Assembly (NCBI GenBank): GCA_013139985.1
Contig: WSZT01000036.1
Location: 1 to 50,604, forward strand
Direction: 5' to 3'
DNA length: 50,604 nucleotides
Source: Candidatus Methanophagales archaeon
GTDB taxonomy: Archaea > Halobacteriota > Syntropharchaeia > Alkanophagales > Methanospirareceae
The translations under genes and the position numbers were made by a program. This document shows, piece by piece, positions 1 to 50,604 of this stretch (positions are counted from its first letter, which is position 1; each line of letters begins with the position of its first letter). The notes under the pieces were generated by a model. The model did no database searches and was not told where the DNA came from. It saw only the letters and a program-made list of their open reading frames with translations.

Positions 1-1
1 A

Positions 2-643
2 AAAGATATAGAGGAAGCAGAGAATAAGAGGAAGATAAAAGCAGTAATATTCGAGATCAATTCTCCCGGTGGGACGCCATTTGCATCTAAAGAGATAGCA
101 ACGTGTATAGAGAATATGGATAAGCCCGCGATAGCATGGGTAAGAGAATATGCAGCTTCGGGCGCTTATTGGATCGCAAGCGCATGCGATGAAATTGTAG
201 CCGATGAACTGAGCACAGTGGGTAGTATAGGCGCTATGAGTATAAGACCGGACATCAGCGAGTTGATGAAGAAATTTGGCATAGATATTAAGACGCTAAG
301 GACAGGTAGCTATAAGGGGCTGGGCCTACCGTATGAGAAGCCGACAGAAGAAGAGAGAGAGTTGATGAAGAAGGAATTGGGCGAGATTCAGGATAATTTC
401 CTGAACGCTGTAGTAAAGAACAGGAAGTTAGATGATGCGAAAATGAAGGAGTTGTCCACGGCGAAGGTGTATTTAGGACGAGAAGCAAAAGAGATGGGCT
501 TGATTGATCACCTCGGTGGGAAAGAACTGGCAATAAGGATAGCGAAGGAGCGTAGCGGGATAAGAAAAGAGAAGATAGTAGATTATGGCGAGCGGAAGAG
601 GAAAGGGCTTTTGAGAAGAGTGATGGAAGAGATGATGAGGTGA
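2..643 (+). CDS. sppA: Signal peptide peptidase SppA (S49 family), 5'-truncated by window edge
   Basis: The frame is open back to base 2, so the track start at 116 is internal and the true start lies upstream of the window. The first visible residues include EINSPGG, a conserved S49/ClpP-fold segment. The nucleophile serine lies in YAASGAYWIAS, and a lysine 52 residues later in GSYKGLG fits the Ser-Lys dyad spacing of archaeal SppA. Family members are membrane-anchored serine proteases that degrade residual signal peptides and membrane protein fragments. The N-terminal membrane anchor would be outside the window. It ends in a basic tail (KRKGLLRRVMEEMMR). The family call is firm; the substrate is not visible. 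Confidence 0.9.
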   Translation, partial: KDIEEAENKRKIKAVIFEINSPGGTPFASKEIATCIENMDKPAIAWVREYAASGAYWIASACDEIVADELSTVGSIGAMSIRPDISELMKKFGIDIKTLRTGSYKGLGLPYEKPTEEERELMKKELGEIQDNFLNAVVKNRKLDDAKMKELSTAKVYLGREAKEMGLIDHLGGKELAIRIAKERSGIRKEKIVDYGERKRKGLLRRVMEEMMR

Positions 644-691
644 AATCTTTCTTAATTTTTTAACTATTAGATGATTATTATAGATTAAGAG

Positions 692-1303
692 ATGACAGAA
701 GAGGATCTAAAGAAGCAGGCAATGCAGTTCCGCGAATTGGTCGGTGATGACCTTTTCTGGTTCACCGTATCACAAAACGTCATGACGATGGAATCGGACA
801 GACAGAAATTTGAGCAGTTGGCACTCGCGATCTTAGAATATTTCGACTGCGATCGGTGCTGCAAGTGCTGTCGCGAGATGCCGATACATCTAAATGATGC
901 CGATTTAGAGCGTATATACCCGCTTGACGGTGCGGCCGTCTTTGATAAGATGGACGAGAACGAGGTAGACAACTACTTGAAGACACCATGCCCTTATTTA
1001 GACGGTGACGCATGCACAATTTACGATGCACGACCCACATCATGCCGAATGTTCCCCTTTGTCGTTATTCGCCCGGTTCCTACATTGCAATTATGCCCCC
1101 TGGGGAAGCGGATATTCGACTCTTTTAAAGCTTTAGCACGCAAGTATGGCAAAAAGGATTTGAAGGTGGAGTGGGAAGAAGGTGCTTCCGAAGCGACAGT
1201 GCATGATCACAAGGCAAACGCGGGAAAAAAAGCGGTCTATGTCGCGCTCCCTATACCTGTTCTGGAGAAGTTTTTAAAGTATCTGCGTGCGGAAAACAGG
1301 TAA
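692..1303 (+). CDS. YkgJ-family cysteine cluster protein
   Basis: This 203-residue protein carries the cysteine-cluster signature of the YkgJ/UPF0153 family: CDRCCKCC near residue 50, then CPYL, GDACTIYDARPTSCRMFPF and a later LCPLGKR. These cysteines are thought to chelate zinc or an Fe-S cluster; no enzymatic role is settled for the family. The ATG at 692 is the first in frame. It stands alone between sppA and a convergent ferredoxin. Cys-cluster proteins of this type are common in anaerobic archaea. The family call is good; the function is unknown. Confidence 0.8.
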   Translation: MTEEDLKKQAMQFRELVGDDLFWFTVSQNVMTMESDRQKFEQLALAILEYFDCDRCCKCCREMPIHLNDADLERIYPLDGAAVFDKMDENEVDNYLKTPCPYLDGDACTIYDARPTSCRMFPFVVIRPVPTLQLCPLGKRIFDSFKALARKYGKKDLKVEWEEGASEATVHDHKANAGKKAVYVALPIPVLEKFLKYLRAENR

Positions 1304-1311
1304 TTGAAAAA

Positions 1312-1506
1312 TTAATCAACCAATCTAATTGCTCCTCTGGGACATACATCCACACAAGCTCTACAATTACTCCCGTTAGAATTATAACACTTGTTATAGT
1401 CTATTCTTGCTTTCTCTCCTACTATTCTAATTGCACTCGCTTCGCACACCTCTACACATTCTCCACATCCTGTGCACAGTTTCTGTTCAACTACCGGAAT
1501 TGTCAT
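1312..1506 (-). CDS. Small ferredoxin, 2x[4Fe-4S]-type
   Basis: A 64-residue protein with two cysteine clusters. The first is the classical CTGCGECVEVC (C-x2-C-x2-C-x3-C). The second is unusual: CYNSNGSNCRACVDVCP, with seven residues between its first two cysteines instead of two. It would carry electrons between soluble redox enzymes in the cytoplasm. It converges on the YkgJ gene with only 8 bp between stop codons. The widened second motif may alter cluster potential or allow a different cluster. The ferredoxin call is firm; redox partners are unknown. Confidence 0.85.
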   Translation of the reverse strand: MTIPVVEQKLCTGCGECVEVCEASAIRIVGEKARIDYNKCYNSNGSNCRACVDVCPRGAIRLVD

Positions 1507-1622
1507 TATCTATAATCTTATCACACGGAATATATATTCATAATGCCTCCTATCCCTTTTGGGTAGCAAGAGAAAATCGAAAATCATTTATACGCTGCTA
1601 CTCGATAGTACTCTGATTACTT

Positions 1623-2084
1623 ATGTCGCTTAATGAAATATTGGACGATATAATATCTAAGGAAGTGTACAAAGCTGAGAAAGTAGAAGCTGAACTATAC
1701 TATGCTTTTTTTAAATTACCAAAGGACACTATAGCTAAGATAGAATCAGATAAAGAGTTTAGGGAGAAATATAAAGAAAAAATAGGTGACGAATTTCAAA
1801 AACAAGGTTACGATGATTTAGAAGTACTTGAGATCAACCCTTCATCAAATACCCTAAAAGTTAGATATACCGGATATTATAGTGGCACAAAACAATATCC
1901 CGAAATCCATTTAAAAACGCTTTTAGTCTTCTATGAAGAAAGGGGTGATGATATACGAGCTCCAGCGGTTTTCGATGAAATTGTAGAGATGGCAAGATTG
2001 GACTTAGACGAAAAGGATAAAAAAGATTTAAAGGAAGAGAGACTCTATCATTTCGCTACTCTGTTTAAAGAAGCTATTTATTAG
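1623..2084 (+). CDS. Hypothetical protein, acidic/lysine-rich
   Basis: I do not recognise this 153-residue protein. It is highly charged, has no predicted membrane segment or Cys motif, and contains a beta-rich centre (SSNTLKVRYTGYYSGTKQYPEIHLKTLLVFYEE) between helical ends. A TATA-like sequence (catttatacgc) lies about 35 bp upstream of the ATG with no strong ribosome-binding site, so the message may be nearly leaderless. Base composition is more A+T-rich than the neighbouring core genes. It is probably a real gene, given its clean codon structure and promoter. No function is proposed. Confidence 0.6.
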   Translation: MSLNEILDDIISKEVYKAEKVEAELYYAFFKLPKDTIAKIESDKEFREKYKEKIGDEFQKQGYDDLEVLEINPSSNTLKVRYTGYYSGTKQYPEIHLKTLLVFYEERGDDIRAPAVFDEIVEMARLDLDEKDKKDLKEERLYHFATLFKEAIY

Positions 2085-2251
2085 CTGTTCCTATAATCTG
2101 CCGACCATTTTTGCTCTCTCCTCGGTCCACGTCTCTCCCAGCTTCTCCCATTTTGTGGAAAGCAATAAACAAAGAACTGTTTTTCATAATCATCTTTATT
2201 TCACTACGAACTGGATAAATATATAATAGAACGTAATTATAGTATCTGTGT

Positions 2252-2704
2252 ATGAAAATGAACCGCAAGATTATGCCCCCTACCTATTTTATGGTTTTAT
2301 TAGTGTTATCCGTAGTATTGTATTTTGTTTTCCCAATTCAAAAATTAATTCCCTCGCCATACACTTATTTGGGCATTTTATTAATTCTTTTTGGATTCGT
2401 ATTGAATCTTAGGGCTGATGCGTTATTCAAAAAGAGTAAAACAACGGTAAAACCACATGAGACACCAACATCACTTGAAATTTCAGGTCCTTTTCGTATT
2501 AGTCGCCATCCCATGTATTTGGGTATGGCCGCAATTTTATTAGGTGTGGCGATTGTTGCGGGGTCTTTATTATCCTTCCTATTTCCTATAGTTTTTGTAC
2601 TTTTAATGGAATTACTCTTCATTCCGCTAGAGGAGAAGAACCTTGAGCAAGTATTTGGAACAGAATACCGGGATTATAAAAAGAAAGTCAGACGTTGGAT
2701 TTAA
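2252..2704 (+). CDS. Isoprenylcysteine carboxyl methyltransferase (ICMT/PEMT)-family membrane protein
   Basis: A 150-residue integral membrane protein with several hydrophobic helices and the family signature SGPFRISRHPMYLG (residues about 80-93), followed by EEKNLEQVFGTEYRDYKKKVRRW at the C terminus. Proteins of this fold methylate lipids, isoprenoid-linked cysteines or other membrane-associated acceptors using S-adenosylmethionine. The substrate here is unknown. Two ATGs sit six bases apart (2252 and 2258) and either could be used. The gene is transcribed alone. Confidence 0.8.
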   Translation: MKMNRKIMPPTYFMVLLVLSVVLYFVFPIQKLIPSPYTYLGILLILFGFVLNLRADALFKKSKTTVKPHETPTSLEISGPFRISRHPMYLGMAAILLGVAIVAGSLLSFLFPIVFVLLMELLFIPLEEKNLEQVFGTEYRDYKKKVRRWI

Positions 2705-2772
2705 TTTAGATATATTTATTTATTTTATAAAACAATTAATTAACAAAGTAGTTATAGATTAAGTGATAGAAA

Positions 2773-3786
2773 ATGCGATTAATACTTCCACACCCCGGGC
2801 ATTTCTCCGCTTTGAAAGAGATAATAGCAAGTAAAGAATCCAAGGGTCTGAAAGATGTAAGGGAGGTCTACATGGCCGGCTCGCCGGAAGTGATGGGGAG
2901 CGGAAGAGCGACACTATATGCACCGCTAATCGAGGATATAAAAGAGCAAACGGCATATGCGCATCAGCACAATGTAAAGCTAAATATCGCTATGAATGCC
3001 TCTTGCTTTGGTGGTTATCATCTAACGTTTGAAGGCTATAAAATGTTCAAATGGTATTTCAACGAGCTTAATAAGGCAGGCGTTGATGGCGTTACGGTGG
3101 CCGAGCCATATCTCGTAGAGCTTCTGCGTGATTCCCCGCTGGAAACGGTAATCTCATGCGTGGCGCATGTCGATTCGCCGCAACGTGCTGAATTCTTCGA
3201 GGATCTTGGCGCGGATGCGATCACCGTGGATACAAACATAAACCGGAACTTTGAGGTCTTAGAAGCAATAACGAAAGCGGTTAACTGCGACATCAGGGTA
3301 ATTGTGAATGAAGGCTGTCTTTATAAGTGCCCATTTCGGCATGCACATTTCAACCTCTTCTCGCACATAACCGCGTCATCCCTGAATGCTCGAACCCAGC
3401 CCCTGAACACTTTTGGCGACTACTATTTTGACAAGTGCATTTCTATCCGGGTAAGGGACCCCGCGCAGATTATAAGGTCGCCGTGGATAAGACCGGAAGA
3501 CATGAAGGAATATGAAGCGATAGGCATAGAAGATTTTAAGATTTCTGGTAGAGCGAATGCGGTGAACTGGATAATAAATTGCATGGCTGCATATTCGAAG
3601 GGCACGTTCGACGGTAACCTGCTTGAACTCCTCGATTGCCCATCGGAACTCCGTTATATGTTCCAGATAGATAATAAACTCCTGGACGGTAGTATAAAGC
3701 AATGGAAGAACTGCAAAAAGATATGTAATGAATGCCACTACTGCGATGAACTAACAAACAAGGTGTTGAGAGTGATAGAAAAATGA
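2773..3786 (+). CDS. Peptidase U32-family Fe-S protein, paralogue 1
   Basis: A 337-residue U32-family protein with a TIM-barrel-like start (MRLILPHPGHFSALKEI) and the family core NEGCLYKCPFRHAHFN. Additional cysteines lie in FDKC and in a C-terminal C-x3-C-x2-C-x2-C (CKKICNECHYC). Characterised U32 relatives (UbiU/UbiV, RlhA, TrhP) bind Fe-S clusters and support oxygen-independent hydroxylation of ubiquinone precursors or RNA, so 'peptidase' is probably a misnomer. It overlaps the next gene by ATGA (3783-3786), so the two are translationally coupled. A close paralogue lies at 19811-20812 before mcrBGA. The substrate is unknown; an MCR-related role is discussed in the findings. Confidence 0.85.
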   Translation: MRLILPHPGHFSALKEIIASKESKGLKDVREVYMAGSPEVMGSGRATLYAPLIEDIKEQTAYAHQHNVKLNIAMNASCFGGYHLTFEGYKMFKWYFNELNKAGVDGVTVAEPYLVELLRDSPLETVISCVAHVDSPQRAEFFEDLGADAITVDTNINRNFEVLEAITKAVNCDIRVIVNEGCLYKCPFRHAHFNLFSHITASSLNARTQPLNTFGDYYFDKCISIRVRDPAQIIRSPWIRPEDMKEYEAIGIEDFKISGRANAVNWIINCMAAYSKGTFDGNLLELLDCPSELRYMFQIDNKLLDGSIKQWKNCKKICNECHYCDELTNKVLRVIEK

Positions 3787-4151
3787 AAGAAGAAATAAGT
3801 GAAGGCAGACGGAAGCTCGAGAAAGAACTGCGGGCTTTAGTGGGGAACATCTTCGTGCCGGAAGCGAAGGTATTTGGGATGGCTTGTGGCTGCGTAGGTT
3901 TCGCAGTGGATCTGAGAGGACTGCATGGCGATGATGTGGCGGTGTTCAAGGAGAAGATAAATGCGGTCCTGGAAGAGATAAGTCTCTCGGTTGGTGTAAA
4001 GCCGGAGTTCTTGTATGCGAGGAAGCTACCAGGTAGCGAAGAAGTGGTCACGCTTACTTCGCGTGAATTATGCGAGCGATGCAAAAGCGAGTTCGCAGGC
4101 TCAAAAGCAGCCCCAAGACCTGATATAGTAGTATTAAAGAAGAAGCGGTGA
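3783..4151 (+). CDS. Hypothetical small protein coupled to the U32 gene
   Basis: I do not recognise this 122-residue protein. Visible features are a glycine/cysteine stretch (FGMACGCVGFAVDLRG) and two more cysteines in ELCERCKSEF, so metal or cluster binding is possible. Its start codon overlaps the U32 stop codon (ATGA), indicating translation coupled to that protein and probably a partner role. The second U32 paralogue has no such partner downstream. The next gene is an AtwA-like ATPase 156 bp away behind its own upstream region. Confidence 0.65.
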   Translation: MKEEISEGRRKLEKELRALVGNIFVPEAKVFGMACGCVGFAVDLRGLHGDDVAVFKEKINAVLEEISLSVGVKPEFLYARKLPGSEEVVTLTSRELCERCKSEFAGSKAAPRPDIVVLKKKR

Positions 4152-4307
4152 CAAACAAAATATAGAAAAGTTTTTAAAGGGGTAAAAAAGAACGTTTAAC
4201 TATAACAGCAAAAACTTCACTTTTATGTGCTAGGGACGCACAAATTATGTTGTTTGTCCATTACAAGGATATGGCTATAGGCAAAGAAGGAGGGGGAAAA
4301 GAGCGCG

Positions 4308-5909
4308 ATGGGAGAAGAGAAAGAGGTATTTATAAAAGTTAAAGGCGTGAATAAGCAATTCGAGGATAAAAAAGTATTGAAGGACATAAATCTGGATATA
4401 AAAGAGATGGAGCCTTTAGGTTTGCTCGGTAAGAGTGGCGCCGGGAAATCGGTCTTACTCCGTATGCTCCGAGGCACAGAAGAATATGCGCCGGATAGTG
4501 GTGAGATAATTTTTAGGTTGGCCTATTGCCCTTCCTGTACGTGGATAGAGGGCCCAAGCAGGGTAGGCGATAAGTGTCCGAAATGTGGTACCGAGTTTGA
4601 ATTTAAGGAAGTGAATTTCTGGCAGGATACGAGTATGAAGAGGACAATGAAGAGTGCGATTGCGATCATGCTCCAGCGCAGTTTCGCCTTGTATAGTGAC
4701 GAAGGCGTCATCTGGAATGTAATAGAAGCATTGGAGCGGGCACGATATCCAAAGAGTAAGAGGATGAAGAAGGCATATGAAATCCTGGAATCCGTAAAGA
4801 TGTTGCACCGTGTAAATATGCCTGATACAAGAGACCTCAGTGGTGGCGAGAAACAGAGAATGGTGCTTGCGAGGCAATTGGCGCTGGCTCCGATTCTGCT
4901 TTTAGCCGATGAGCCCACAGGTACGTTAGATCATGAGACAGCAAAGGTGGTGCATCGCGCACTGATAGAGACCACAAGAGGTGGAACAACATTCCTCGTC
5001 ACTTCTCATTGGCCGTATGTGATTAGGGAATTGACAGAGGAAACAGCATGGTTCGATAAGGGCGAAATAATTGAATATGGCCCGACGGATGAAGTGGTGA
5101 CTCATTTTGAGGCTCAAGTAGGCGAAATAGAGCGTGATGATTTTAAAAAGTTCGGCGACCCGATGATAAGGATAGAAAACCTAAAGAAGTATTACTTATC
5201 GGCATCGCGAGGCGTTGTGAAGGCGGTGGATGATGTCTCGTTCGAGATAAATGAGAATGAGATATTTGGTGTTGTCGGGCATAGCGGTGCGGGAAAGACG
5301 AGTTTAATGAGGATTGTAAGCCATTTAGACCCGGGGTCAGGTGGTTCTGCGTGGATAAGAGTCGGGGACAGATGGTATGAGGCATCAAAGGAGGATGCTG
5401 GTACATTCATAGAGAATGGCGTAATTGTGGGTGGTACGACCGAATGGAAATCCCATTTTGTGGGTGTCTTACATCAAGAATATAGTCTGATTCCGAAACT
5501 CACGGCCTGGGATAACCTTACGCACGGTATTGGTCTCGATATGCCAGAGGACTTAGCAACGATGAAGGTAAACTTCATGCTAAAAGGAGTGGGATTCGAA
5601 GAAGAAGAAATAGCGGAGATACTACCAAAAACGCATGATGAACTGAGCGTGGGCGAGAAACAGCGGATACTTATTGCGCAATTACTGATGAAAGAGCCTA
5701 ATATCGCGGTCCTTGATGAGCCAACCGGGACAATGGATCCGGTAACAAAGAAATACGTTGCCGAGACGATAATAAAGGCGAGGGAGAATCTGGGTACAAC
5801 TTTCGTTATTGTTACTCATGACCTTGATTTCGCAGAGAAGGTATGTGATCGAGTAGCGAAGATGGAGAATGGGAAAATCATAGAGATAGAAGATTTAAGG
5901 TCGGGTTAA
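4308..5909 (+). CDS. atwA: Methyl-coenzyme M reductase component A2-like ABC ATPase (AtwA), copy 1
   Basis: A 533-residue soluble protein with two ABC ATPase domains. Domain 1 has Walker A GKSGAGKS, signature LSGGEKQR and Walker [10 protein letters not shown]. Domain 2 has GHSGAGKT, LSVGEKQR and [10 protein letters not shown] zinc-ribbon-like insertion with two CPxC pairs (CPSC, CPKC) sits in domain 1. This is the architecture of methanogen component A2, which couples ATP hydrolysis to reductive activation of the Ni(I) cofactor F430 of MCR. There are no membrane segments. A strong ribosome-binding site (aaggaggggg) precedes the ATG. It is followed after 50 bp by a second copy and then mcrC. 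Confidence 0.9.
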   Translation: MGEEKEVFIKVKGVNKQFEDKKVLKDINLDIKEMEPLGLLGKSGAGKSVLLRMLRGTEEYAPDSGEIIFRLAYCPSCTWIEGPSRVGDKCPKCGTEFEFKEVNFWQDTSMKRTMKSAIAIMLQRSFALYSDEGVIWNVIEALERARYPKSKRMKKAYEILESVKMLHRVNMPDTRDLSGGEKQRMVLARQLALAPILLLADEPTGTLDHETAKVVHRALIETTRGGTTFLVTSHWPYVIRELTEETAWFDKGEIIEYGPTDEVVTHFEAQVGEIERDDFKKFGDPMIRIENLKKYYLSASRGVVKAVDDVSFEINENEIFGVVGHSGAGKTSLMRIVSHLDPGSGGSAWIRVGDRWYEASKEDAGTFIENGVIVGGTTEWKSHFVGVLHQEYSLIPKLTAWDNLTHGIGLDMPEDLATMKVNFMLKGVGFEEEEIAEILPKTHDELSVGEKQRILIAQLLMKEPNIAVLDEPTGTMDPVTKKYVAETIIKARENLGTTFVIVTHDLDFAEKVCDRVAKMENGKIIEIEDLRSG

Positions 5910-5959
5910 TTTCACACGGAAATTCTGTTTCCGTATATAGGAGCACAATAAAATATAAT

Positions 5960-7588
5960 ATGATGGGCGTGGAAGAAATGGGAGAAAAAGGGGTAATAGT
6001 AAAACTACAGGATATATGTAAGGAATTCGAGGGGAAAGAAGTTCTGAAGAATGTGAGTGTAGATATAAAGGAAGGGGAGTCATTGGGTCTACTTGGACGG
6101 AGTGGCTCAGGGAAATCAGCGTTGCTTCACATGCTGCGAGGTACTGAAGAATACGCACCCACAAGTGGCGAAATAATCTTCAGAGTGGCTATGTGCCCTT
6201 CATGCGACTGGGTGGATGCACCGAGTAAAGCAGGTGAGGCGTGTAATAAGTGCGGAGCAAAATTAGAATTGAAGGAAGTGAATTACTGGAAGGACAAAGA
6301 AGGAAAGAAGAAAGTGAAAAGGGCTGTTGCGATCATGCTCCAACGTACTTTTGGGTTATACAGTGATGATACAGTCATGTATAACGTAATACAGGCACTG
6401 GAGAGTAGGGATTACCCAGCAGAGAAGAAGTTTAAACGAGCTTATGATCTGTTGAAGTCGGTTAGAATGCTGCATCGTATTACCTTCCCCGCAGTTAACC
6501 TTAGTGGCGGTGAGAAACAGCGGGTAGTGCTCGCAAGGCAACTTGCATTAGATCCTATCTTACTTCTAGCAGACGAGCCCACGGGGACATTAGACTTTGA
6601 GACCGCAAAACTCGTACACAAAGCGCTGTTAGATAGTATAAAGGCGGGGATGACTATGGTTGTTACTTCCCACTGGCCTTACGTTATTAAAGAACTGTCA
6701 GAAAAGACGTTATGGCTTGAAAACGGCGAAATGGTGAAATATGGCGATTCAAAGGCGGTGGTGGAAGAGTTTGAGAGTCAGGTGGGCAAGATAGAACGTG
6801 AAGAATATACCAAAATAGGCGAGCCGAAGATAAAGATAGACCATTGTAAGAAGTATTATTATTCCATGTGGCGAGGAATGGTAAAAGCAGTGGATGATGT
6901 CACACTAACAATAAATGAGGGTGAAATATTTGGTCTCGTAGGCAAGAGTGGATCGGGAAAGACAAGCTTATCGCGGATTATAGCTCAAGTAGATCCGCTA
7001 ACGGATGGCTCTGTTCAGATACGGGTAGGCGATAGGTGGATAGAAGTGGGACGGGTGGCGGAAACGGGTGTCTGGCTTGCCTGGGGTGCGACTACGGAGG
7101 GAATGGGCGAGCAAGCGGCAGCACGGGTGGTTATGCTACATCAGGAATACTCATTATATCCGGAACACACAATATTAGCGAATCTAACCTCCTGTATCGG
7201 TTTGAAGATGCCAGAAGAGCTTGGGCGGATGAAAGCGAAGTTTGTTCTGCAAGGGGTGGGATTCAGCGAAGAAACAACGGAGGAAATACTGCCAAAAACG
7301 CATAGTGAACTGAGCGTTGGAGAAAGACAGCGTATTGCTCTTGCTCAGGTAATAATGAAGGAACCTGCAATAGCCGTGCTTGATGAGCCAACAGGCACAA
7401 TGGACCCGATAACAAAGAAATTCGTTGCCGATTCTATAAGGGCGGCACGTGAAAACCTTGGGGTGACACTCTTAATTGTCACTCACGACACGGATTTCGC
7501 TTACGATGTCTGTGATAAGATAGCGCAGATGCAGAATGGCAAGATAACGGAGATAGAAGACTTGAAATATGGTACCGAGCAAAAATAA
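5960..7588 (+). CDS. atwA: Methyl-coenzyme M reductase component A2-like ABC ATPase (AtwA), copy 2
   Basis: A 542-residue tandem paralogue of the preceding gene with the same architecture. Domain 1 has [16 protein letters not shown] and LLLADEPTG, with a CPSC/CNKC zinc-ribbon insertion. Domain 2 has [16 protein letters not shown] and IAVLDEPTG. All nucleotide-binding motifs are intact in both copies, so both should be active ATPases. An extra segment ([19 protein letters not shown]) distinguishes its second domain. Its stop codon overlaps the mcrC start (TAATG at 7586-7590), a strong sign of coupled translation with mcrC. The ATG at 5960 was chosen; an in-frame ATG at 5978 would also work. 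Confidence 0.9.
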
Positions 7589-8208
7589 TGGCCGTTGGTA
7601 GAGAGACGCAGATGTTAGCCTGCAGGAAAGGGCAGGGGCTTGGGTTAGGTGGCGGTATTGCCCAGAGAGGTACATTTGCGAAAGCGTGGAAGAACGATGT
7701 AGTTGCGGTTGCGATGTCTCCGGGTACAAGGCACGTGCCAAAGCCGGTATGCGAGATAACCACGGAATTAAGGGGTAAAGGTGTATCTACCGGTGTACTA
7801 GTCTTGAATGCCGGTAATGGGACGCCGCGTGATGCACCAAGGACTGGTGGACATGGTTCAATTTTTGGATTGGAGCAAAAAGAGATAGATATAATCGGTG
7901 GGCATAAGCTTGCCGTATTACATCATGGCAACGTAAAAGAGCATTTCATCTATAAAGTGCGGCTCGAGTTGAGAAAGATCCCGATTTCTGCTATCATCCT
8001 TTGTCAAAGCCCGGTAACGTTTGAGGAGTTCGAGCAGGTAGGTGTAAGCACGAGGAATAAAGAGTGTGAAACGCCGGGTAAAGTCGTGGGTATTGTGAGT
8101 GACATTGTGAGGCGAGAGAGTGTTCCGCAAGATAAACTAGACGAAATCGTGAGCAAAGTGAGAATGTGCCTCAGGGAAATAGAAGAGAGTGAAGAAAAAA
8201 AAGCCTAA
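7588..8208 (+). CDS. mcrC: Methyl-coenzyme M reductase operon protein C
   Basis: A 206-residue protein matching McrC throughout: an N-terminal glycine-rich segment (GLGLGGGIAQRGTF), AMSPGTRHVPKPVCEITTEL, VLNAGNGTPRDAPRTGG and HKLAVLHHGNVKEHFIYKVR. In methanogens McrC is part of the multi-protein complex that, with component A2, activates MCR by reducing F430 nickel. Here it lies about 14 kb from mcrBGA and is instead translationally coupled to the second A2 gene, which supports a shared activation function. There is no mcrD in the window. Confidence 0.9.
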   Translation: MAVGRETQMLACRKGQGLGLGGGIAQRGTFAKAWKNDVVAVAMSPGTRHVPKPVCEITTELRGKGVSTGVLVLNAGNGTPRDAPRTGGHGSIFGLEQKEIDIIGGHKLAVLHHGNVKEHFIYKVRLELRKIPISAIILCQSPVTFEEFEQVGVSTRNKECETPGKVVGIVSDIVRRESVPQDKLDEIVSKVRMCLREIEESEEKKA

Positions 8209-8310
8209 ATTGATACTAACGTTCTTTACGCATTGTTTGAACTTGATACAACAGATCAAACCAAGGTGGCAAGACGTTCAATTAGTAATATATCAGAACA
8301 TTTAGCGTGA
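8209..8310 (+). pseudogene. Relic of a PIN-domain (VapC-like) toxin
   Basis: Directly after the mcrC stop codon, in the same frame, 33 codons read IDTNVLYALFELD...RRSISNISEHLA before a TGA. DTNVLYALFE is the N-terminal strand and first catalytic Asp of VapC-type PIN nucleases. There is no start codon or ribosome-binding site, and about 100 residues of a normal 130-residue PIN protein are missing. This is therefore a decayed fragment. It is too short for the ORF track. Confidence 0.45.
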
Positions 8311-8322
8311 GATAAATGTTCC

Positions 8323-8886
8323 ATGGACGAAAAGGAAATAGCACTGTTGTGGGATGAAGACACAGCTTTTAAGCGGTATCTTGTGAATATGGGTTTTAAT
8401 TGTGAACTAGTAACACCGATAGTCTTAGTTGCTCCTTTCTTTTCCCTTACTGGTTATAAATTGTTAATTGTACCCGCGGGATTTGGGAATGAGACATATT
8501 CAAAGATATTGGTAGGGCTCAGAGCAAAAAGTGAACACATAAAAGATTTTGTAGAGGCGGGGGGGACACTCTTTATATTCGGTGCGCTTTCAAATAAGGA
8601 GGTATATAACTGGCTCCCGGTAAAACTCAAATATGTGATGGAGGAGAGGCGGGTAAGAATATTAGTGGTGAAGAAGCATAAAGCAGCGATGATAGTGGAA
8701 AAAGAAGAATGCATGTGTGATGGCTACTTTACGGAGGTAGGAGAAGAAGGCGAGATATTTTTAAAGGAAGAGGGAGGGAAAGCGATTTTGGCTCTCGCGG
8801 AATACGGAGCTGGTGCTATTATTGCTACAACAATCCATGAATATCCATCCAGGGAATTTATAGCGTATTGTGTGGGGAGAAGATAA
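8323..8886 (+). CDS. Class I glutamine amidotransferase-like / flavodoxin-fold hypothetical protein
   Basis: A 187-residue protein that follows the mcrC region in the same direction. The segment YKLLIVPAGFGNE, then IKDFVEAGGTLFIFGAL, resembles the beta-alpha pattern of class I glutamine amidotransferase-like (ThuA/DJ-1-like) folds. I see no clear nucleophile elbow Cys followed by a His-Glu pair, so enzymatic activity is uncertain. A CMCDG motif lies near residue 129. There is no membrane segment. Its position makes it a candidate accessory factor for MCR activation, but that is context only. Confidence 0.55.
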   Translation: MDEKEIALLWDEDTAFKRYLVNMGFNCELVTPIVLVAPFFSLTGYKLLIVPAGFGNETYSKILVGLRAKSEHIKDFVEAGGTLFIFGALSNKEVYNWLPVKLKYVMEERRVRILVVKKHKAAMIVEKEECMCDGYFTEVGEEGEIFLKEEGGKAILALAEYGAGAIIATTIHEYPSREFIAYCVGRR

Positions 8887-8963
8887 TTGTATCTAATACG
8901 AACATATATCCATAAGCAAACATAAAAGTTATAAAGTCGCTATGTATAAGGGGGGGAGATATT

Positions 8964-11216
8964 GTGTTCAAGAAGATAGAAAAAAGAGATGGTAGGGTAA
9001 AAAAATTCGAAGTAGAGAAGATTACAAATGCAATTGCAAAAGCAGGTGAGGTGACCGGCGAATTCGATTATGAGATAGCGCAGAAATTGACCCTCAAGGT
9101 TTTGAATTTAGCACAACAGGCGATTCCCCGTGATATACCGACAGTGGAAGAGATACAGGATGTAGTCGAAGAGATTTTATTATCCTCTCCATATCGCAAA
9201 ACGGCTAAGGCGTACATTATTTATCGAGAGCAGCATGCGGGCATAAGAGAGATTACTTCCAGAGCGAATGTTGACCTGGTTGACCAATATTTAGAGAAGA
9301 TTGACTGGCAGGTGAACGAAAATAGCAATATGTCGTTCTCTCTACAAGGGTTAAACAATTATGTATCGTCGGAAATAACTAAAATTTACTGGCTGGTTAA
9401 AATTTACCCGCCGGAAATCAGGCAAGCGCATTTAAATGGCGATTTCCATATACACGACTTAAATCTTCTCTCCGTTTATTGTGTTGGCTGGGACCTTTTT
9501 GACCTTTTGGTAGAGGGATTCAAGGGGGCACCGGGGAAGATAGAAAGCAAACCAGCTAAGCATCTCCATAGCGCTTTAGGGCAGGTAGTGAATTTCTTTT
9601 ATACGCTTCAGGGTGAGGCGGCGGGAGCGCAAGCGTTCTCCAATTTTGATACGCTTCTTGCGCCTTTCATACGATATGATCGCTTGAGCTACAAAGAAGT
9701 GAAGCAGGCATTGCAGGAGTTTATATTTAACATAAATGTCCCTACAAGGGTAGGATTCCAAACTCCGTTCACAAACATCACCTTAGATTTGACGGTTCCT
9801 AAATACTACGCCGACAAGGGCGTGATTATTGGTGGCAAGCTACAGCACGAGACGTATAATGAGTTCCAGGAGGAAATGGCGTTGTTCAATAGGGCCTTTT
9901 TAGAAGTGATGGCAGAGGGCGATGCAAAAGGCCGGGTATTTACTTTCCCTATCCCTACCTATAACATTTCCAGGGACTTTAACTGGGAGAATAGTAATTT
10001 GGAAGGTCTATGGGAACTTACAGCAAAATACGGGGTGCCGTATTTCAGTAATTTTATCAATTCTGATATGAACCCTGAAGATGCCAGAAGCATGTGCTGT
10101 CGGTTAAGAATAGATAATAGAGAGTTAGAAGTAAGAGGAGGCGGACTTTTCGGCTCCAATCCCTTAACCGGTTCTATTGGTGTGGTCACGATTAACATGG
10201 GAAGACTTGGATATTTAGCCAAAGACGAAGATGAGTTCCTCACCTCTTTAGAACGGTTAATGATTCTGGCAAAGGCGAGTTTGGAGATAAAGAGGGGCGT
10301 GTTAGAGAAGTTTACGGAAGAAAAACTTTATCCGTATACACAATTTTATTTGAGAGGCGTAAAAGAGCGTTTTGGCGAATACTGGAAGAACCATTTCTCT
10401 ACGATTGGTTTATTGGGTATGAATGAAGCCTGCTTGAATTTCTTGGGAGTGGATATTGCAGCGAAAAAATCCCGGGAGTTTACCGTAAGAGTTTTAGATT
10501 TTATGCGTGAAAAATTACTGGAGTTCCAGGAGGAGACGGGGAATAATTATAATCTCGAGGCTACGCCAGCGGAGGGAACTTCTTATAGATTGGCGAGGAT
10601 AGACAAGGAGAAGAATCCAGAAATAATCTGCGCTAACGAAGAGGAGTATAAGGCAGGAGCCGAGCCGTTTTATACTAATTCTACACAACTACCGGTGAAT
10701 TACACGGATGATGTCTTCGAGGCGTTAGATTTGCAGGACGCAATCCAGACAAAATATACGGGAGGAACGGTATTACATGTATTCGCAGGTGAGCGGGTTA
10801 AAGACCCTGATACCATTAAGGGGTTAATACGTAAAGTTTGTGAGTCATATCATTTGCCTTATTTCACGTTCACGCCTACGTTTAGTGTATGTCCCTCTCA
10901 TGGTTATATCGCGGGGGAACATAGTACTTGTCCAGAGTGCGGTGCGGAGACCGAGGTATATTCACGTGTAGTGGGTTATCTACGGCCGGTAAACCAGTGG
11001 AACAAAGGTAAGCGGGAAGAATTTAGAAAACGGAAGACCTTTGTCGTAGAACCAGTTCAACCACTTGAAATCGGTGGAAAAGGGAAGGTGAGTCGGGCGT
11101 TGGATTCAACTACAAAAACAAGCAAAGCTGTTGGTGTCAAGGGCAATTATGGGGCTGTTGAGTATAAACAGTTGGATTTGATTACTTTTGGTGATGATGT
11201 GGATGAGACGGAATGA
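8964..11216 (+). CDS. nrdD: Anaerobic (class III) ribonucleoside-triphosphate reductase
   Basis: A 750-residue enzyme that reduces ribonucleotides to deoxyribonucleotides under anaerobic conditions. An N-terminal ATP-cone (residues 1 to about 90, starting FKKIEKRDGRVKKFEVEKI) is followed by the large catalytic barrel. The C terminus has paired zinc cysteines (CPSHGY, CPECGAE) and the glycyl-radical motif RVVGYLRPV. The start is a GTG at 8964, supported by a strong GGGGGGAG ribosome-binding site about eight bases upstream. The activating enzyme nrdG follows 42 bp downstream. Confidence 0.95.
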   Translation: MFKKIEKRDGRVKKFEVEKITNAIAKAGEVTGEFDYEIAQKLTLKVLNLAQQAIPRDIPTVEEIQDVVEEILLSSPYRKTAKAYIIYREQHAGIREITSRANVDLVDQYLEKIDWQVNENSNMSFSLQGLNNYVSSEITKIYWLVKIYPPEIRQAHLNGDFHIHDLNLLSVYCVGWDLFDLLVEGFKGAPGKIESKPAKHLHSALGQVVNFFYTLQGEAAGAQAFSNFDTLLAPFIRYDRLSYKEVKQALQEFIFNINVPTRVGFQTPFTNITLDLTVPKYYADKGVIIGGKLQHETYNEFQEEMALFNRAFLEVMAEGDAKGRVFTFPIPTYNISRDFNWENSNLEGLWELTAKYGVPYFSNFINSDMNPEDARSMCCRLRIDNRELEVRGGGLFGSNPLTGSIGVVTINMGRLGYLAKDEDEFLTSLERLMILAKASLEIKRGVLEKFTEEKLYPYTQFYLRGVKERFGEYWKNHFSTIGLLGMNEACLNFLGVDIAAKKSREFTVRVLDFMREKLLEFQEETGNNYNLEATPAEGTSYRLARIDKEKNPEIICANEEEYKAGAEPFYTNSTQLPVNYTDDVFEALDLQDAIQTKYTGGTVLHVFAGERVKDPDTIKGLIRKVCESYHLPYFTFTPTFSVCPSHGYIAGEHSTCPECGAETEVYSRVVGYLRPVNQWNKGKREEFRKRKTFVVEPVQPLEIGGKGKVSRALDSTTKTSKAVGVKGNYGAVEYKQLDLITFGDDVDETE

Positions 11217-11258
11217 CTGGCAAGAATATTTAAATGCTGATGCCAATATGTTAATAGC

Positions 11259-11951
11259 ATGTTAATTGGCGGTTTTCAGCGTTTCTCGCTAATAGACTAT
11301 CCCGGCAAGATATGTGCGATTGTGTTTACCCAGGGCTGCAATCTCAAGTGTCCGTACTGCCACAATCCGGAGCTGGTGGACCCGAAACTCTTCTCGCATC
11401 CCATCCCTGAGGCAGACATCTTTGCATTTTTGCAAACTCGGCGTGGAAAGCTGGATGCGGTGGAAATAACGGGTGGGGAACCAACACTGCAGCCCGACCT
11501 GATTGATTTTACCAAAAAGATAAAATCATTGAACTTCCTGGTTAAGCTGGATACAAACGGTAGCAATCCGGGAATATTAAGAGAACTGATTGAATTAAAT
11601 ATGGTGGACTATCTTGCGATGGATGTGAAAGCACCTCTGGAGCGTTACCAGGAGATTACTAATTCTAATGTTGACCAGGCGAAAATAAAAGATAGTATCG
11701 AGTTAATCATGCATGCGGGATTGGATTATGAATTTCGAACAACAGTGGTAAAATCGCAACTCGGTAAGACCGACATTTTGGCGATAGGTAAACTGATACG
11801 TGGTAGTAAACGCTATGTCTTGCAGAAATTCATGCCGGAAACGGTATTGGACCAAGAAATTCTTGATGGTGTGGTGATTTACACAGATGAAGATTTAGTA
11901 TGTTTTAGGGATGCGGTAAAGAGTTATGTGGCCGAATGTGTGGTGCGGTAG
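11259..11951 (+). CDS. nrdG: Anaerobic ribonucleotide reductase-activating radical SAM protein
   Basis: A 230-residue radical SAM enzyme with the cluster motif CNLKCPYC near residue 30 and the SAM-binding ITGGEPTLQ. It belongs to the NrdG/pyruvate formate-lyase-activating-like group (GGFQRFSLIDYPGKICAIVFTQGC). It would generate the glycyl radical on the adjacent NrdD. A TATA-like tatttaaat lies about 30 bp before the ATG, so it may also have its own promoter. Pairing with nrdD makes the assignment strong. Confidence 0.9.
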   Translation: MLIGGFQRFSLIDYPGKICAIVFTQGCNLKCPYCHNPELVDPKLFSHPIPEADIFAFLQTRRGKLDAVEITGGEPTLQPDLIDFTKKIKSLNFLVKLDTNGSNPGILRELIELNMVDYLAMDVKAPLERYQEITNSNVDQAKIKDSIELIMHAGLDYEFRTTVVKSQLGKTDILAIGKLIRGSKRYVLQKFMPETVLDQEILDGVVIYTDEDLVCFRDAVKSYVAECVVR

Positions 11952-11955
11952 AATG

Positions 11956-11982
11956 ACCACGAGATTACAGAGATTAACACAG
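11956..11982. repeat. Short intergenic repeat family B, copy 1
   Basis: The sequence ACCACGAGATTACAGAG starts four bases after the nrdG stop codon. Related copies occur at 26041-26068 and 39928-39956. All three are intergenic. No role is known from the sequence. Confidence 0.5.
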
Positions 11983-12006
11983 TTTGTTCCGTTGGCGGAT
12001 GCAGCC

Positions 12007-12018
12007 CAAATATAAATA
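12007..12018 (+). promoter_or_regulatory. TATA-box promoter of the methyltransferase gene
   Basis: The sequence caaatataaata lies about 30 bp upstream of the ATG at 12047, the spacing expected for an archaeal TATA box serving a nearly leaderless transcript. Confidence 0.5.
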
Positions 12019-12046
12019 GTACCGCTGTTTGTTTATTAACTAAACG

Positions 12047-12961
12047 ATGGAACTAAACGAGCTATTGGGGATAGGCGATTTTATGCTGGTAGAAAAGAGC
12101 TATGCCGATCAAAAGTGGCTGGGCAGGACGCTCGAATACATGGCTAAGTTGAAAGGGGAAGATGTAGTAGAAGCGATAAGGATACTAGATAAGCAGCAAG
12201 AGCTGATAGGGCTTGCTATACGCGACAAAGATTTGGAGTTCTTGATTATCTTTACTGATGTCATCGCAGATAGCGGCAAGAAGGAAGAATTTGAGGCTCT
12301 TGCGAGCATGGTAAAAGGAGCAAAGACAAAAGAGGTGGAGAAGGCGGAATTTCATGAAGGGATGGTCGAGTTTTATTCCCTCGGGTTGGTGAACAGATTA
12401 TTTTGTGATTGTAATTTAAATTTAAAAGAGGATAGCTTTTATCCGCGAGAAAGGATAGAGGTATTAAAGAACGTATTGGGCGAATTCATAACTGAGAATG
12501 AGCTAAGCGGAAATAATAAAACACTTGAGATTGGATGTGGCGATGGTGGTGCGACGATAGCACTGCATGAGCTGGGTATTTACCCTCTCACTGTAGATAT
12601 AAACAAGTGTGAGATTTGTAAAGGCTTGGAGGAAGAGGCGTTAGAGCCCAAGAGGAGTATCATATTGGATTGTTCACTCCTTTCATCTTTCTTTGAAAAG
12701 GAATTTGATGTTGTGTTTGGATTCATGGTAGGAAAGCTAACTCATTTTGAGCAACTGAACTGGGAGAAGGTCTTACGAGAAGTCTCGAATGTATTAAGAA
12801 GCGAAGGTAAAGTGCTATTTACTGTCTCGAGTGAAGAAGAAGCGGTCATTATAACAGACCTATTGAATGATGATTTCGAAGGTGAGATAAAAGAGAATAA
12901 AGGAAGCAATGGGTATTTCGACCAGTGGCTGTATGTGGGTAAGCTGCGGGTGTCTGCTTAA
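12047..12961 (+). CDS. SAM-dependent class I methyltransferase with N-terminal helical domain
   Basis: A 304-residue protein. The C-terminal half has a Rossmann-type methyltransferase fold with motif I LEIGCGDGGATIAL (residues about 162-175), an acidic post-I strand TVDINKCE and a motif near FDVVFGFMVGKL. The first 150 residues are helical and unrecognised. The substrate is unknown. Its stop codon sits inside a perfect 15-bp hairpin that begins the intergenic repeat at 12952-13021. It is preceded by its own TATA box and is probably monocistronic. Confidence 0.7.
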   Translation: MELNELLGIGDFMLVEKSYADQKWLGRTLEYMAKLKGEDVVEAIRILDKQQELIGLAIRDKDLEFLIIFTDVIADSGKKEEFEALASMVKGAKTKEVEKAEFHEGMVEFYSLGLVNRLFCDCNLNLKEDSFYPRERIEVLKNVLGEFITENELSGNNKTLEIGCGDGGATIALHELGIYPLTVDINKCEICKGLEEEALEPKRSIILDCSLLSSFFEKEFDVVFGFMVGKLTHFEQLNWEKVLREVSNVLRSEGKVLFTVSSEEEAVIITDLLNDDFEGEIKENKGSNGYFDQWLYVGKLRVSA

Positions 12962-13021
12962 AAATCCACCGATTTTTAAGCAGACAAGGCAAAAGGCAAA
13001 ATGCAAAGGGCAAAAGTCAAT
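12952..13021 (+). repeat. Composite hairpin + heptad intergenic repeat, copy 1
   Basis: A perfect 15-bp inverted repeat (GTCTGCTTAAAAATC / GATTTTTAAGCAGAC) with tetraloop CACC spans 12952-12985 and includes the methyltransferase stop codon. It is followed by degenerate 7-bp units of the aggcaaa/atgcaaa type ending in aagtcaa. A second copy with the same hairpin layout lies at 16703-16765. The hairpin could act as a transcription terminator between convergent genes. Confidence 0.75.
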
Positions 13022-13064
13022 AAGGGAACTCCCGGTAAATAGTTTACCCAAAAAGTTTTGATAA

Positions 13065-13526
13065 TTAATCTGTGTCTGTGGATATTCCCTTGGTTTCTTT
13101 AATTTGGCAGAGAAAAACTTCCAGTTCCTTGAGATTTTTTGCTATTCGATACTTCAAAGCTCCCAGAATCAGTGGGTTATCTGCGTCTGACATGAGTGTT
13201 CTTGGATCCGTTTTTAGACCAATACATTCTTTACCCCGAGCATATGCATATCCAATCTCAACGCATGCACCCTCATCCGGAACTCTACCATCCATAACAA
13301 AAATCACAACATCCGCTTTTTTAAGCTCATTAATATCGCGATCAAAAATTTTATTCATAGCGGCGGATTTAGTTGTCTCATTTGCTAATAAATCGGACAA
13401 CTTATGGCCATCACGTTGTGGCAGAAATGTTTCAAAGCCGAAATTCTCAAGAAAATCACTCAAATATCTGTTATACCGCCTCTCCGCTTCCGAGAATAAT
13501 GGACCTGCTATGTATATCCTTATCAT
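13065..13526 (-). CDS. Nucleoside 2-deoxyribosyltransferase family protein
   Basis: A 153-residue protein starting MIRIYIAGPLFSEAERRYN, the typical N terminus of the nucleoside 2-deoxyribosyltransferase/DNPH1-like fold. It has the acidic DEGACVEIGYAYARGK segment, where the glutamate corresponds to the catalytic nucleophile. Such enzymes transfer or hydrolyse 2-deoxyribose of nucleosides or dNMPs. It lies next to an HD-domain dGTPase-like gene in the same orientation and near nrdDG, which fits deoxynucleotide salvage or pool control. Whether it is a transferase or hydrolase cannot be told. Confidence 0.8.
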   Translation of the reverse strand: MIRIYIAGPLFSEAERRYNRYLSDFLENFGFETFLPQRDGHKLSDLLANETTKSAAMNKIFDRDINELKKADVVIFVMDGRVPDEGACVEIGYAYARGKECIGLKTDPRTLMSDADNPLILGALKYRIAKNLKELEVFLCQIKETKGISTDTD

Positions 13527-13646
13527 TGTGTATCCTCTACTCCATCAACACCACCTTTTATCAATCTTATCTTGATAGGAATCGATGAAAGTACTACCTT
13601 TTTCTTATTGTTTCTCTCTTATATATGTGTATTAGAGTTACCCGCG

Positions 13647-14846
13647 CTACACACTTGAATCTTCCCCCTTGCAAAATGTAGTAACTCTTTTGGGCAATAT
13701 AATCTCCTTGAACACTCTTTCAAAATATCTATCAGTCATACCTGCTATATAATCCCTCACCTTTTCTTTACTGGTCGAAATGTCAAGGTATTCTCTACTA
13801 ATCCAACTTACGTTCATGAAATGTTCATATATTCTAGAACTTTCATCTTTCTCTTCAAGGGCATTTAAAAACTTGTGAAAAAGTGTTTCGTACATCGCCT
13901 CAATTTTCCCCTGTTCCGCTTTGATCTTCGCATTTTCATATATATGCTCATAGTTGAATTGTTTATATTCCTCTACGGAGTCTGAAATTTCTTTTGAATA
14001 CGAGATGTAATTTTGACCATAACTATTTTCGATTATATCGATAATAAGTGTGTTTATTATCTCATCATTCTTTGTTCCAATATTTTCCCGACAACGCTCT
14101 GGGACTTCTAACTCGGGATTTATGAAGCATATTTCAATTGCATCTTGAAAATCTCTACCTAAATATGCTATTGTATCAGCGAATCTTACAACACATCCCT
14201 CTAAGGTCATGGGAACATAATCTTGTTTCCCCTTTTTAATATCCTCTATTTCTTTATCTAATTTTTCCCAGCCTTTATCCCAATTGGGCTCTAATAATTG
14301 ATTGTGGATCTCACCATTATGACATAAAATTCCATCGAGTACTTGTAGCGTTAGATCACAATCTTCGATCGTATCAAGGAATTGAACGCCTTGAACATTA
14401 TGCAAAAATCTACCGAGTCCATGTCTTTCACATAATCCTGACATAATAGACTCACCAAGATGACCAAATGGGACATGACCTATATCATGTCCCAGTGAAA
14501 CAGCCTCAATTAAGTCTTCGTTTAATTTAAGACACCTGCCTATAGTCCGGGCAATCTTTGAAACTAGTTGGACATGAAGAACACGATGTGTGATATGATC
14601 ATTATCCACTAAAGAAAATACTTGTGTTTTATCTATGTATCTTGAATAAGCATGTGTATGTGCGATCCGATCAGCGTCTCTCGAATATTTAGCCCGAATA
14701 TCATCGGTATATTTTTGCTTCCTTCTTAATCCATCATCACTTTTAGAAGCAAATTCTGACAGACATTTATCTTCCCTATCCCCAATATAAGACGTTATTT
14801 TTTCTTCTAAATCGCTCTTTATTGTCCTCTTATATTTATCCTTCAT
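13647..14846 (-). CDS. HD-domain dNTP triphosphohydrolase (dGTPase-like)
   Basis: A 399-residue protein with the metal-binding HD signature of the dGTPase/SAMHD1-like superfamily: an upstream His in HRVLHVQLVSKIARTIG, the HD pair in SLGHDIGHVPFGHLGE, and a later aspartate in RFADTIAYLGRD. These enzymes remove triphosphate from dNTPs; substrate preference cannot be deduced. It is co-oriented with the deoxyribosyltransferase-like gene 120 bp downstream. Roles in dNTP balance or in phage defence by nucleotide depletion are both possible. The gene is richer in A+T than the methyl-coenzyme M reductase genes. Confidence 0.8.
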   Translation of the reverse strand: MKDKYKRTIKSDLEEKITSYIGDREDKCLSEFASKSDDGLRRKQKYTDDIRAKYSRDADRIAHTHAYSRYIDKTQVFSLVDNDHITHRVLHVQLVSKIARTIGRCLKLNEDLIEAVSLGHDIGHVPFGHLGESIMSGLCERHGLGRFLHNVQGVQFLDTIEDCDLTLQVLDGILCHNGEIHNQLLEPNWDKGWEKLDKEIEDIKKGKQDYVPMTLEGCVVRFADTIAYLGRDFQDAIEICFINPELEVPERCRENIGTKNDEIINTLIIDIIENSYGQNYISYSKEISDSVEEYKQFNYEHIYENAKIKAEQGKIEAMYETLFHKFLNALEEKDESSRIYEHFMNVSWISREYLDISTSKEKVRDYIAGMTDRYFERVFKEIILPKRVTTFCKGEDSSV

Positions 14847-14910
14847 TAGATCACTTCATTACAGAAAAATTGACTTCGCCCACGCCAATGAATCATGGCT
14901 AGGAAGTTAC

Positions 14911-15216
14911 TTACCGTTTTCGCATTTTTTTCATGATTTTATCCATACGCATCTTACGCCAATCCTCTAAACCATTTATCCATTCTTCATGCTTTTTGAA
15001 TATATATTCTTTTGCCTCCATCAATGTCTCCTGCGAATTACTCCATAGTACTATCCGAGGTACATAATCCTTGGTAGGTAAGTCGGTTCTTGGATCAAAG
15101 GCATCTTCTGATTGCTCCTCCTGGCCTATTTCCAATCCGAACTTTTCCACAGCCTCGAATACTATACCTGTAGTTATACCACGAGGTATAGCTAGTGCAT
15201 ATTTCTCATCTTCCAT
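14911..15216 (-). CDS. Small hypothetical protein divergent from ycaO
   Basis: The track starts this ORF at 15294, but the ATG at 15216 is preceded by a good taaggagag ribosome-binding site and begins the protein MEDEKYALAIPRG, so I use it (101 residues). The sequence has an alpha/beta N-terminal part, a conserved-looking DYVPRIVLWSN segment and a very basic C terminus (WRKMRMDKIMKKMRKR) that could contact nucleic acid. I do not recognise the family. It follows a small zinc-finger gene by 11 bp, forming a two-gene operon divergent from the YcaO gene. Confidence 0.6.
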   Translation of the reverse strand: MEDEKYALAIPRGITTGIVFEAVEKFGLEIGQEEQSEDAFDPRTDLPTKDYVPRIVLWSNSQETLMEAKEYIFKKHEEWINGLEDWRKMRMDKIMKKMRKR

Positions 15217-15227
15217 TTTTTCTCTCC

Positions 15228-15464
15228 TTATCCAGCACCAGCACCATCTACGGCACCCATATCCATACTCGCTTCCAGTTCCTGGGCATAACACTCAGCG
15301 CAAAGAATTCTTCCCTGTACTGCAATGAATTCACCTTCTTTCACCTCTTTACCACAACTTGAACAAATCGCTTCCTTTGGTCGCAGTTCATCAGCCCTTT
15401 CTGCCTCTCTCTCCTGCCACCTTTTCGTTCTCTCGAGTGGCGTCTCTTCTACTCCTTGGGTCAT
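15228..15464 (-). CDS. Small zinc-finger/LIM-like hypothetical protein
   Basis: A 78-residue protein with paired cysteines CSSCGKEV and, 16 residues on, CAECYAQ, a treble-clef or LIM-like zinc-binding pattern (C-x2-C...C-x2-C). The N terminus is charged and helical (TPLERTKRWQEREAERADELRP); the tail is glycine/alanine-rich. It is first in a two-gene operon and diverges from ycaO with 53 bp between the start codons, so shared regulation is likely. The function is unknown. Confidence 0.65.
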   Translation of the reverse strand: MTQGVEETPLERTKRWQEREAERADELRPKEAICSSCGKEVKEGEFIAVQGRILCAECYAQELEASMDMGAVDGAGAG

Positions 15465-15517
15465 TTTACTAACAACTAAAACTAATTAAGTCATTCTATA
15501 TAAAGGTGAAGATAAAG

Positions 15518-16702
15518 ATGAAAATAGTGCTCAGACGGACGCCGAAAAGATACTTCTTCGATTCACATAGAGCTTTAACGCCTGAGGAGACGCTGAGCGA
15601 TGTCGAAGACCTAAAAGATAAGGTAGGAATAACGAAGGTAGAGGATATTACAGGGCGGGATAAGCTCGATATACCTATATGTTCTGCGAGCCGGCCGGGA
15701 GCAAAAGAAGGTGCAGTGTCGGTCCACGCCGGAAAAGGGCTTACAGATGAGCAATCGCGTGTATCGGTGCTCATGGAAGCAATAGAGCGATATTCCGCGG
15801 AAATAAAAGATGATGACCGGGCGGGATTCATGTTTGAATCATATAGTGAATGCGAAGGCGCAAAAGTGAACCCATCATCGCTAATATTGAGTGCTATTTC
15901 TAACGTTGGTCCGAAAACAAAGATAGAGTGGTGTGACGGCTATGACCTACTGCGAGAAGAGGAGATTCTAGTGCCGGCAAATGCGGTATTTCATCCCTAC
16001 ATGTCTAATCGAGGAGGAAGACTATTTAGAAGCGACAGTAACGGCATAGCGTCTGGTAACAATTACGAAGAAGCTATCTTTCATGGTATATCCGAAGTGA
16101 TAGAGCGCGACGCTTTAAGTTCGGTAGAGCTAAAGAAGGATGCAGGTGAGCGAATAGAACTCAGCGAAGAGGATGGCATGATCTACGAGTTAAAAGAGCG
16201 ATTTGAGTCGGTGGGTGCAGTACCTCGATTCTGGTATATCCCATCAGACACGGGATTTACAACGGTTGCATTAGCTTTAGATGACCTCTCCGAGGATCCT
16301 TCTTTACTCGTTTATGGCGCGGGGACACATAGCGATCCGAGAATAGCAACAATAAGAGCAATAACAGAAGCAGCGCAGTCGCGACTCATGCAGATAGTGA
16401 GTGGCGATGTAATGAAAACGCCATTTGTAATGAGTTATTCCGCAATGAAGCGATTGAATAAGCACTGGTATGAAGATAAGGGAGACGAAAAAGTGAAGTT
16501 GAACGAGCTTCCAGCTCTGGCGACTGATACAATAGATGGTGATATAATGGTTGCGCTTGATAAATTGAAGGAGCTTGTGGACCGAGTAATTGTGGTAGAT
16601 TTAACGCGGGCCGAGATAGGTATTCCAGTTGTCAGGGTGATTATTCCCGGATTTGAAGTGTATGCGCGGAACTCGGAGAGGATAGGGCATAGGTACAAGT
16701 GA
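15518..16702 (+). CDS. ycaO: YcaO-domain protein, McrA thioglycine-forming type (methanogenesis marker 1)
   Basis: A YcaO-superfamily ATPase whose sequence resembles methanogenesis marker protein 1, the enzyme that with a sulfur source thioamidates a glycine in McrA. Visible landmarks are CSASRPGAKEGAVSVHAGKG, the EAIERYSAE helix, SDSNGIASGNNYEEAIFHGISEVIERDA and EAAQSRL near residue 290, which include the family's ATP-binding glutamates. The track start at 15506 is a GTG. I prefer the ATG at 15518 (394 residues) because ggtga lies nine bases upstream. The McrA in this window has the target glycine in FFGYDLQDQC. No TfuA partner is present. Confidence 0.85.
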   Translation: MKIVLRRTPKRYFFDSHRALTPEETLSDVEDLKDKVGITKVEDITGRDKLDIPICSASRPGAKEGAVSVHAGKGLTDEQSRVSVLMEAIERYSAEIKDDDRAGFMFESYSECEGAKVNPSSLILSAISNVGPKTKIEWCDGYDLLREEEILVPANAVFHPYMSNRGGRLFRSDSNGIASGNNYEEAIFHGISEVIERDALSSVELKKDAGERIELSEEDGMIYELKERFESVGAVPRFWYIPSDTGFTTVALALDDLSEDPSLLVYGAGTHSDPRIATIRAITEAAQSRLMQIVSGDVMKTPFVMSYSAMKRLNKHWYEDKGDEKVKLNELPALATDTIDGDIMVALDKLKELVDRVIVVDLTRAEIGIPVVRVIIPGFEVYARNSERIGHRYK

Positions 16703-16765
16703 GTCGGCACAAAAAACCATCGATTTTTGTGCAGACAATGCAAAGTGCAAAGTGCAAAAGTCAAA
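16703..16765 (+). repeat. Composite hairpin + heptad intergenic repeat, copy 2
   Basis: Immediately after the ycaO stop codon lie 15-nt arms GTCGGCACAAAAAAC / GATTTTTGTGCAGAC (two mismatches, loop CATC), then heptads tgcaaag-tgcaaag-tgcaaaa-gtcaaag. The order and spacing match the copy at 12952-13021, including the GCAGACAA link between hairpin and heptads. Both copies separate convergent genes. Confidence 0.75.
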
Positions 16766-16771
16766 GATACT

Positions 16772-17725
16772 TCAACGGTGCTTTGTATTTAGGGGAGAAA
16801 ACTTCCTTATCGCCTCTTCCAGTTCCTGACGATATTCTAAATCGTCACGTTCGACCTCTCGAAGTATTTCTTCCCTTGTCTTCGATTTAGAAAGAGAAAG
16901 CCATGTGATTCTATCCTCTTCCTGGTCCTTTATGGTTCTTCTCCTGGAGCTGAGGTCAGGGTAAACGGTTATCCATGTTTCTTGTGGTGGTGGAGTAGGA
17001 TATTCACGATAGCAGCTCCTGCTAATTATAGCATTAGGAAGGTACTCAGCAGCGATTTTGTACGCTCGTTCCATATCTTCTATTGTTGGACGCTCTGTCA
17101 CACGCTCAAACGCGAAGGTAGGCGCAAATGGGTTTATCCTGAATTTTATGTTGCTATTCACGTCAGAAAGGAAAATAGCTATCTGTTCTATCTCCTCCAC
17201 GTCCACAATACCGGGCATATACACCGTTTGTATTAGCAGTTCCACCCCTGTATCGTTTAACATTCTCACGGCATTTAATACCGGTTTGTTCGACTTGCCG
17301 GTATACCATATATGGATTTCATCCGAGAAAGCTTTAATGTCTATATGGGCTTCTGTTAAACCCGCCTCCTTCAACTCGGCTGCATAATTACTATTTCCTT
17401 CCCGTCCTATCTCATAACCATTGGACATTAAAATAATCTCCTCAAATCCTTTTTCCTTCAAACCTTTTACGAGCGTCAGGAGAAATTCCTTGTCGAGTGT
17501 GGGTTCGCCACCGGTAATCATCGCTTTGGTAGGCAGCTTACCATAGTGTTTGAGGCATGCCTGTTCAGCGCGCTTTAGCGTCTCCTCCGGACTGAGCAAG
17601 GTCCCGCCGCCATCGCGTGCCGGTCGGAAACAGCCGCGGCAGCGGAAGTCACAGCCGGTGAGCATGAACCAGATGCGGGGTTCTATATCAGAAAGCGTAA
17701 AATATTGTATGTTCCTTTTGCCCAT
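16772..17725 (-). CDS. Radical SAM protein of unknown substrate
   Basis: A 317-residue radical SAM enzyme with cluster motif CDFRCRGC near residue 25 and the SAM-binding MITGGEPTLD. The N-terminal half resembles activating-enzyme or elongator-type radical SAM proteins. No second Fe-S cluster, SPASM or methylthiotransferase domain is evident; one Cys occurs in ISRSCYREYP. The C terminus is a charged helix. It converges on ycaO with a hairpin-heptad repeat between them. nrdG is already present elsewhere, so a separate target is likely. Possible roles include MCR or F430 modification, on context alone. Confidence 0.75.
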   Translation of the reverse strand: MGKRNIQYFTLSDIEPRIWFMLTGCDFRCRGCFRPARDGGGTLLSPEETLKRAEQACLKHYGKLPTKAMITGGEPTLDKEFLLTLVKGLKEKGFEEIILMSNGYEIGREGNSNYAAELKEAGLTEAHIDIKAFSDEIHIWYTGKSNKPVLNAVRMLNDTGVELLIQTVYMPGIVDVEEIEQIAIFLSDVNSNIKFRINPFAPTFAFERVTERPTIEDMERAYKIAAEYLPNAIISRSCYREYPTPPPQETWITVYPDLSSRRRTIKDQEEDRITWLSLSKSKTREEILREVERDDLEYRQELEEAIRKFSPLNTKHR

Positions 17726-17849
17726 TTTTTCTCTTAATTATTATATTGGCTACTAATTAATATTAAAAGATTAGAAATCTCGTATTTGTGATGAAACTAT
17801 ACCTTTTTTATGCTTTGCACACAAACAAGAAATAGGTGAAAAAAAAAAT

Positions 17850-18254
17850 ATGGTAAAAATCACAGAAGAAGTGAAAGAGCTAGTAGGTAAATCAAAGGGT
17901 TTTGCTGTCGCTACCGCTACCAAAGAAGGAGAGCCAAATGTGGTGCCGCTTGCATTTGGGAAAGTTCTATCAGAGACGGAAGTGCTGCTGATGGATGTCT
18001 TTATGAAAAAGACGGAAGAGAATATAAAGACAAATCCCAGGGTGGCTATTTCTGTCTGGGATATGGAGACTTATACAGGCTATCAGTTTAAAGGTAGTGC
18101 TCGGATAGAAACGTCGGGAAGCGTCTTTGACGATGGCGTTAATATGGTGAAAGCAATGATGCCCTCGCTTAACCCAAAAGCTGCGGTTGTCGTTACGGTG
18201 GACTCCATCTATGTGACTTCTCCGGGACCCGATTTGGGTAAAAAGGTAGAATAG
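17850..18254 (+). CDS. Pyridoxamine 5'-phosphate oxidase-fold / flavin-binding protein
   Basis: A 134-residue split-barrel protein (VKELVGKSKGFAVATATKEGEPNVVPLAFGKV...NIKTNPRVAISVWD) typical of the small PNPOx-like flavin- or F420-binding family in archaea. Members bind FMN or F420 and act as reductases, or have no known activity. A ggtga ribosome-binding site precedes the ATG. It is followed 58 bp later by an exported rhodanese in the same direction. The substrate is unknown. Confidence 0.75.
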   Translation: MVKITEEVKELVGKSKGFAVATATKEGEPNVVPLAFGKVLSETEVLLMDVFMKKTEENIKTNPRVAISVWDMETYTGYQFKGSARIETSGSVFDDGVNMVKAMMPSLNPKAAVVVTVDSIYVTSPGPDLGKKVE

Positions 18255-18312
18255 AAGAAATTGTAGTGAAACAGTTATTAATATTAATAGAATACAAAAA
18301 ATCGGTGACAAA

Positions 18313-19797
18313 ATGCAAAGAAAGGTAGAAGAAAAGAAGACATTTATGCTTTTAGTGGTGGCGGGTATAGTGCTATTAACCGTAACGATAGGAACAGTGG
18401 CAGGGGCTGGATCTTCGAGTGGGGGCAGCGAGTGTCCTACTTGCAATTTTGAGCCTACTTATGACTTCTTGATGGGTGACGATGGAACCACCTGCTCTTC
18501 CTGTGGTGGTCAACGCCTGTCTGATTCTTTGAATCTTTTTTCTGATGATATTCCTATTCATCCTACAAATTGTGACTATGAGAATCCAGGCCTCATTGTT
18601 TATATGGACGATCTTAGAAATAACAGTGATCCAAATGTTGTGATCGCGGATGTTCGCACTCCTGAGCAATATGCGGAGGGGCACATTCCGGGTGCAATAA
18701 ATTTGGATTGGGCTAATTTCAGAAAGGGAAAAGGCGTTTTTATCGGAGTTGAAAATGCAACGAGGATTTTAGGTGAGCAGGGAATAAATGAGGAGAATGA
18801 AATAATCGTGTATTGCAGTAGTGCTATGGGTACGCAATGCCCGGCATCTTATTATGTCTTCTGGATGCTCGAATACCTCGGGCATGAGCACGTTTCGGTC
18901 CTGGATGGTGGGTTCAATGCATGGAGCCCTGCGTATGGATACACGCAGAACGAGACGACACGAGCTCCTACTACGTATACAGCCACTGTGGTGGACGAGA
19001 GGTTTGCCGATACAGAGTGGGTTCAAAATAATCTTAATAACTCGGCGGTTCAGATAGTGGATGCAAGAACGACAGAAGACTACAAGGCGGGTCATATCGA
19101 AGGTGCAATAAACATAAACTACGAAAATCTGTTTAGAGATGGGGACCGGTTGAGAGGAGCGGATGGACTGAGGTTGTTTTTATCGCCTGTCGTGATCCCC
19201 GGATTGGATAAAAAGAAGGATACAGTTGTGTATTGCCAATCAGGAGCGAGCGCGTCATTCTTGTATCTCGCATTGCGAATGATGGGTTATCAAGTGCGGA
19301 ATTATGACGGGTCATGGAACGTATGGTGTGAAACACATCCTGAGCTAACGATACCGATTTCAAATGTGAGTGTAAATCCGAGTTCTGTATATAAAGGTGG
19401 TACAGTAAGCATATATGCAGATGTAAAAATCAATTCTACTGAAATGAAGGAAGAGGCAACGGGCACCTCGCTTAATCCAAGTGGACGTAATCTACCATAT
19501 ATTCCCGGTGCAGGTTGCGCTTATTGTAGTGGCGCATCTGCTGTCCCGACATCCTCTACATCCACCGGTACTTCTTTTGTCCGTGGATACATATATGATG
19601 GCAATGGAACCAATGTTAAGATTGTCATTATGCAGACTGATGATAGCGGTGATAGGCGATATCTGGGTGAATGGGAGACAGACTCCGCAGAAGAGGGAAT
19701 TTACCACGTGGATATTGTAGCATCGGATGGAGTATTAAGGGCAAAGGAAAAGGATGCGGCAACGTTTGAAGTGGTGTCAGATACTGCGGGTCCCTAA
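18313..19797 (+). CDS. Exported protein with two rhodanese domains
   Basis: A 494-residue protein with an N-terminal hydrophobic segment (FMLLVVAGIVLLTVTIGTVAGAG) acting as signal peptide or anchor, then a CPTC pair and CSSCGG. Two rhodanese domains follow with active-site loops CSSAMGTQC (residues about 175) and CQSGASA (about 300), each preceded by DVRTPEQYAEGHIPGAI or DARTTEDYKAGHIEGAI. The C-terminal region (about 350-490) looks beta-sandwich-like. Rhodaneses transfer sulfane sulfur, here outside the cytoplasmic membrane. The gene ends 13 bp before the second U32 paralogue, so the two may be cotranscribed. Confidence 0.85.
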   Translation: MQRKVEEKKTFMLLVVAGIVLLTVTIGTVAGAGSSSGGSECPTCNFEPTYDFLMGDDGTTCSSCGGQRLSDSLNLFSDDIPIHPTNCDYENPGLIVYMDDLRNNSDPNVVIADVRTPEQYAEGHIPGAINLDWANFRKGKGVFIGVENATRILGEQGINEENEIIVYCSSAMGTQCPASYYVFWMLEYLGHEHVSVLDGGFNAWSPAYGYTQNETTRAPTTYTATVVDERFADTEWVQNNLNNSAVQIVDARTTEDYKAGHIEGAININYENLFRDGDRLRGADGLRLFLSPVVIPGLDKKKDTVVYCQSGASASFLYLALRMMGYQVRNYDGSWNVWCETHPELTIPISNVSVNPSSVYKGGTVSIYADVKINSTEMKEEATGTSLNPSGRNLPYIPGAGCAYCSGASAVPTSSTSTGTSFVRGYIYDGNGTNVKIVIMQTDDSGDRRYLGEWETDSAEEGIYHVDIVASDGVLRAKEKDAATFEVVSDTAGP

Positions 19798-19810
19798 TAT
19801 TAGAAAGAAA

Positions 19811-20812
19811 ATGCGATTAATAGTTCCACATCCGGGGCATTTTGAAGCGTTGAAGGAGATAATAGCGGTCAAAGAGGCGGAGGGCTTGAAGGAAGTAGAC
19901 GAGGTTTTTATGGGCGGATCTCCGGATGTGATGGGTAGTGGACGAGGAGTGCTACATGCACCGCTTATTGAAGAGATAAAGGAACAGACCGAATATGCGC
20001 ATCAACATGGCATAAAGATGAATGTGGTGATGAACTCAACATGTACAGGCGGGCATCACCTGACGTTCGAGGGCTATAAGATGTTTGAGTGGTACTTTGG
20101 GGAACTGAACAAAGCGGGTGTTGATGCAGTTACGATGGCAGAGCCATACTTGGTGGAGTTACTTCGTGAATTCCCAATGAAGATAGTTGTATCAGTTTTA
20201 TCGTATGTTGATGCGCCACAGCGAGCGAAATTCTTTGAAGACCTCGGCGCTGATGTGATAACCGTGGACACGAACATAAACCGGCACTTTGATCTGTTAG
20301 AGGGGATAGTAAAGGCGGTGAACTGTGACGTACGGATAATAGTGAATGAAGGCTGCCTATATAAATGCCCGTTTAGATACTCGCATTACAATCTCGCCTC
20401 GCATCTTAGTAGTTTAAACCAGCCTCAGTCTCCGCTATTTGCGCCCGACTATTATTTTGACAAGTGCATAGCCATCCGTCTGAGGAATCCGACACAGATG
20501 ATAAAGTCCGGATGGATAAGACCAGAGGACGTAAAGGAATACGAAGCAATAGGTATTGCGGACATCAAGCTTTCCGGTAGGACAAAGGCAGTGAATTGGA
20601 TAATAAATTGTATGCGGGTATATTCCAAGAGGTCGTACAAGGGTAACCTGCTTGAACTTCTTGATTGTCCTCAGATGCTCAGGTACATGTTTTACATAGA
20701 CAATGAGAAGCTTGCGGGTGGTATAGAGCACTGGAAGAGCTGCAAGAAGATATGTAATGAATGTGGCTATTGTGATACACTAACAAAGGACGCAGTAACC
20801 ATTTTAAAATGA
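19811..20812 (+). CDS. Peptidase U32-family Fe-S protein, paralogue 2
   Basis: The track extends this ORF back into the rhodanese gene (19754), but the ATG at 19811 gives MRLIVPHPGHFEALKEII, matching the N terminus of the paralogue at 2773. I use it (333 residues). The cysteine set is the same: NEGCLYKCPFRYSHYN, FDKC and C-terminal CKKICNECGYC. U32 relatives with Fe-S clusters carry out oxygen-independent hydroxylations. It lies 1.2 kb upstream of mcrBGA and directly after an exported rhodanese. The two paralogues are alignable end to end, so they arose by duplication. Confidence 0.85.
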   Translation: MRLIVPHPGHFEALKEIIAVKEAEGLKEVDEVFMGGSPDVMGSGRGVLHAPLIEEIKEQTEYAHQHGIKMNVVMNSTCTGGHHLTFEGYKMFEWYFGELNKAGVDAVTMAEPYLVELLREFPMKIVVSVLSYVDAPQRAKFFEDLGADVITVDTNINRHFDLLEGIVKAVNCDVRIIVNEGCLYKCPFRYSHYNLASHLSSLNQPQSPLFAPDYYFDKCIAIRLRNPTQMIKSGWIRPEDVKEYEAIGIADIKLSGRTKAVNWIINCMRVYSKRSYKGNLLELLDCPQMLRYMFYIDNEKLAGGIEHWKSCKKICNECGYCDTLTKDAVTILK

Positions 20813-20869
20813 GAATCGAAGAAAACAATTATGCTTTCTTGAATCTGACATATATATGTCCACGAGGCA

Positions 20870-21433
20870 TTGAGTATTAACTATGCTATGACTTTATTGG
20901 AGAATGAAGCCAAACTGGTGAAGAGGTTGTGTGCGCGAATTTTAGAGGCAGAAGAAGAAAAGCGAAAGATACTGGATCTTGGGTGTGGCAGTGGAAAACT
21001 CGCAGTATATTTGAGTGAAGAGACGGGATATGATGTTACCGGGGTAGATCCCAGCCGCGAGCGAATAGAAAAAGCACGAGAGAAATCGTCTTCTGTCACC
21101 TTTGAGGTTCAGCCTGCGGATGAGACGGCTTTTGCGGATAGCACATTTGATGTAGTCGTATCGCTAAAGTCATGGCATGAAATGGTCAATCCAAAAGCGG
21201 CATTACGAGAATCCATGCGGCTACTTACAGAAGGCGGGAAGATATATATTATCGACTGGGTAGGCGGTGTCGGGCATACGAAGAAGTATTTCACAATGGA
21301 GACTAGAGCACATGCGAAGAAGTATTTCACGATGGAACGTCTAAGGGAAATGCTTTCAGAAGCAGGATTTACCTATATAAGAATTGAACTTAATATTGAG
21401 GGTGAATTGATGTTGGCGGAAGGACAGAAGTAA
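20870..21433 (+). CDS. Class I SAM-dependent methyltransferase (MerR/UbiE-like)
   Basis: A 187-residue methyltransferase with motif I LDLGCGSGKLAVYLSEE, acidic VDPSRERIEKARE and the motif FDVVVSLKSWHEM. The substrate is unknown. The start is uncertain: the track uses TTG at 20870 with gagg only two bases upstream, while an ATG at 20888 lacks a good ribosome-binding site. An unusual internal direct repeat encodes KKYFTME twice (21278-21336), apparently a recent tandem duplication that lengthens the substrate-side loop. It is the last gene before the mcr leader. Confidence 0.7.
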   Translation: MSINYAMTLLENEAKLVKRLCARILEAEEEKRKILDLGCGSGKLAVYLSEETGYDVTGVDPSRERIEKAREKSSSVTFEVQPADETAFADSTFDVVVSLKSWHEMVNPKAALRESMRLLTEGGKIYIIDWVGGVGHTKKYFTMETRAHAKKYFTMERLREMLSEAGFTYIRIELNIEGELMLAEGQK

Positions 21434-21449
21434 ATGCAAAATGCAAAAT
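21433..21449 (+). repeat. Heptad repeat, minimal copy 3
   Basis: Two aatgcaa units follow the methyltransferase stop codon. They match the heptads of the composite elements at 12952 and 16703 but have no hairpin. Confidence 0.4.
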
Positions 21450-21542
21450 ATCCATCTTATCGCGCGGCCAAAAATAGCGAGTCACAGGGTTTTCCTTTTG
21501 GCTCTTCGCTGCTTCGCCACATCCGCCCCTCATCTTGCTCGC

Positions 21543-21555
21543 CTTTTTATATTTT
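21543..21555 (+). promoter_or_regulatory. TATA box of a possible small gene
   Basis: The sequence ctttttatatttt is centred about 23 bp before the ATG at 21572, the geometry of a leaderless archaeal transcript. Confidence 0.4.
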
Positions 21556-21571
21556 GTAATCTAAGTGCACA

Positions 21572-21736
21572 ATGGAAGAGGTATTAGAGATGTATTTCGG
21601 GAGACCCAAACACGAGCAAAAAGTATCTTTTTGGATATATTTAGTGCAAGCATTATTTGTGCAGTTGAATAAAGCCCCATATAAAACTTTCGGAATTCAG
21701 CACCAAATTAACAAATTCGATGCCACGGGATATTAA
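21572..21736 (+). CDS. Possible small protein upstream of mcr (54 aa)
   Basis: An ATG-started 54-codon ORF (MEEVLEMYFGRPKHEQ... ending KFDATGY), below the track cutoff. A good TATA box sits 23 bp upstream with no ribosome-binding site, consistent with leaderless expression. The middle (VSFWIYLVQALFVQL) is hydrophobic and amphipathic. I do not recognise it. It could be a real small protein, a leader-type ORF or a gene fragment. Confidence 0.35.
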   Translation: MEEVLEMYFGRPKHEQKVSFWIYLVQALFVQLNKAPYKTFGIQHQINKFDATGY

Positions 21737-21943
21737 TCAATTACAAACTCCGCTATATGTGCCTCTATTAACTGATACGGGCTGCAGAATGCATGCACGT
21801 CCATTATTTGGGGCCATTACAATTAGATGTGAGTGTATACCACCCACACTTTTTATTAAATTGTCATAACAGGTATGAACAATCGTTAAGTCTGTACGAC
21901 TCCATTCCGGTGGGCATCTCAATTTTGGAAGCGCGAAAAATAT

Positions 21944-21960
21944 CGAAAAGCTTTTATGTA
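21944..21960 (+). promoter_or_regulatory. mcrBGA promoter (BRE + TATA)
   Basis: The sequence cgaaaagcttttatgta combines a purine-rich BRE and a TATA box. It would give transcription from about 21980 and a leader of roughly 50 nt before the mcrB ATG at 22034. An aaggagga ribosome-binding site lies at 22018-22025. Confidence 0.6.
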
Positions 21961-21962
21961 TA

Positions 21963-22004
21963 GGTACAGTATGTACCCATGTGTACTCTATGATGTGTAG
22001 AGTA
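21963..22004 (+). promoter_or_regulatory. Paired inverted repeats in the mcr leader
   Basis: GGTAC-agtat-GTACC (21963-21977) lies just downstream of the TATA box, where a regulator could block initiation. TACTCTA-tgatgtg-TAGAGTA (21984-22004) follows and could form an RNA hairpin near the 5' end of the message. Both inverted repeats are perfect. Confidence 0.5.
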
Positions 22005-22033
22005 AACGAAATAAGTAAGGAGGAAAAAAAAAT

Positions 22034-23329
22034 ATGGCAGACGAGATAGATTTATATGATGACAGAGGTAGCGTATTAGCGAAGGGCGTACCACTAGATG
22101 CGATCAGTCCGTTGAAGAATGCTGCGATAAAGAAGATTATCAGCATGACCATTCGGACAGGTGCGGTTGACATGGCGGGCCTGGACAAGAAGTTGAAGAC
22201 AGGGGCAATAGCCGGAAGAGGTATGGTAATCCGGGGCGTAGGAAGAGACATCCCTGTACTAGACAAGGTGAACGAGATAGCGAAATCCGTAGAGGACATG
22301 CTGCGTGTTGAACCAGGCGATGACACGAAAGTCGAGTTAATCGCAGGTGGAAAGCGGATGTTGACGCAGGTGCCAACGGCAAGGATCCTATCCGATTACT
22401 CCGTAGGTCTAACAGCGGCAATGGGTGCGCTGACGCACGCGATAATAGACGTATGCGACGTGAGTATGTGGGATGCACCGTATGTGCATGCAGCAGTATG
22501 GGGAATGTACCCCCAGAATCCAGACCCGGCAGATGGAGCAGTAAAGATGCTCGTGGATATACCGATGAAGAATGAGGGTCCGGGATTTACGCTGAGGAAC
22601 ATACCTGTGAACCACTTAGCGGCGACAGTGCGGAAGAGAGCGATTCAGGGTTCTGCATTAACCATGATCCTGGAAGAGGCAGCGCAGTTTGAGATGGGTA
22701 ACTGCATGGGACCCCATGAGCGTGGGCATCTTCTGGACCTGGCGTATGAGGGACTGAATGCGAACAACCTATTGTACAACCTGATAAAGGATAACGGAAA
22801 GGGTACACTGGCCGATGTTGTGTATGGCCTGGTGGAGAAAGCAAAAGAAGACGGCGTGATAAAACCTAAGAAGAAGCTGGGATCCGGGTACATGGTTTAT
22901 GAGGCACCAGATCCACAGTTGTGGAATGCATATGCATCTGCGGGACTGCTTGCAGCGGTATGCGTGAATTGCGGTGCGATGCGTGCAGGTCAATCAGTAC
23001 CAGGATGTATCATGTATTTCAACGTGCTGCTGGAGCATGAGACCGGTATGCCTGGAGTGGATCATGGAATGGCACAAGGTGCTTCTGTATCGAGTTCGTT
23101 CTTTTCGCACTCGATCTATGGAGGCGGAGGACCAGGAGTGTTCTACGGGAACCACATCGTTACGAGGCATCCGAAAGGTCAGTTCATACCATGCTTCTGC
23201 GCTTCGATGTGCTTAGATGCGGACACGATGTACTTCTCACCAGCGAGGACATCTGCGCTGTATGGAGAGGTACTGGGAGCGATACCGGAGTTTGCGGAGC
23301 CGATGAAAGCGGTTGCAGGAGCCGTATAA
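22034..23329 (+). CDS. mcrB: Methyl-coenzyme M reductase beta subunit
   Basis: A 431-residue McrB starting MADEIDLYDDRGSVLAKGVPLDAISPL. The beta subunit helps form the two active-site channels of the alpha2beta2gamma2 enzyme that, in ANME, activates methane with heterodisulfide to give methyl-CoM and CoB. The C-terminal half shows the conserved ASVSSSFFSHSIYGGGGPGVF region lining the channel. The start is fixed by the aaggagga ribosome-binding site. It is first in the operon mcrB-mcrG-mcrA, which lacks the mcrD and mcrC genes usual in methanogens. Confidence 0.97.
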   Translation: MADEIDLYDDRGSVLAKGVPLDAISPLKNAAIKKIISMTIRTGAVDMAGLDKKLKTGAIAGRGMVIRGVGRDIPVLDKVNEIAKSVEDMLRVEPGDDTKVELIAGGKRMLTQVPTARILSDYSVGLTAAMGALTHAIIDVCDVSMWDAPYVHAAVWGMYPQNPDPADGAVKMLVDIPMKNEGPGFTLRNIPVNHLAATVRKRAIQGSALTMILEEAAQFEMGNCMGPHERGHLLDLAYEGLNANNLLYNLIKDNGKGTLADVVYGLVEKAKEDGVIKPKKKLGSGYMVYEAPDPQLWNAYASAGLLAAVCVNCGAMRAGQSVPGCIMYFNVLLEHETGMPGVDHGMAQGASVSSSFFSHSIYGGGGPGVFYGNHIVTRHPKGQFIPCFCASMCLDADTMYFSPARTSALYGEVLGAIPEFAEPMKAVAGAV

Positions 23330-23349
23330 ATAAGGAGGAAAGAAAAAAA

Positions 23350-24192
23350 ATGCCACAATATTGTCAAGGAAAAACACATATAGCTGATACACGAAGAAGA
23401 TACATGAACCCAAACGTCAAGTTAGAGAAGCTGAGAGACATAGCGGAAGAGGACATTGTGAGATTACTTGCACACCGTGCTCCAGGAGAAGAGTACAAGA
23501 GTATTCATCCACCTCTGGAAGAGATGGAAGAGCCGGATTGCGCAGTTCGTCAGATGGTAGAGCCTACAGATGGTGCAAAAGCAGGTGACCGAATAAGATA
23601 CGTGCAGTACACCGATTCGATGTTCTTCTCACCGATAACGCCTTATCTACGTGCACAGTCTGCGTTTAACAGGTATAGAGGTATAGACCCAGGAGTGCTA
23701 TCAGGGAGAACGATCATAGAAGCGAGAGAGAGAGACGTAGAGAAGATAGCCAAGGAAACACTCGATAGTGAGCTCTACGATACTGCAAGGACCGGACTGA
23801 GAGGAAGGACAGTGCACGGGCATGCGGTTCGACTGGATGCGAACGGTATGATGTTCGATGCTCTGCGGAGATGGTCAGTAGATGAGCGCACAAAAGAGGT
23901 TACTTACGTGAAGGACATGATCGGCGGTGCGATGGACAAAGAGGTAGTAATGGGCAAGCCACTGTCAGAAGCAGACTTACTGAAGAGGACGTGCATGTAC
24001 AGGAACGCGCAAGGCGGAGTCTGGCAAGAGGAAGATGATCCGGAGTCAATGGATGTATGTGCAGAGATACACTGGAAGAGAACGGTAGGTGGATTCCAGC
24101 CCTGGAAGAATATATCAGACGTAAAAGGTGGAAAGAAGGACATAGGCGTGAAGAACCTGAAGTTGTTCGTACCAAGAGGAGGAGTATTATAA
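23350..24192 (+). CDS. mcrG: Methyl-coenzyme M reductase gamma subunit
   Basis: The track start (23191) lies inside mcrB. The ATG at 23350, with taaggagga at 23331-23339 upstream, gives the expected N terminus MPQYCQGKTHIADTRRRYMNP and 280 residues. The family segment LLAHRAPGEEYKSIHPPLEE and the channel-lining LRGRTVHGHAVRLDANGMMFD are present. The gamma subunit completes the F430 pocket. It is separated from mcrB by 20 bp and from mcrA by one base. Confidence 0.96.
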   Translation: MPQYCQGKTHIADTRRRYMNPNVKLEKLRDIAEEDIVRLLAHRAPGEEYKSIHPPLEEMEEPDCAVRQMVEPTDGAKAGDRIRYVQYTDSMFFSPITPYLRAQSAFNRYRGIDPGVLSGRTIIEARERDVEKIAKETLDSELYDTARTGLRGRTVHGHAVRLDANGMMFDALRRWSVDERTKEVTYVKDMIGGAMDKEVVMGKPLSEADLLKRTCMYRNAQGGVWQEEDDPESMDVCAEIHWKRTVGGFQPWKNISDVKGGKKDIGVKNLKLFVPRGGVL

Positions 24193-24193
24193 A

Positions 24194-25933
24194 ATGCCAT
24201 ATAATGATATACAGCATAGTTTCATGAAGGCGATGTCAGATAAGTTCGATGAGAAGCCAGAGAGTACCGAGACAAAGTTCTACGTGTATGGTGGTATAGC
24301 GCAGAAAGGAGGGATGAGGAAGCGAGAGTTCATAGCTGAAGCGAAGAAGATCGTAGATAGCCGGGTATCTGGTACGCCAGCGTACAATCCTGATGTAGGG
24401 ATGCCGCAAGGGCAGAGATTCTTGATGCCTTACATGATGAACCACACGGACATCATGGTGAACGCGGACGATCTGCACTGGATAAACAATGCAGCAATGC
24501 AGCAGTGCTGGGACGACATGAAGAGAGGTATCGTCTTAGGACTAGACGATGCGCACGGCCTGTTAGAGGCGAGATTGGGTAAGGAAGTTACGCCTGATAC
24601 AATAAGCCACTACATGGAAGTTCTGAACCACGCATTACCTGGTGGTGCGGTCATTCAGGAGCACATGGTGGAGACGAAGCCAATGCTCGTAAATGACAGT
24701 TACGCGAAGATATTCACCGGTGATGACGACCTTGCAGATGCTGTAGACAGGAGGTTCCTGTTAGACATCAACAAGGAGTTCGCAGCAGGCTGGGAGAAAC
24801 CAGGCGAGCAGGCAGACCAGTTGAAAGATGCAATTGGGAAGAAGATCTGGCAGGTCCTGTGGATGCCCACAGTCGTAGGGAGGATGACCGATGGTGGAAC
24901 GATGTTCAGATGGGTAGGTATGCAGGTCGGAATGACAATGATAAGTGCATACAAGTTGTGCGCAGGGGAATCAGTTACGGGTGAATTCGCATACTATGCG
25001 AAGCATGCCGCAGTGGTTCAGTTGTCAAACTACATGCCGGTAAAGAGAGCAAGGGCACATAACGAGCCTGGTGGAATGCCATTAGGTATAAATGCAGACA
25101 GTGTGAGATCACCTGCATTGTTCCCGAACGACCCGATAAGGGATGAATTAGAGAGCATCGCAGTTGCAGCTATGGTTTACGACCAGTTGTGGTTCGGAAC
25201 GTACATGTCTGGAGGTGTAGGATTCACGCAGTATGCGAGTGCAACATACACGGACAACATCCTGGAGGACTTCTGCTACAAGGGCTGTGAGATAGGACTG
25301 GATTACGCAGGTGGCGAAATGGCTTCGGTAAAGGGCGACAAGCTCAACATGGACATCCTGGAACAGATAATAAGAGCAGAGAACGATTATGCACTGACGC
25401 AATACGAAGCATACCCGACAGTTGCGGAGTCGCACTTCGGTGGATCGGTTAGGGCATGCTGTGCAGCAGCGGGATGTGGTAGTGCAGTTGCATGTGCAAC
25501 AGGACTTGCACAGCCAACGCTGAGTGCGTGGTCATTGTCTATGCTGGGACACTACGAGCGTAAAGGAAGACTAGGATTCTTCGGATACGATCTGCAAGAC
25601 CAGTGTACAGCATGTGGTTCGTATTCATACCAGAGCGATGAGGGAATGCCATTCGAGATGAGAGGCGTGAACTATCCGAACTACGCGATGAATGTGGGCC
25701 ATCAGAGTGCGTACGCCGGTCTGGTAGCGGGAGCACACTGTGCGAACAAGGACGCATGGGTACTGTCACCATTGTGGAAGGTGGCGTTCTCAGATCGTGA
25801 CCTACCGTTCGACCGTGGATACGTAACCAAGGAGTACGGACTGGGAGCAAACAGGGAATACACCAAGGTTGCAGGAGAGAGAGACCTGATAATCGCGGGA
25901 CATTACGGCAGAGAACCTGGTGCAAGGTTGTAA
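24194..25933 (+). CDS. mcrA: Methyl-coenzyme M reductase alpha subunit, ANME-1 type
   Basis: A 579-residue catalytic subunit. The Gln axial ligand of F430 nickel is in VIQEHMVE (Q155), the N-methylhistidine target is in AKHAAVV (H271), and the thioglycine target is in FFGYDLQDQ (G464). By my count Val419 in GGSVRACC replaces the modified Gln of methanogens. A CC-x4-C-x5-C patch (C422, C423, C428, C434) follows. Both are hallmarks of the ANME-1 enzyme that binds methylthio-F430. The subunit is longer than the roughly 550 residues of methanogen McrA. Translation is coupled to mcrG, and a strong hairpin terminator follows. Confidence 0.98.
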   Translation: MPYNDIQHSFMKAMSDKFDEKPESTETKFYVYGGIAQKGGMRKREFIAEAKKIVDSRVSGTPAYNPDVGMPQGQRFLMPYMMNHTDIMVNADDLHWINNAAMQQCWDDMKRGIVLGLDDAHGLLEARLGKEVTPDTISHYMEVLNHALPGGAVIQEHMVETKPMLVNDSYAKIFTGDDDLADAVDRRFLLDINKEFAAGWEKPGEQADQLKDAIGKKIWQVLWMPTVVGRMTDGGTMFRWVGMQVGMTMISAYKLCAGESVTGEFAYYAKHAAVVQLSNYMPVKRARAHNEPGGMPLGINADSVRSPALFPNDPIRDELESIAVAAMVYDQLWFGTYMSGGVGFTQYASATYTDNILEDFCYKGCEIGLDYAGGEMASVKGDKLNMDILEQIIRAENDYALTQYEAYPTVAESHFGGSVRACCAAAGCGSAVACATGLAQPTLSAWSLSMLGHYERKGRLGFFGYDLQDQCTACGSYSYQSDEGMPFEMRGVNYPNYAMNVGHQSAYAGLVAGAHCANKDAWVLSPLWKVAFSDRDLPFDRGYVTKEYGLGANREYTKVAGERDLIIAGHYGREPGARL

Positions 25934-25966
25934 ATAACGCGAACGAACAAGAAAGGAAGTTTATTT

Positions 25967-26010
25967 AAGGAGGAAGGATATTTTTCCTCCTTCTTTATTT
26001 ATTTTTTCTA
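25967..26010 (+). terminator. Hairpin terminator of the mcr operon
   Basis: AAGGAGGAA...TTCCTCCTT forms a perfect 9-bp stem (25967-25992), followed by a T-rich run (ctttatttatttttt). It lies 34 bp after the mcrA stop codon. The stem arm also looks like a ribosome-binding site, but no start codon follows it. Confidence 0.65.
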
Positions 26011-26040
26011 CCGTATTTGATTTAACTCTAAGAGCAGTTT

Positions 26041-26068
26041 ACCAAACCACAGGATTACAGGGATTTCC
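26041..26068. repeat. Short intergenic repeat family B, copy 2
   Basis: ACCACAGGATTACAGGG matches the copies at 11956 and 39928. It lies between mcrA and the CBS-domain gene. Confidence 0.45.
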
Positions 26069-26204
26069 AAAATAAATATAAATTATTGACACAGATGAAA
26101 AGATATAGAGACGAGGAAAAAATACTATTATTTATTATCTATGTAATTTGTCTATTTATTGCGTAGCAATCGGAAGTTTTGAGAGTAAAAAGGGGTAAGA
26201 AAAG

Positions 26205-27020
26205 ATGAAAGTTAAGGATGTTATGAGCGGTCCGGTAATCACGGAGGATGAAGACACTTCTGTTACTATAATAGCGAGGGACATGGAACTGTCGGAGATA
26301 GGTAGTGTAGTGATAACAAGAGAAGACAAACCTGTTGGGATAGTTACTGACCGTGATATATCAATGAAGATTTGTGCTAAGATGGGAACACCAGGTGAGG
26401 TAACGGCAAAAGGGATAATGACCTCTCCTTTGATTACTATCGGACCAGAAGCACCGGTGGAAACGGCATGTGGGCTCCTGGCTGAGACTGACATAAGGCG
26501 GCTACCGGTGATGGAAAATGATAAGCTCGTGGGTATTATAAGCGTTAGAAATATATTGAGCGGTGCACCGGAGTATGTGCAAAGATTCTATCCCGCGGAA
26601 GGCGAACTGGTATCGGAGCAATTGGAAGTTGGGGATGTAATGACCTTGGACGTAATCACTGTGGATGAAGACACATTTGTCTCTGAAATATCTAAGGATA
26701 TGGAAGAAACAGGGATAGGGGGTGTAGTGATAACGAGGGGAGGTAAGCCTATAGGTATGGTTACAGATCGTGACATAGCATCAAAAGTCATAATGGCAGA
26801 TAAAAAGGCGAGCGAAATAAAAGCAAAGGAAATTATGTGCTCTCCTTTGATCACCATAGGGCCAGACGCATCGGTGGAGAAGGCATGCGGGATCATGGCT
26901 GCGAAAGGCATAAGAAGGATGCCGGTGATGGATGATGATAAGCTCGTGGGCATCATAAGCGTTAGAAATATATTGACACGATCACCCGGGCATGTATACA
27001 AATTCTATCCGGGGGAATGA
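26205..27020 (+). CDS. Four-CBS-domain protein
   Basis: A 271-residue cytoplasmic protein made of four CBS motifs in two Bateman modules. Motifs open with VKDVMSGPVITEDED, IMTSPLITIGPEAP, VGDVMTLDVITVDED and IMCSPLITIGPDAS, with KPVGIVTDRDIS and KLVGIISVRNIL ends. The two halves are clearly an internal duplication. CBS pairs bind adenosine nucleotides or S-adenosylmethionine and act as energy sensors; no effector domain is fused. It is the first gene downstream of mcrBGA but behind a terminator. The target is unknown. Confidence 0.85.
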   Translation: MKVKDVMSGPVITEDEDTSVTIIARDMELSEIGSVVITREDKPVGIVTDRDISMKICAKMGTPGEVTAKGIMTSPLITIGPEAPVETACGLLAETDIRRLPVMENDKLVGIISVRNILSGAPEYVQRFYPAEGELVSEQLEVGDVMTLDVITVDEDTFVSEISKDMEETGIGGVVITRGGKPIGMVTDRDIASKVIMADKKASEIKAKEIMCSPLITIGPDASVEKACGIMAAKGIRRMPVMDDDKLVGIISVRNILTRSPGHVYKFYPGE

Positions 27021-27029
27021 AGGGATAGA

Positions 27030-27093
27030 AAGTTGTGGCGATATAATTTCGACAGTATTATTTTCAATTGTTAGAAGGTTATCGCCACAACTT
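27030..27093. terminator. 14-bp inverted repeat between convergent genes
   Basis: AAGTTGTGGCGATA (27030-27043) and its perfect complement TATCGCCACAACTT (27080-27093) flank a 36-nt loop. It fills the 84-bp gap between the convergent CBS and adenine deaminase genes, so a bidirectional terminator is likely. A small mobile palindrome is the alternative. Confidence 0.5.
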
Positions 27094-27104
27094 GAATATA
27101 CAAT

Positions 27105-28802
27105 TCATAAGAAAATAGCTACTATTTCTCGCTTCGCCACATCTACCAACCCCTTGTCTGTTATTTTTAACTTCGGTATCACAGGTAAAGCGAGAAAAGA
27201 GATTGCAATAAGAGGAGCAGGCAGTTTACAGCCCATCTCGGAAATATTATCATCCATCTCTTTTTGCTTTCGCATCACATAATCCAACCCTTTATCACTC
27301 ATGAGTCCAGCAATAGGCAGTTTTAACTCACTCGTTACTTCTTTGCCATTGCAAAGAACAATTCCTCCTCCTATATCCTTTAAACGGTTGCAAGCGAGAG
27401 CCATATCTTCTTCGTTTGTGCCTATAACGACAATATTATGCGAGTCATGAGCGATAGTGGACGCGATTGCACCTGTTTTCAATCCAAACCCTTTTACAAA
27501 ACCCAAGCCCATATTACCGGAGTAATGGTGCCGTTCGAGAACACCGATTTCTAATATATCACGAGCTATCTCTATGCCGCTTATCTCTTCCACGAGCTCT
27601 TCCGTCAGGAGTTCTCCCTCTATCAAACCTATTATCCTCGCTTTTATTGCGCCTTCTTGCTCTATCACGAACTCATCAGGTTTCACTCGCATTATCCTTA
27701 CACTTTCGCGATATTGTGGATAGTTAAAGCTATATTCAGCGCGCTGCGCAAAATCGGGCTTCCCATTTACTATCACTTTCTCGACTTCAAAAGTATCTAA
27801 ATTCTTTAACAGTACGATGTCCGCGATTTTACCAGGGGCAATACAGCCGATTTCGCCATCCAGTTTGAACCATTGTGCGGGATTTATCGTACACATCTGC
27901 ACCGCCTTCACGGGGTCTATTCCCTCCTCAATAGCTCTTCTCAAAACATAATCTAAATAACCCTCGTCCTTTAAATCGAGCGGTGTTCGGTCGCCGTCAG
28001 TGACAAGCATGCAATTCCTTGTATCTACGGTCCGCAACAGAGGAGCGATCTTTTTCAGGTTTTTAGCCACAGAACCTTCTCTCACCATCACACGCATACC
28101 CAGCCGGAGCTTTTCTCGCGATTCTTCATATGTGGTATTCTCGTGGTCCGAGCCTGCACCACTTACGACATAAGCGTTTAGATCTTTACCGCTGAGTAAT
28201 GGTGCATGACCATCAATTGGCATTTTTAGCGCCTTTGCGATCTCTATCTTCTTCAATACCTCTTCCTCTTTTGCTATGACACCAACGTAGTTCATCACCT
28301 CTGCTAGGCCGATGATCCCGTCCATTCGCAGTAGTTTCCTTATTTCTGTATGGTCTATCGTCGCACCAGAGGTCTCGAGCCCCAGCGAAAGGTCTGTAGA
28401 AGGCACACAAGAAGGAGCCATACAAAATACTTTTAGTGCGGTGGTTCTTGCATCATCTAAAAGCGCTCGTATTCCCGCGATACCTAAGACGTTAGCTATT
28501 TCATGCGGGTCCGCAACCACAGCAGTCGTACCTCGGGGCACTACGGCCTTTGCGAATTCGCGTACCGAAAGCATGCTCATTTCTATGTGCGTATGCCCGT
28601 CTATCAATCCTGGAACCGCATAGTTATTCTGGGCGTCTATCTCCAGCCTACCATCGTATCTCCCTAATCCTGCTATCAAGCCATGAGCGATTGCAATATC
28701 GGTCTCGTATATCTCACCACTGCATACGTTGACAAGGTTCGCGTTTTTCAGTACTAAATCCGCTTTTTTGTCGCCTGAGGCGATGTCAATTAAGGCATTC
28801 AT
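27105..28802 (-). CDS. ade: Adenine deaminase
   Basis: A 565-residue amidohydrolase that converts adenine to hypoxanthine and ammonia in purine salvage. Landmarks are the metal-binding [29 protein letters not shown], the [10 protein letters not shown] histidine, and the C-terminal adenine deaminase domain with [23 protein letters not shown]-like sequence. The length is normal for Ade. A TATA box (cttataaag on the minus strand) is about 24 bp before the ATG, indicating a leaderless message. Confidence 0.93.
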   Translation of the reverse strand: [565 protein letters not shown]

Positions 28803-28820
28803 TTTTTGGCATTTTAGGAA

Positions 28821-28830
28821 ACTTTATAAG
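28821..28830 (-). promoter_or_regulatory. TATA box of ade
   Basis: CTTATAAAGT on the minus strand lies about 24 bp before the ade start codon. Confidence 0.45.
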
Positions 28831-28970
28831 TAGATAGGGATCCATTTTTAAAAAGTTCGTTGACACCAATAGTGTTAAATATCAGGGAAAGGAAAAAGGT
28901 TTACAGGATGATATGGTAGGACAAGTGGAATAAAAACTGGGCTGATAGGTTAAATCAATAGAAAGAGACG

Positions 28971-29261
28971 ATGAACGAGGATATTAAAAAGAGGATAATG
29001 GAAAAAGTTGAGACGGTGATTGAGCGAGTAGAGTTCATCGAAGATGATTACAGCGATATTGATTTTTTAGTCGAACATGACATTTTGGAAGAAAAAAAGG
29101 CGGAGAAATTAAAAGAAGCAAATGGATTAAGAAATAGACTGGTTCATGGATATGATAGTCTAGATGATGAGACTGCATGTTATGCGATAATTGAATTGAT
29201 AGAGGATTTAAGAGATTTTTCTGTTGCGGTGTTAGAATGGAAAAGAGAGAACAGCTCTTAG
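28971..29261 (+). CDS. HEPN-domain (DUF86/HepT-like) toxin
   Basis: A 96-residue helical protein with the HEPN ribonuclease-type motif GLRNRLVHGYD (R-x4-H) at residues about 61-71. In HepT/MntA modules the HEPN protein is the toxin and the nucleotidyltransferase is the antitoxin that AMPylates a conserved tyrosine; here GYDSLD follows the motif as in that family. It overlaps the next gene by 25 bp, a hallmark of these pairs. Confidence 0.85.
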   Translation: MNEDIKKRIMEKVETVIERVEFIEDDYSDIDFLVEHDILEEKKAEKLKEANGLRNRLVHGYDSLDDETACYAIIELIEDLRDFSVAVLEWKRENSS

Positions 29262-29653
29262 ACGTATTGAAGGATATGATACCCTACGTTAAAGGGATAT
29301 TGGTCTATGGCTCATTTATTAAGGGCTATGCAGATGTGAAATCGGATATTGATATATGTGTGATAGAAAAGGAAGGTATAGAGTCGAAGGTTTTGTACGA
29401 GCGGGTTTTGAAAGTTTCGGCAGATGAAAGATACGATATTGTGATATTCAATAGGATACCCTGGTATCTGAGGGGTGAGATACTAGAAAATAACGCGGTT
29501 ATCTATGTAGAGGACGAGGATGACCTGGATTTTTGGTTATACAAGCAATTAAAGATCTGGAACGGGATGAAAAGGAGGCAACAGTTAGTGTCTGCCGATG
29601 ATTTAATCGCTAGAGCGGAAGAAGGGCGATTGAAAAAGGATCCACTCACTTGA
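29237..29653 (+). CDS. MNT-type nucleotidyltransferase antitoxin
   Basis: A 138-residue minimal nucleotidyltransferase with the catalytic GSFIKGYADVKSDIDICVI (GS-x10-D-x-D). It is longer than the shortest MntA proteins, with a helical tail. Paired with the overlapping HEPN gene it forms a type VII-like toxin-antitoxin module. Its 3' end overlaps by 8 bp the convergent coiled-coil gene. Confidence 0.85.
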   Translation: MEKREQLLDVLKDMIPYVKGILVYGSFIKGYADVKSDIDICVIEKEGIESKVLYERVLKVSADERYDIVIFNRIPWYLRGEILENNAVIYVEDEDDLDFWLYKQLKIWNGMKRRQQLVSADDLIARAEEGRLKKDPLT

Positions 29654-30929
29654 ACTCGAATTCAACATCAATCTTCTTACCTGCAATCTCCTCTAGGGCA
29701 TCTAGCAAAAGCCGCTTCTTCGCTATAAGTTCCTCTTCCAGTGTAACTATACGTCTCTTTGATCGGTCTATACCTTCTTCAAATCGCGTGAGTTGCCCCT
29801 TGGTAGAAGCAATAGATTGCTCGATCTCTGCTTTATTTTCGAGGATCGTCATATCCGCAAGCTTACCTTTACGCTCTTTTATTCTTGACTGTAACAGATC
29901 CCTTTTTCCTTTTATCGTGGCTAGTTCAGCATTTAAGAGATGATCTATCCATTTCAATGTCGAGTCCCGCTTTCGATCTTTTAGAATAGAGGCTTCACCT
30001 TCTATGATTCTCTTAATAGCGAGGAGAGAGTCATTGATGTCCCCCTCGAGAGCTCGAATTGGGGACAGCAGGATAGAAGATACCGCTCTTCGCTCTTCAG
30101 GAGTAAGTGTATGCCGTCCACTCTCATCCTGTTTCTTTAATAAGTTGAGTGGTTTATTAATAGGGGCGAACAATTTGCTAACATCCGATTCAAGCACGTT
30201 TAAATCCGCCTCTAACTGTGATAACTCGGTTTCAAGCTCTTTGAGTTGCATCCATTCCGCGTCTTCTTCTATCTGCCGCAACCTCTCCCATTCTGTTTCT
30301 ATTTTACTTTCGAGTACAAAACAGTCTTCTTCTCGATCACGAACATTCGCCTTCTCCTTTTCTATCTCTGATTTTAGATCTTTTATGGCCTGTATAATCC
30401 CCGGCACTTCTTCTAACTTCATTATATGGCTTTCTTTTTCCCGTATTGGTCTAATAAGTAGGTTAAGAGCAGTTTTCAGGCGTTTGAGATCGGATACAAC
30501 CTCCTTAACTACATCAGGGAAAAGAGACCGAACATAGTAGATGCTCTTCGATGATTTGCCAAGAGTTGATTCTATGTTAGCGGATGTCAGTTTATAAAAG
30601 GACAGAACAGTTTTATAATCGGTTTGCGTGGGAACCGAAATTTTTTCAGTCAGCGTATTGAGCTGTTTCACCATTTTATCTCGGTTCACCAGCCCTAATT
30701 TGGTGAGATTGGCCGGCATATTCTCAATTGGTTCAGCGTCCTGAAGCTGGGTTGTATCCTGTTTGAGCAGATCACGTACATCTCCAATCTCACGATATAA
30801 CTTATCGGCAGTTGTACTCAGACTACGGAATAGCGAGTTCGACACCAGCTCCAGCCAGGTATCTAGCCCATCGAAGGCGACGGTGGACGGTATTTCATCC
30901 TTACCAAAGATACTACTTAGCCACTTCAC
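29646..30929 (-). CDS. Coiled-coil hypothetical protein
   Basis: A 427-residue protein dominated by long heptad-like helices between residues about 165-260 and 340-415 (for example LKELETELSQLEADLNVLESDV), with no Walker motifs, membrane segments or cysteines of note. The start is a GTG at 30929, beginning MKWLSSIFGKDE. Such SMC-like coiled-coil proteins without an ATPase head occur in many archaea; the function is unknown. It converges with the HEPN-MNT pair and overlaps it by 8 bp, so the genes may be arranged as an accessory island, but no link is shown. Confidence 0.65.
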   Translation of the reverse strand: MKWLSSIFGKDEIPSTVAFDGLDTWLELVSNSLFRSLSTTADKLYREIGDVRDLLKQDTTQLQDAEPIENMPANLTKLGLVNRDKMVKQLNTLTEKISVPTQTDYKTVLSFYKLTSANIESTLGKSSKSIYYVRSLFPDVVKEVVSDLKRLKTALNLLIRPIREKESHIMKLEEVPGIIQAIKDLKSEIEKEKANVRDREEDCFVLESKIETEWERLRQIEEDAEWMQLKELETELSQLEADLNVLESDVSKLFAPINKPLNLLKKQDESGRHTLTPEERRAVSSILLSPIRALEGDINDSLLAIKRIIEGEASILKDRKRDSTLKWIDHLLNAELATIKGKRDLLQSRIKERKGKLADMTILENKAEIEQSIASTKGQLTRFEEGIDRSKRRIVTLEEELIAKKRLLLDALEEIAGKKIDVEFEFK

Positions 30930-31002
30930 ATGTTCCTGTAGGTGCTAGATATGTTTATAGTTTTGCTTCTGCTATGCAACTTCCCGTTATTCTCCGGTCA
31001 TG

Positions 31003-31683
31003 TTAAAAATATATGGCAGCACCTTTGACAAAGAACAAAATACCCAAAGAAACCATGAAGATGGCAATTACGAGCATCGTTAATTCGTATCTCCGCCCGA
31101 CAAAGAAATTCTTGCCTCGGGCGAAAGAGAAAGAGACGAAAGAGTACCACGCGAAATCAGAAAGGAAATGCCCTATGGTAACCAAAATTACTCCGGCTAG
31201 AGCAAGCCACTCAAATCCAGTTAATAAAATCGGGTATCCTATTGCCATCCACCAGGGTATAAAGGAGGGATTGAAAGCAGTGAGTAGAAAACCGCCAAAA
31301 ATCGAACTTTTATAATTATACTTTGTGCCCCCCATTTCATTGCTTATCAGTTCCTCCTGTGACCATGACTTCACAGCCTTCGCCTCTTTAATAACACTTA
31401 ATGACATTAAAATAAGTGCAATGCCTCCTATTAGATATATCCATGATTCTAATTGATTGAAATAGCTTTTCAATCCAAGTCCTAAAACAACAAGTGCTAA
31501 TATGATCACACATTCAACGAAAACGTGGCCTATTATAGTAAGAGGCCCTGATAATGCACCTTTCTTCAATGTGTCGGATATTACAAAAGCAAAAAGCGGT
31601 CCCGGTATCAAAGCTCCGCTCAGCCCAGTCAGAAACCCAATAGCTACCAGCGATGCACCGATTAAGAAAGGTGAAGCAGTCAT
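31003..31683 (-). CDS. LysE/RhtB-family membrane exporter
   Basis: A six-helix membrane protein with the LysE-type start GFLTGLSGALIPGPLFAFVISDTLKKG. The track begins at 31740, but a TATA box (aaagcttatatttt on the minus strand) lies inside that extension, so the ATG at 31683 (MTASPFLIG, 226 residues) is the more likely start. Relatives export amino acids or other small solutes and some act on metals; the substrate is unknown. Neighbours are a coiled-coil gene and tRNA-Ala. Confidence 0.75.
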   Translation of the reverse strand: MTASPFLIGASLVAIGFLTGLSGALIPGPLFAFVISDTLKKGALSGPLTIIGHVFVECVIILALVVLGLGLKSYFNQLESWIYLIGGIALILMSLSVIKEAKAVKSWSQEELISNEMGGTKYNYKSSIFGGFLLTAFNPSFIPWWMAIGYPILLTGFEWLALAGVILVTIGHFLSDFAWYSFVSFSFARGKNFFVGRRYELTMLVIAIFMVSLGILFFVKGAAIYF

Positions 31684-31836
31684 TTTACTACTATAAAAGA
31701 GAGAGTGGAAAATATAAGCTTTTTCTCTTGACAAAATCATTAAAACGCGAAACGTATTGATCTATTTGTTAGGCCCATATATTACTTAGTAACTATTATT
31801 ATTATTCAGTAACTCTTATGGAGAAACAAAAGGCGG

Positions 31837-31908
31837 GGGCTCGTAGCTCAGTGGAAGAGTGCCTCCTTCGCGAGGAGGAAGCCACGGGTTCAAATCCCGT
31901 CGAGTCCA
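31837..31908 (+). tRNA. tRNA-Ala (CGC anticodon)
   Basis: A complete cloverleaf: acceptor GGGCTCG/CGAGTCC, D-arm GCTC...GAGT, anticodon stem CCTCC/GGAGG with loop TTCGCGA (anticodon CGC), and T-arm ACGGG-TTCAAAT-CCCGT, discriminator A. The G3-U70 wobble pair that identifies alanine tRNA is present. CCA is not encoded. There is no intron. It lies 57 bp upstream of psmA. Confidence 0.93.
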
Positions 31909-31964
31909 TAAGATAAGTAGAAGAAGAAATAAAAAAATGAACAAAAAAGGTGATGTGAGTACAG

Positions 31965-32702
31965 ATGATGCCACAAATGGGTTATGATCGGGCGATAACA
32001 GTATTCAGCCCTGATGGAAGATTGTTTCAAGTAGAATACGCAAGGGAAGCGGTGAAAAGAGGAACTACCGCCGTGGGGATAAAGGCACAGGACGGTGTTG
32101 CGCTGTTGGTGGACAAGAGATTAACTTCCCGACTATTGGAAGGTGGCTCCGTAGAGAAAATATTCCGGTTAGACACGCATATAGGCGCAGCAACTTCGGG
32201 ATTGGTAGCAGATGCGAGGATGCTGATAGATCGAGGTCGAATAGAATCACAAATAAATAAAGTCGTATATGACGAGCCAATAGCTGTGGAAACATTAGCG
32301 AAAAAGATATGCGATTATAAGCAAGCATTTACACAATATGGCGGGCTTAGACCTTTTGGTACCGCGTTGTTGATAGGTGGTGTGTACAATGGCGATACGT
32401 ACCTCTTTGAAACTGACCCCAGTGGTGCGTTACTGGAATATAAAGCAACTGCGATAGGTTCCGGGAGAAGCATAGTAACAGAGCTACTTGAGCAGCAGTA
32501 TAAAGAAGGCCTCAAACTTGAAGATGCCATCTTGCTCGGTTTGGAAGCGTTGTATAAAGTAACAGAAGGAAAGATAGACATAACAACCGTGGATGTAGGT
32601 CTCGCTGAGTTAGAGACGAAAACGTTCAGGATTTTAGAGGCAAAGGAGCTGGAACCGTACATAAAGAAGGTGCAAGAGAGGGGAAAGAAGGCAGAAGAGT
32701 AA
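31965..32702 (+). CDS. psmA: 20S proteasome alpha subunit
   Basis: A 245-residue alpha-type subunit starting [33 protein letters not shown], the conserved N-terminal gate region with the YDR motif and H0 helix. The alpha rings gate entry to the proteolytic beta rings in the cytoplasm. The ATG at 31965 follows ggtgat. It heads a tightly spaced operon psmA-SBDS-rrp4-rrp41-rrp42, the conserved archaeal proteasome/exosome superoperon. No beta subunit is in the window. Confidence 0.95.
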
Positions 32703-32706
32703 GGAA

Positions 32707-33399
32707 ATGGTAAGTCTAGACAAAGCGGTGGTGGCCAGGTATAAGCACGGCAAGAAGAATTTTGAGATACTCGTTGACCCTGAGCTGGCATATCAGATCA
32801 GGAGTGAGGGTAAAGGTGAAGTAGAACCCGCTTTGGCTGCTGATGAGATTTTTACAAATGCCTCAAAGGGCGAAAAAGCAACGGACGGGGATTTGATGAC
32901 CGCTTTTTCTAGCACCGATGTCGTGGAAATAGCGGAGAGGATAATAAAAGAAGGCGAGGTGCAACTGACTGCGGCACAAAGGAGAAAAAAGGTTGAGGAG
33001 AAAAGGAAGATGGTAATAGACCAGATTGCTCGTATCTCTATAAATCCGCAGACTAAAACACCTCATACGCCTACAAGAATAGAAATTGCTATGACCGAAG
33101 CTAAGGTGCACATTGACCCCTTTAAACGTGTAGACGAGTTAGTAAATGAGACTGTGAAGGCTATACGGCCAATAATTCCGATAAAGATAGAGGAGACCGA
33201 GATAGCGATAAAAATCCCTGCGGCATACACAGCTCGAGTATATGAACTAAAGGGTAATTATAGCGTGATAAAGGAGGAGTGGCAAGGAGATGGTTCATTC
33301 GTAGCGGTGGTGAAAATACCGGCGGGAATGAGAGATGAACTATTCTCTTTTTTGAACCATATAACAAAAGGAGATGTTCAAACAAAGATAGTAAAGTGA
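32707..33399 (+). CDS. SBDS ribosome maturation factor homologue
   Basis: A 230-residue SBDS (Shwachman-Bodian-Diamond syndrome) family protein with the N-terminal FYSH domain (MVSLDKAVVARYKHGKKNFEILVDP), a central helical domain with TAAQRRKKVEEKRKMVIDQIARI, and a C-terminal ferredoxin-like domain (PIKIEETEIAIKIP). SBDS proteins release the anti-association factor aIF6 from the large ribosomal subunit. It starts 5 bp after psmA within the exosome operon, the usual archaeal position. Confidence 0.95.
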   Translation: MVSLDKAVVARYKHGKKNFEILVDPELAYQIRSEGKGEVEPALAADEIFTNASKGEKATDGDLMTAFSSTDVVEIAERIIKEGEVQLTAAQRRKKVEEKRKMVIDQIARISINPQTKTPHTPTRIEIAMTEAKVHIDPFKRVDELVNETVKAIRPIIPIKIEETEIAIKIPAAYTARVYELKGNYSVIKEEWQGDGSFVAVVKIPAGMRDELFSFLNHITKGDVQTKIVK

Positions 33400-33405
33400 T
33401 GTACC

Positions 33406-34077
33406 ATGTATAAAGTAGTGGTTCCTGGGGATTGTATTTCGACTGAGGTAAATCGTGCAGGCGAGGGCACTTACGTTGAAGATGGCAATGTTTATGCACT
33501 GAAATATGGCGTAGTGGACGATAGAGGCACGATAAAAGTGGTAGCACTTTCTGGAAAGTATATGCCAGTGAACGGAGACGTAGTAGTAGGGAAAATAGCC
33601 GAGATTTCGTTCCCTTATTGGATTGTTGACATCGCATCGCCTTACGAAGCGCGATTACACAAATCCGAATTTGGAAGGGGCGAGAAGATAGATTTTGGTA
33701 ACATGTGTGAGTATCTTGATATTGATGATTTGATTGTAGCGAAGGTAATGAATGTGGATGTAATGATGAGGATAGATCTGGCATTGAAGAACGAATTCAA
33801 GATGGATGGCGTCGGTAGATTGATAGAAGTATCACCTACGAAGGTACCACGCATAATAGGACGGAGTGGTTCGATGATACGGCTGCTGAAGGATAAGTGT
33901 AATTGCTTTATCTTTGTCGCAAAGAATGGGCGTATCTGGATAAAGGGCAGTAGCGCAGATATGGATCTCGCTTCGCAGACGGTGATGAAAATTGCGAATG
34001 AGGCTCATACGTCTGGGTTAACAGATCGGATAGCACTTTTTTTAGATTCGTTTAAAAGTGAAAAAGGAGAGGGATAA
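33406..34077 (+). CDS. rrp4: Exosome RNA-binding subunit Rrp4
   Basis: A 223-residue protein with an N-terminal domain, a central S1 domain (GDVVVGKIAEISFPYWIVDIASP) and a C-terminal KH domain with VPRIIGRSGSMIRLLKDKCNCFIFVAKNGRIWIKG. Rrp4 trimerises on the Rrp41-Rrp42 hexamer and captures RNA for degradation or tailing. It is placed directly before rrp41, as in other archaea. Confidence 0.95.
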   Translation: MYKVVVPGDCISTEVNRAGEGTYVEDGNVYALKYGVVDDRGTIKVVALSGKYMPVNGDVVVGKIAEISFPYWIVDIASPYEARLHKSEFGRGEKIDFGNMCEYLDIDDLIVAKVMNVDVMMRIDLALKNEFKMDGVGRLIEVSPTKVPRIIGRSGSMIRLLKDKCNCFIFVAKNGRIWIKGSSADMDLASQTVMKIANEAHTSGLTDRIALFLDSFKSEKGEG

Positions 34078-34086
34078 GGGAGAAGA

Positions 34087-34815
34087 ATGAAAGAAGAAAA
34101 AATAGAGCTTATAAAAGATGGGAAGAGGTTGAGTGGTAGAGGTTTTGAAGAGCTCAGGCCTATAAAGATAGACGTGGGCGTGTTAAAAAGAGCAGACGGG
34201 TCATGTTACTTTGAGTTAGGGAATAATAAGGCGCTTGCTGCAGTATATGGTCCTAGGGAGATGCATCCAAGACATTTTCAAAATGCGAAAATGGCGGTAG
34301 TCAAATACCGGTATAACATGGCACCTTTTTCGGTAGATGATAGAAAGAGACCTGGGCCGGACAGAAGGAGTCAGGAGATTTCGATGGTTAGTAGGAAAGC
34401 GTTAGACCCTGTTATACTAAGAGAACTCTATCCAAAGACTGCGATAGAAGTGTATGTAGAGGTACTTCAGTCGGATGCAGGTACGAGGACAGCGGGCATA
34501 AATGCGGCTTCTGTCGCGCTTGCTGATGCCGGAATACCAATGAAAGATTTGGTTTCTTCTGTTGCCATTGGTAAAATAGATGGAGAAGTGGTATTGGACC
34601 TGGATGCAAAAGAGGACAATTTCGGTGAGGCGGATATGCCAGTAGCAATGATTGCAAGGACAAACACAATTACGCTGTTGCAGATGGATGGTCGACTAAA
34701 AAAGGAAGAATTTGAGCGTGGGTTGAAGATCGCGATGACTGGTTGTCGTAAGATATACGAGTTGCAAAGAGCCGCGTTAGTTGAGAAATATAGCAAGAGT
34801 GGAAATGAGGAGTGA
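34087..34815 (+). CDS. rrp41: Exosome catalytic subunit Rrp41
   Basis: A 242-residue RNase PH-fold protein with GGRGFEELRPI-like start (LSGRGFEELRP), AAVYGPREMHPRHFQ, PGPDRRSQEIS and the active-site DLDAKEDNFGEADMPVA containing the catalytic aspartate. It is the phosphorolytic 3'-5' exoribonuclease of the archaeal exosome, working as a hexamer with Rrp42. A short 9-bp gap separates it from both neighbours. Confidence 0.95.
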   Translation: MKEEKIELIKDGKRLSGRGFEELRPIKIDVGVLKRADGSCYFELGNNKALAAVYGPREMHPRHFQNAKMAVVKYRYNMAPFSVDDRKRPGPDRRSQEISMVSRKALDPVILRELYPKTAIEVYVEVLQSDAGTRTAGINAASVALADAGIPMKDLVSSVAIGKIDGEVVLDLDAKEDNFGEADMPVAMIARTNTITLLQMDGRLKKEEFERGLKIAMTGCRKIYELQRAALVEKYSKSGNEE

Positions 34816-34824
34816 AAAATAGAA

Positions 34825-35607
34825 ATGGGACAGGAAGTTATAGAGGATATAAGGAAGGATTACGTGTATGACCTGATAGAACAGGGAAAGAGGGCAGATG
34901 GGCGCGGATTTCTCGATTTCCGTGATATCACCGTAGAACGGGACCTAATAAAGAAGGCGGATGGCTCAACACGGGTGCAGATAGGCGATACAGTAGTTTT
35001 AGTAGGTGTGAAGGTTGAACCAGGTGCGCCTTTCCCCGATACTCCTAACAAGGGGGTTTTAATGACCAATGCAGAGCTTGTACCACTGGCATCGCCGGAA
35101 TTTGAGTCGGGACCGCCGGGTGAAAACAGTATAGAACTAGCAAGAGTTGTAGATCGTGGTATTAGGGGCTCAGAAACGATAGATTTGGAGAAGTTGTGTA
35201 TAGAAGAAGGGGAGAAAGTATGGATGGTTTTTATAGATATACATACTTTGGACAACGATGGTAACTTGGTGGATGCCGCTGCATTGGGTGCTATTATGTC
35301 TCTTTTGAACGTTACTATACCCTATGAGCAATATGGCTTAACGGGGGAAGACACATTGCAGATACGGGACACACCTGTTGCGGTAACAGTGGTGGAAATT
35401 GGAGGGAACCTCTTAGTGGACCCAAATGTATATGAAGAGAGTGCAGCCACGAGCAAGTTGACAGTAATTTCAAATGCGGATGGGTCAATATCCGGACTGC
35501 AAAAGAGTGGCAGTAGTGGCTTAACGGAAGAAAAGATAGTAAAGATGATCGAAATAGGGATCGAAAAGGCGCGAGAAATAAGGGAGAAGTATTTACCTAA
35601 AATTTAG
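34825..35607 (+). CDS. rrp42: Exosome subunit Rrp42
   Basis: A 260-residue RNase PH-fold subunit (KRADGRGFLDFRDITVERDLIKKADGSTRVQIGD) that forms the ring with Rrp41 but lacks the catalytic aspartate motif. PFPDTPNKGVLMTNAELVPLASPEFESGPPG is the typical Rrp42 insertion. It is the last gene of the operon. The next gene, priL, is convergent. Confidence 0.95.
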   Translation: MGQEVIEDIRKDYVYDLIEQGKRADGRGFLDFRDITVERDLIKKADGSTRVQIGDTVVLVGVKVEPGAPFPDTPNKGVLMTNAELVPLASPEFESGPPGENSIELARVVDRGIRGSETIDLEKLCIEEGEKVWMVFIDIHTLDNDGNLVDAAALGAIMSLLNVTIPYEQYGLTGEDTLQIRDTPVAVTVVEIGGNLLVDPNVYEESAATSKLTVISNADGSISGLQKSGSSGLTEEKIVKMIEIGIEKAREIREKYLPKI

Positions 35608-35689
35608 AGTAATAATATGGATGTATAGTAATTTCACTGGAAAATTCGACAGTGCAGGGCTGAGCAAATACTTTTTCTCGTTTTTGATT

Positions 35690-36739
35690 TCAAGTGTGTG
35701 TCTGAGCCCGATTTTTTTTCGTCTTCAACTTCAGCCTATAATAGTTTAATGGATGAGAAATCTTCTCACATATGTCGTCACTTCCAACACAGTTACCATA
35801 AGTGCGCATTGTCGCACAGGACGGTGCGGTATAACGAACACTTCCCGTACCGCCTGCAATATGCCGCACCTGATACCTTGTTCGCTCTTCATCAAAATCC
35901 GGCGAGTTCTTGTAAATCTCTATTATCTCATCTTCACTCAGCCCTAAATTCAACAAGAAAGCAGTAACCGCAAATCGCGCACCGTGAGTGACATTTATAC
36001 CCTCTTTTAAGTTGCTCAGAATGTGGGCTATACAAGGCGGGAAACAGTTTGGGTCCTTCACGATGAAGCCTTCCGCATCGCCAAACTTCTTTCGGGTTTC
36101 CTCCAGCTCGCGCTTTATCTCCTCAGTATAGCCTCTTATCGCATTACATACATCTGCGGGAACGTTCAATGGCAGGTCTTTCATTATCCTTTCATAGATC
36201 GCTTCCTGGATAATGCGAATAAATTCGCCCTTTTCCAGTTTCACACCTCCCTTCTCCAATCCACGGTTCACCAGTTTCCATTTTTTATCATGTAGATTAA
36301 TTGTGAACCGCAAGTAATCAACGAAAGGCATCTGAACATGCTCACGGAAAAAATCCACGCGTATGCTAAACTCTTCGGCCATCTCGTAAATAATATCGGT
36401 GTCCGTGCGGGAATCGGCTAATAACTTTTCGTGTGCCGCTTTAGCTTCGGATAACACATATCTGCGGACAAGGTGCTCGTCATGGATGCATGAGACAAGA
36501 ATACGAGCAAAAGGATAAGCTAGTAATTCCATCTCCGCTTGCGCGTTGGTGATTACAGCAGGCTTTAGGATCATTCCATCCTTTATCGCTTCTAATATCC
36601 TCACCTTGCCTCTCAGTCTCGCACGTTCAAAAGCAGCAGAGCTTATTAAATTCTCCAGCGTGGCACCTAATTCGTCTACATATCCCGATGCCGAGGAAAG
36701 GAAAGGATAAAAGCATAAATGTGTGGAATTCCGTTCCAT
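35690..36739 (-). CDS. priL: DNA primase large subunit
   Basis: A 349-residue PriL with an N-terminal helical domain and the C-terminal Fe-S domain (from about residue 215), whose cysteines occur in NCFPPC, APSCATMRTYGNC and the preceding context. The [4Fe-4S] domain helps initiate primer synthesis with PriS. The C terminus is basic (YYRLKLKTKKNRAQTHT). In many archaea priL lies next to pcn; here a restriction-modification pair separates the two. Confidence 0.93.
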   Translation of the reverse strand: MERNSTHLCFYPFLSSASGYVDELGATLENLISSAAFERARLRGKVRILEAIKDGMILKPAVITNAQAEMELLAYPFARILVSCIHDEHLVRRYVLSEAKAAHEKLLADSRTDTDIIYEMAEEFSIRVDFFREHVQMPFVDYLRFTINLHDKKWKLVNRGLEKGGVKLEKGEFIRIIQEAIYERIMKDLPLNVPADVCNAIRGYTEEIKRELEETRKKFGDAEGFIVKDPNCFPPCIAHILSNLKEGINVTHGARFAVTAFLLNLGLSEDEIIEIYKNSPDFDEERTRYQVRHIAGGTGSVRYTAPSCATMRTYGNCVGSDDICEKISHPLNYYRLKLKTKKNRAQTHT

Positions 36740-36756
36740 CGTAATCGCCCTATTTT

Positions 36757-37665
36757 TCAGTTAATCAATCTAAATTTTGTAGCATCAATGGTATTTCTCT
36801 TATAGCTCAAAGTTACTTTTTCTTCTGCAAAGACTATCCAGATGTCTATTGTATCCTGTTCGTAGGCAGTTTTATCTAGAATCACTTTCTGAACTTCTGT
36901 AAGCGGTATTAGCAATACCCCATTCCGGGATACTAACAGATAGCCCTCTCCCTTTTGTAATGAATCAATGAAACTTCCGGGTTTACGCCCTCTAAAAGTA
37001 ATTTGCCAACCCTTTGGTTTTTTACTACCTGGACGGATAAACGCTTTTTTACCATCAATTATAGCCTCATATCTTCCCCATTCTCCAATTTTTCTGCCGC
37101 ATTTCTCAAGTATCTTCTTCAATTCATCACCAAATACTTCTTCTTGACCCTTCTCTTCGAGAACTTTTGTGATGACATTCTTCTTGAGCAAGAAGAAATT
37201 TAGCTCCTCTCTCAATGTGCGTACTAAAAATTTTTGGATGGCATTAAGCTTTTGTAGCTCTCCCTGCGCTACTACGGCATATTTGTTGGCTTTAAACAAT
37301 TTAATCAGGTATAATTCCAACGCCTTCCTGACGACGGTATCGTTAAAATCCGATTGCATGGCGGGACGACCATCATTGATTATAAGAGCTTTACTCCAAT
37401 TTTTTATTTTATCTTCAGGATTGCTCATGTGCGTTTTCAGTCGAATGTAAATGCTTTTAGCCTCGCCAATATATACCCTATTTTTACCTTCAAATAGTAT
37501 GTAAATACCGGGGAACTCTATCCTACCTAATTCGATGTTTAGCACTTCCAACGCCTTCATAGTCCGGGGTATCTCCCACGATCGAATCTGTTTTGTAGTT
37601 CGAGCTCTTATTATGCCCTCACTATTCTCAGGGTCTTCCTGATACCCGATATCACTATTAGACAT
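36757..37665 (-). CDS. GIY-YIG nuclease, probable restriction endonuclease
   Basis: A 302-residue protein with a GIY-YIG domain (PGIYILFEGKNRVYIGEAKSIYIRLKTH, residues about 55-80) and a C-terminal beta-rich domain (KAFIRPGSKKPKGWQITFRGRKPGSF) that may bind DNA. It starts 4 bp after the stop codon of a DNA methyltransferase, so the pair is likely a type II restriction-modification system. The recognition site is unknown. The pair is A+T-rich relative to flanking priL and pcn, suggesting horizontal gain. Confidence 0.75.
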   Translation of the reverse strand: MSNSDIGYQEDPENSEGIIRARTTKQIRSWEIPRTMKALEVLNIELGRIEFPGIYILFEGKNRVYIGEAKSIYIRLKTHMSNPEDKIKNWSKALIINDGRPAMQSDFNDTVVRKALELYLIKLFKANKYAVVAQGELQKLNAIQKFLVRTLREELNFFLLKKNVITKVLEEKGQEEVFGDELKKILEKCGRKIGEWGRYEAIIDGKKAFIRPGSKKPKGWQITFRGRKPGSFIDSLQKGEGYLLVSRNGVLLIPLTEVQKVILDKTAYEQDTIDIWIVFAEEKVTLSYKRNTIDATKFRLIN

Positions 37666-37669
37666 GATT

Positions 37670-39037
37670 CTACCTCTTTACTAATGTAATAATCGATTCT
37701 CTCAATTTATAGCTTCTTATCTGTCCTGATCGCCTTTCTCTCGCTTTTTCTATCTTCTCGACATCAAGACCCAAATCCAATCCTATTTTAGCTATCAGTA
37801 AATCTGTAGGAACATACACATCCGCTATTAGACTATCACCAACTACTAAAATGAATCTCCCACCGGAATTTAGGGAAGGGATAACCTTCTTCATAACCTT
37901 ATACAAATCGTCGAAATACTTATGAACGATATATGGCATATCCGTTCTTCTATAACTCCCCCTCTTCTCAATGTTCCACACAATTTCGGTTTTTATCTTC
38001 TCTATCCAGTCATTTGAATAAGTCAAACCAGACCTACAAAACTCTTTTATTAATCCTTTAGAAACATTATCACAGACAACCATCTCATCCTTAATCCTCT
38101 TTAATTCCTTGTGATTTTTAGCAAATCCCAGCCACCCCATTTCTATCTTGTAGTTCATTACATAGTCTAAGCCGTTCATGTACGGCGGAGAAGTGATAAT
38201 CAAATCAAATTTATTGATGTGTTCAAAATCCATTGCGTTTGCCAGAATAACCTTGCTTTCGGTGTTTATAAAATTCTTATACTGCGATTGTATCAACTTC
38301 AAGTCATTAGCAATCTCACGTATCTTTTTATCTAATAGAACAAATGGGGCAGTATCATACACCCTTTTATTTTTGCAGTAGCCCAAACATGGAGTCCTTT
38401 TCAAATTGCTACTGTCGATAAGGATTGAAGAGAAAGCCAAATTAATCAAGTCTTTTACTTTCTTCTGCTTTTCATTTTTTTCTTCTAGGGACTCAATTCC
38501 ACCTTTAAGAACTTCTAAATTATGTAATATCTCCTTATTAAAATGCGAACTAGACTTTAGAAAAGAGGGTGCCGAAGAGCGGTTGTTTCTGGGCAAATTA
38601 TTATACACCCTCAGTAAATAATTGGGGGAAACATCCCAACAATTAAGTTTAGTATTGGCTATAAATTGTAGAAAAGGATTTAATTCAGTTCCAAAGGACA
38701 TGTACCCATTGAATTTTCCTTGGACCAAAACAGTACCACAACCAGCAAAAGGGTCTAGGACAACGGGATAATTATAATCTTCTTTATATTGGTCTAATAT
38801 TGACTGAACAAAGGAAGCTGAAAATCCCTGCACATATGGAGCCCAGCGATGGATATGTTCATTAATGTTGGGCGTAAACTGTATAGGCTGTATATTTCTA
38901 AAAATTTGAATGCCAAGCTCTTCTATGTATGGTATAGCGTCCATATCAGAAGAGCCACCCTTTTTAGGTGATCTTAGAACATTTATCTTTCTAACAGTGA
39001 GTTCACTCTGGGCGGGCTCTGCAAAGATACTCTTCAT
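37670..39037 (-). CDS. DNA methyltransferase (m4C/m6A type)
   Basis: A 455-residue N-methyltransferase. Motif I is VLDPFAGCGTVLVQG (residues about 93-107) and motif IV is ITSPPYMNGLDYV (about 280). SPPY favours N4-cytosine methylation, but N6-adenine cannot be excluded. The target-recognition region is presumably the long middle segment. It is translated just ahead of the GIY-YIG gene and its start lies 29 bp downstream of the pcn stop codon, so the module may use the pcn transcript. Confidence 0.85.
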   Translation of the reverse strand: MKSIFAEPAQSELTVRKINVLRSPKKGGSSDMDAIPYIEELGIQIFRNIQPIQFTPNINEHIHRWAPYVQGFSASFVQSILDQYKEDYNYPVVLDPFAGCGTVLVQGKFNGYMSFGTELNPFLQFIANTKLNCWDVSPNYLLRVYNNLPRNNRSSAPSFLKSSSHFNKEILHNLEVLKGGIESLEEKNEKQKKVKDLINLAFSSILIDSSNLKRTPCLGYCKNKRVYDTAPFVLLDKKIREIANDLKLIQSQYKNFINTESKVILANAMDFEHINKFDLIITSPPYMNGLDYVMNYKIEMGWLGFAKNHKELKRIKDEMVVCDNVSKGLIKEFCRSGLTYSNDWIEKIKTEIVWNIEKRGSYRRTDMPYIVHKYFDDLYKVMKKVIPSLNSGGRFILVVGDSLIADVYVPTDLLIAKIGLDLGLDVEKIEKARERRSGQIRSYKLRESIITLVKR

Positions 39038-39066
39038 TTCATTCCTTCAATCTCATCTTCCCTCAC

Positions 39067-39849
39067 TCACTCATTCTCTATTCTCGGTGCGAGCAAATAA
39101 CTGACTTTTCCTTTGCCTTCTGCGACTTCAAAATCCAGTCGTAGCGGATAATCCTTACCAAGATTGAGCGTTATATTCTCCACATGACTCATCCCTTTGC
39201 TCATAGCCGCGATGAAGTCCAGCGAGTATAAAGAATGAACTGTTCCGGGTGTCAGTAGAATTAATTGATCCTTCCTTAACCCCAGTCGCAATTTATCCAT
39301 CTCGCCCTCCGTCTCCATATAGAACACTTCCCCGTCTACGCCAAGCACTATGTGGTCGCCTATTCTCTCCGCAGCGCGTATTGTCCTTCTGAACACCTCT
39401 GTTTCTATAATCACCTGCACCGGGAACTCAAGCTCAGGCACCTTTGGCTCCTTTCTCAGCGAAGAGGGATCAAGCAATGAGATGGTATAGGCGAGACTGC
39501 CCATCCTTGTGAATAGCTTTTGTCCGTTCTCGTCCAGTTCCAGTTCAACCTCATCCCTTCCGCCTATTCCGAGGATAGCAAGAAATTTAACGAAATCCAT
39601 GCCTATTTCTATCTCTTTTTTGGATTCCGGCTCGGTTTCAGCTTCTGAACCGGATTCTTTCACGGCGAACTGAAAAAGGTCAAAAGCATCACGCTGCAAC
39701 TCAAAAGAGACCATAGCTACATTGGCAGGGTCAACCGCCCTCAGTTTTAAACCGCTCTCCGTCAACCTAAACTTACCCTCATCCACTATTGCTGTAAGCG
39801 ACTCTATACATTCTCTAAACACCGTTGAATCGATCTTAGCTTTAAACAT
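39067..39849 (-). CDS. pcn: DNA polymerase sliding clamp (PCNA)
   Basis: A 260-residue PCNA with the expected start MFKAKIDSTVFRECIESLTAIVDEGKFRLTESGLKLRAVDPANVAMV and C-terminal YPLRLDFEVAEGKGKVSYLLAPRIE, which packs against PIP-box partners. It trimerises around DNA to tether polymerase and other enzymes. An acidic insertion (SGSEAETEPESKKEIE) lies in the middle of the first domain. RBS taggagtgg precedes the ATG, and its promoter is divergent with the Cas4-like gene. Confidence 0.95.
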   Translation of the reverse strand: MFKAKIDSTVFRECIESLTAIVDEGKFRLTESGLKLRAVDPANVAMVSFELQRDAFDLFQFAVKESGSEAETEPESKKEIEIGMDFVKFLAILGIGGRDEVELELDENGQKLFTRMGSLAYTISLLDPSSLRKEPKVPELEFPVQVIIETEVFRRTIRAAERIGDHIVLGVDGEVFYMETEGEMDKLRLGLRKDQLILLTPGTVHSLYSLDFIAAMSKGMSHVENITLNLGKDYPLRLDFEVAEGKGKVSYLLAPRIENE

Positions 39850-39900
39850 TTCTCTTTTTCCACTCCTAAGATAATATAATATAACATTAAAATGAAGTAT

Positions 39901-39913
39901 GATATATTTAAAG
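39901..39913. promoter_or_regulatory. TATA-like element between pcn and the Cas4-like gene
   Basis: gatatatttaaag is TATA-like on both strands and lies between two divergent genes. It fits the pcn promoter best. Confidence 0.4.
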
Positions 39914-39927
39914 TATTTGTTTAACCA

Positions 39928-39956
39928 ACCACAAGATTACAGAGATTTTCACGATT
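39928..39956. repeat. Short intergenic repeat family B, copy 3
   Basis: ACCACAAGATTACAGAGATT matches copies 1 and 2. It lies 12 bp upstream of the Cas4-like ORF. Confidence 0.5.
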
Positions 39957-39968
39957 AAGACGATGTAA

Positions 39969-40844
39969 ATGATGTACATATATATGAGCAGAGCGGAAGA
40001 AAGCGAGGTAACGGGGAGCTCTTTTGCTAGAACAGCTACAATTAACGTTTCTGATTTAACGCAATATCTGTTATGTCCCCGTCTGGTTTATTTCCGTGCA
40101 AAGGGATATGAACAAGAGAGAATAGTAAAGGGAAAAGAGAGGGGTATGATTGAGCGAATCATACTGAAAGAATTGGCGTTCAATTTGGATACTCTTTCCG
40201 GTGTCGAAGATGAGGTAGGAGCGCGGGAGAGAGAAGAAGGAGAAGATGCAAAAAGCATAATTGAAGGTATAGTGGATGACATAGAATGGATTTATAAGGA
40301 AGAACTGAAAGGTGTGAAAAGGGACCTTTTTGATGCGGTAAAGAGTGATATTGTATGTGGTATGGGGACTGATGAATGGTTGAGTAAAGTGAGGAATGGG
40401 CTGTTAGAGTTAGAAGAAGCACAGGGATATGAACGGGAACATATAGTGGTATCGGAAAAGCTGGGTATGAGCGGGAGTGTGGACAAACTGATAAGGGCAG
40501 ATGAAGAGGTTATACCGTGCGTGATAAAAACGGGCAAATGCCCCGAGTTCAGTGTATGGCGAAGCGAGAGAGTGCAATTGGCGGCATATGCTATGCTCAT
40601 AGAAGAAGAGTTTGAAACAACAGTAACGCGTGGTTTTGTGGAATATATAAGAACTGCGGAGTTCCGCGAATCACGGATAAGAAAGAAGGATAGAGCGCTT
40701 GCATTGCAGATATTGAAACGAGTGAAGCGGATAAAACGCGGTGCTTTCCCGGAGAAAGGGGTGCATGCACCCTGTGATACATGTTCCTTTATTGATAGGT
40801 GTGAAACGCGAAAGACACTGCTTTCAAAGTTGTTAGGGAATTGA
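39969..40844 (+). CDS. Cas4-like / RecB-family PD-(D/E)XK exonuclease
   Basis: A 291-residue protein with the Cas4-type N terminus (LTQYLLCPRLVYFRAKGYEQ) and the catalytic region SGSVDKLIRADEEVIPCVIKTGKCPEF, where an Asp-Lys pair matches the RecB nuclease core. C-terminal cysteines in CDTCSFIDRCE complete a likely Fe-S cluster with the N-terminal Cys. No CRISPR array or other cas genes are in the window, so it is a stand-alone nuclease, probably in DNA repair. The track start is one of several in-frame ATGs (39969, 39972, 39984). Confidence 0.8.
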   Translation: MMYIYMSRAEESEVTGSSFARTATINVSDLTQYLLCPRLVYFRAKGYEQERIVKGKERGMIERIILKELAFNLDTLSGVEDEVGAREREEGEDAKSIIEGIVDDIEWIYKEELKGVKRDLFDAVKSDIVCGMGTDEWLSKVRNGLLELEEAQGYEREHIVVSEKLGMSGSVDKLIRADEEVIPCVIKTGKCPEFSVWRSERVQLAAYAMLIEEEFETTVTRGFVEYIRTAEFRESRIRKKDRALALQILKRVKRIKRGAFPEKGVHAPCDTCSFIDRCETRKTLLSKLLGN

Positions 40845-40897
40845 GATTCTTCTGATCTTTTGTGTTTACTCGAAAATAAGTTCTTACAGAAAGACAA

Positions 40898-41572
40898 ATG
40901 CACAGAAAAGAACAGATAAGAGGAAATGTGAAAAGGTTATTGGCGGAATTACCGAAAGGGGTGATATTGGAGGCCGCGGCAAAGACACATACTACAGAAG
41001 AGATTATGGCGGCAATTGAAGCCGGGATAACGATAGTGGGAGAAAATTATATCCAGGAGGCAGAAAGGGCTTTTATGGTTATTGGTAGAGTAGTGAAGTG
41101 GCACTTTATTGGACATCTGCAAAGAAATAAAGTAAAGAAGGCGGTGGAGCTCTTCGACCTAATTGAGACGATAGATTCTTTTCCTATCGCAGAGGAGATT
41201 AATAGAGTCAGTAGTAAAATAGGAAAGATAATGCCTATCCTGATTGAGACAAACAGTGGAAGAGAACCGCAGAAATTTGGCGTTTTTCCGGAAGATGTAG
41301 AAGAGTTAGTGGTAAAAATATCCGCGCTCGCTTCGGTCAAAATAGTGGGGTTGATGACTATGGGACCCTACGAAGAAGATATAGAGAAATTACGCCCTTA
41401 TTTTAGAGCGACAAAAGAAATATTTATGAAGATAAAAAAATCGGGCATACCCTCTGTGGATTTGAGGTACCTTTCTATGGGGATGAGTGATTCCTATAAT
41501 GTCGCAATAGAAGAGGGCGCAAATATCGTCCGCGTTGGAACTGGAATATTTGGTCCTCGAAGACGTGTTTGA
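40898..41572 (+). CDS. YggS/PLPBP-family pyridoxal phosphate homeostasis protein
   Basis: A 224-residue TIM-barrel protein with PLP lysine in LEAAAKTHTTEEI, GENYIQEA, WHFIGHLQRNKVKKAVE and a C-terminal LSMGMSDSYNVAIEEGANIVRVGTGIFGPR. It buffers pyridoxal phosphate and has no known enzymatic reaction. It is followed 15 bp later by the PLP-dependent decarboxylase mfnA, a sensible pairing. Confidence 0.92.
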   Translation: MHRKEQIRGNVKRLLAELPKGVILEAAAKTHTTEEIMAAIEAGITIVGENYIQEAERAFMVIGRVVKWHFIGHLQRNKVKKAVELFDLIETIDSFPIAEEINRVSSKIGKIMPILIETNSGREPQKFGVFPEDVEELVVKISALASVKIVGLMTMGPYEEDIEKLRPYFRATKEIFMKIKKSGIPSVDLRYLSMGMSDSYNVAIEEGANIVRVGTGIFGPRRRV

Positions 41573-41587
41573 ATACAAAGGATAAAA

Positions 41588-42718
41588 ATGGAAGAACGAG
41601 GCATAAGTAAAGAGGAGCTGAAATCGTTTCTCAAAGAGCAAAAGCAGAAGGATCTGACTTACCGGAAAGTTTTGAGTTCTATGTGCACGTATCCGCACGA
41701 AATAGCAGCATATGCGCATAATCTGTTCTTGGACTCGAATTTAGGTGATTCTGGGCTATTTCCAGGTACAAAAGCGATGGAAGACGAATTGATACGTATT
41801 ATCGGTGCGTTACTGGGCAATGAGAACGCACACGGCTATATCTCCACTGGTGGGACAGAATCGAATATACAGGCGATGAGAGCAATAAGAAACAGGAAAA
41901 GAAAGGAAGGACTGCAACAGATGAACATAATCGTGCCGAAAACAGCGCATTTCTCATTTGATAAAATCGAGGATCTTTTATGCCTGGAAGTAAAGAAAGC
42001 GGGATTAGACGATGAATTGAGAGTGGATGTGAATTTGGTAGAAGAATTGATAGATGATAATACAATAAGCATAGTGGGAATAGCGGGCACGACCGAATTT
42101 GGGCAGATAGATCCGATAAAGGAGCTTGCAGATATTGCCAATAATAGCGATATTTTTTTACACATTGATGCCGCTTTTGGTGGTTTTGTAATTCCGTTTT
42201 TAGATGCTGAATACCAGTTCGATTTCTCACTTGACGCGGTATCATCTATTTCCGTAGACCCGCATAAGATGGGGATGAGCACGATCCCTGCAGGATGCAT
42301 CTTGTTCCGGGACGAGTTGTATTTAGCGGATTTAGCGGTGGACACACCTTATCTGACGACAAATGAGCAGTGCTCGCTGATAGGGACGAGAAGCGGCGCA
42401 CCTGTCGCGGCTACGTACGCGGTACTCAAATATCTTGGTAGAGACGGCTTGAGGGCGATTGTAGATAACTGCATGCAGCTAACGAGGATGTTAGTGCACG
42501 GTGCAAAGGCGATGGGCATTTACCCGGTGATAGAACCGGTTATGAATGTGGTAACGTTGCGTTTTCCTGATGTTGATCGGGTGGCGAAAGCATTAGAAGC
42601 AAGAGGATGGCGAGTTTCTACGACAAGAGCGCCAAAGGCGCTTCGGTTAGTTATAATGCCGCATGTGACTGAAGATACGATAGAAATGTTTTTGAACGAT
42701 TTGGAAAATGTAAAATGA
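41588..42718 (+). CDS. mfnA: Archaeal tyrosine/aspartate decarboxylase
   Basis: A 376-residue group II PLP decarboxylase of the MfnA type, with GYISTGGTESNIQAMRAI, the Asp-Ala pair in LHIDAAFGGFV, and the PLP lysine in SVDPHKMGMSTIPAG. It makes tyramine for methanofuran or beta-alanine for coenzyme A. It is coupled to the YggS gene. Its final codons (gaaaatgtaaaatga) merge into a heptad repeat that continues downstream. Confidence 0.9.
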   Translation: MEERGISKEELKSFLKEQKQKDLTYRKVLSSMCTYPHEIAAYAHNLFLDSNLGDSGLFPGTKAMEDELIRIIGALLGNENAHGYISTGGTESNIQAMRAIRNRKRKEGLQQMNIIVPKTAHFSFDKIEDLLCLEVKKAGLDDELRVDVNLVEELIDDNTISIVGIAGTTEFGQIDPIKELADIANNSDIFLHIDAAFGGFVIPFLDAEYQFDFSLDAVSSISVDPHKMGMSTIPAGCILFRDELYLADLAVDTPYLTTNEQCSLIGTRSGAPVAATYAVLKYLGRDGLRAIVDNCMQLTRMLVHGAKAMGIYPVIEPVMNVVTLRFPDVDRVAKALEARGWRVSTTRAPKALRLVIMPHVTEDTIEMFLNDLENVK

Positions 42719-42743
42719 AAAGTGCAAAAGTCAAAATTCAATG
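42704..42743 (+). repeat. Heptad repeat, copy 4
   Basis: aatgtaa-aatgaaa-agtgcaa-aagtcaa-aattcaa repeats every seven bases and spans the mfnA stop codon. The agtgcaaaagtcaaa part is identical to copy 2. Confidence 0.5.
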
Positions 42744-43457
42744 GATGGGTCAAGAAAAACCCTTCACTAATTAACAACGGGTTTTGGTAACACCCTTTTA
42801 TCTTTTAAGGAAACGTCTCGAAATGAAGTATCTTATAGTGTAAAATCTAAGTCTTCAACTGTTCTTTCAGGGGAAATAGGGATTGTAGTAGTTTTTATTT
42901 TTCTTCTAATAATTCCTACTTCTCTTTCTTCTACGATTGATTGAAAGATAATTTCAATATATTCATCTCTGAAAAACACCATCTATATAGTTATGATGTT
43001 TTTTTTAATGTAAATGTCAGGTCGTGTAGAAACACCGGTTTGTATGAAAAATAGACCCAATATAGCATTCAAATGGAAATTTAAAGCAAGAAAATCATTA
43101 ATCTTTGCGTTTTCTCACTGTCTGACGTCATCACACAATATCCTGTATAAATAAGCGGTTATTAATAGAAATAATAGAAAACTTCTGCCCCGCTATCGCC
43201 GATATTCGTCCCCTTTCGTAAAGTAGCCTATATTATCTCCTTTCCCTTCCTTATTACTGCGAGCTTCTTCTATTTGGGTGGCGTAATCTTTTTTGGTCTA
43301 TGATTTGGGCCTGTTAATTAAACCTTCCTTTTTCGACATTCATCTCTTCGCACCTCTGTGGGTACATGGTTACGCGTCTTTAGTATTTGGCGGCATCCAC
43401 TCATTTTGGCGATCCTCTAGGGGATCATGAAAAATACGAGGCTCTTATTGCCTTCTT
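42719..43457. other. Gene-poor region between mfnA and the IS110 transposase
   Basis: This 739-bp stretch has no track gene. It holds a weak hairpin (AAAACCC/GGGTTTT, 42756-42785), a 49-codon minus-strand ORF (42833-42982) and about 475 bp of unassigned sequence next to the IS110 3' end, including a short GATCC...GGATC palindrome near 43410. The latter could be the IS noncoding end. Confidence 0.5.
42833..42982 (-). CDS. Possible small protein (49 aa)
   Basis: An ATG-started minus-strand ORF encoding MVFFRDEYIEIIFQSIVEE... ending SPERTVEDLDFTL. It is too short for the track. The charge pattern looks protein-like, but there is no clear ribosome-binding site or family match. A gene remnant is equally likely. 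Confidence 0.3.
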   Translation of the reverse strand: MVFFRDEYIEIIFQSIVEEREVGIIRRKIKTTTIPISPERTVEDLDFTL

Positions 43458-44459
43458 TCATTCTTTGTAAGATTCCTTCTTTGTTAGTACCCAATAGACC
43501 GACTCTGCCATGTGACGAGCTGTTGCAACAATTGCCACCTTTTCGTCCCTTCTTGCTTTTAGCCGATTGTAGATTCTCTGGAAGCGATTTGGTGTTGCTG
43601 AATGAACTGCCGCTCTTGTACTCTGTATTAAGGCCCATCTTAGAAATCCGTTGCTATGCTTGTTTATGTGCCCGTACCTTGTATAGTCTCTGGATTGTTC
43701 GACCTTTGGTGCAAATCCTGCGTAACTAACGAAACTTTTCGGTTTGTTGAATCTCTCTATTTCTCCTAGCTCACTCAGGGCAAGTAATGCATTGTGGAAT
43801 CCTATACCGACTATACTCATCAACCCCATTGCCTCTTCTGTTACTTCAGCCTTCTCGCGTAGGACTACCTCTACCTCATTGATCTTCTTACCTAGAATTC
43901 CCCGCACTTCCAGGTAAACATCTAAAGCGGTCCTCCTTGCTTCTTGCAGTTCCACTTCTTTCAGAAACACCATCCCTTTCCTTCCAAATAGGTCGCTTAC
44001 CTTTGGCGGTTGAACACCCTCTATCGCTAGCAGTGCATGTACTTTATTCTTTATTGAAGTTCTTAAACGAACAAAGCTGGCTCTATGTCGCACTATCGTT
44101 CTTAGATCCCTTATATCTTCCCCTGGAACGTAGCTCTCCGGTAAGTAATCCATCCTCAACAATTGTGCTAACACCCTCGCATCCACTTTGTCCGTCTTCA
44201 CATGCTTCTTCGCAAACGGCTTGACATAAACTGGGTGTGCCAAATGCACCTCTATCCTCTTGCCATCCAGGTACTCATATACAAAGATACCGGACGTCAA
44301 AGCCTCGATCGCCACTTTTGCTCCTTCTGGCAGAGTGCTTGCAAATTCGTTCAAACCTTATCGTGTCGTTGCAAATCTGCATTTCTTCACTTCTGTTCCC
44401 TGACGGTCTACCATCGAATAGTAGCTCATCTTTTTATGTACCTCCAATCCTATATCCAT
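43458..44459 (-). pseudogene. IS110-family transposase interrupted by an in-frame stop
   Basis: The track lists 298 residues from a TTG at 44354. The frame actually continues upstream to an ATG at 44459 behind a ggaggtg ribosome-binding site, giving MDIGLEVHKKMSYYSMVDRQ... interrupted by TAA at codon 34. The N-terminal piece holds the first catalytic Asp (MDIG) of the DEDD nuclease domain. The rest has KTDKVDARVLAQLL and the C-terminal Transposase_20 region (MSIVGIGFHNALLALSELG, FVSYAGFAPKVEQS). The single nonsense codon separates catalytic residues, so the element is probably inactive. Confidence 0.85.
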
Positions 44460-44463
44460 ATTG

Positions 44464-44495
44464 CACCTCCTTCTTCTCCGATTTATAAGGAGGTG
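44464..44495 (-). promoter_or_regulatory. Hairpin covering the transposase ribosome-binding site
   Basis: CACCTCCTT (44464-44472) and AAGGAGGTG (44487-44495) are a perfect 9-bp inverted repeat with a 14-nt loop. In a minus-strand transcript the ggaggtg upstream of the transposase ATG would be paired. The arm also overlaps the stop codon of the integrase fragment. Confidence 0.55.
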
Positions 44496-44863
44496 TTTTT
44501 CATGTAGTCATCTTCCACTTTTCTAAAAGCTAAAATTACTTTGTCATCCTCAGGTATGTAGTTATCTGTGTTGGTCTTTGGTATTTTTACTACTTTTCTA
44601 TATTTGATTAAACTTTCCTCATCCATCAAACTAAAAGCCTCATAGTATTTCAGTAAATCCCTAATTCCCATGCAAAAATGCCTTTTGCCTTTCTCAGTGC
44701 TTTCTATTAATGAAAATAATTCTGTTGGATTTGAAATACGTATAGTTAGATATTTATTAAGGTAAGATACCATGTCCTCTACATCTTCAATTGAACATTT
44801 TGATTTCATCCAAGCGGTAAATCCTTCTTTAGTGCTTTCATAATTGATTTCTTTTAATTCCAA
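44483..44863 (-). pseudogene. N-terminal fragment of an archaeal tyrosine recombinase (integrase)
   Basis: A 126-residue ORF matching the N-terminal SAM-like DNA-binding domain of archaeal phage/plasmid-type integrases (MVSYLNKYLTIRI, GIRDLLKYYEAF, KYRKVVKIPKTNTDNYIPEDDKV). The catalytic C-terminal domain with R-H-R-Y residues is absent: the ORF ends at VEDDYMKNTSL just where the IS110 begins. Its TTG start lies inside a tRNA-Gln 3' fragment, and the frame remains open through that fragment. It was probably truncated by the IS110 insertion and a deletion. Confidence 0.7.
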
Positions 44864-44907
44864 GGCCTTTGGAGCCTGTGACAGGGGTTTGAATCCTCTC
44901 GGGACTA
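44861..44907 (+). other. tRNA-Gln 3' fragment, candidate attachment site
   Basis: The sequence AAGGC-CTTTGGA-GCCTG resembles an anticodon arm with UUG anticodon. It is followed by T-arm AGGGG-TTTGAAT-CCTCT, acceptor strand CGGGACT and discriminator A. The 5' half of a tRNA is missing. It overlaps the start of the integrase fragment on the opposite strand, as expected for the attachment site of a tRNA-targeting element. Confidence 0.65.
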
Positions 44908-44935
44908 TCTCATGACCTTTGACTTCGGAATTCTA

Positions 44936-47764
44936 TCACGTCCGAAATAGAGCTGTTAAGTAATTCTGCCAGGGCACCATCAGCGGATGTTTATCTTTAT
45001 CTGAATCTATGCGGTAAGGGGAATCACCAAGTCCATCGCCATTCCCGTCTGTTCCTGTGTAGTCGCCCCAGTAGTTGCCCGTGTAGTTTGTGTACGTGTT
45101 GCCGTTGTAGCTGTACGTTATTTCTGATGTTGAGTTCCAGACATTGGTTGATTCGTTAGAATAAGCGTTATTAGCGTTATCTATGAAATTGTTAAGGTAT
45201 ATTTCATTATTGTTTGAATTCTTGAGGTAGATGCCCTTGTTTTCATTGTTCTTAGCCGTGTTATTTGCTATTATATTCTCGTTTGAACTCCTAAGTTCAA
45301 TACCTTTGTCTTTATTAGAGTTTGCAATGTTATCTCGTATCTCATTGTTGTAGGACTGCGAGAGATAAATACCCGACTCCTTCAAGCTATTTGAGGCATT
45401 ATTCATTAATATTTTATTGTATGTGGAACTACCTGTTAATATAATCCCATAATTCTTATTTGCTAACACGCTGTTATAACAAATAGTGTTTCGACTCGAT
45501 TTAGACAGAAATATGCCATGATAGTTGCCGGAAACAATATTGTTAGAGATATTACAGTTTGTTGCACCCGAGATAAGAATGCCACACTTTTTTGATGCCT
45601 CTTCTATTGTGAACCCGGTTATGTTCACGTAGTCTGCGGTTATATTGAATATATGACTATTGGCAGCACGAACAATCGTTGAATCCGCTCCAGTCTCCGA
45701 TTGAATTGTTAATCGCTTGTATACGTTTATGTTCTCGGTGTAAGTTCCGGGCTCTACTGTTACTGTATCACCGTCCTTAGTATCCGAATCGTCTATTGCA
45801 GCTTGAATAGTGTAGAAGTGCTTGCCTGTGTTGATGTTATGAACACGGAATTCTGTTAGTGGCGTGAAGTAAATCTCCCAGGGCACAATCAGAGGATAAT
45901 CGTCTTTATCTGTATCTATGCTGTAAGGGGAATCGCCGAGTCCATCGCCATTCCCGTCTGTTCCGGTATAGTCGCTCCAATAGTTCCCCATGTAATGTGA
46001 GTATGTGTTGCCGTTGTAGAAGTAGGTTATTTCTGATGGGGAGTTCCAGTCGTTGGTGGATTCGTTAGAATAAGCGTTATTAGCGTTATTTATGAAATTG
46101 TTAAGATATATTTTGTTGTTGTTTGAATTCTCGAGGTAGATGCCTTTTTTTTCATTGTTCTTAGCAGTGTTGTTTGTTATTGTGTTCTCGTTTGAAGTCC
46201 AAAGGCCAATACCCTGGTAATGGTTAGAATTTGCAATGTTATTTTGTATCTCGTTATTGTTAGATGAGCTTAATGATATCCCATGATACTTAACATTATT
46301 TGAAACATCGTTATCAATTATCCTGTTGTCACTCGAATTCTTGAGGTAGATACCAGAGTTTGTATTATTTTTAGCACTATTATTTGCTATTATGTTCTCG
46401 TTTGAACTCCTAAGTTCAATACCTTCGTCTTTATTAGAGTTTGCAATGTTATTTCGTATCTCATTGTTGTTAGCGGAGTTTAAATATATGCCATCGTAGT
46501 TAGTACTGTTTGAGGCGTTATTACCAATTACCCTGTTGTAGTCTGACGCATTGAGGCGGATACCTCTGTATCCATTGCCATTAGCCATATTGTATGCTAT
46601 CGTGTTGCTGTCACTTGAAATCCAGAGTACAATACCATTGTAATGGTTATAGTTTGCGGTGTTATTTCGTAGCTCGTTATTGCTTGAGGCGATTAACTCT
46701 ATCCCATTGTAGTTAGCACTGTTTGAGGCATCGTTATCCATTATTCTATTGTCGCGTGAATTCTTGAGGTAGATACCAGAGTTTGTATTATTTTTAGCAG
46801 TGTTATTTGCTATTATGTTCTCGTTTGAACTCCTAAGTTCAATACCTTTGTCTTTATTAGAGTTTGCAATGTTATCTTGTATCTCATTGTTGTTAGCGAA
46901 GTTTAAATATATTCCATCGTAGTTAGTACTGTTTGAGGCGTTATTACCAATTATCCTGTTGTTGTCTGAAGCATTGATGCGGATACCTCTGTTTCCATTG
47001 CCATTGGCCGTGTTGTATGCAATAGTGTTGTTGTCACTTGAAGTCCAGAGTCCAATACCCTGGTAATGGTTATAGTTTGCAACGTTATTACGAATCTCGT
47101 TATTGTTTGATTCGCTTAAGTATATACCCTGGTAGTTAAGATTGTTTGAGGCGTCATTACCAATTATCCTGTTGTCGTTTGAGTCTTGAAGGAAGATGCC
47201 AGTATTTCCATTGTACATAACCTTGTTATTTATGAGCATACTATTGCTCGAAGAAGACAGACGAATGCCTTGGTCGTTGTTGCCTTTTACCACGTTGTTC
47301 GTGAGCGAGTTGTTGCTCGAATGATACAGGTAGATACCACGGTAGTTGTTCGATGCGTTGTTATCAGAGATGATGCAATGTTCCGCTCTGTAGAGGTATA
47401 TTCCACCTTTATAGTCTCCTGTTGCACCTGTTACAGTAAATTCAGTTATATTCACATAATCTGCAGTTACCGCAAAAACGTGGTCGCTTGTGTTTGCTGC
47501 CTGAACAATCGTGGAATCATAGCCGTTCTCTGATTTTATGGTCAAATGATTCACGTTTACATCAACGTTTTCGTTGTAAGTTCCATCTCTCACAATGATA
47601 GTGTCGCCTGCGTTCGCGTTATCTATCGCCTCCTGGATTGATTCGCCGGGATTAACATAATGCTGTTGTGCTGCGGATATGGCTCCAAAATTCAGGAATG
47701 CCAGCGTAGCGATTAGAACTGCAAATAGCAATGCTGTCCCAATTTTTCCTCTTTCGTGTTTCAT
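44936..47764 (-). CDS. Large exported right-handed beta-helix (NosD-like) repeat protein
   Basis: A 942-residue protein with signal peptide (ALLFAVLIATLAFLNFGAISAAQ) and two right-handed parallel beta-helix modules built of roughly 23-residue N-rich repeats (GIYLKNSSDNRIIDND, NNEIRNNIANSNKDKGIEL). Each module opens with a GDTIIVRDGTYNENV or GDTVTVEPGTYTENI pectate-lyase-like cap and ends with YLNNFI...NWNS...YTGTDGNGDGLGDSPY, a calcium-loop-like segment. It is probably a surface or sheath protein. It ends abruptly (LTALFRT) with no anchor, close to the att site, so a C-terminal truncation is possible. Confidence 0.85.
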   Translation of the reverse strand: MKHERGKIGTALLFAVLIATLAFLNFGAISAAQQHYVNPGESIQEAIDNANAGDTIIVRDGTYNENVDVNVNHLTIKSENGYDSTIVQAANTSDHVFAVTADYVNITEFTVTGATGDYKGGIYLYRAEHCIISDNNASNNYRGIYLYHSSNNSLTNNVVKGNNDQGIRLSSSSNSMLINNKVMYNGNTGIFLQDSNDNRIIGNDASNNLNYQGIYLSESNNNEIRNNVANYNHYQGIGLWTSSDNNTIAYNTANGNGNRGIRINASDNNRIIGNNASNSTNYDGIYLNFANNNEIQDNIANSNKDKGIELRSSNENIIANNTAKNNTNSGIYLKNSRDNRIMDNDASNSANYNGIELIASSNNELRNNTANYNHYNGIVLWISSDSNTIAYNMANGNGYRGIRLNASDYNRVIGNNASNSTNYDGIYLNSANNNEIRNNIANSNKDEGIELRSSNENIIANNSAKNNTNSGIYLKNSSDNRIIDNDVSNNVKYHGISLSSSNNNEIQNNIANSNHYQGIGLWTSNENTITNNTAKNNEKKGIYLENSNNNKIYLNNFINNANNAYSNESTNDWNSPSEITYFYNGNTYSHYMGNYWSDYTGTDGNGDGLGDSPYSIDTDKDDYPLIVPWEIYFTPLTEFRVHNINTGKHFYTIQAAIDDSDTKDGDTVTVEPGTYTENINVYKRLTIQSETGADSTIVRAANSHIFNITADYVNITGFTIEEASKKCGILISGATNCNISNNIVSGNYHGIFLSKSSRNTICYNSVLANKNYGIILTGSSTYNKILMNNASNSLKESGIYLSQSYNNEIRDNIANSNKDKGIELRSSNENIIANNTAKNNENKGIYLKNSNNNEIYLNNFIDNANNAYSNESTNVWNSTSEITYSYNGNTYTNYTGNYWGDYTGTDGNGDGLGDSPYRIDSDKDKHPLMVPWQNYLTALFRT

Positions 47765-47774
47765 TTCTTCTTTT

Positions 47775-47821
47775 CAGCTCCTAGAATATAAGCTCAATCA
47801 TTTTGCCTGGTTCTTTATAAG
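47775..47821 (-). promoter_or_regulatory. Promoter and RBS of the beta-helix gene
   Basis: On the minus strand CTTATAAAGA (TATA box, 47812-47821) precedes an aggagctg ribosome-binding site (47775-47782) ten bases before the ATG. The TATA box abuts the inverted repeat of the MITE-like element. Confidence 0.45.
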
Positions 47822-47944
47822 ACTTGTTGCGGAATAATTCAGCAAAGCCCTAAGAAGGAAGATCCATAAAAAGGAGCAATATGCGGGGTGGAATGGACGC
47901 CTTAGAAGGTCTCATTTCATATAATTTTATAATGCAACAAGTCT
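47820..47944. mobile_element. MITE-like element with 11-bp terminal inverted repeats
   Basis: AGACTTGTTGC (47820-47830) and its perfect complement GCAACAAGTCT (47934-47944) bound 125 bp with no ORF. The size and perfect ends suggest a non-autonomous element or the fused ends of a deleted IS. No clear target-site duplication is visible. Confidence 0.45.
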
Positions 47945-48174
47945 ATTATTTCAGATAGTTTCTTTTTATATATAAATACTTACCAACGTGTAATATTTGA
48001 TGGCTTTTCGTATGCTTCCAGAACTATTGGTTATCCATCAGCAGATAAAACGTATAAATCAGCTTAAAGAATCAAGCGCCAGATGAAATCAGCATGCAGA
48101 AAGATTCAATCGTACAAAGTATTTAGTAATTTCCTTCAAGATGCTTAGGTGCCGCCGTAAAATAAATTCCGGTT

Positions 48175-50229
48175 TTATGCTTTTTGAGGTTTGATTGTGT
48201 AGTTCCAATTCGGATGTTTTTTGTGTCGTTCCAAATATAATTTTGACATATCTTTTTCTGAAAAAGTTTTACCTTTTTCATAAATACCATCATCCAATTG
48301 AGCATCTATGCTAAGACCCTTTGTAGTTGTTGTTCCTTTGATTAAATTAATAACGGTTTCATAAGACGTTAATGGTCTTCCTTTCCAGTTCATGCTTATG
48401 AATGAAAACATTCGATGCTCTATTTTATTCCATTTACTTGTTCCTGGTGGGAAATGGCAAACGACAATTTCAAGATTGGTTTCATTTGCAAAGTTTTGCA
48501 AATATTGTTTCCAACCCTTATTACGACTACCATTACTACCACATCCATCTGCAGTAATCATTAATTTCGTGGCGTTAGGGTATCTTTTTCTCCCGAGTAA
48601 ATTCCACCATCTTCTTATGCTTTCAACGGCAAATTCTGCTGTATCATAACTTATACCAACATTCACAAAACATTCATTTCTTGCAGGATCATAAGCCCCA
48701 TAAGGAGTTATTCTTCCCTCTGCTAAAGATAAGAAATCGTAGACGTCTACTTCATCAGCTTCTCCTTTTTTCGTAATAGGTTCTTCAGGTAGTAGATATT
48801 CCAATTTTTCTATAAGTTTTCTTGATTTTTTTGGTATTTCAGCGAATTGTGTTTTCCCCATTATCTTCAATAAGTGTACTCTTTTGAGATATTCGATAAC
48901 GTCTGGAACTGAATAGTAATTTAGAAGCTCTTTTTCGATTAGTTTTCCGTATATCCGGTAGTAGAATTGTAGAGCGATGAAACTGACGAACAGGAAACTT
49001 TCCAATTGTTTGTCATCACGCATATAGTTTTTATCGGATTCAAGGATGTTTTTGAATATATCGAACGCTTTTTCTATATCCATTCGACTTTTTAACAGCC
49101 CATAGACCTCTTGAGCGGACTTGCCACAGGTAGTTCTTACAGCTATTGTCCCCAACAGGTAGTCTTTTTCGTATACCAGAGACTGGTAGCCCTCGATTTT
49201 TTTCGTGTTCTCGGCTGTTTCGTCATTTTTTTGAAGCTGATTTATGGCATAGATGAGCGTAGAAGTCTCCTCTGCCTTCAGTTTCTCATCAAGGAAGGAG
49301 ATTATCTGCTCTTTCCCCCTTTTTTGCGTGTAATGCCATATGTGTCTCTTATCAAACTGGAATACGCCGTCAAATTCTTTTAGGCTGCCTTTTTTGAGTA
49401 TGCCGTAGTCTATTAGTGTGCTGTTTCTTTTGAGCGGTAGTATGTACTTTAGCTTTCCAGCAGAGAAAGCTTTAGCGTTTTTTTCAGAGTTAAAGCCTTT
49501 ATCTCCAATGAACACGATTTCTTTCAGGTTTAACTCCAGAACTGTGGCAACTACTGAGGAAACATCCCGTATACTTCCAGGAATCATTCTAAAGAACCCG
49601 GGCTGCGTTTTATCAAGCGAAAATACCAGTGCCAGATTGATTTGTGGTATGTATTCGCCTTTGTGGTTATGACCAAGCATGGCGGCATTTACGCCCTCAG
49701 AGTACGTGAATATCTCGCTCAAATCTATCGCTGCGAACTCACTGCCCACCAAAAATTCCTTCATATACGCAGTCATTACCTTCCTGCGTGAGCCAATATC
49801 CCGCAAAAAAGGGCCTAGAAATTTGGTAGATGTCCTTACATCCGGCAGAACTTCCGAGAGATGGGAATTCTGATAATAGAACCCAAATCGTTTCAAAGGA
49901 GTCTGTTCAAGAAGTCGGAGGGCAGAAAGCACAAAAAGTTCCTTATACTCCTGCGGATAATGCCTTTTTAGGCTCTCTTCTATATCTGCTGCGATTGCCC
50001 TCAGATAACTTGACGCCCCGTACTCCTTAACAGTCACCTGCTTAAAAGCCGCAAGGAGCTGCTTTTGCTTCGGTGGAGCGATACCTTCCTTTGTTATCTT
50101 GCCCAGATACTCGCCTGTAATCTTCCGCGATCTCTTAAGCTTCTTATCCCAAACGCTACTGACCTTGCAGAGATAGAAATTATCACCTCGCCGGTGAATC
50201 TTTGTACCCTTCTTCCTTTGCACCAACAC
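48175..50229 (-). CDS. Chimeric transposase: IS4/IS1634-like plus ISAzo13 C-terminal part
   Basis: A 684-residue ORF made of two unrelated transposase segments. Residues 1 to about 480 form an IS4/IS1634-like DDE transposase (Asp169 in AAIDLSEIFTYSEG, Asp243 in FIGDKGFN, Glu386 in KSRMDIEKAFDIFK). From about 485 the sequence switches to the C-terminal half of an ISAzo13-type transposase (EVDVYDFLSLAEG, TADGCGSNG, CHFPPGTSKWNKIEHRMFSF, HPNWNYTI). The ISAzo13 part lacks its N-terminal half and first catalytic Asp. The reading frame is continuous across the junction. Confidence 0.8.
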   Translation of the reverse strand: MLVQRKKGTKIHRRGDNFYLCKVSSVWDKKLKRSRKITGEYLGKITKEGIAPPKQKQLLAAFKQVTVKEYGASSYLRAIAADIEESLKRHYPQEYKELFVLSALRLLEQTPLKRFGFYYQNSHLSEVLPDVRTSTKFLGPFLRDIGSRRKVMTAYMKEFLVGSEFAAIDLSEIFTYSEGVNAAMLGHNHKGEYIPQINLALVFSLDKTQPGFFRMIPGSIRDVSSVVATVLELNLKEIVFIGDKGFNSEKNAKAFSAGKLKYILPLKRNSTLIDYGILKKGSLKEFDGVFQFDKRHIWHYTQKRGKEQIISFLDEKLKAEETSTLIYAINQLQKNDETAENTKKIEGYQSLVYEKDYLLGTIAVRTTCGKSAQEVYGLLKSRMDIEKAFDIFKNILESDKNYMRDDKQLESFLFVSFIALQFYYRIYGKLIEKELLNYYSVPDVIEYLKRVHLLKIMGKTQFAEIPKKSRKLIEKLEYLLPEEPITKKGEADEVDVYDFLSLAEGRITPYGAYDPARNECFVNVGISYDTAEFAVESIRRWWNLLGRKRYPNATKLMITADGCGSNGSRNKGWKQYLQNFANETNLEIVVCHFPPGTSKWNKIEHRMFSFISMNWKGRPLTSYETVINLIKGTTTTKGLSIDAQLDDGIYEKGKTFSEKDMSKLYLERHKKHPNWNYTIKPQKA

Positions 50230-50446
50230 CCAATCGGGAATTTTTTTACGACTATCAATATTACTAAAATTAGTAATATGTATACAAATAAAAATAGGCG
50301 CAATATAGCTATGAATACTTGGACTAAGTCCTATCCCAGATCTGTTCTAAAACATATTACTCAAAATGGTTAAAGTTACAGATTTATTTGCGGGACAGCC
50401 TGTTTAACCTATAACCTAGCAAATCGAATTAATGTTCGAACGTAAA
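50230..50446. other. Intergenic region upstream of the chimeric transposase
   Basis: This region contains the 22-bp palindrome and no supportable ORF (the track's small ORFs at 50065-50373 are shadows). It should include the outer end of the IS4/IS1634-like element. Confidence 0.4.
50258..50279. promoter_or_regulatory. 22-bp palindrome upstream of the transposase
   Basis: ATATTACTAA-AA-TTAGTAATAT has perfect 10-bp arms. It lies 29 bp before the transposase start codon and could be an operator or transposase-binding site. Confidence 0.45.
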
Positions 50447-50604
50447 TTAAAGCCTCAATTCCCCGGCTACACGTACTCCCATATTTATCGTTACTTCTGC
50501 TATATCCTCACAATACTTTGCCATCCTGCCTAAACTCACCAGGATAGAAAGGGTGTGTATTTTGTCGTTGACACTCCATTCTTCTGCCAGGATTCGCTCA
50601 TTTA
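50447..50604 (-). CDS. C-terminal end of a PhoU-like protein (partial)
   Basis: A minus-strand frame runs from the window edge to a TAA at 50447-50449: NERILAEEWSVNDKIHTL...SLGRMAKYCEDIAEVTINMGVRV. The SLGRMAKYCEDIAEVTIN helix resembles the repeated PhoU motif (ISRYLERIGDHAVNIAE), the negative regulator of phosphate uptake. Only about 51 residues are visible; the start is outside the window. The track missed it because no start codon is present. Confidence 0.5.
   Translation of the reverse strand, partial: NERILAEEWSVNDKIHTLSILVSLGRMAKYCEDIAEVTINMGVRVAGELRL

What the first reader, a model, noticed from the sequence alone, without database searches (positions are those of the whole stretch)
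14911..17725. YcaO neighbourhood with two small proteins and a radical SAM enzyme
The McrA-type ycaO is divergent from a two-gene operon (zinc-finger protein plus basic protein) with only 53 bp between starts, and convergent with a radical SAM protein. TfuA, the usual partner, is missing. The small proteins may replace TfuA in sulfur delivery, and the radical SAM enzyme may act on MCR or F430.
Basis: inference. Interest (0 to 1): 0.6.

Follow-up and report, generated by a model that had tools for sequence, protein, structure and literature searches.

The report
Small protein family linked to MCR
In a methane-eating archaeon, the two small genes beside an enzyme that puts sulfur into methyl-coenzyme M reductase (MCR) do not look like stand-ins for its missing partner TfuA; one of them is a member of an unnamed protein family found in nearly all archaea that have MCR, so it probably helps to build or activate that enzyme.

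Summary
The four genes exist as described, but the basic protein is basic only at its C-terminus (pI 5.3). YcaO passes the McrA-glycine thioamidation model. TfuA is absent from this genome, from its genus and from 32 of 51 ANME-1-family genomes. The TfuA-replacement idea is not supported: P4 (101 aa) and the zinc-finger protein ZnF occur as often with TfuA as without (15/19 vs 29/32; 16/19 vs 29/32), and TfuA-free thioamidation is already known. P4 follows MCR, not YcaO. Its weak homologues, unnamed in Pfam and NCBIfam, track mcrA across the phylum (172 both, 146 neither, 25 discordant) and lie beside mmp7, mcrC-mmp5, mmp14, mmp2, mcrGA or ycaO-tfuA in other lineages. In ANME-1, P4 lies within 10 kb of mcr, mcrC/atwA or ycaO genes on 23 of 28 contigs. 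P4 is not McrD; its predicted fold is KH-like without GxxG. ZnF is ANME-1-specific with an invariant C-terminal G-[A/G]-G, and is divergent from one TfuA-free YcaO clade (14 of 16 loci), never from the TfuA-linked clade. The radical SAM linkage holds only within the genus. Best reading: an MCR-biogenesis neighbourhood carrying an overlooked MCR-linked protein family.

The parts
15506..16702 (+). ycaO, clade B, McrA-glycine thioamidation type (ATG start more likely at 15518)
   Evidence: TIGR03266 406 bits, cut-off 365; tree clade of 16 rows, 100/100, never beside tfuA
15228..15464 (-). ZnF, 78 aa, Cys4 zinc finger with invariant C-terminal G-[A/G]-G
   Evidence: LIM-like match; alignment of 34 homologues; glycine codons vary freely; full-length matches only in the ANME-1 family
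14911..15216 (-). P4, 101 aa, KH-like small protein, ANME-1 member of an unnamed MCR-linked family
   Evidence: A1 vs methanogen profile A3: hhalign probability 97%, E 1e-10; census; AF2 pLDDT 87.6, Foldseek best hits KH domains
16772..17725 (-). radical SAM protein, PflA/YjjW-like, function not assigned
   Evidence: PF04055 E 3e-22; no equivalog cut-off reached among the families shown; linkage to ycaO genus-specific
15465..15517 (.). divergent ZnF/ycaO intergenic region with a TATA-like stretch ctatataaag at about 15496
   Evidence: sequence; gap 52-99 bp in 14 loci; promoter function not tested
12047..12961 (+). MT304, class I SAM methyltransferase, usual neighbour of ZnF/P4 in other ANME-1 genera
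   Evidence: Pfam Methyltransf_11; 7-107 bp from P4 or ZnF in 16 contigs
7588..8208 (+). mcrC
   Evidence: TIGR03264 244 bits
4308..7588 (+). two tandem atwA (component A2) genes
   Evidence: TIGR03269 635 bits for the first; the second clusters with it
22034..25933 (+). mcrB-mcrG-mcrA; McrA carries the target motif LGFFGYDLQDQC
   Evidence: translation; mcrA search of own genome positive

Best explanation
This is the ycaO end of an ANME-1 gene neighbourhood for making and activating MCR. YcaO-B thioamidates the McrA glycine without TfuA, most likely using free sulfide or a general sulfur source of the cell. P4 is the ANME-1 version of a small KH-like protein that accompanies MCR in most methane-metabolising archaea; it most likely binds an MCR subunit (nascent or assembled) or an activation-complex protein during assembly or activation. 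ZnF is an ANME-1-specific accessory, often in an operon with P4. The radical SAM gene is a local neighbour without a shown role in MCR. Shown by computation: family of YcaO, absence of TfuA from the held genome, homology and co-distribution of P4, gene linkages. Inferred: every biochemical role.
For: P4 profile hits in methanogens form one family (hhalign 97%, E 1e-10). With the mixed profile, P4 and mcrA are found together in 172 genomes outside the ANME-1 family, neither in 146, mcrA alone in 14, P4 alone in 11 (tallied by hand; Fisher test). Ten of those 11 lie in families whose other members have mcrA. Hits extend to Methanopyri, Methanomethylicota, Methanococcales 5/5 and Methanobacteriales 6-7 of 8, some weak. 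Neighbours: mmp7 in Methanococcales, mmp6-mmp3/mcrD-mcrC-mmp5 in Methanomethylicota, mmp14, mmp2, mcrG-mcrA and ycaO-tfuA. Mmp7, Mmp3 and McrC are parts of the MCR activation complex (PMC12176620). In ANME-1, P4 lies within 10 kb of mcrA/B, mcrC, atwA or ycaO on 23 of 28 contigs, including between mcrC and mcrB.
Against: P4 homologues were not reported in the purified Methanococcus activation complex (PMC12176620 lists McrC, Mmp7, Mmp17, Mmp3, A2, DUF2098). None was found in 4 of 4 Methanomassiliicoccales and 2 of 2 mcr-bearing Archaeoglobi, so it is not indispensable for every MCR. Methanobacteriales hits are short and weak (1e-8 to 3e-3). Many genomes are related, so the Fisher p value overstates independence. 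The KH likeness is weak (Foldseek E 0.02, TM about 0.4).
Confidence: 0.55

Rival explanations
1. ZnF (with or without P4) is the partner of YcaO-B and delivers sulfur or presents McrA, taking the place of TfuA.
For: ZnF is divergent from YcaO-B in 14 of 16 loci (52-99 bp) and never from YcaO-A; TfuA adjoins YcaO-A only; G025, G047 and G048 hold both arrangements. Invariant C-terminal G-[A/G]-G with freely varying codons.
Against: ZnF and P4 are as common in TfuA-bearing genomes. In g12 and G007 the B-type YcaO has no ZnF beside it. ZnF lacks a predicted beta-grasp fold and the GG end of sulfur carriers. YcaO works without TfuA elsewhere (PMC5589413, PMC13063428).
Confidence: 0.15
2. P4 and ZnF are regulators: a KH-like RNA-binding protein and a zinc-finger protein that control expression of the mcr, mcrC and ycaO genes beside them.
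For: KH-like predicted fold and basic C-terminal helix; divergent shared promoter region; P4 is often on the opposite strand to the MCR genes it adjoins.
Against: The RNA-binding GxxG loop of KH domains is absent. The basic tail is missing in several homologues.
Confidence: 0.2
3. The linkage is only shared ancestry of a genome region, with no functional tie between the small proteins and MCR.
For: Five of 28 ANME-1 P4 contigs have no MCR-related gene within the fetched stretch; in Methanobacteriales the homologue lies by tyrS, not by MCR genes.
Against: Different MCR-related neighbours in different phyla and near-identical distribution to mcrA are hard to get by inheritance of one gene order.
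Confidence: 0.1

Closest known systems
Methanogenesis marker proteins (Mmp1-17) and MCR activation complex parts
   Same: Distribution follows MCR; neighbours of mmp7, mmp3, mmp5, mmp14, mmp2 and mcrC
   Different: P4 has no Pfam or NCBIfam model and was not listed in the purified complex (PMC12176620). Whether it is among the 38 markers of Borrel et al. could not be checked.
McrD
   Same: Small MCR-linked protein; ANME-1 is reported to lack mcrD (PMC9081873, PMC9584954), confirmed here for 49 of 51 family genomes
   Different: No profile similarity (hhalign 0.2%); G032 and G033 carry both P4 and McrD
KH domain proteins
   Same: b-a-b-b-a order and best Foldseek hits
   Different: No GxxG motif; match weak
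YcaO-TfuA thioglycine system of Methanosarcina acetivorans
   Same: YcaO family and target motif in McrA
   Different: No TfuA; B-clade YcaO is separated by a branch of about 1 change per site
ThiS/MoaD/SAMP sulfur carriers
   Same: Small protein ending in invariant glycine near a sulfur-inserting enzyme
   Different: Zinc finger, no beta-grasp fold predicted; ends G-[A/G]-G, not GG

Membership tests
McrA-glycine thioamidation YcaO (TIGR03266) | score above curated cut-off 365 bits | tested here: met
   406 bits
McrA-glycine thioamidation YcaO (TIGR03266) | McrA with the target glycine motif in the same genome | tested here: met
   LGFFGYDLQDQC in the window's McrA
McrA-glycine thioamidation YcaO (TIGR03266) | thioamidation activity | not testable with these tools
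   needs biochemistry or proteomics
TfuA (PF07812) | a TfuA homologue in the genome or among the small proteins | tested here: not met
   no hit in G000; no Pfam hit for P4, other families for ZnF
McrD (PF02505) | profile similarity of P4 to McrD | tested here: not met
Methanogenesis marker (distribution sense) | occurrence follows MCR | tested here: met
   with the exceptions listed
Methanogenesis marker (distribution sense) | named model in NCBIfam | tested here: not met
KH domain | fold | tested here: inconclusive
   Foldseek E 0.02, TM about 0.4
KH domain | GxxG loop | tested here: not met
   absent in alignments
Ubiquitin-like sulfur carrier (ThiS/MoaD) | beta-grasp fold and C-terminal GG | tested here: not met
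   ZnF model of low confidence (pLDDT 72.5)
Mmp10 radical SAM methyltransferase | match to the NCBIfam Mmp10 model | tested here: not met
   not among the 25 best of 34 families listed
Glycyl-radical activase (PflA-like) | radical SAM domain with CX3CX2C | tested here: met
Glycyl-radical activase (PflA-like) | a glycyl-radical enzyme partner | not tested
   NrdD lies in the window but has its own NrdG

The most novel reading that the evidence does not exclude
ZnF is a new kind of sulfur carrier or docking partner: its conserved C-terminal G-[A/G]-G is loaded with sulfur (or docks in YcaO-B) and serves only the TfuA-free YcaO clade, while P4 escorts the MCR substrate, so ANME-1 has a second, TfuA-independent thioamidation system.
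Probability: 0.07. Interest if true: 0.85.

Novelty: new member of a known kind. Interest (0 to 1): 0.55.

Why it matters
MCR makes and consumes most biological methane, and its assembly and activation are not fully understood. A small protein family that follows MCR across several phyla and sits by mmp7, mcrC, mmp3, mmp14 and ycaO, yet has no name in Pfam or NCBIfam, is a directly testable candidate for a missing factor, with homologues in tractable methanogens. The two YcaO clades of ANME-1 also give a natural test of what TfuA is for.

Tried and rejected
P4 as a divergent McrD: attractive because ANME-1 lacks mcrD and P4 lies between mcrC and mcrB in G046 and G049, but hhalign gave 0.2% and two basal genomes have both. 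The conserved glycine end of ZnF as a by-product of a ribosome-binding site of P4: rejected, since glycine codons vary and the end is kept where P4 does not follow. A wider YcaO tree placed the B clade near one long methanogen branch; that join is not trusted. P4 homologues within 10 kb of mcrA in 80 named records: none.

Full report
OBSERVATION. The window is contig 124 of a 2.1-Mb, 87% complete genome. By content (mcrBGA without mcrD, separate mcrC) and by the statements of PMC9081873 and PMC9584954 it is ANME-1-like; no tool named the organism. YcaO passes the NCBIfam model for McrA-glycine thioamidation with 406 bits against a cut-off of 365. ZnF (78 aa) has one Cys4 finger; P4 (101 aa) had no match. 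P4 is not basic overall: pI 5.29, with a basic last stretch. TfuA has no match in the genome.

SYNTENY AND TfuA. In 58 genomes of the class, 51 of them in the window's family, TfuA was found in 19, P4 in 44, ZnF in 45, YcaO in 49. Within the family P4 is in 15 of 19 TfuA-bearing and 29 of 32 TfuA-free genomes, ZnF in 16 of 19 and 29 of 32 (p 0.40 and 0.66). So the small proteins do not appear where TfuA is lost. A YcaO tree splits the family into two groups on a branch of about one change per site with full support. Clade B (16 rows, with the window) is beside ZnF in 14, with 52-99 bp between the aligned starts, and never beside tfuA. Clade A adjoins tfuA in most rows and never ZnF in this divergent way; genus g11 has clade A without TfuA. 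G025, G047 and G048 have both clades, each with its own neighbour. This clade-specific pairing is the best support for any special ZnF-YcaO tie. TfuA-free thioamidation needs no substitute: Methanopyrus and Methanocaldococcus have thioglycine and no TfuA (PMC5589413), and the E. coli YcaO works in vitro with sulfide and without TfuA (PMC13063428, which also notes that organisms in sulfidic settings may not need the carrier route). ANME-1 live in sulfidic sediment (general knowledge).

P4 BELONGS TO AN MCR-LINKED FAMILY. A profile of 30 ANME-1 P4 proteins found weak hits, E 1e-4 to 1e-2, almost only in methanogen families. Read out, these are proteins of about 80-140 aa with the pattern YDLxIPPGxPxxVIxExxxKF ... 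REILVLRGDLE. Profile against profile the two sets match with 97% probability, E 1e-10. A mixed profile found the family in 227 of 394 genomes of the phylum; mcrA was found in 218 of the same 394. Outside the ANME-1 family the counts are 172 both, 14 mcrA only, 11 P4 only, 146 neither (tallied by hand from the two lists; test). Ten of the 11 belong to families with mcrA; the other is G158 at E 0.007. Relatedness makes the p value only a guide. In 36 named genomes reached through mcrA, 26 had a hit at E up to 0.1: strong in Methanomethylicota and Methanoliparia, 5e-13 in Methanopyri, weaker in Methanococcales and Methanobacteriales, none in Methanomassiliicoccales or mcr-bearing Archaeoglobi.

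NEIGHBOURS OF THE FAMILY. Methanococcales: directly after mmp7. Methanomethylicota: 6 bp from mmp5 in a cluster with mmp6, mmp3, mcrD and mcrC. L199: directly after mmp14. L192 and L195: beside mmp2. L193 and L196: beside mcrG-mcrA and a small DnaJ-type zinc-finger gene. L201: between mtr genes and ycaO-tfuA. In ANME-1, 23 of 28 P4 contigs have an mcr, mcrC/atwA or ycaO gene within 10 kb; in G046 and G049 P4 lies between mcrC and mcrB, and in G007 the pair is divergent from mcrB with ycaO 600 kb away. Mmp7, Mmp3, Mmp17, McrC and A2 form the MCR activation complex (PMC12176620).

STRUCTURE. The P4 model is good (pLDDT 87.6): b-a-b-b-long helix. The best PDB matches are KH domains, E 0.02, TM about 0.4, but the GxxG loop is missing. 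McrD is excluded. The ZnF model is of low confidence (pLDDT 72.5) with a poorly predicted tail. That tail ends in G-[A/G]-G in all 34 aligned proteins with all four glycine codons in use, and also where P4 does not follow, so selection acts on the protein. Full-length ZnF matches are confined to the ANME-1 family; other hits cover only the finger.

RADICAL SAM. The protein is PflA/YjjW-like with no cut-off reached among the families listed. It adjoins ycaO in G000 and G030 only, is near in G031, and is on another contig in G028. In other genera relatives lie 0.6-8 kb from YcaO-A in some genomes. No evidence ties it to MCR or F430.

CONCLUSION. The region is best read as part of an MCR-biogenesis neighbourhood. 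What is new is the recognition that P4 is one of a widespread MCR-linked family without a Pfam or NCBIfam name. Its role is inferred, not shown.

Noticed in passing
window 12047-12961 (+): SAM methyltransferase MT304 with a roughly 150-aa N-terminal part of no known domain lies 7-107 bp from P4 or ZnF in 16 ANME-1 contigs, tighter than the ycaO link; a candidate MCR or F430 methyltransferase (architecture like that described for McmA in PMC7058361).
   Followed up: partly
window 4308-7588 (+): Two tandem AtwA (component A2) copies before mcrC, conserved in many ANME-1 genomes.
   Followed up: no
L193:3698-3952, L196:4281-4526: A small DnaJ-type zinc-finger gene sits between mcrA and the P4 homologue in two genomes of family f36; a different finger type from the ANME-1 ZnF but in the same company.
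   Followed up: partly
window 17850-18254; L192:4764-5165; L197:235-642: A PNPOx-like flavoprotein gene occurs near P4 or its homologues in three distant lineages.
   Followed up: no
window 18313-19797 (+): Double rhodanese-domain protein with an apparent signal peptide near ycaO; rhodanese genes near ycaO-tfuA were noted in PMC5589413.
   Followed up: no
G025 (L132/L134), G047 (L176/L056), G048 (L142/L143): Genomes carrying both YcaO clades, one with TfuA and one with ZnF: useful for testing whether the two act on the same McrA.
   Followed up: partly
G028:C26, G030:C27, G035:C78, G036:C64, G039:C5: ZnF paralogues whose matches stop before the glycine tail.
   Followed up: no
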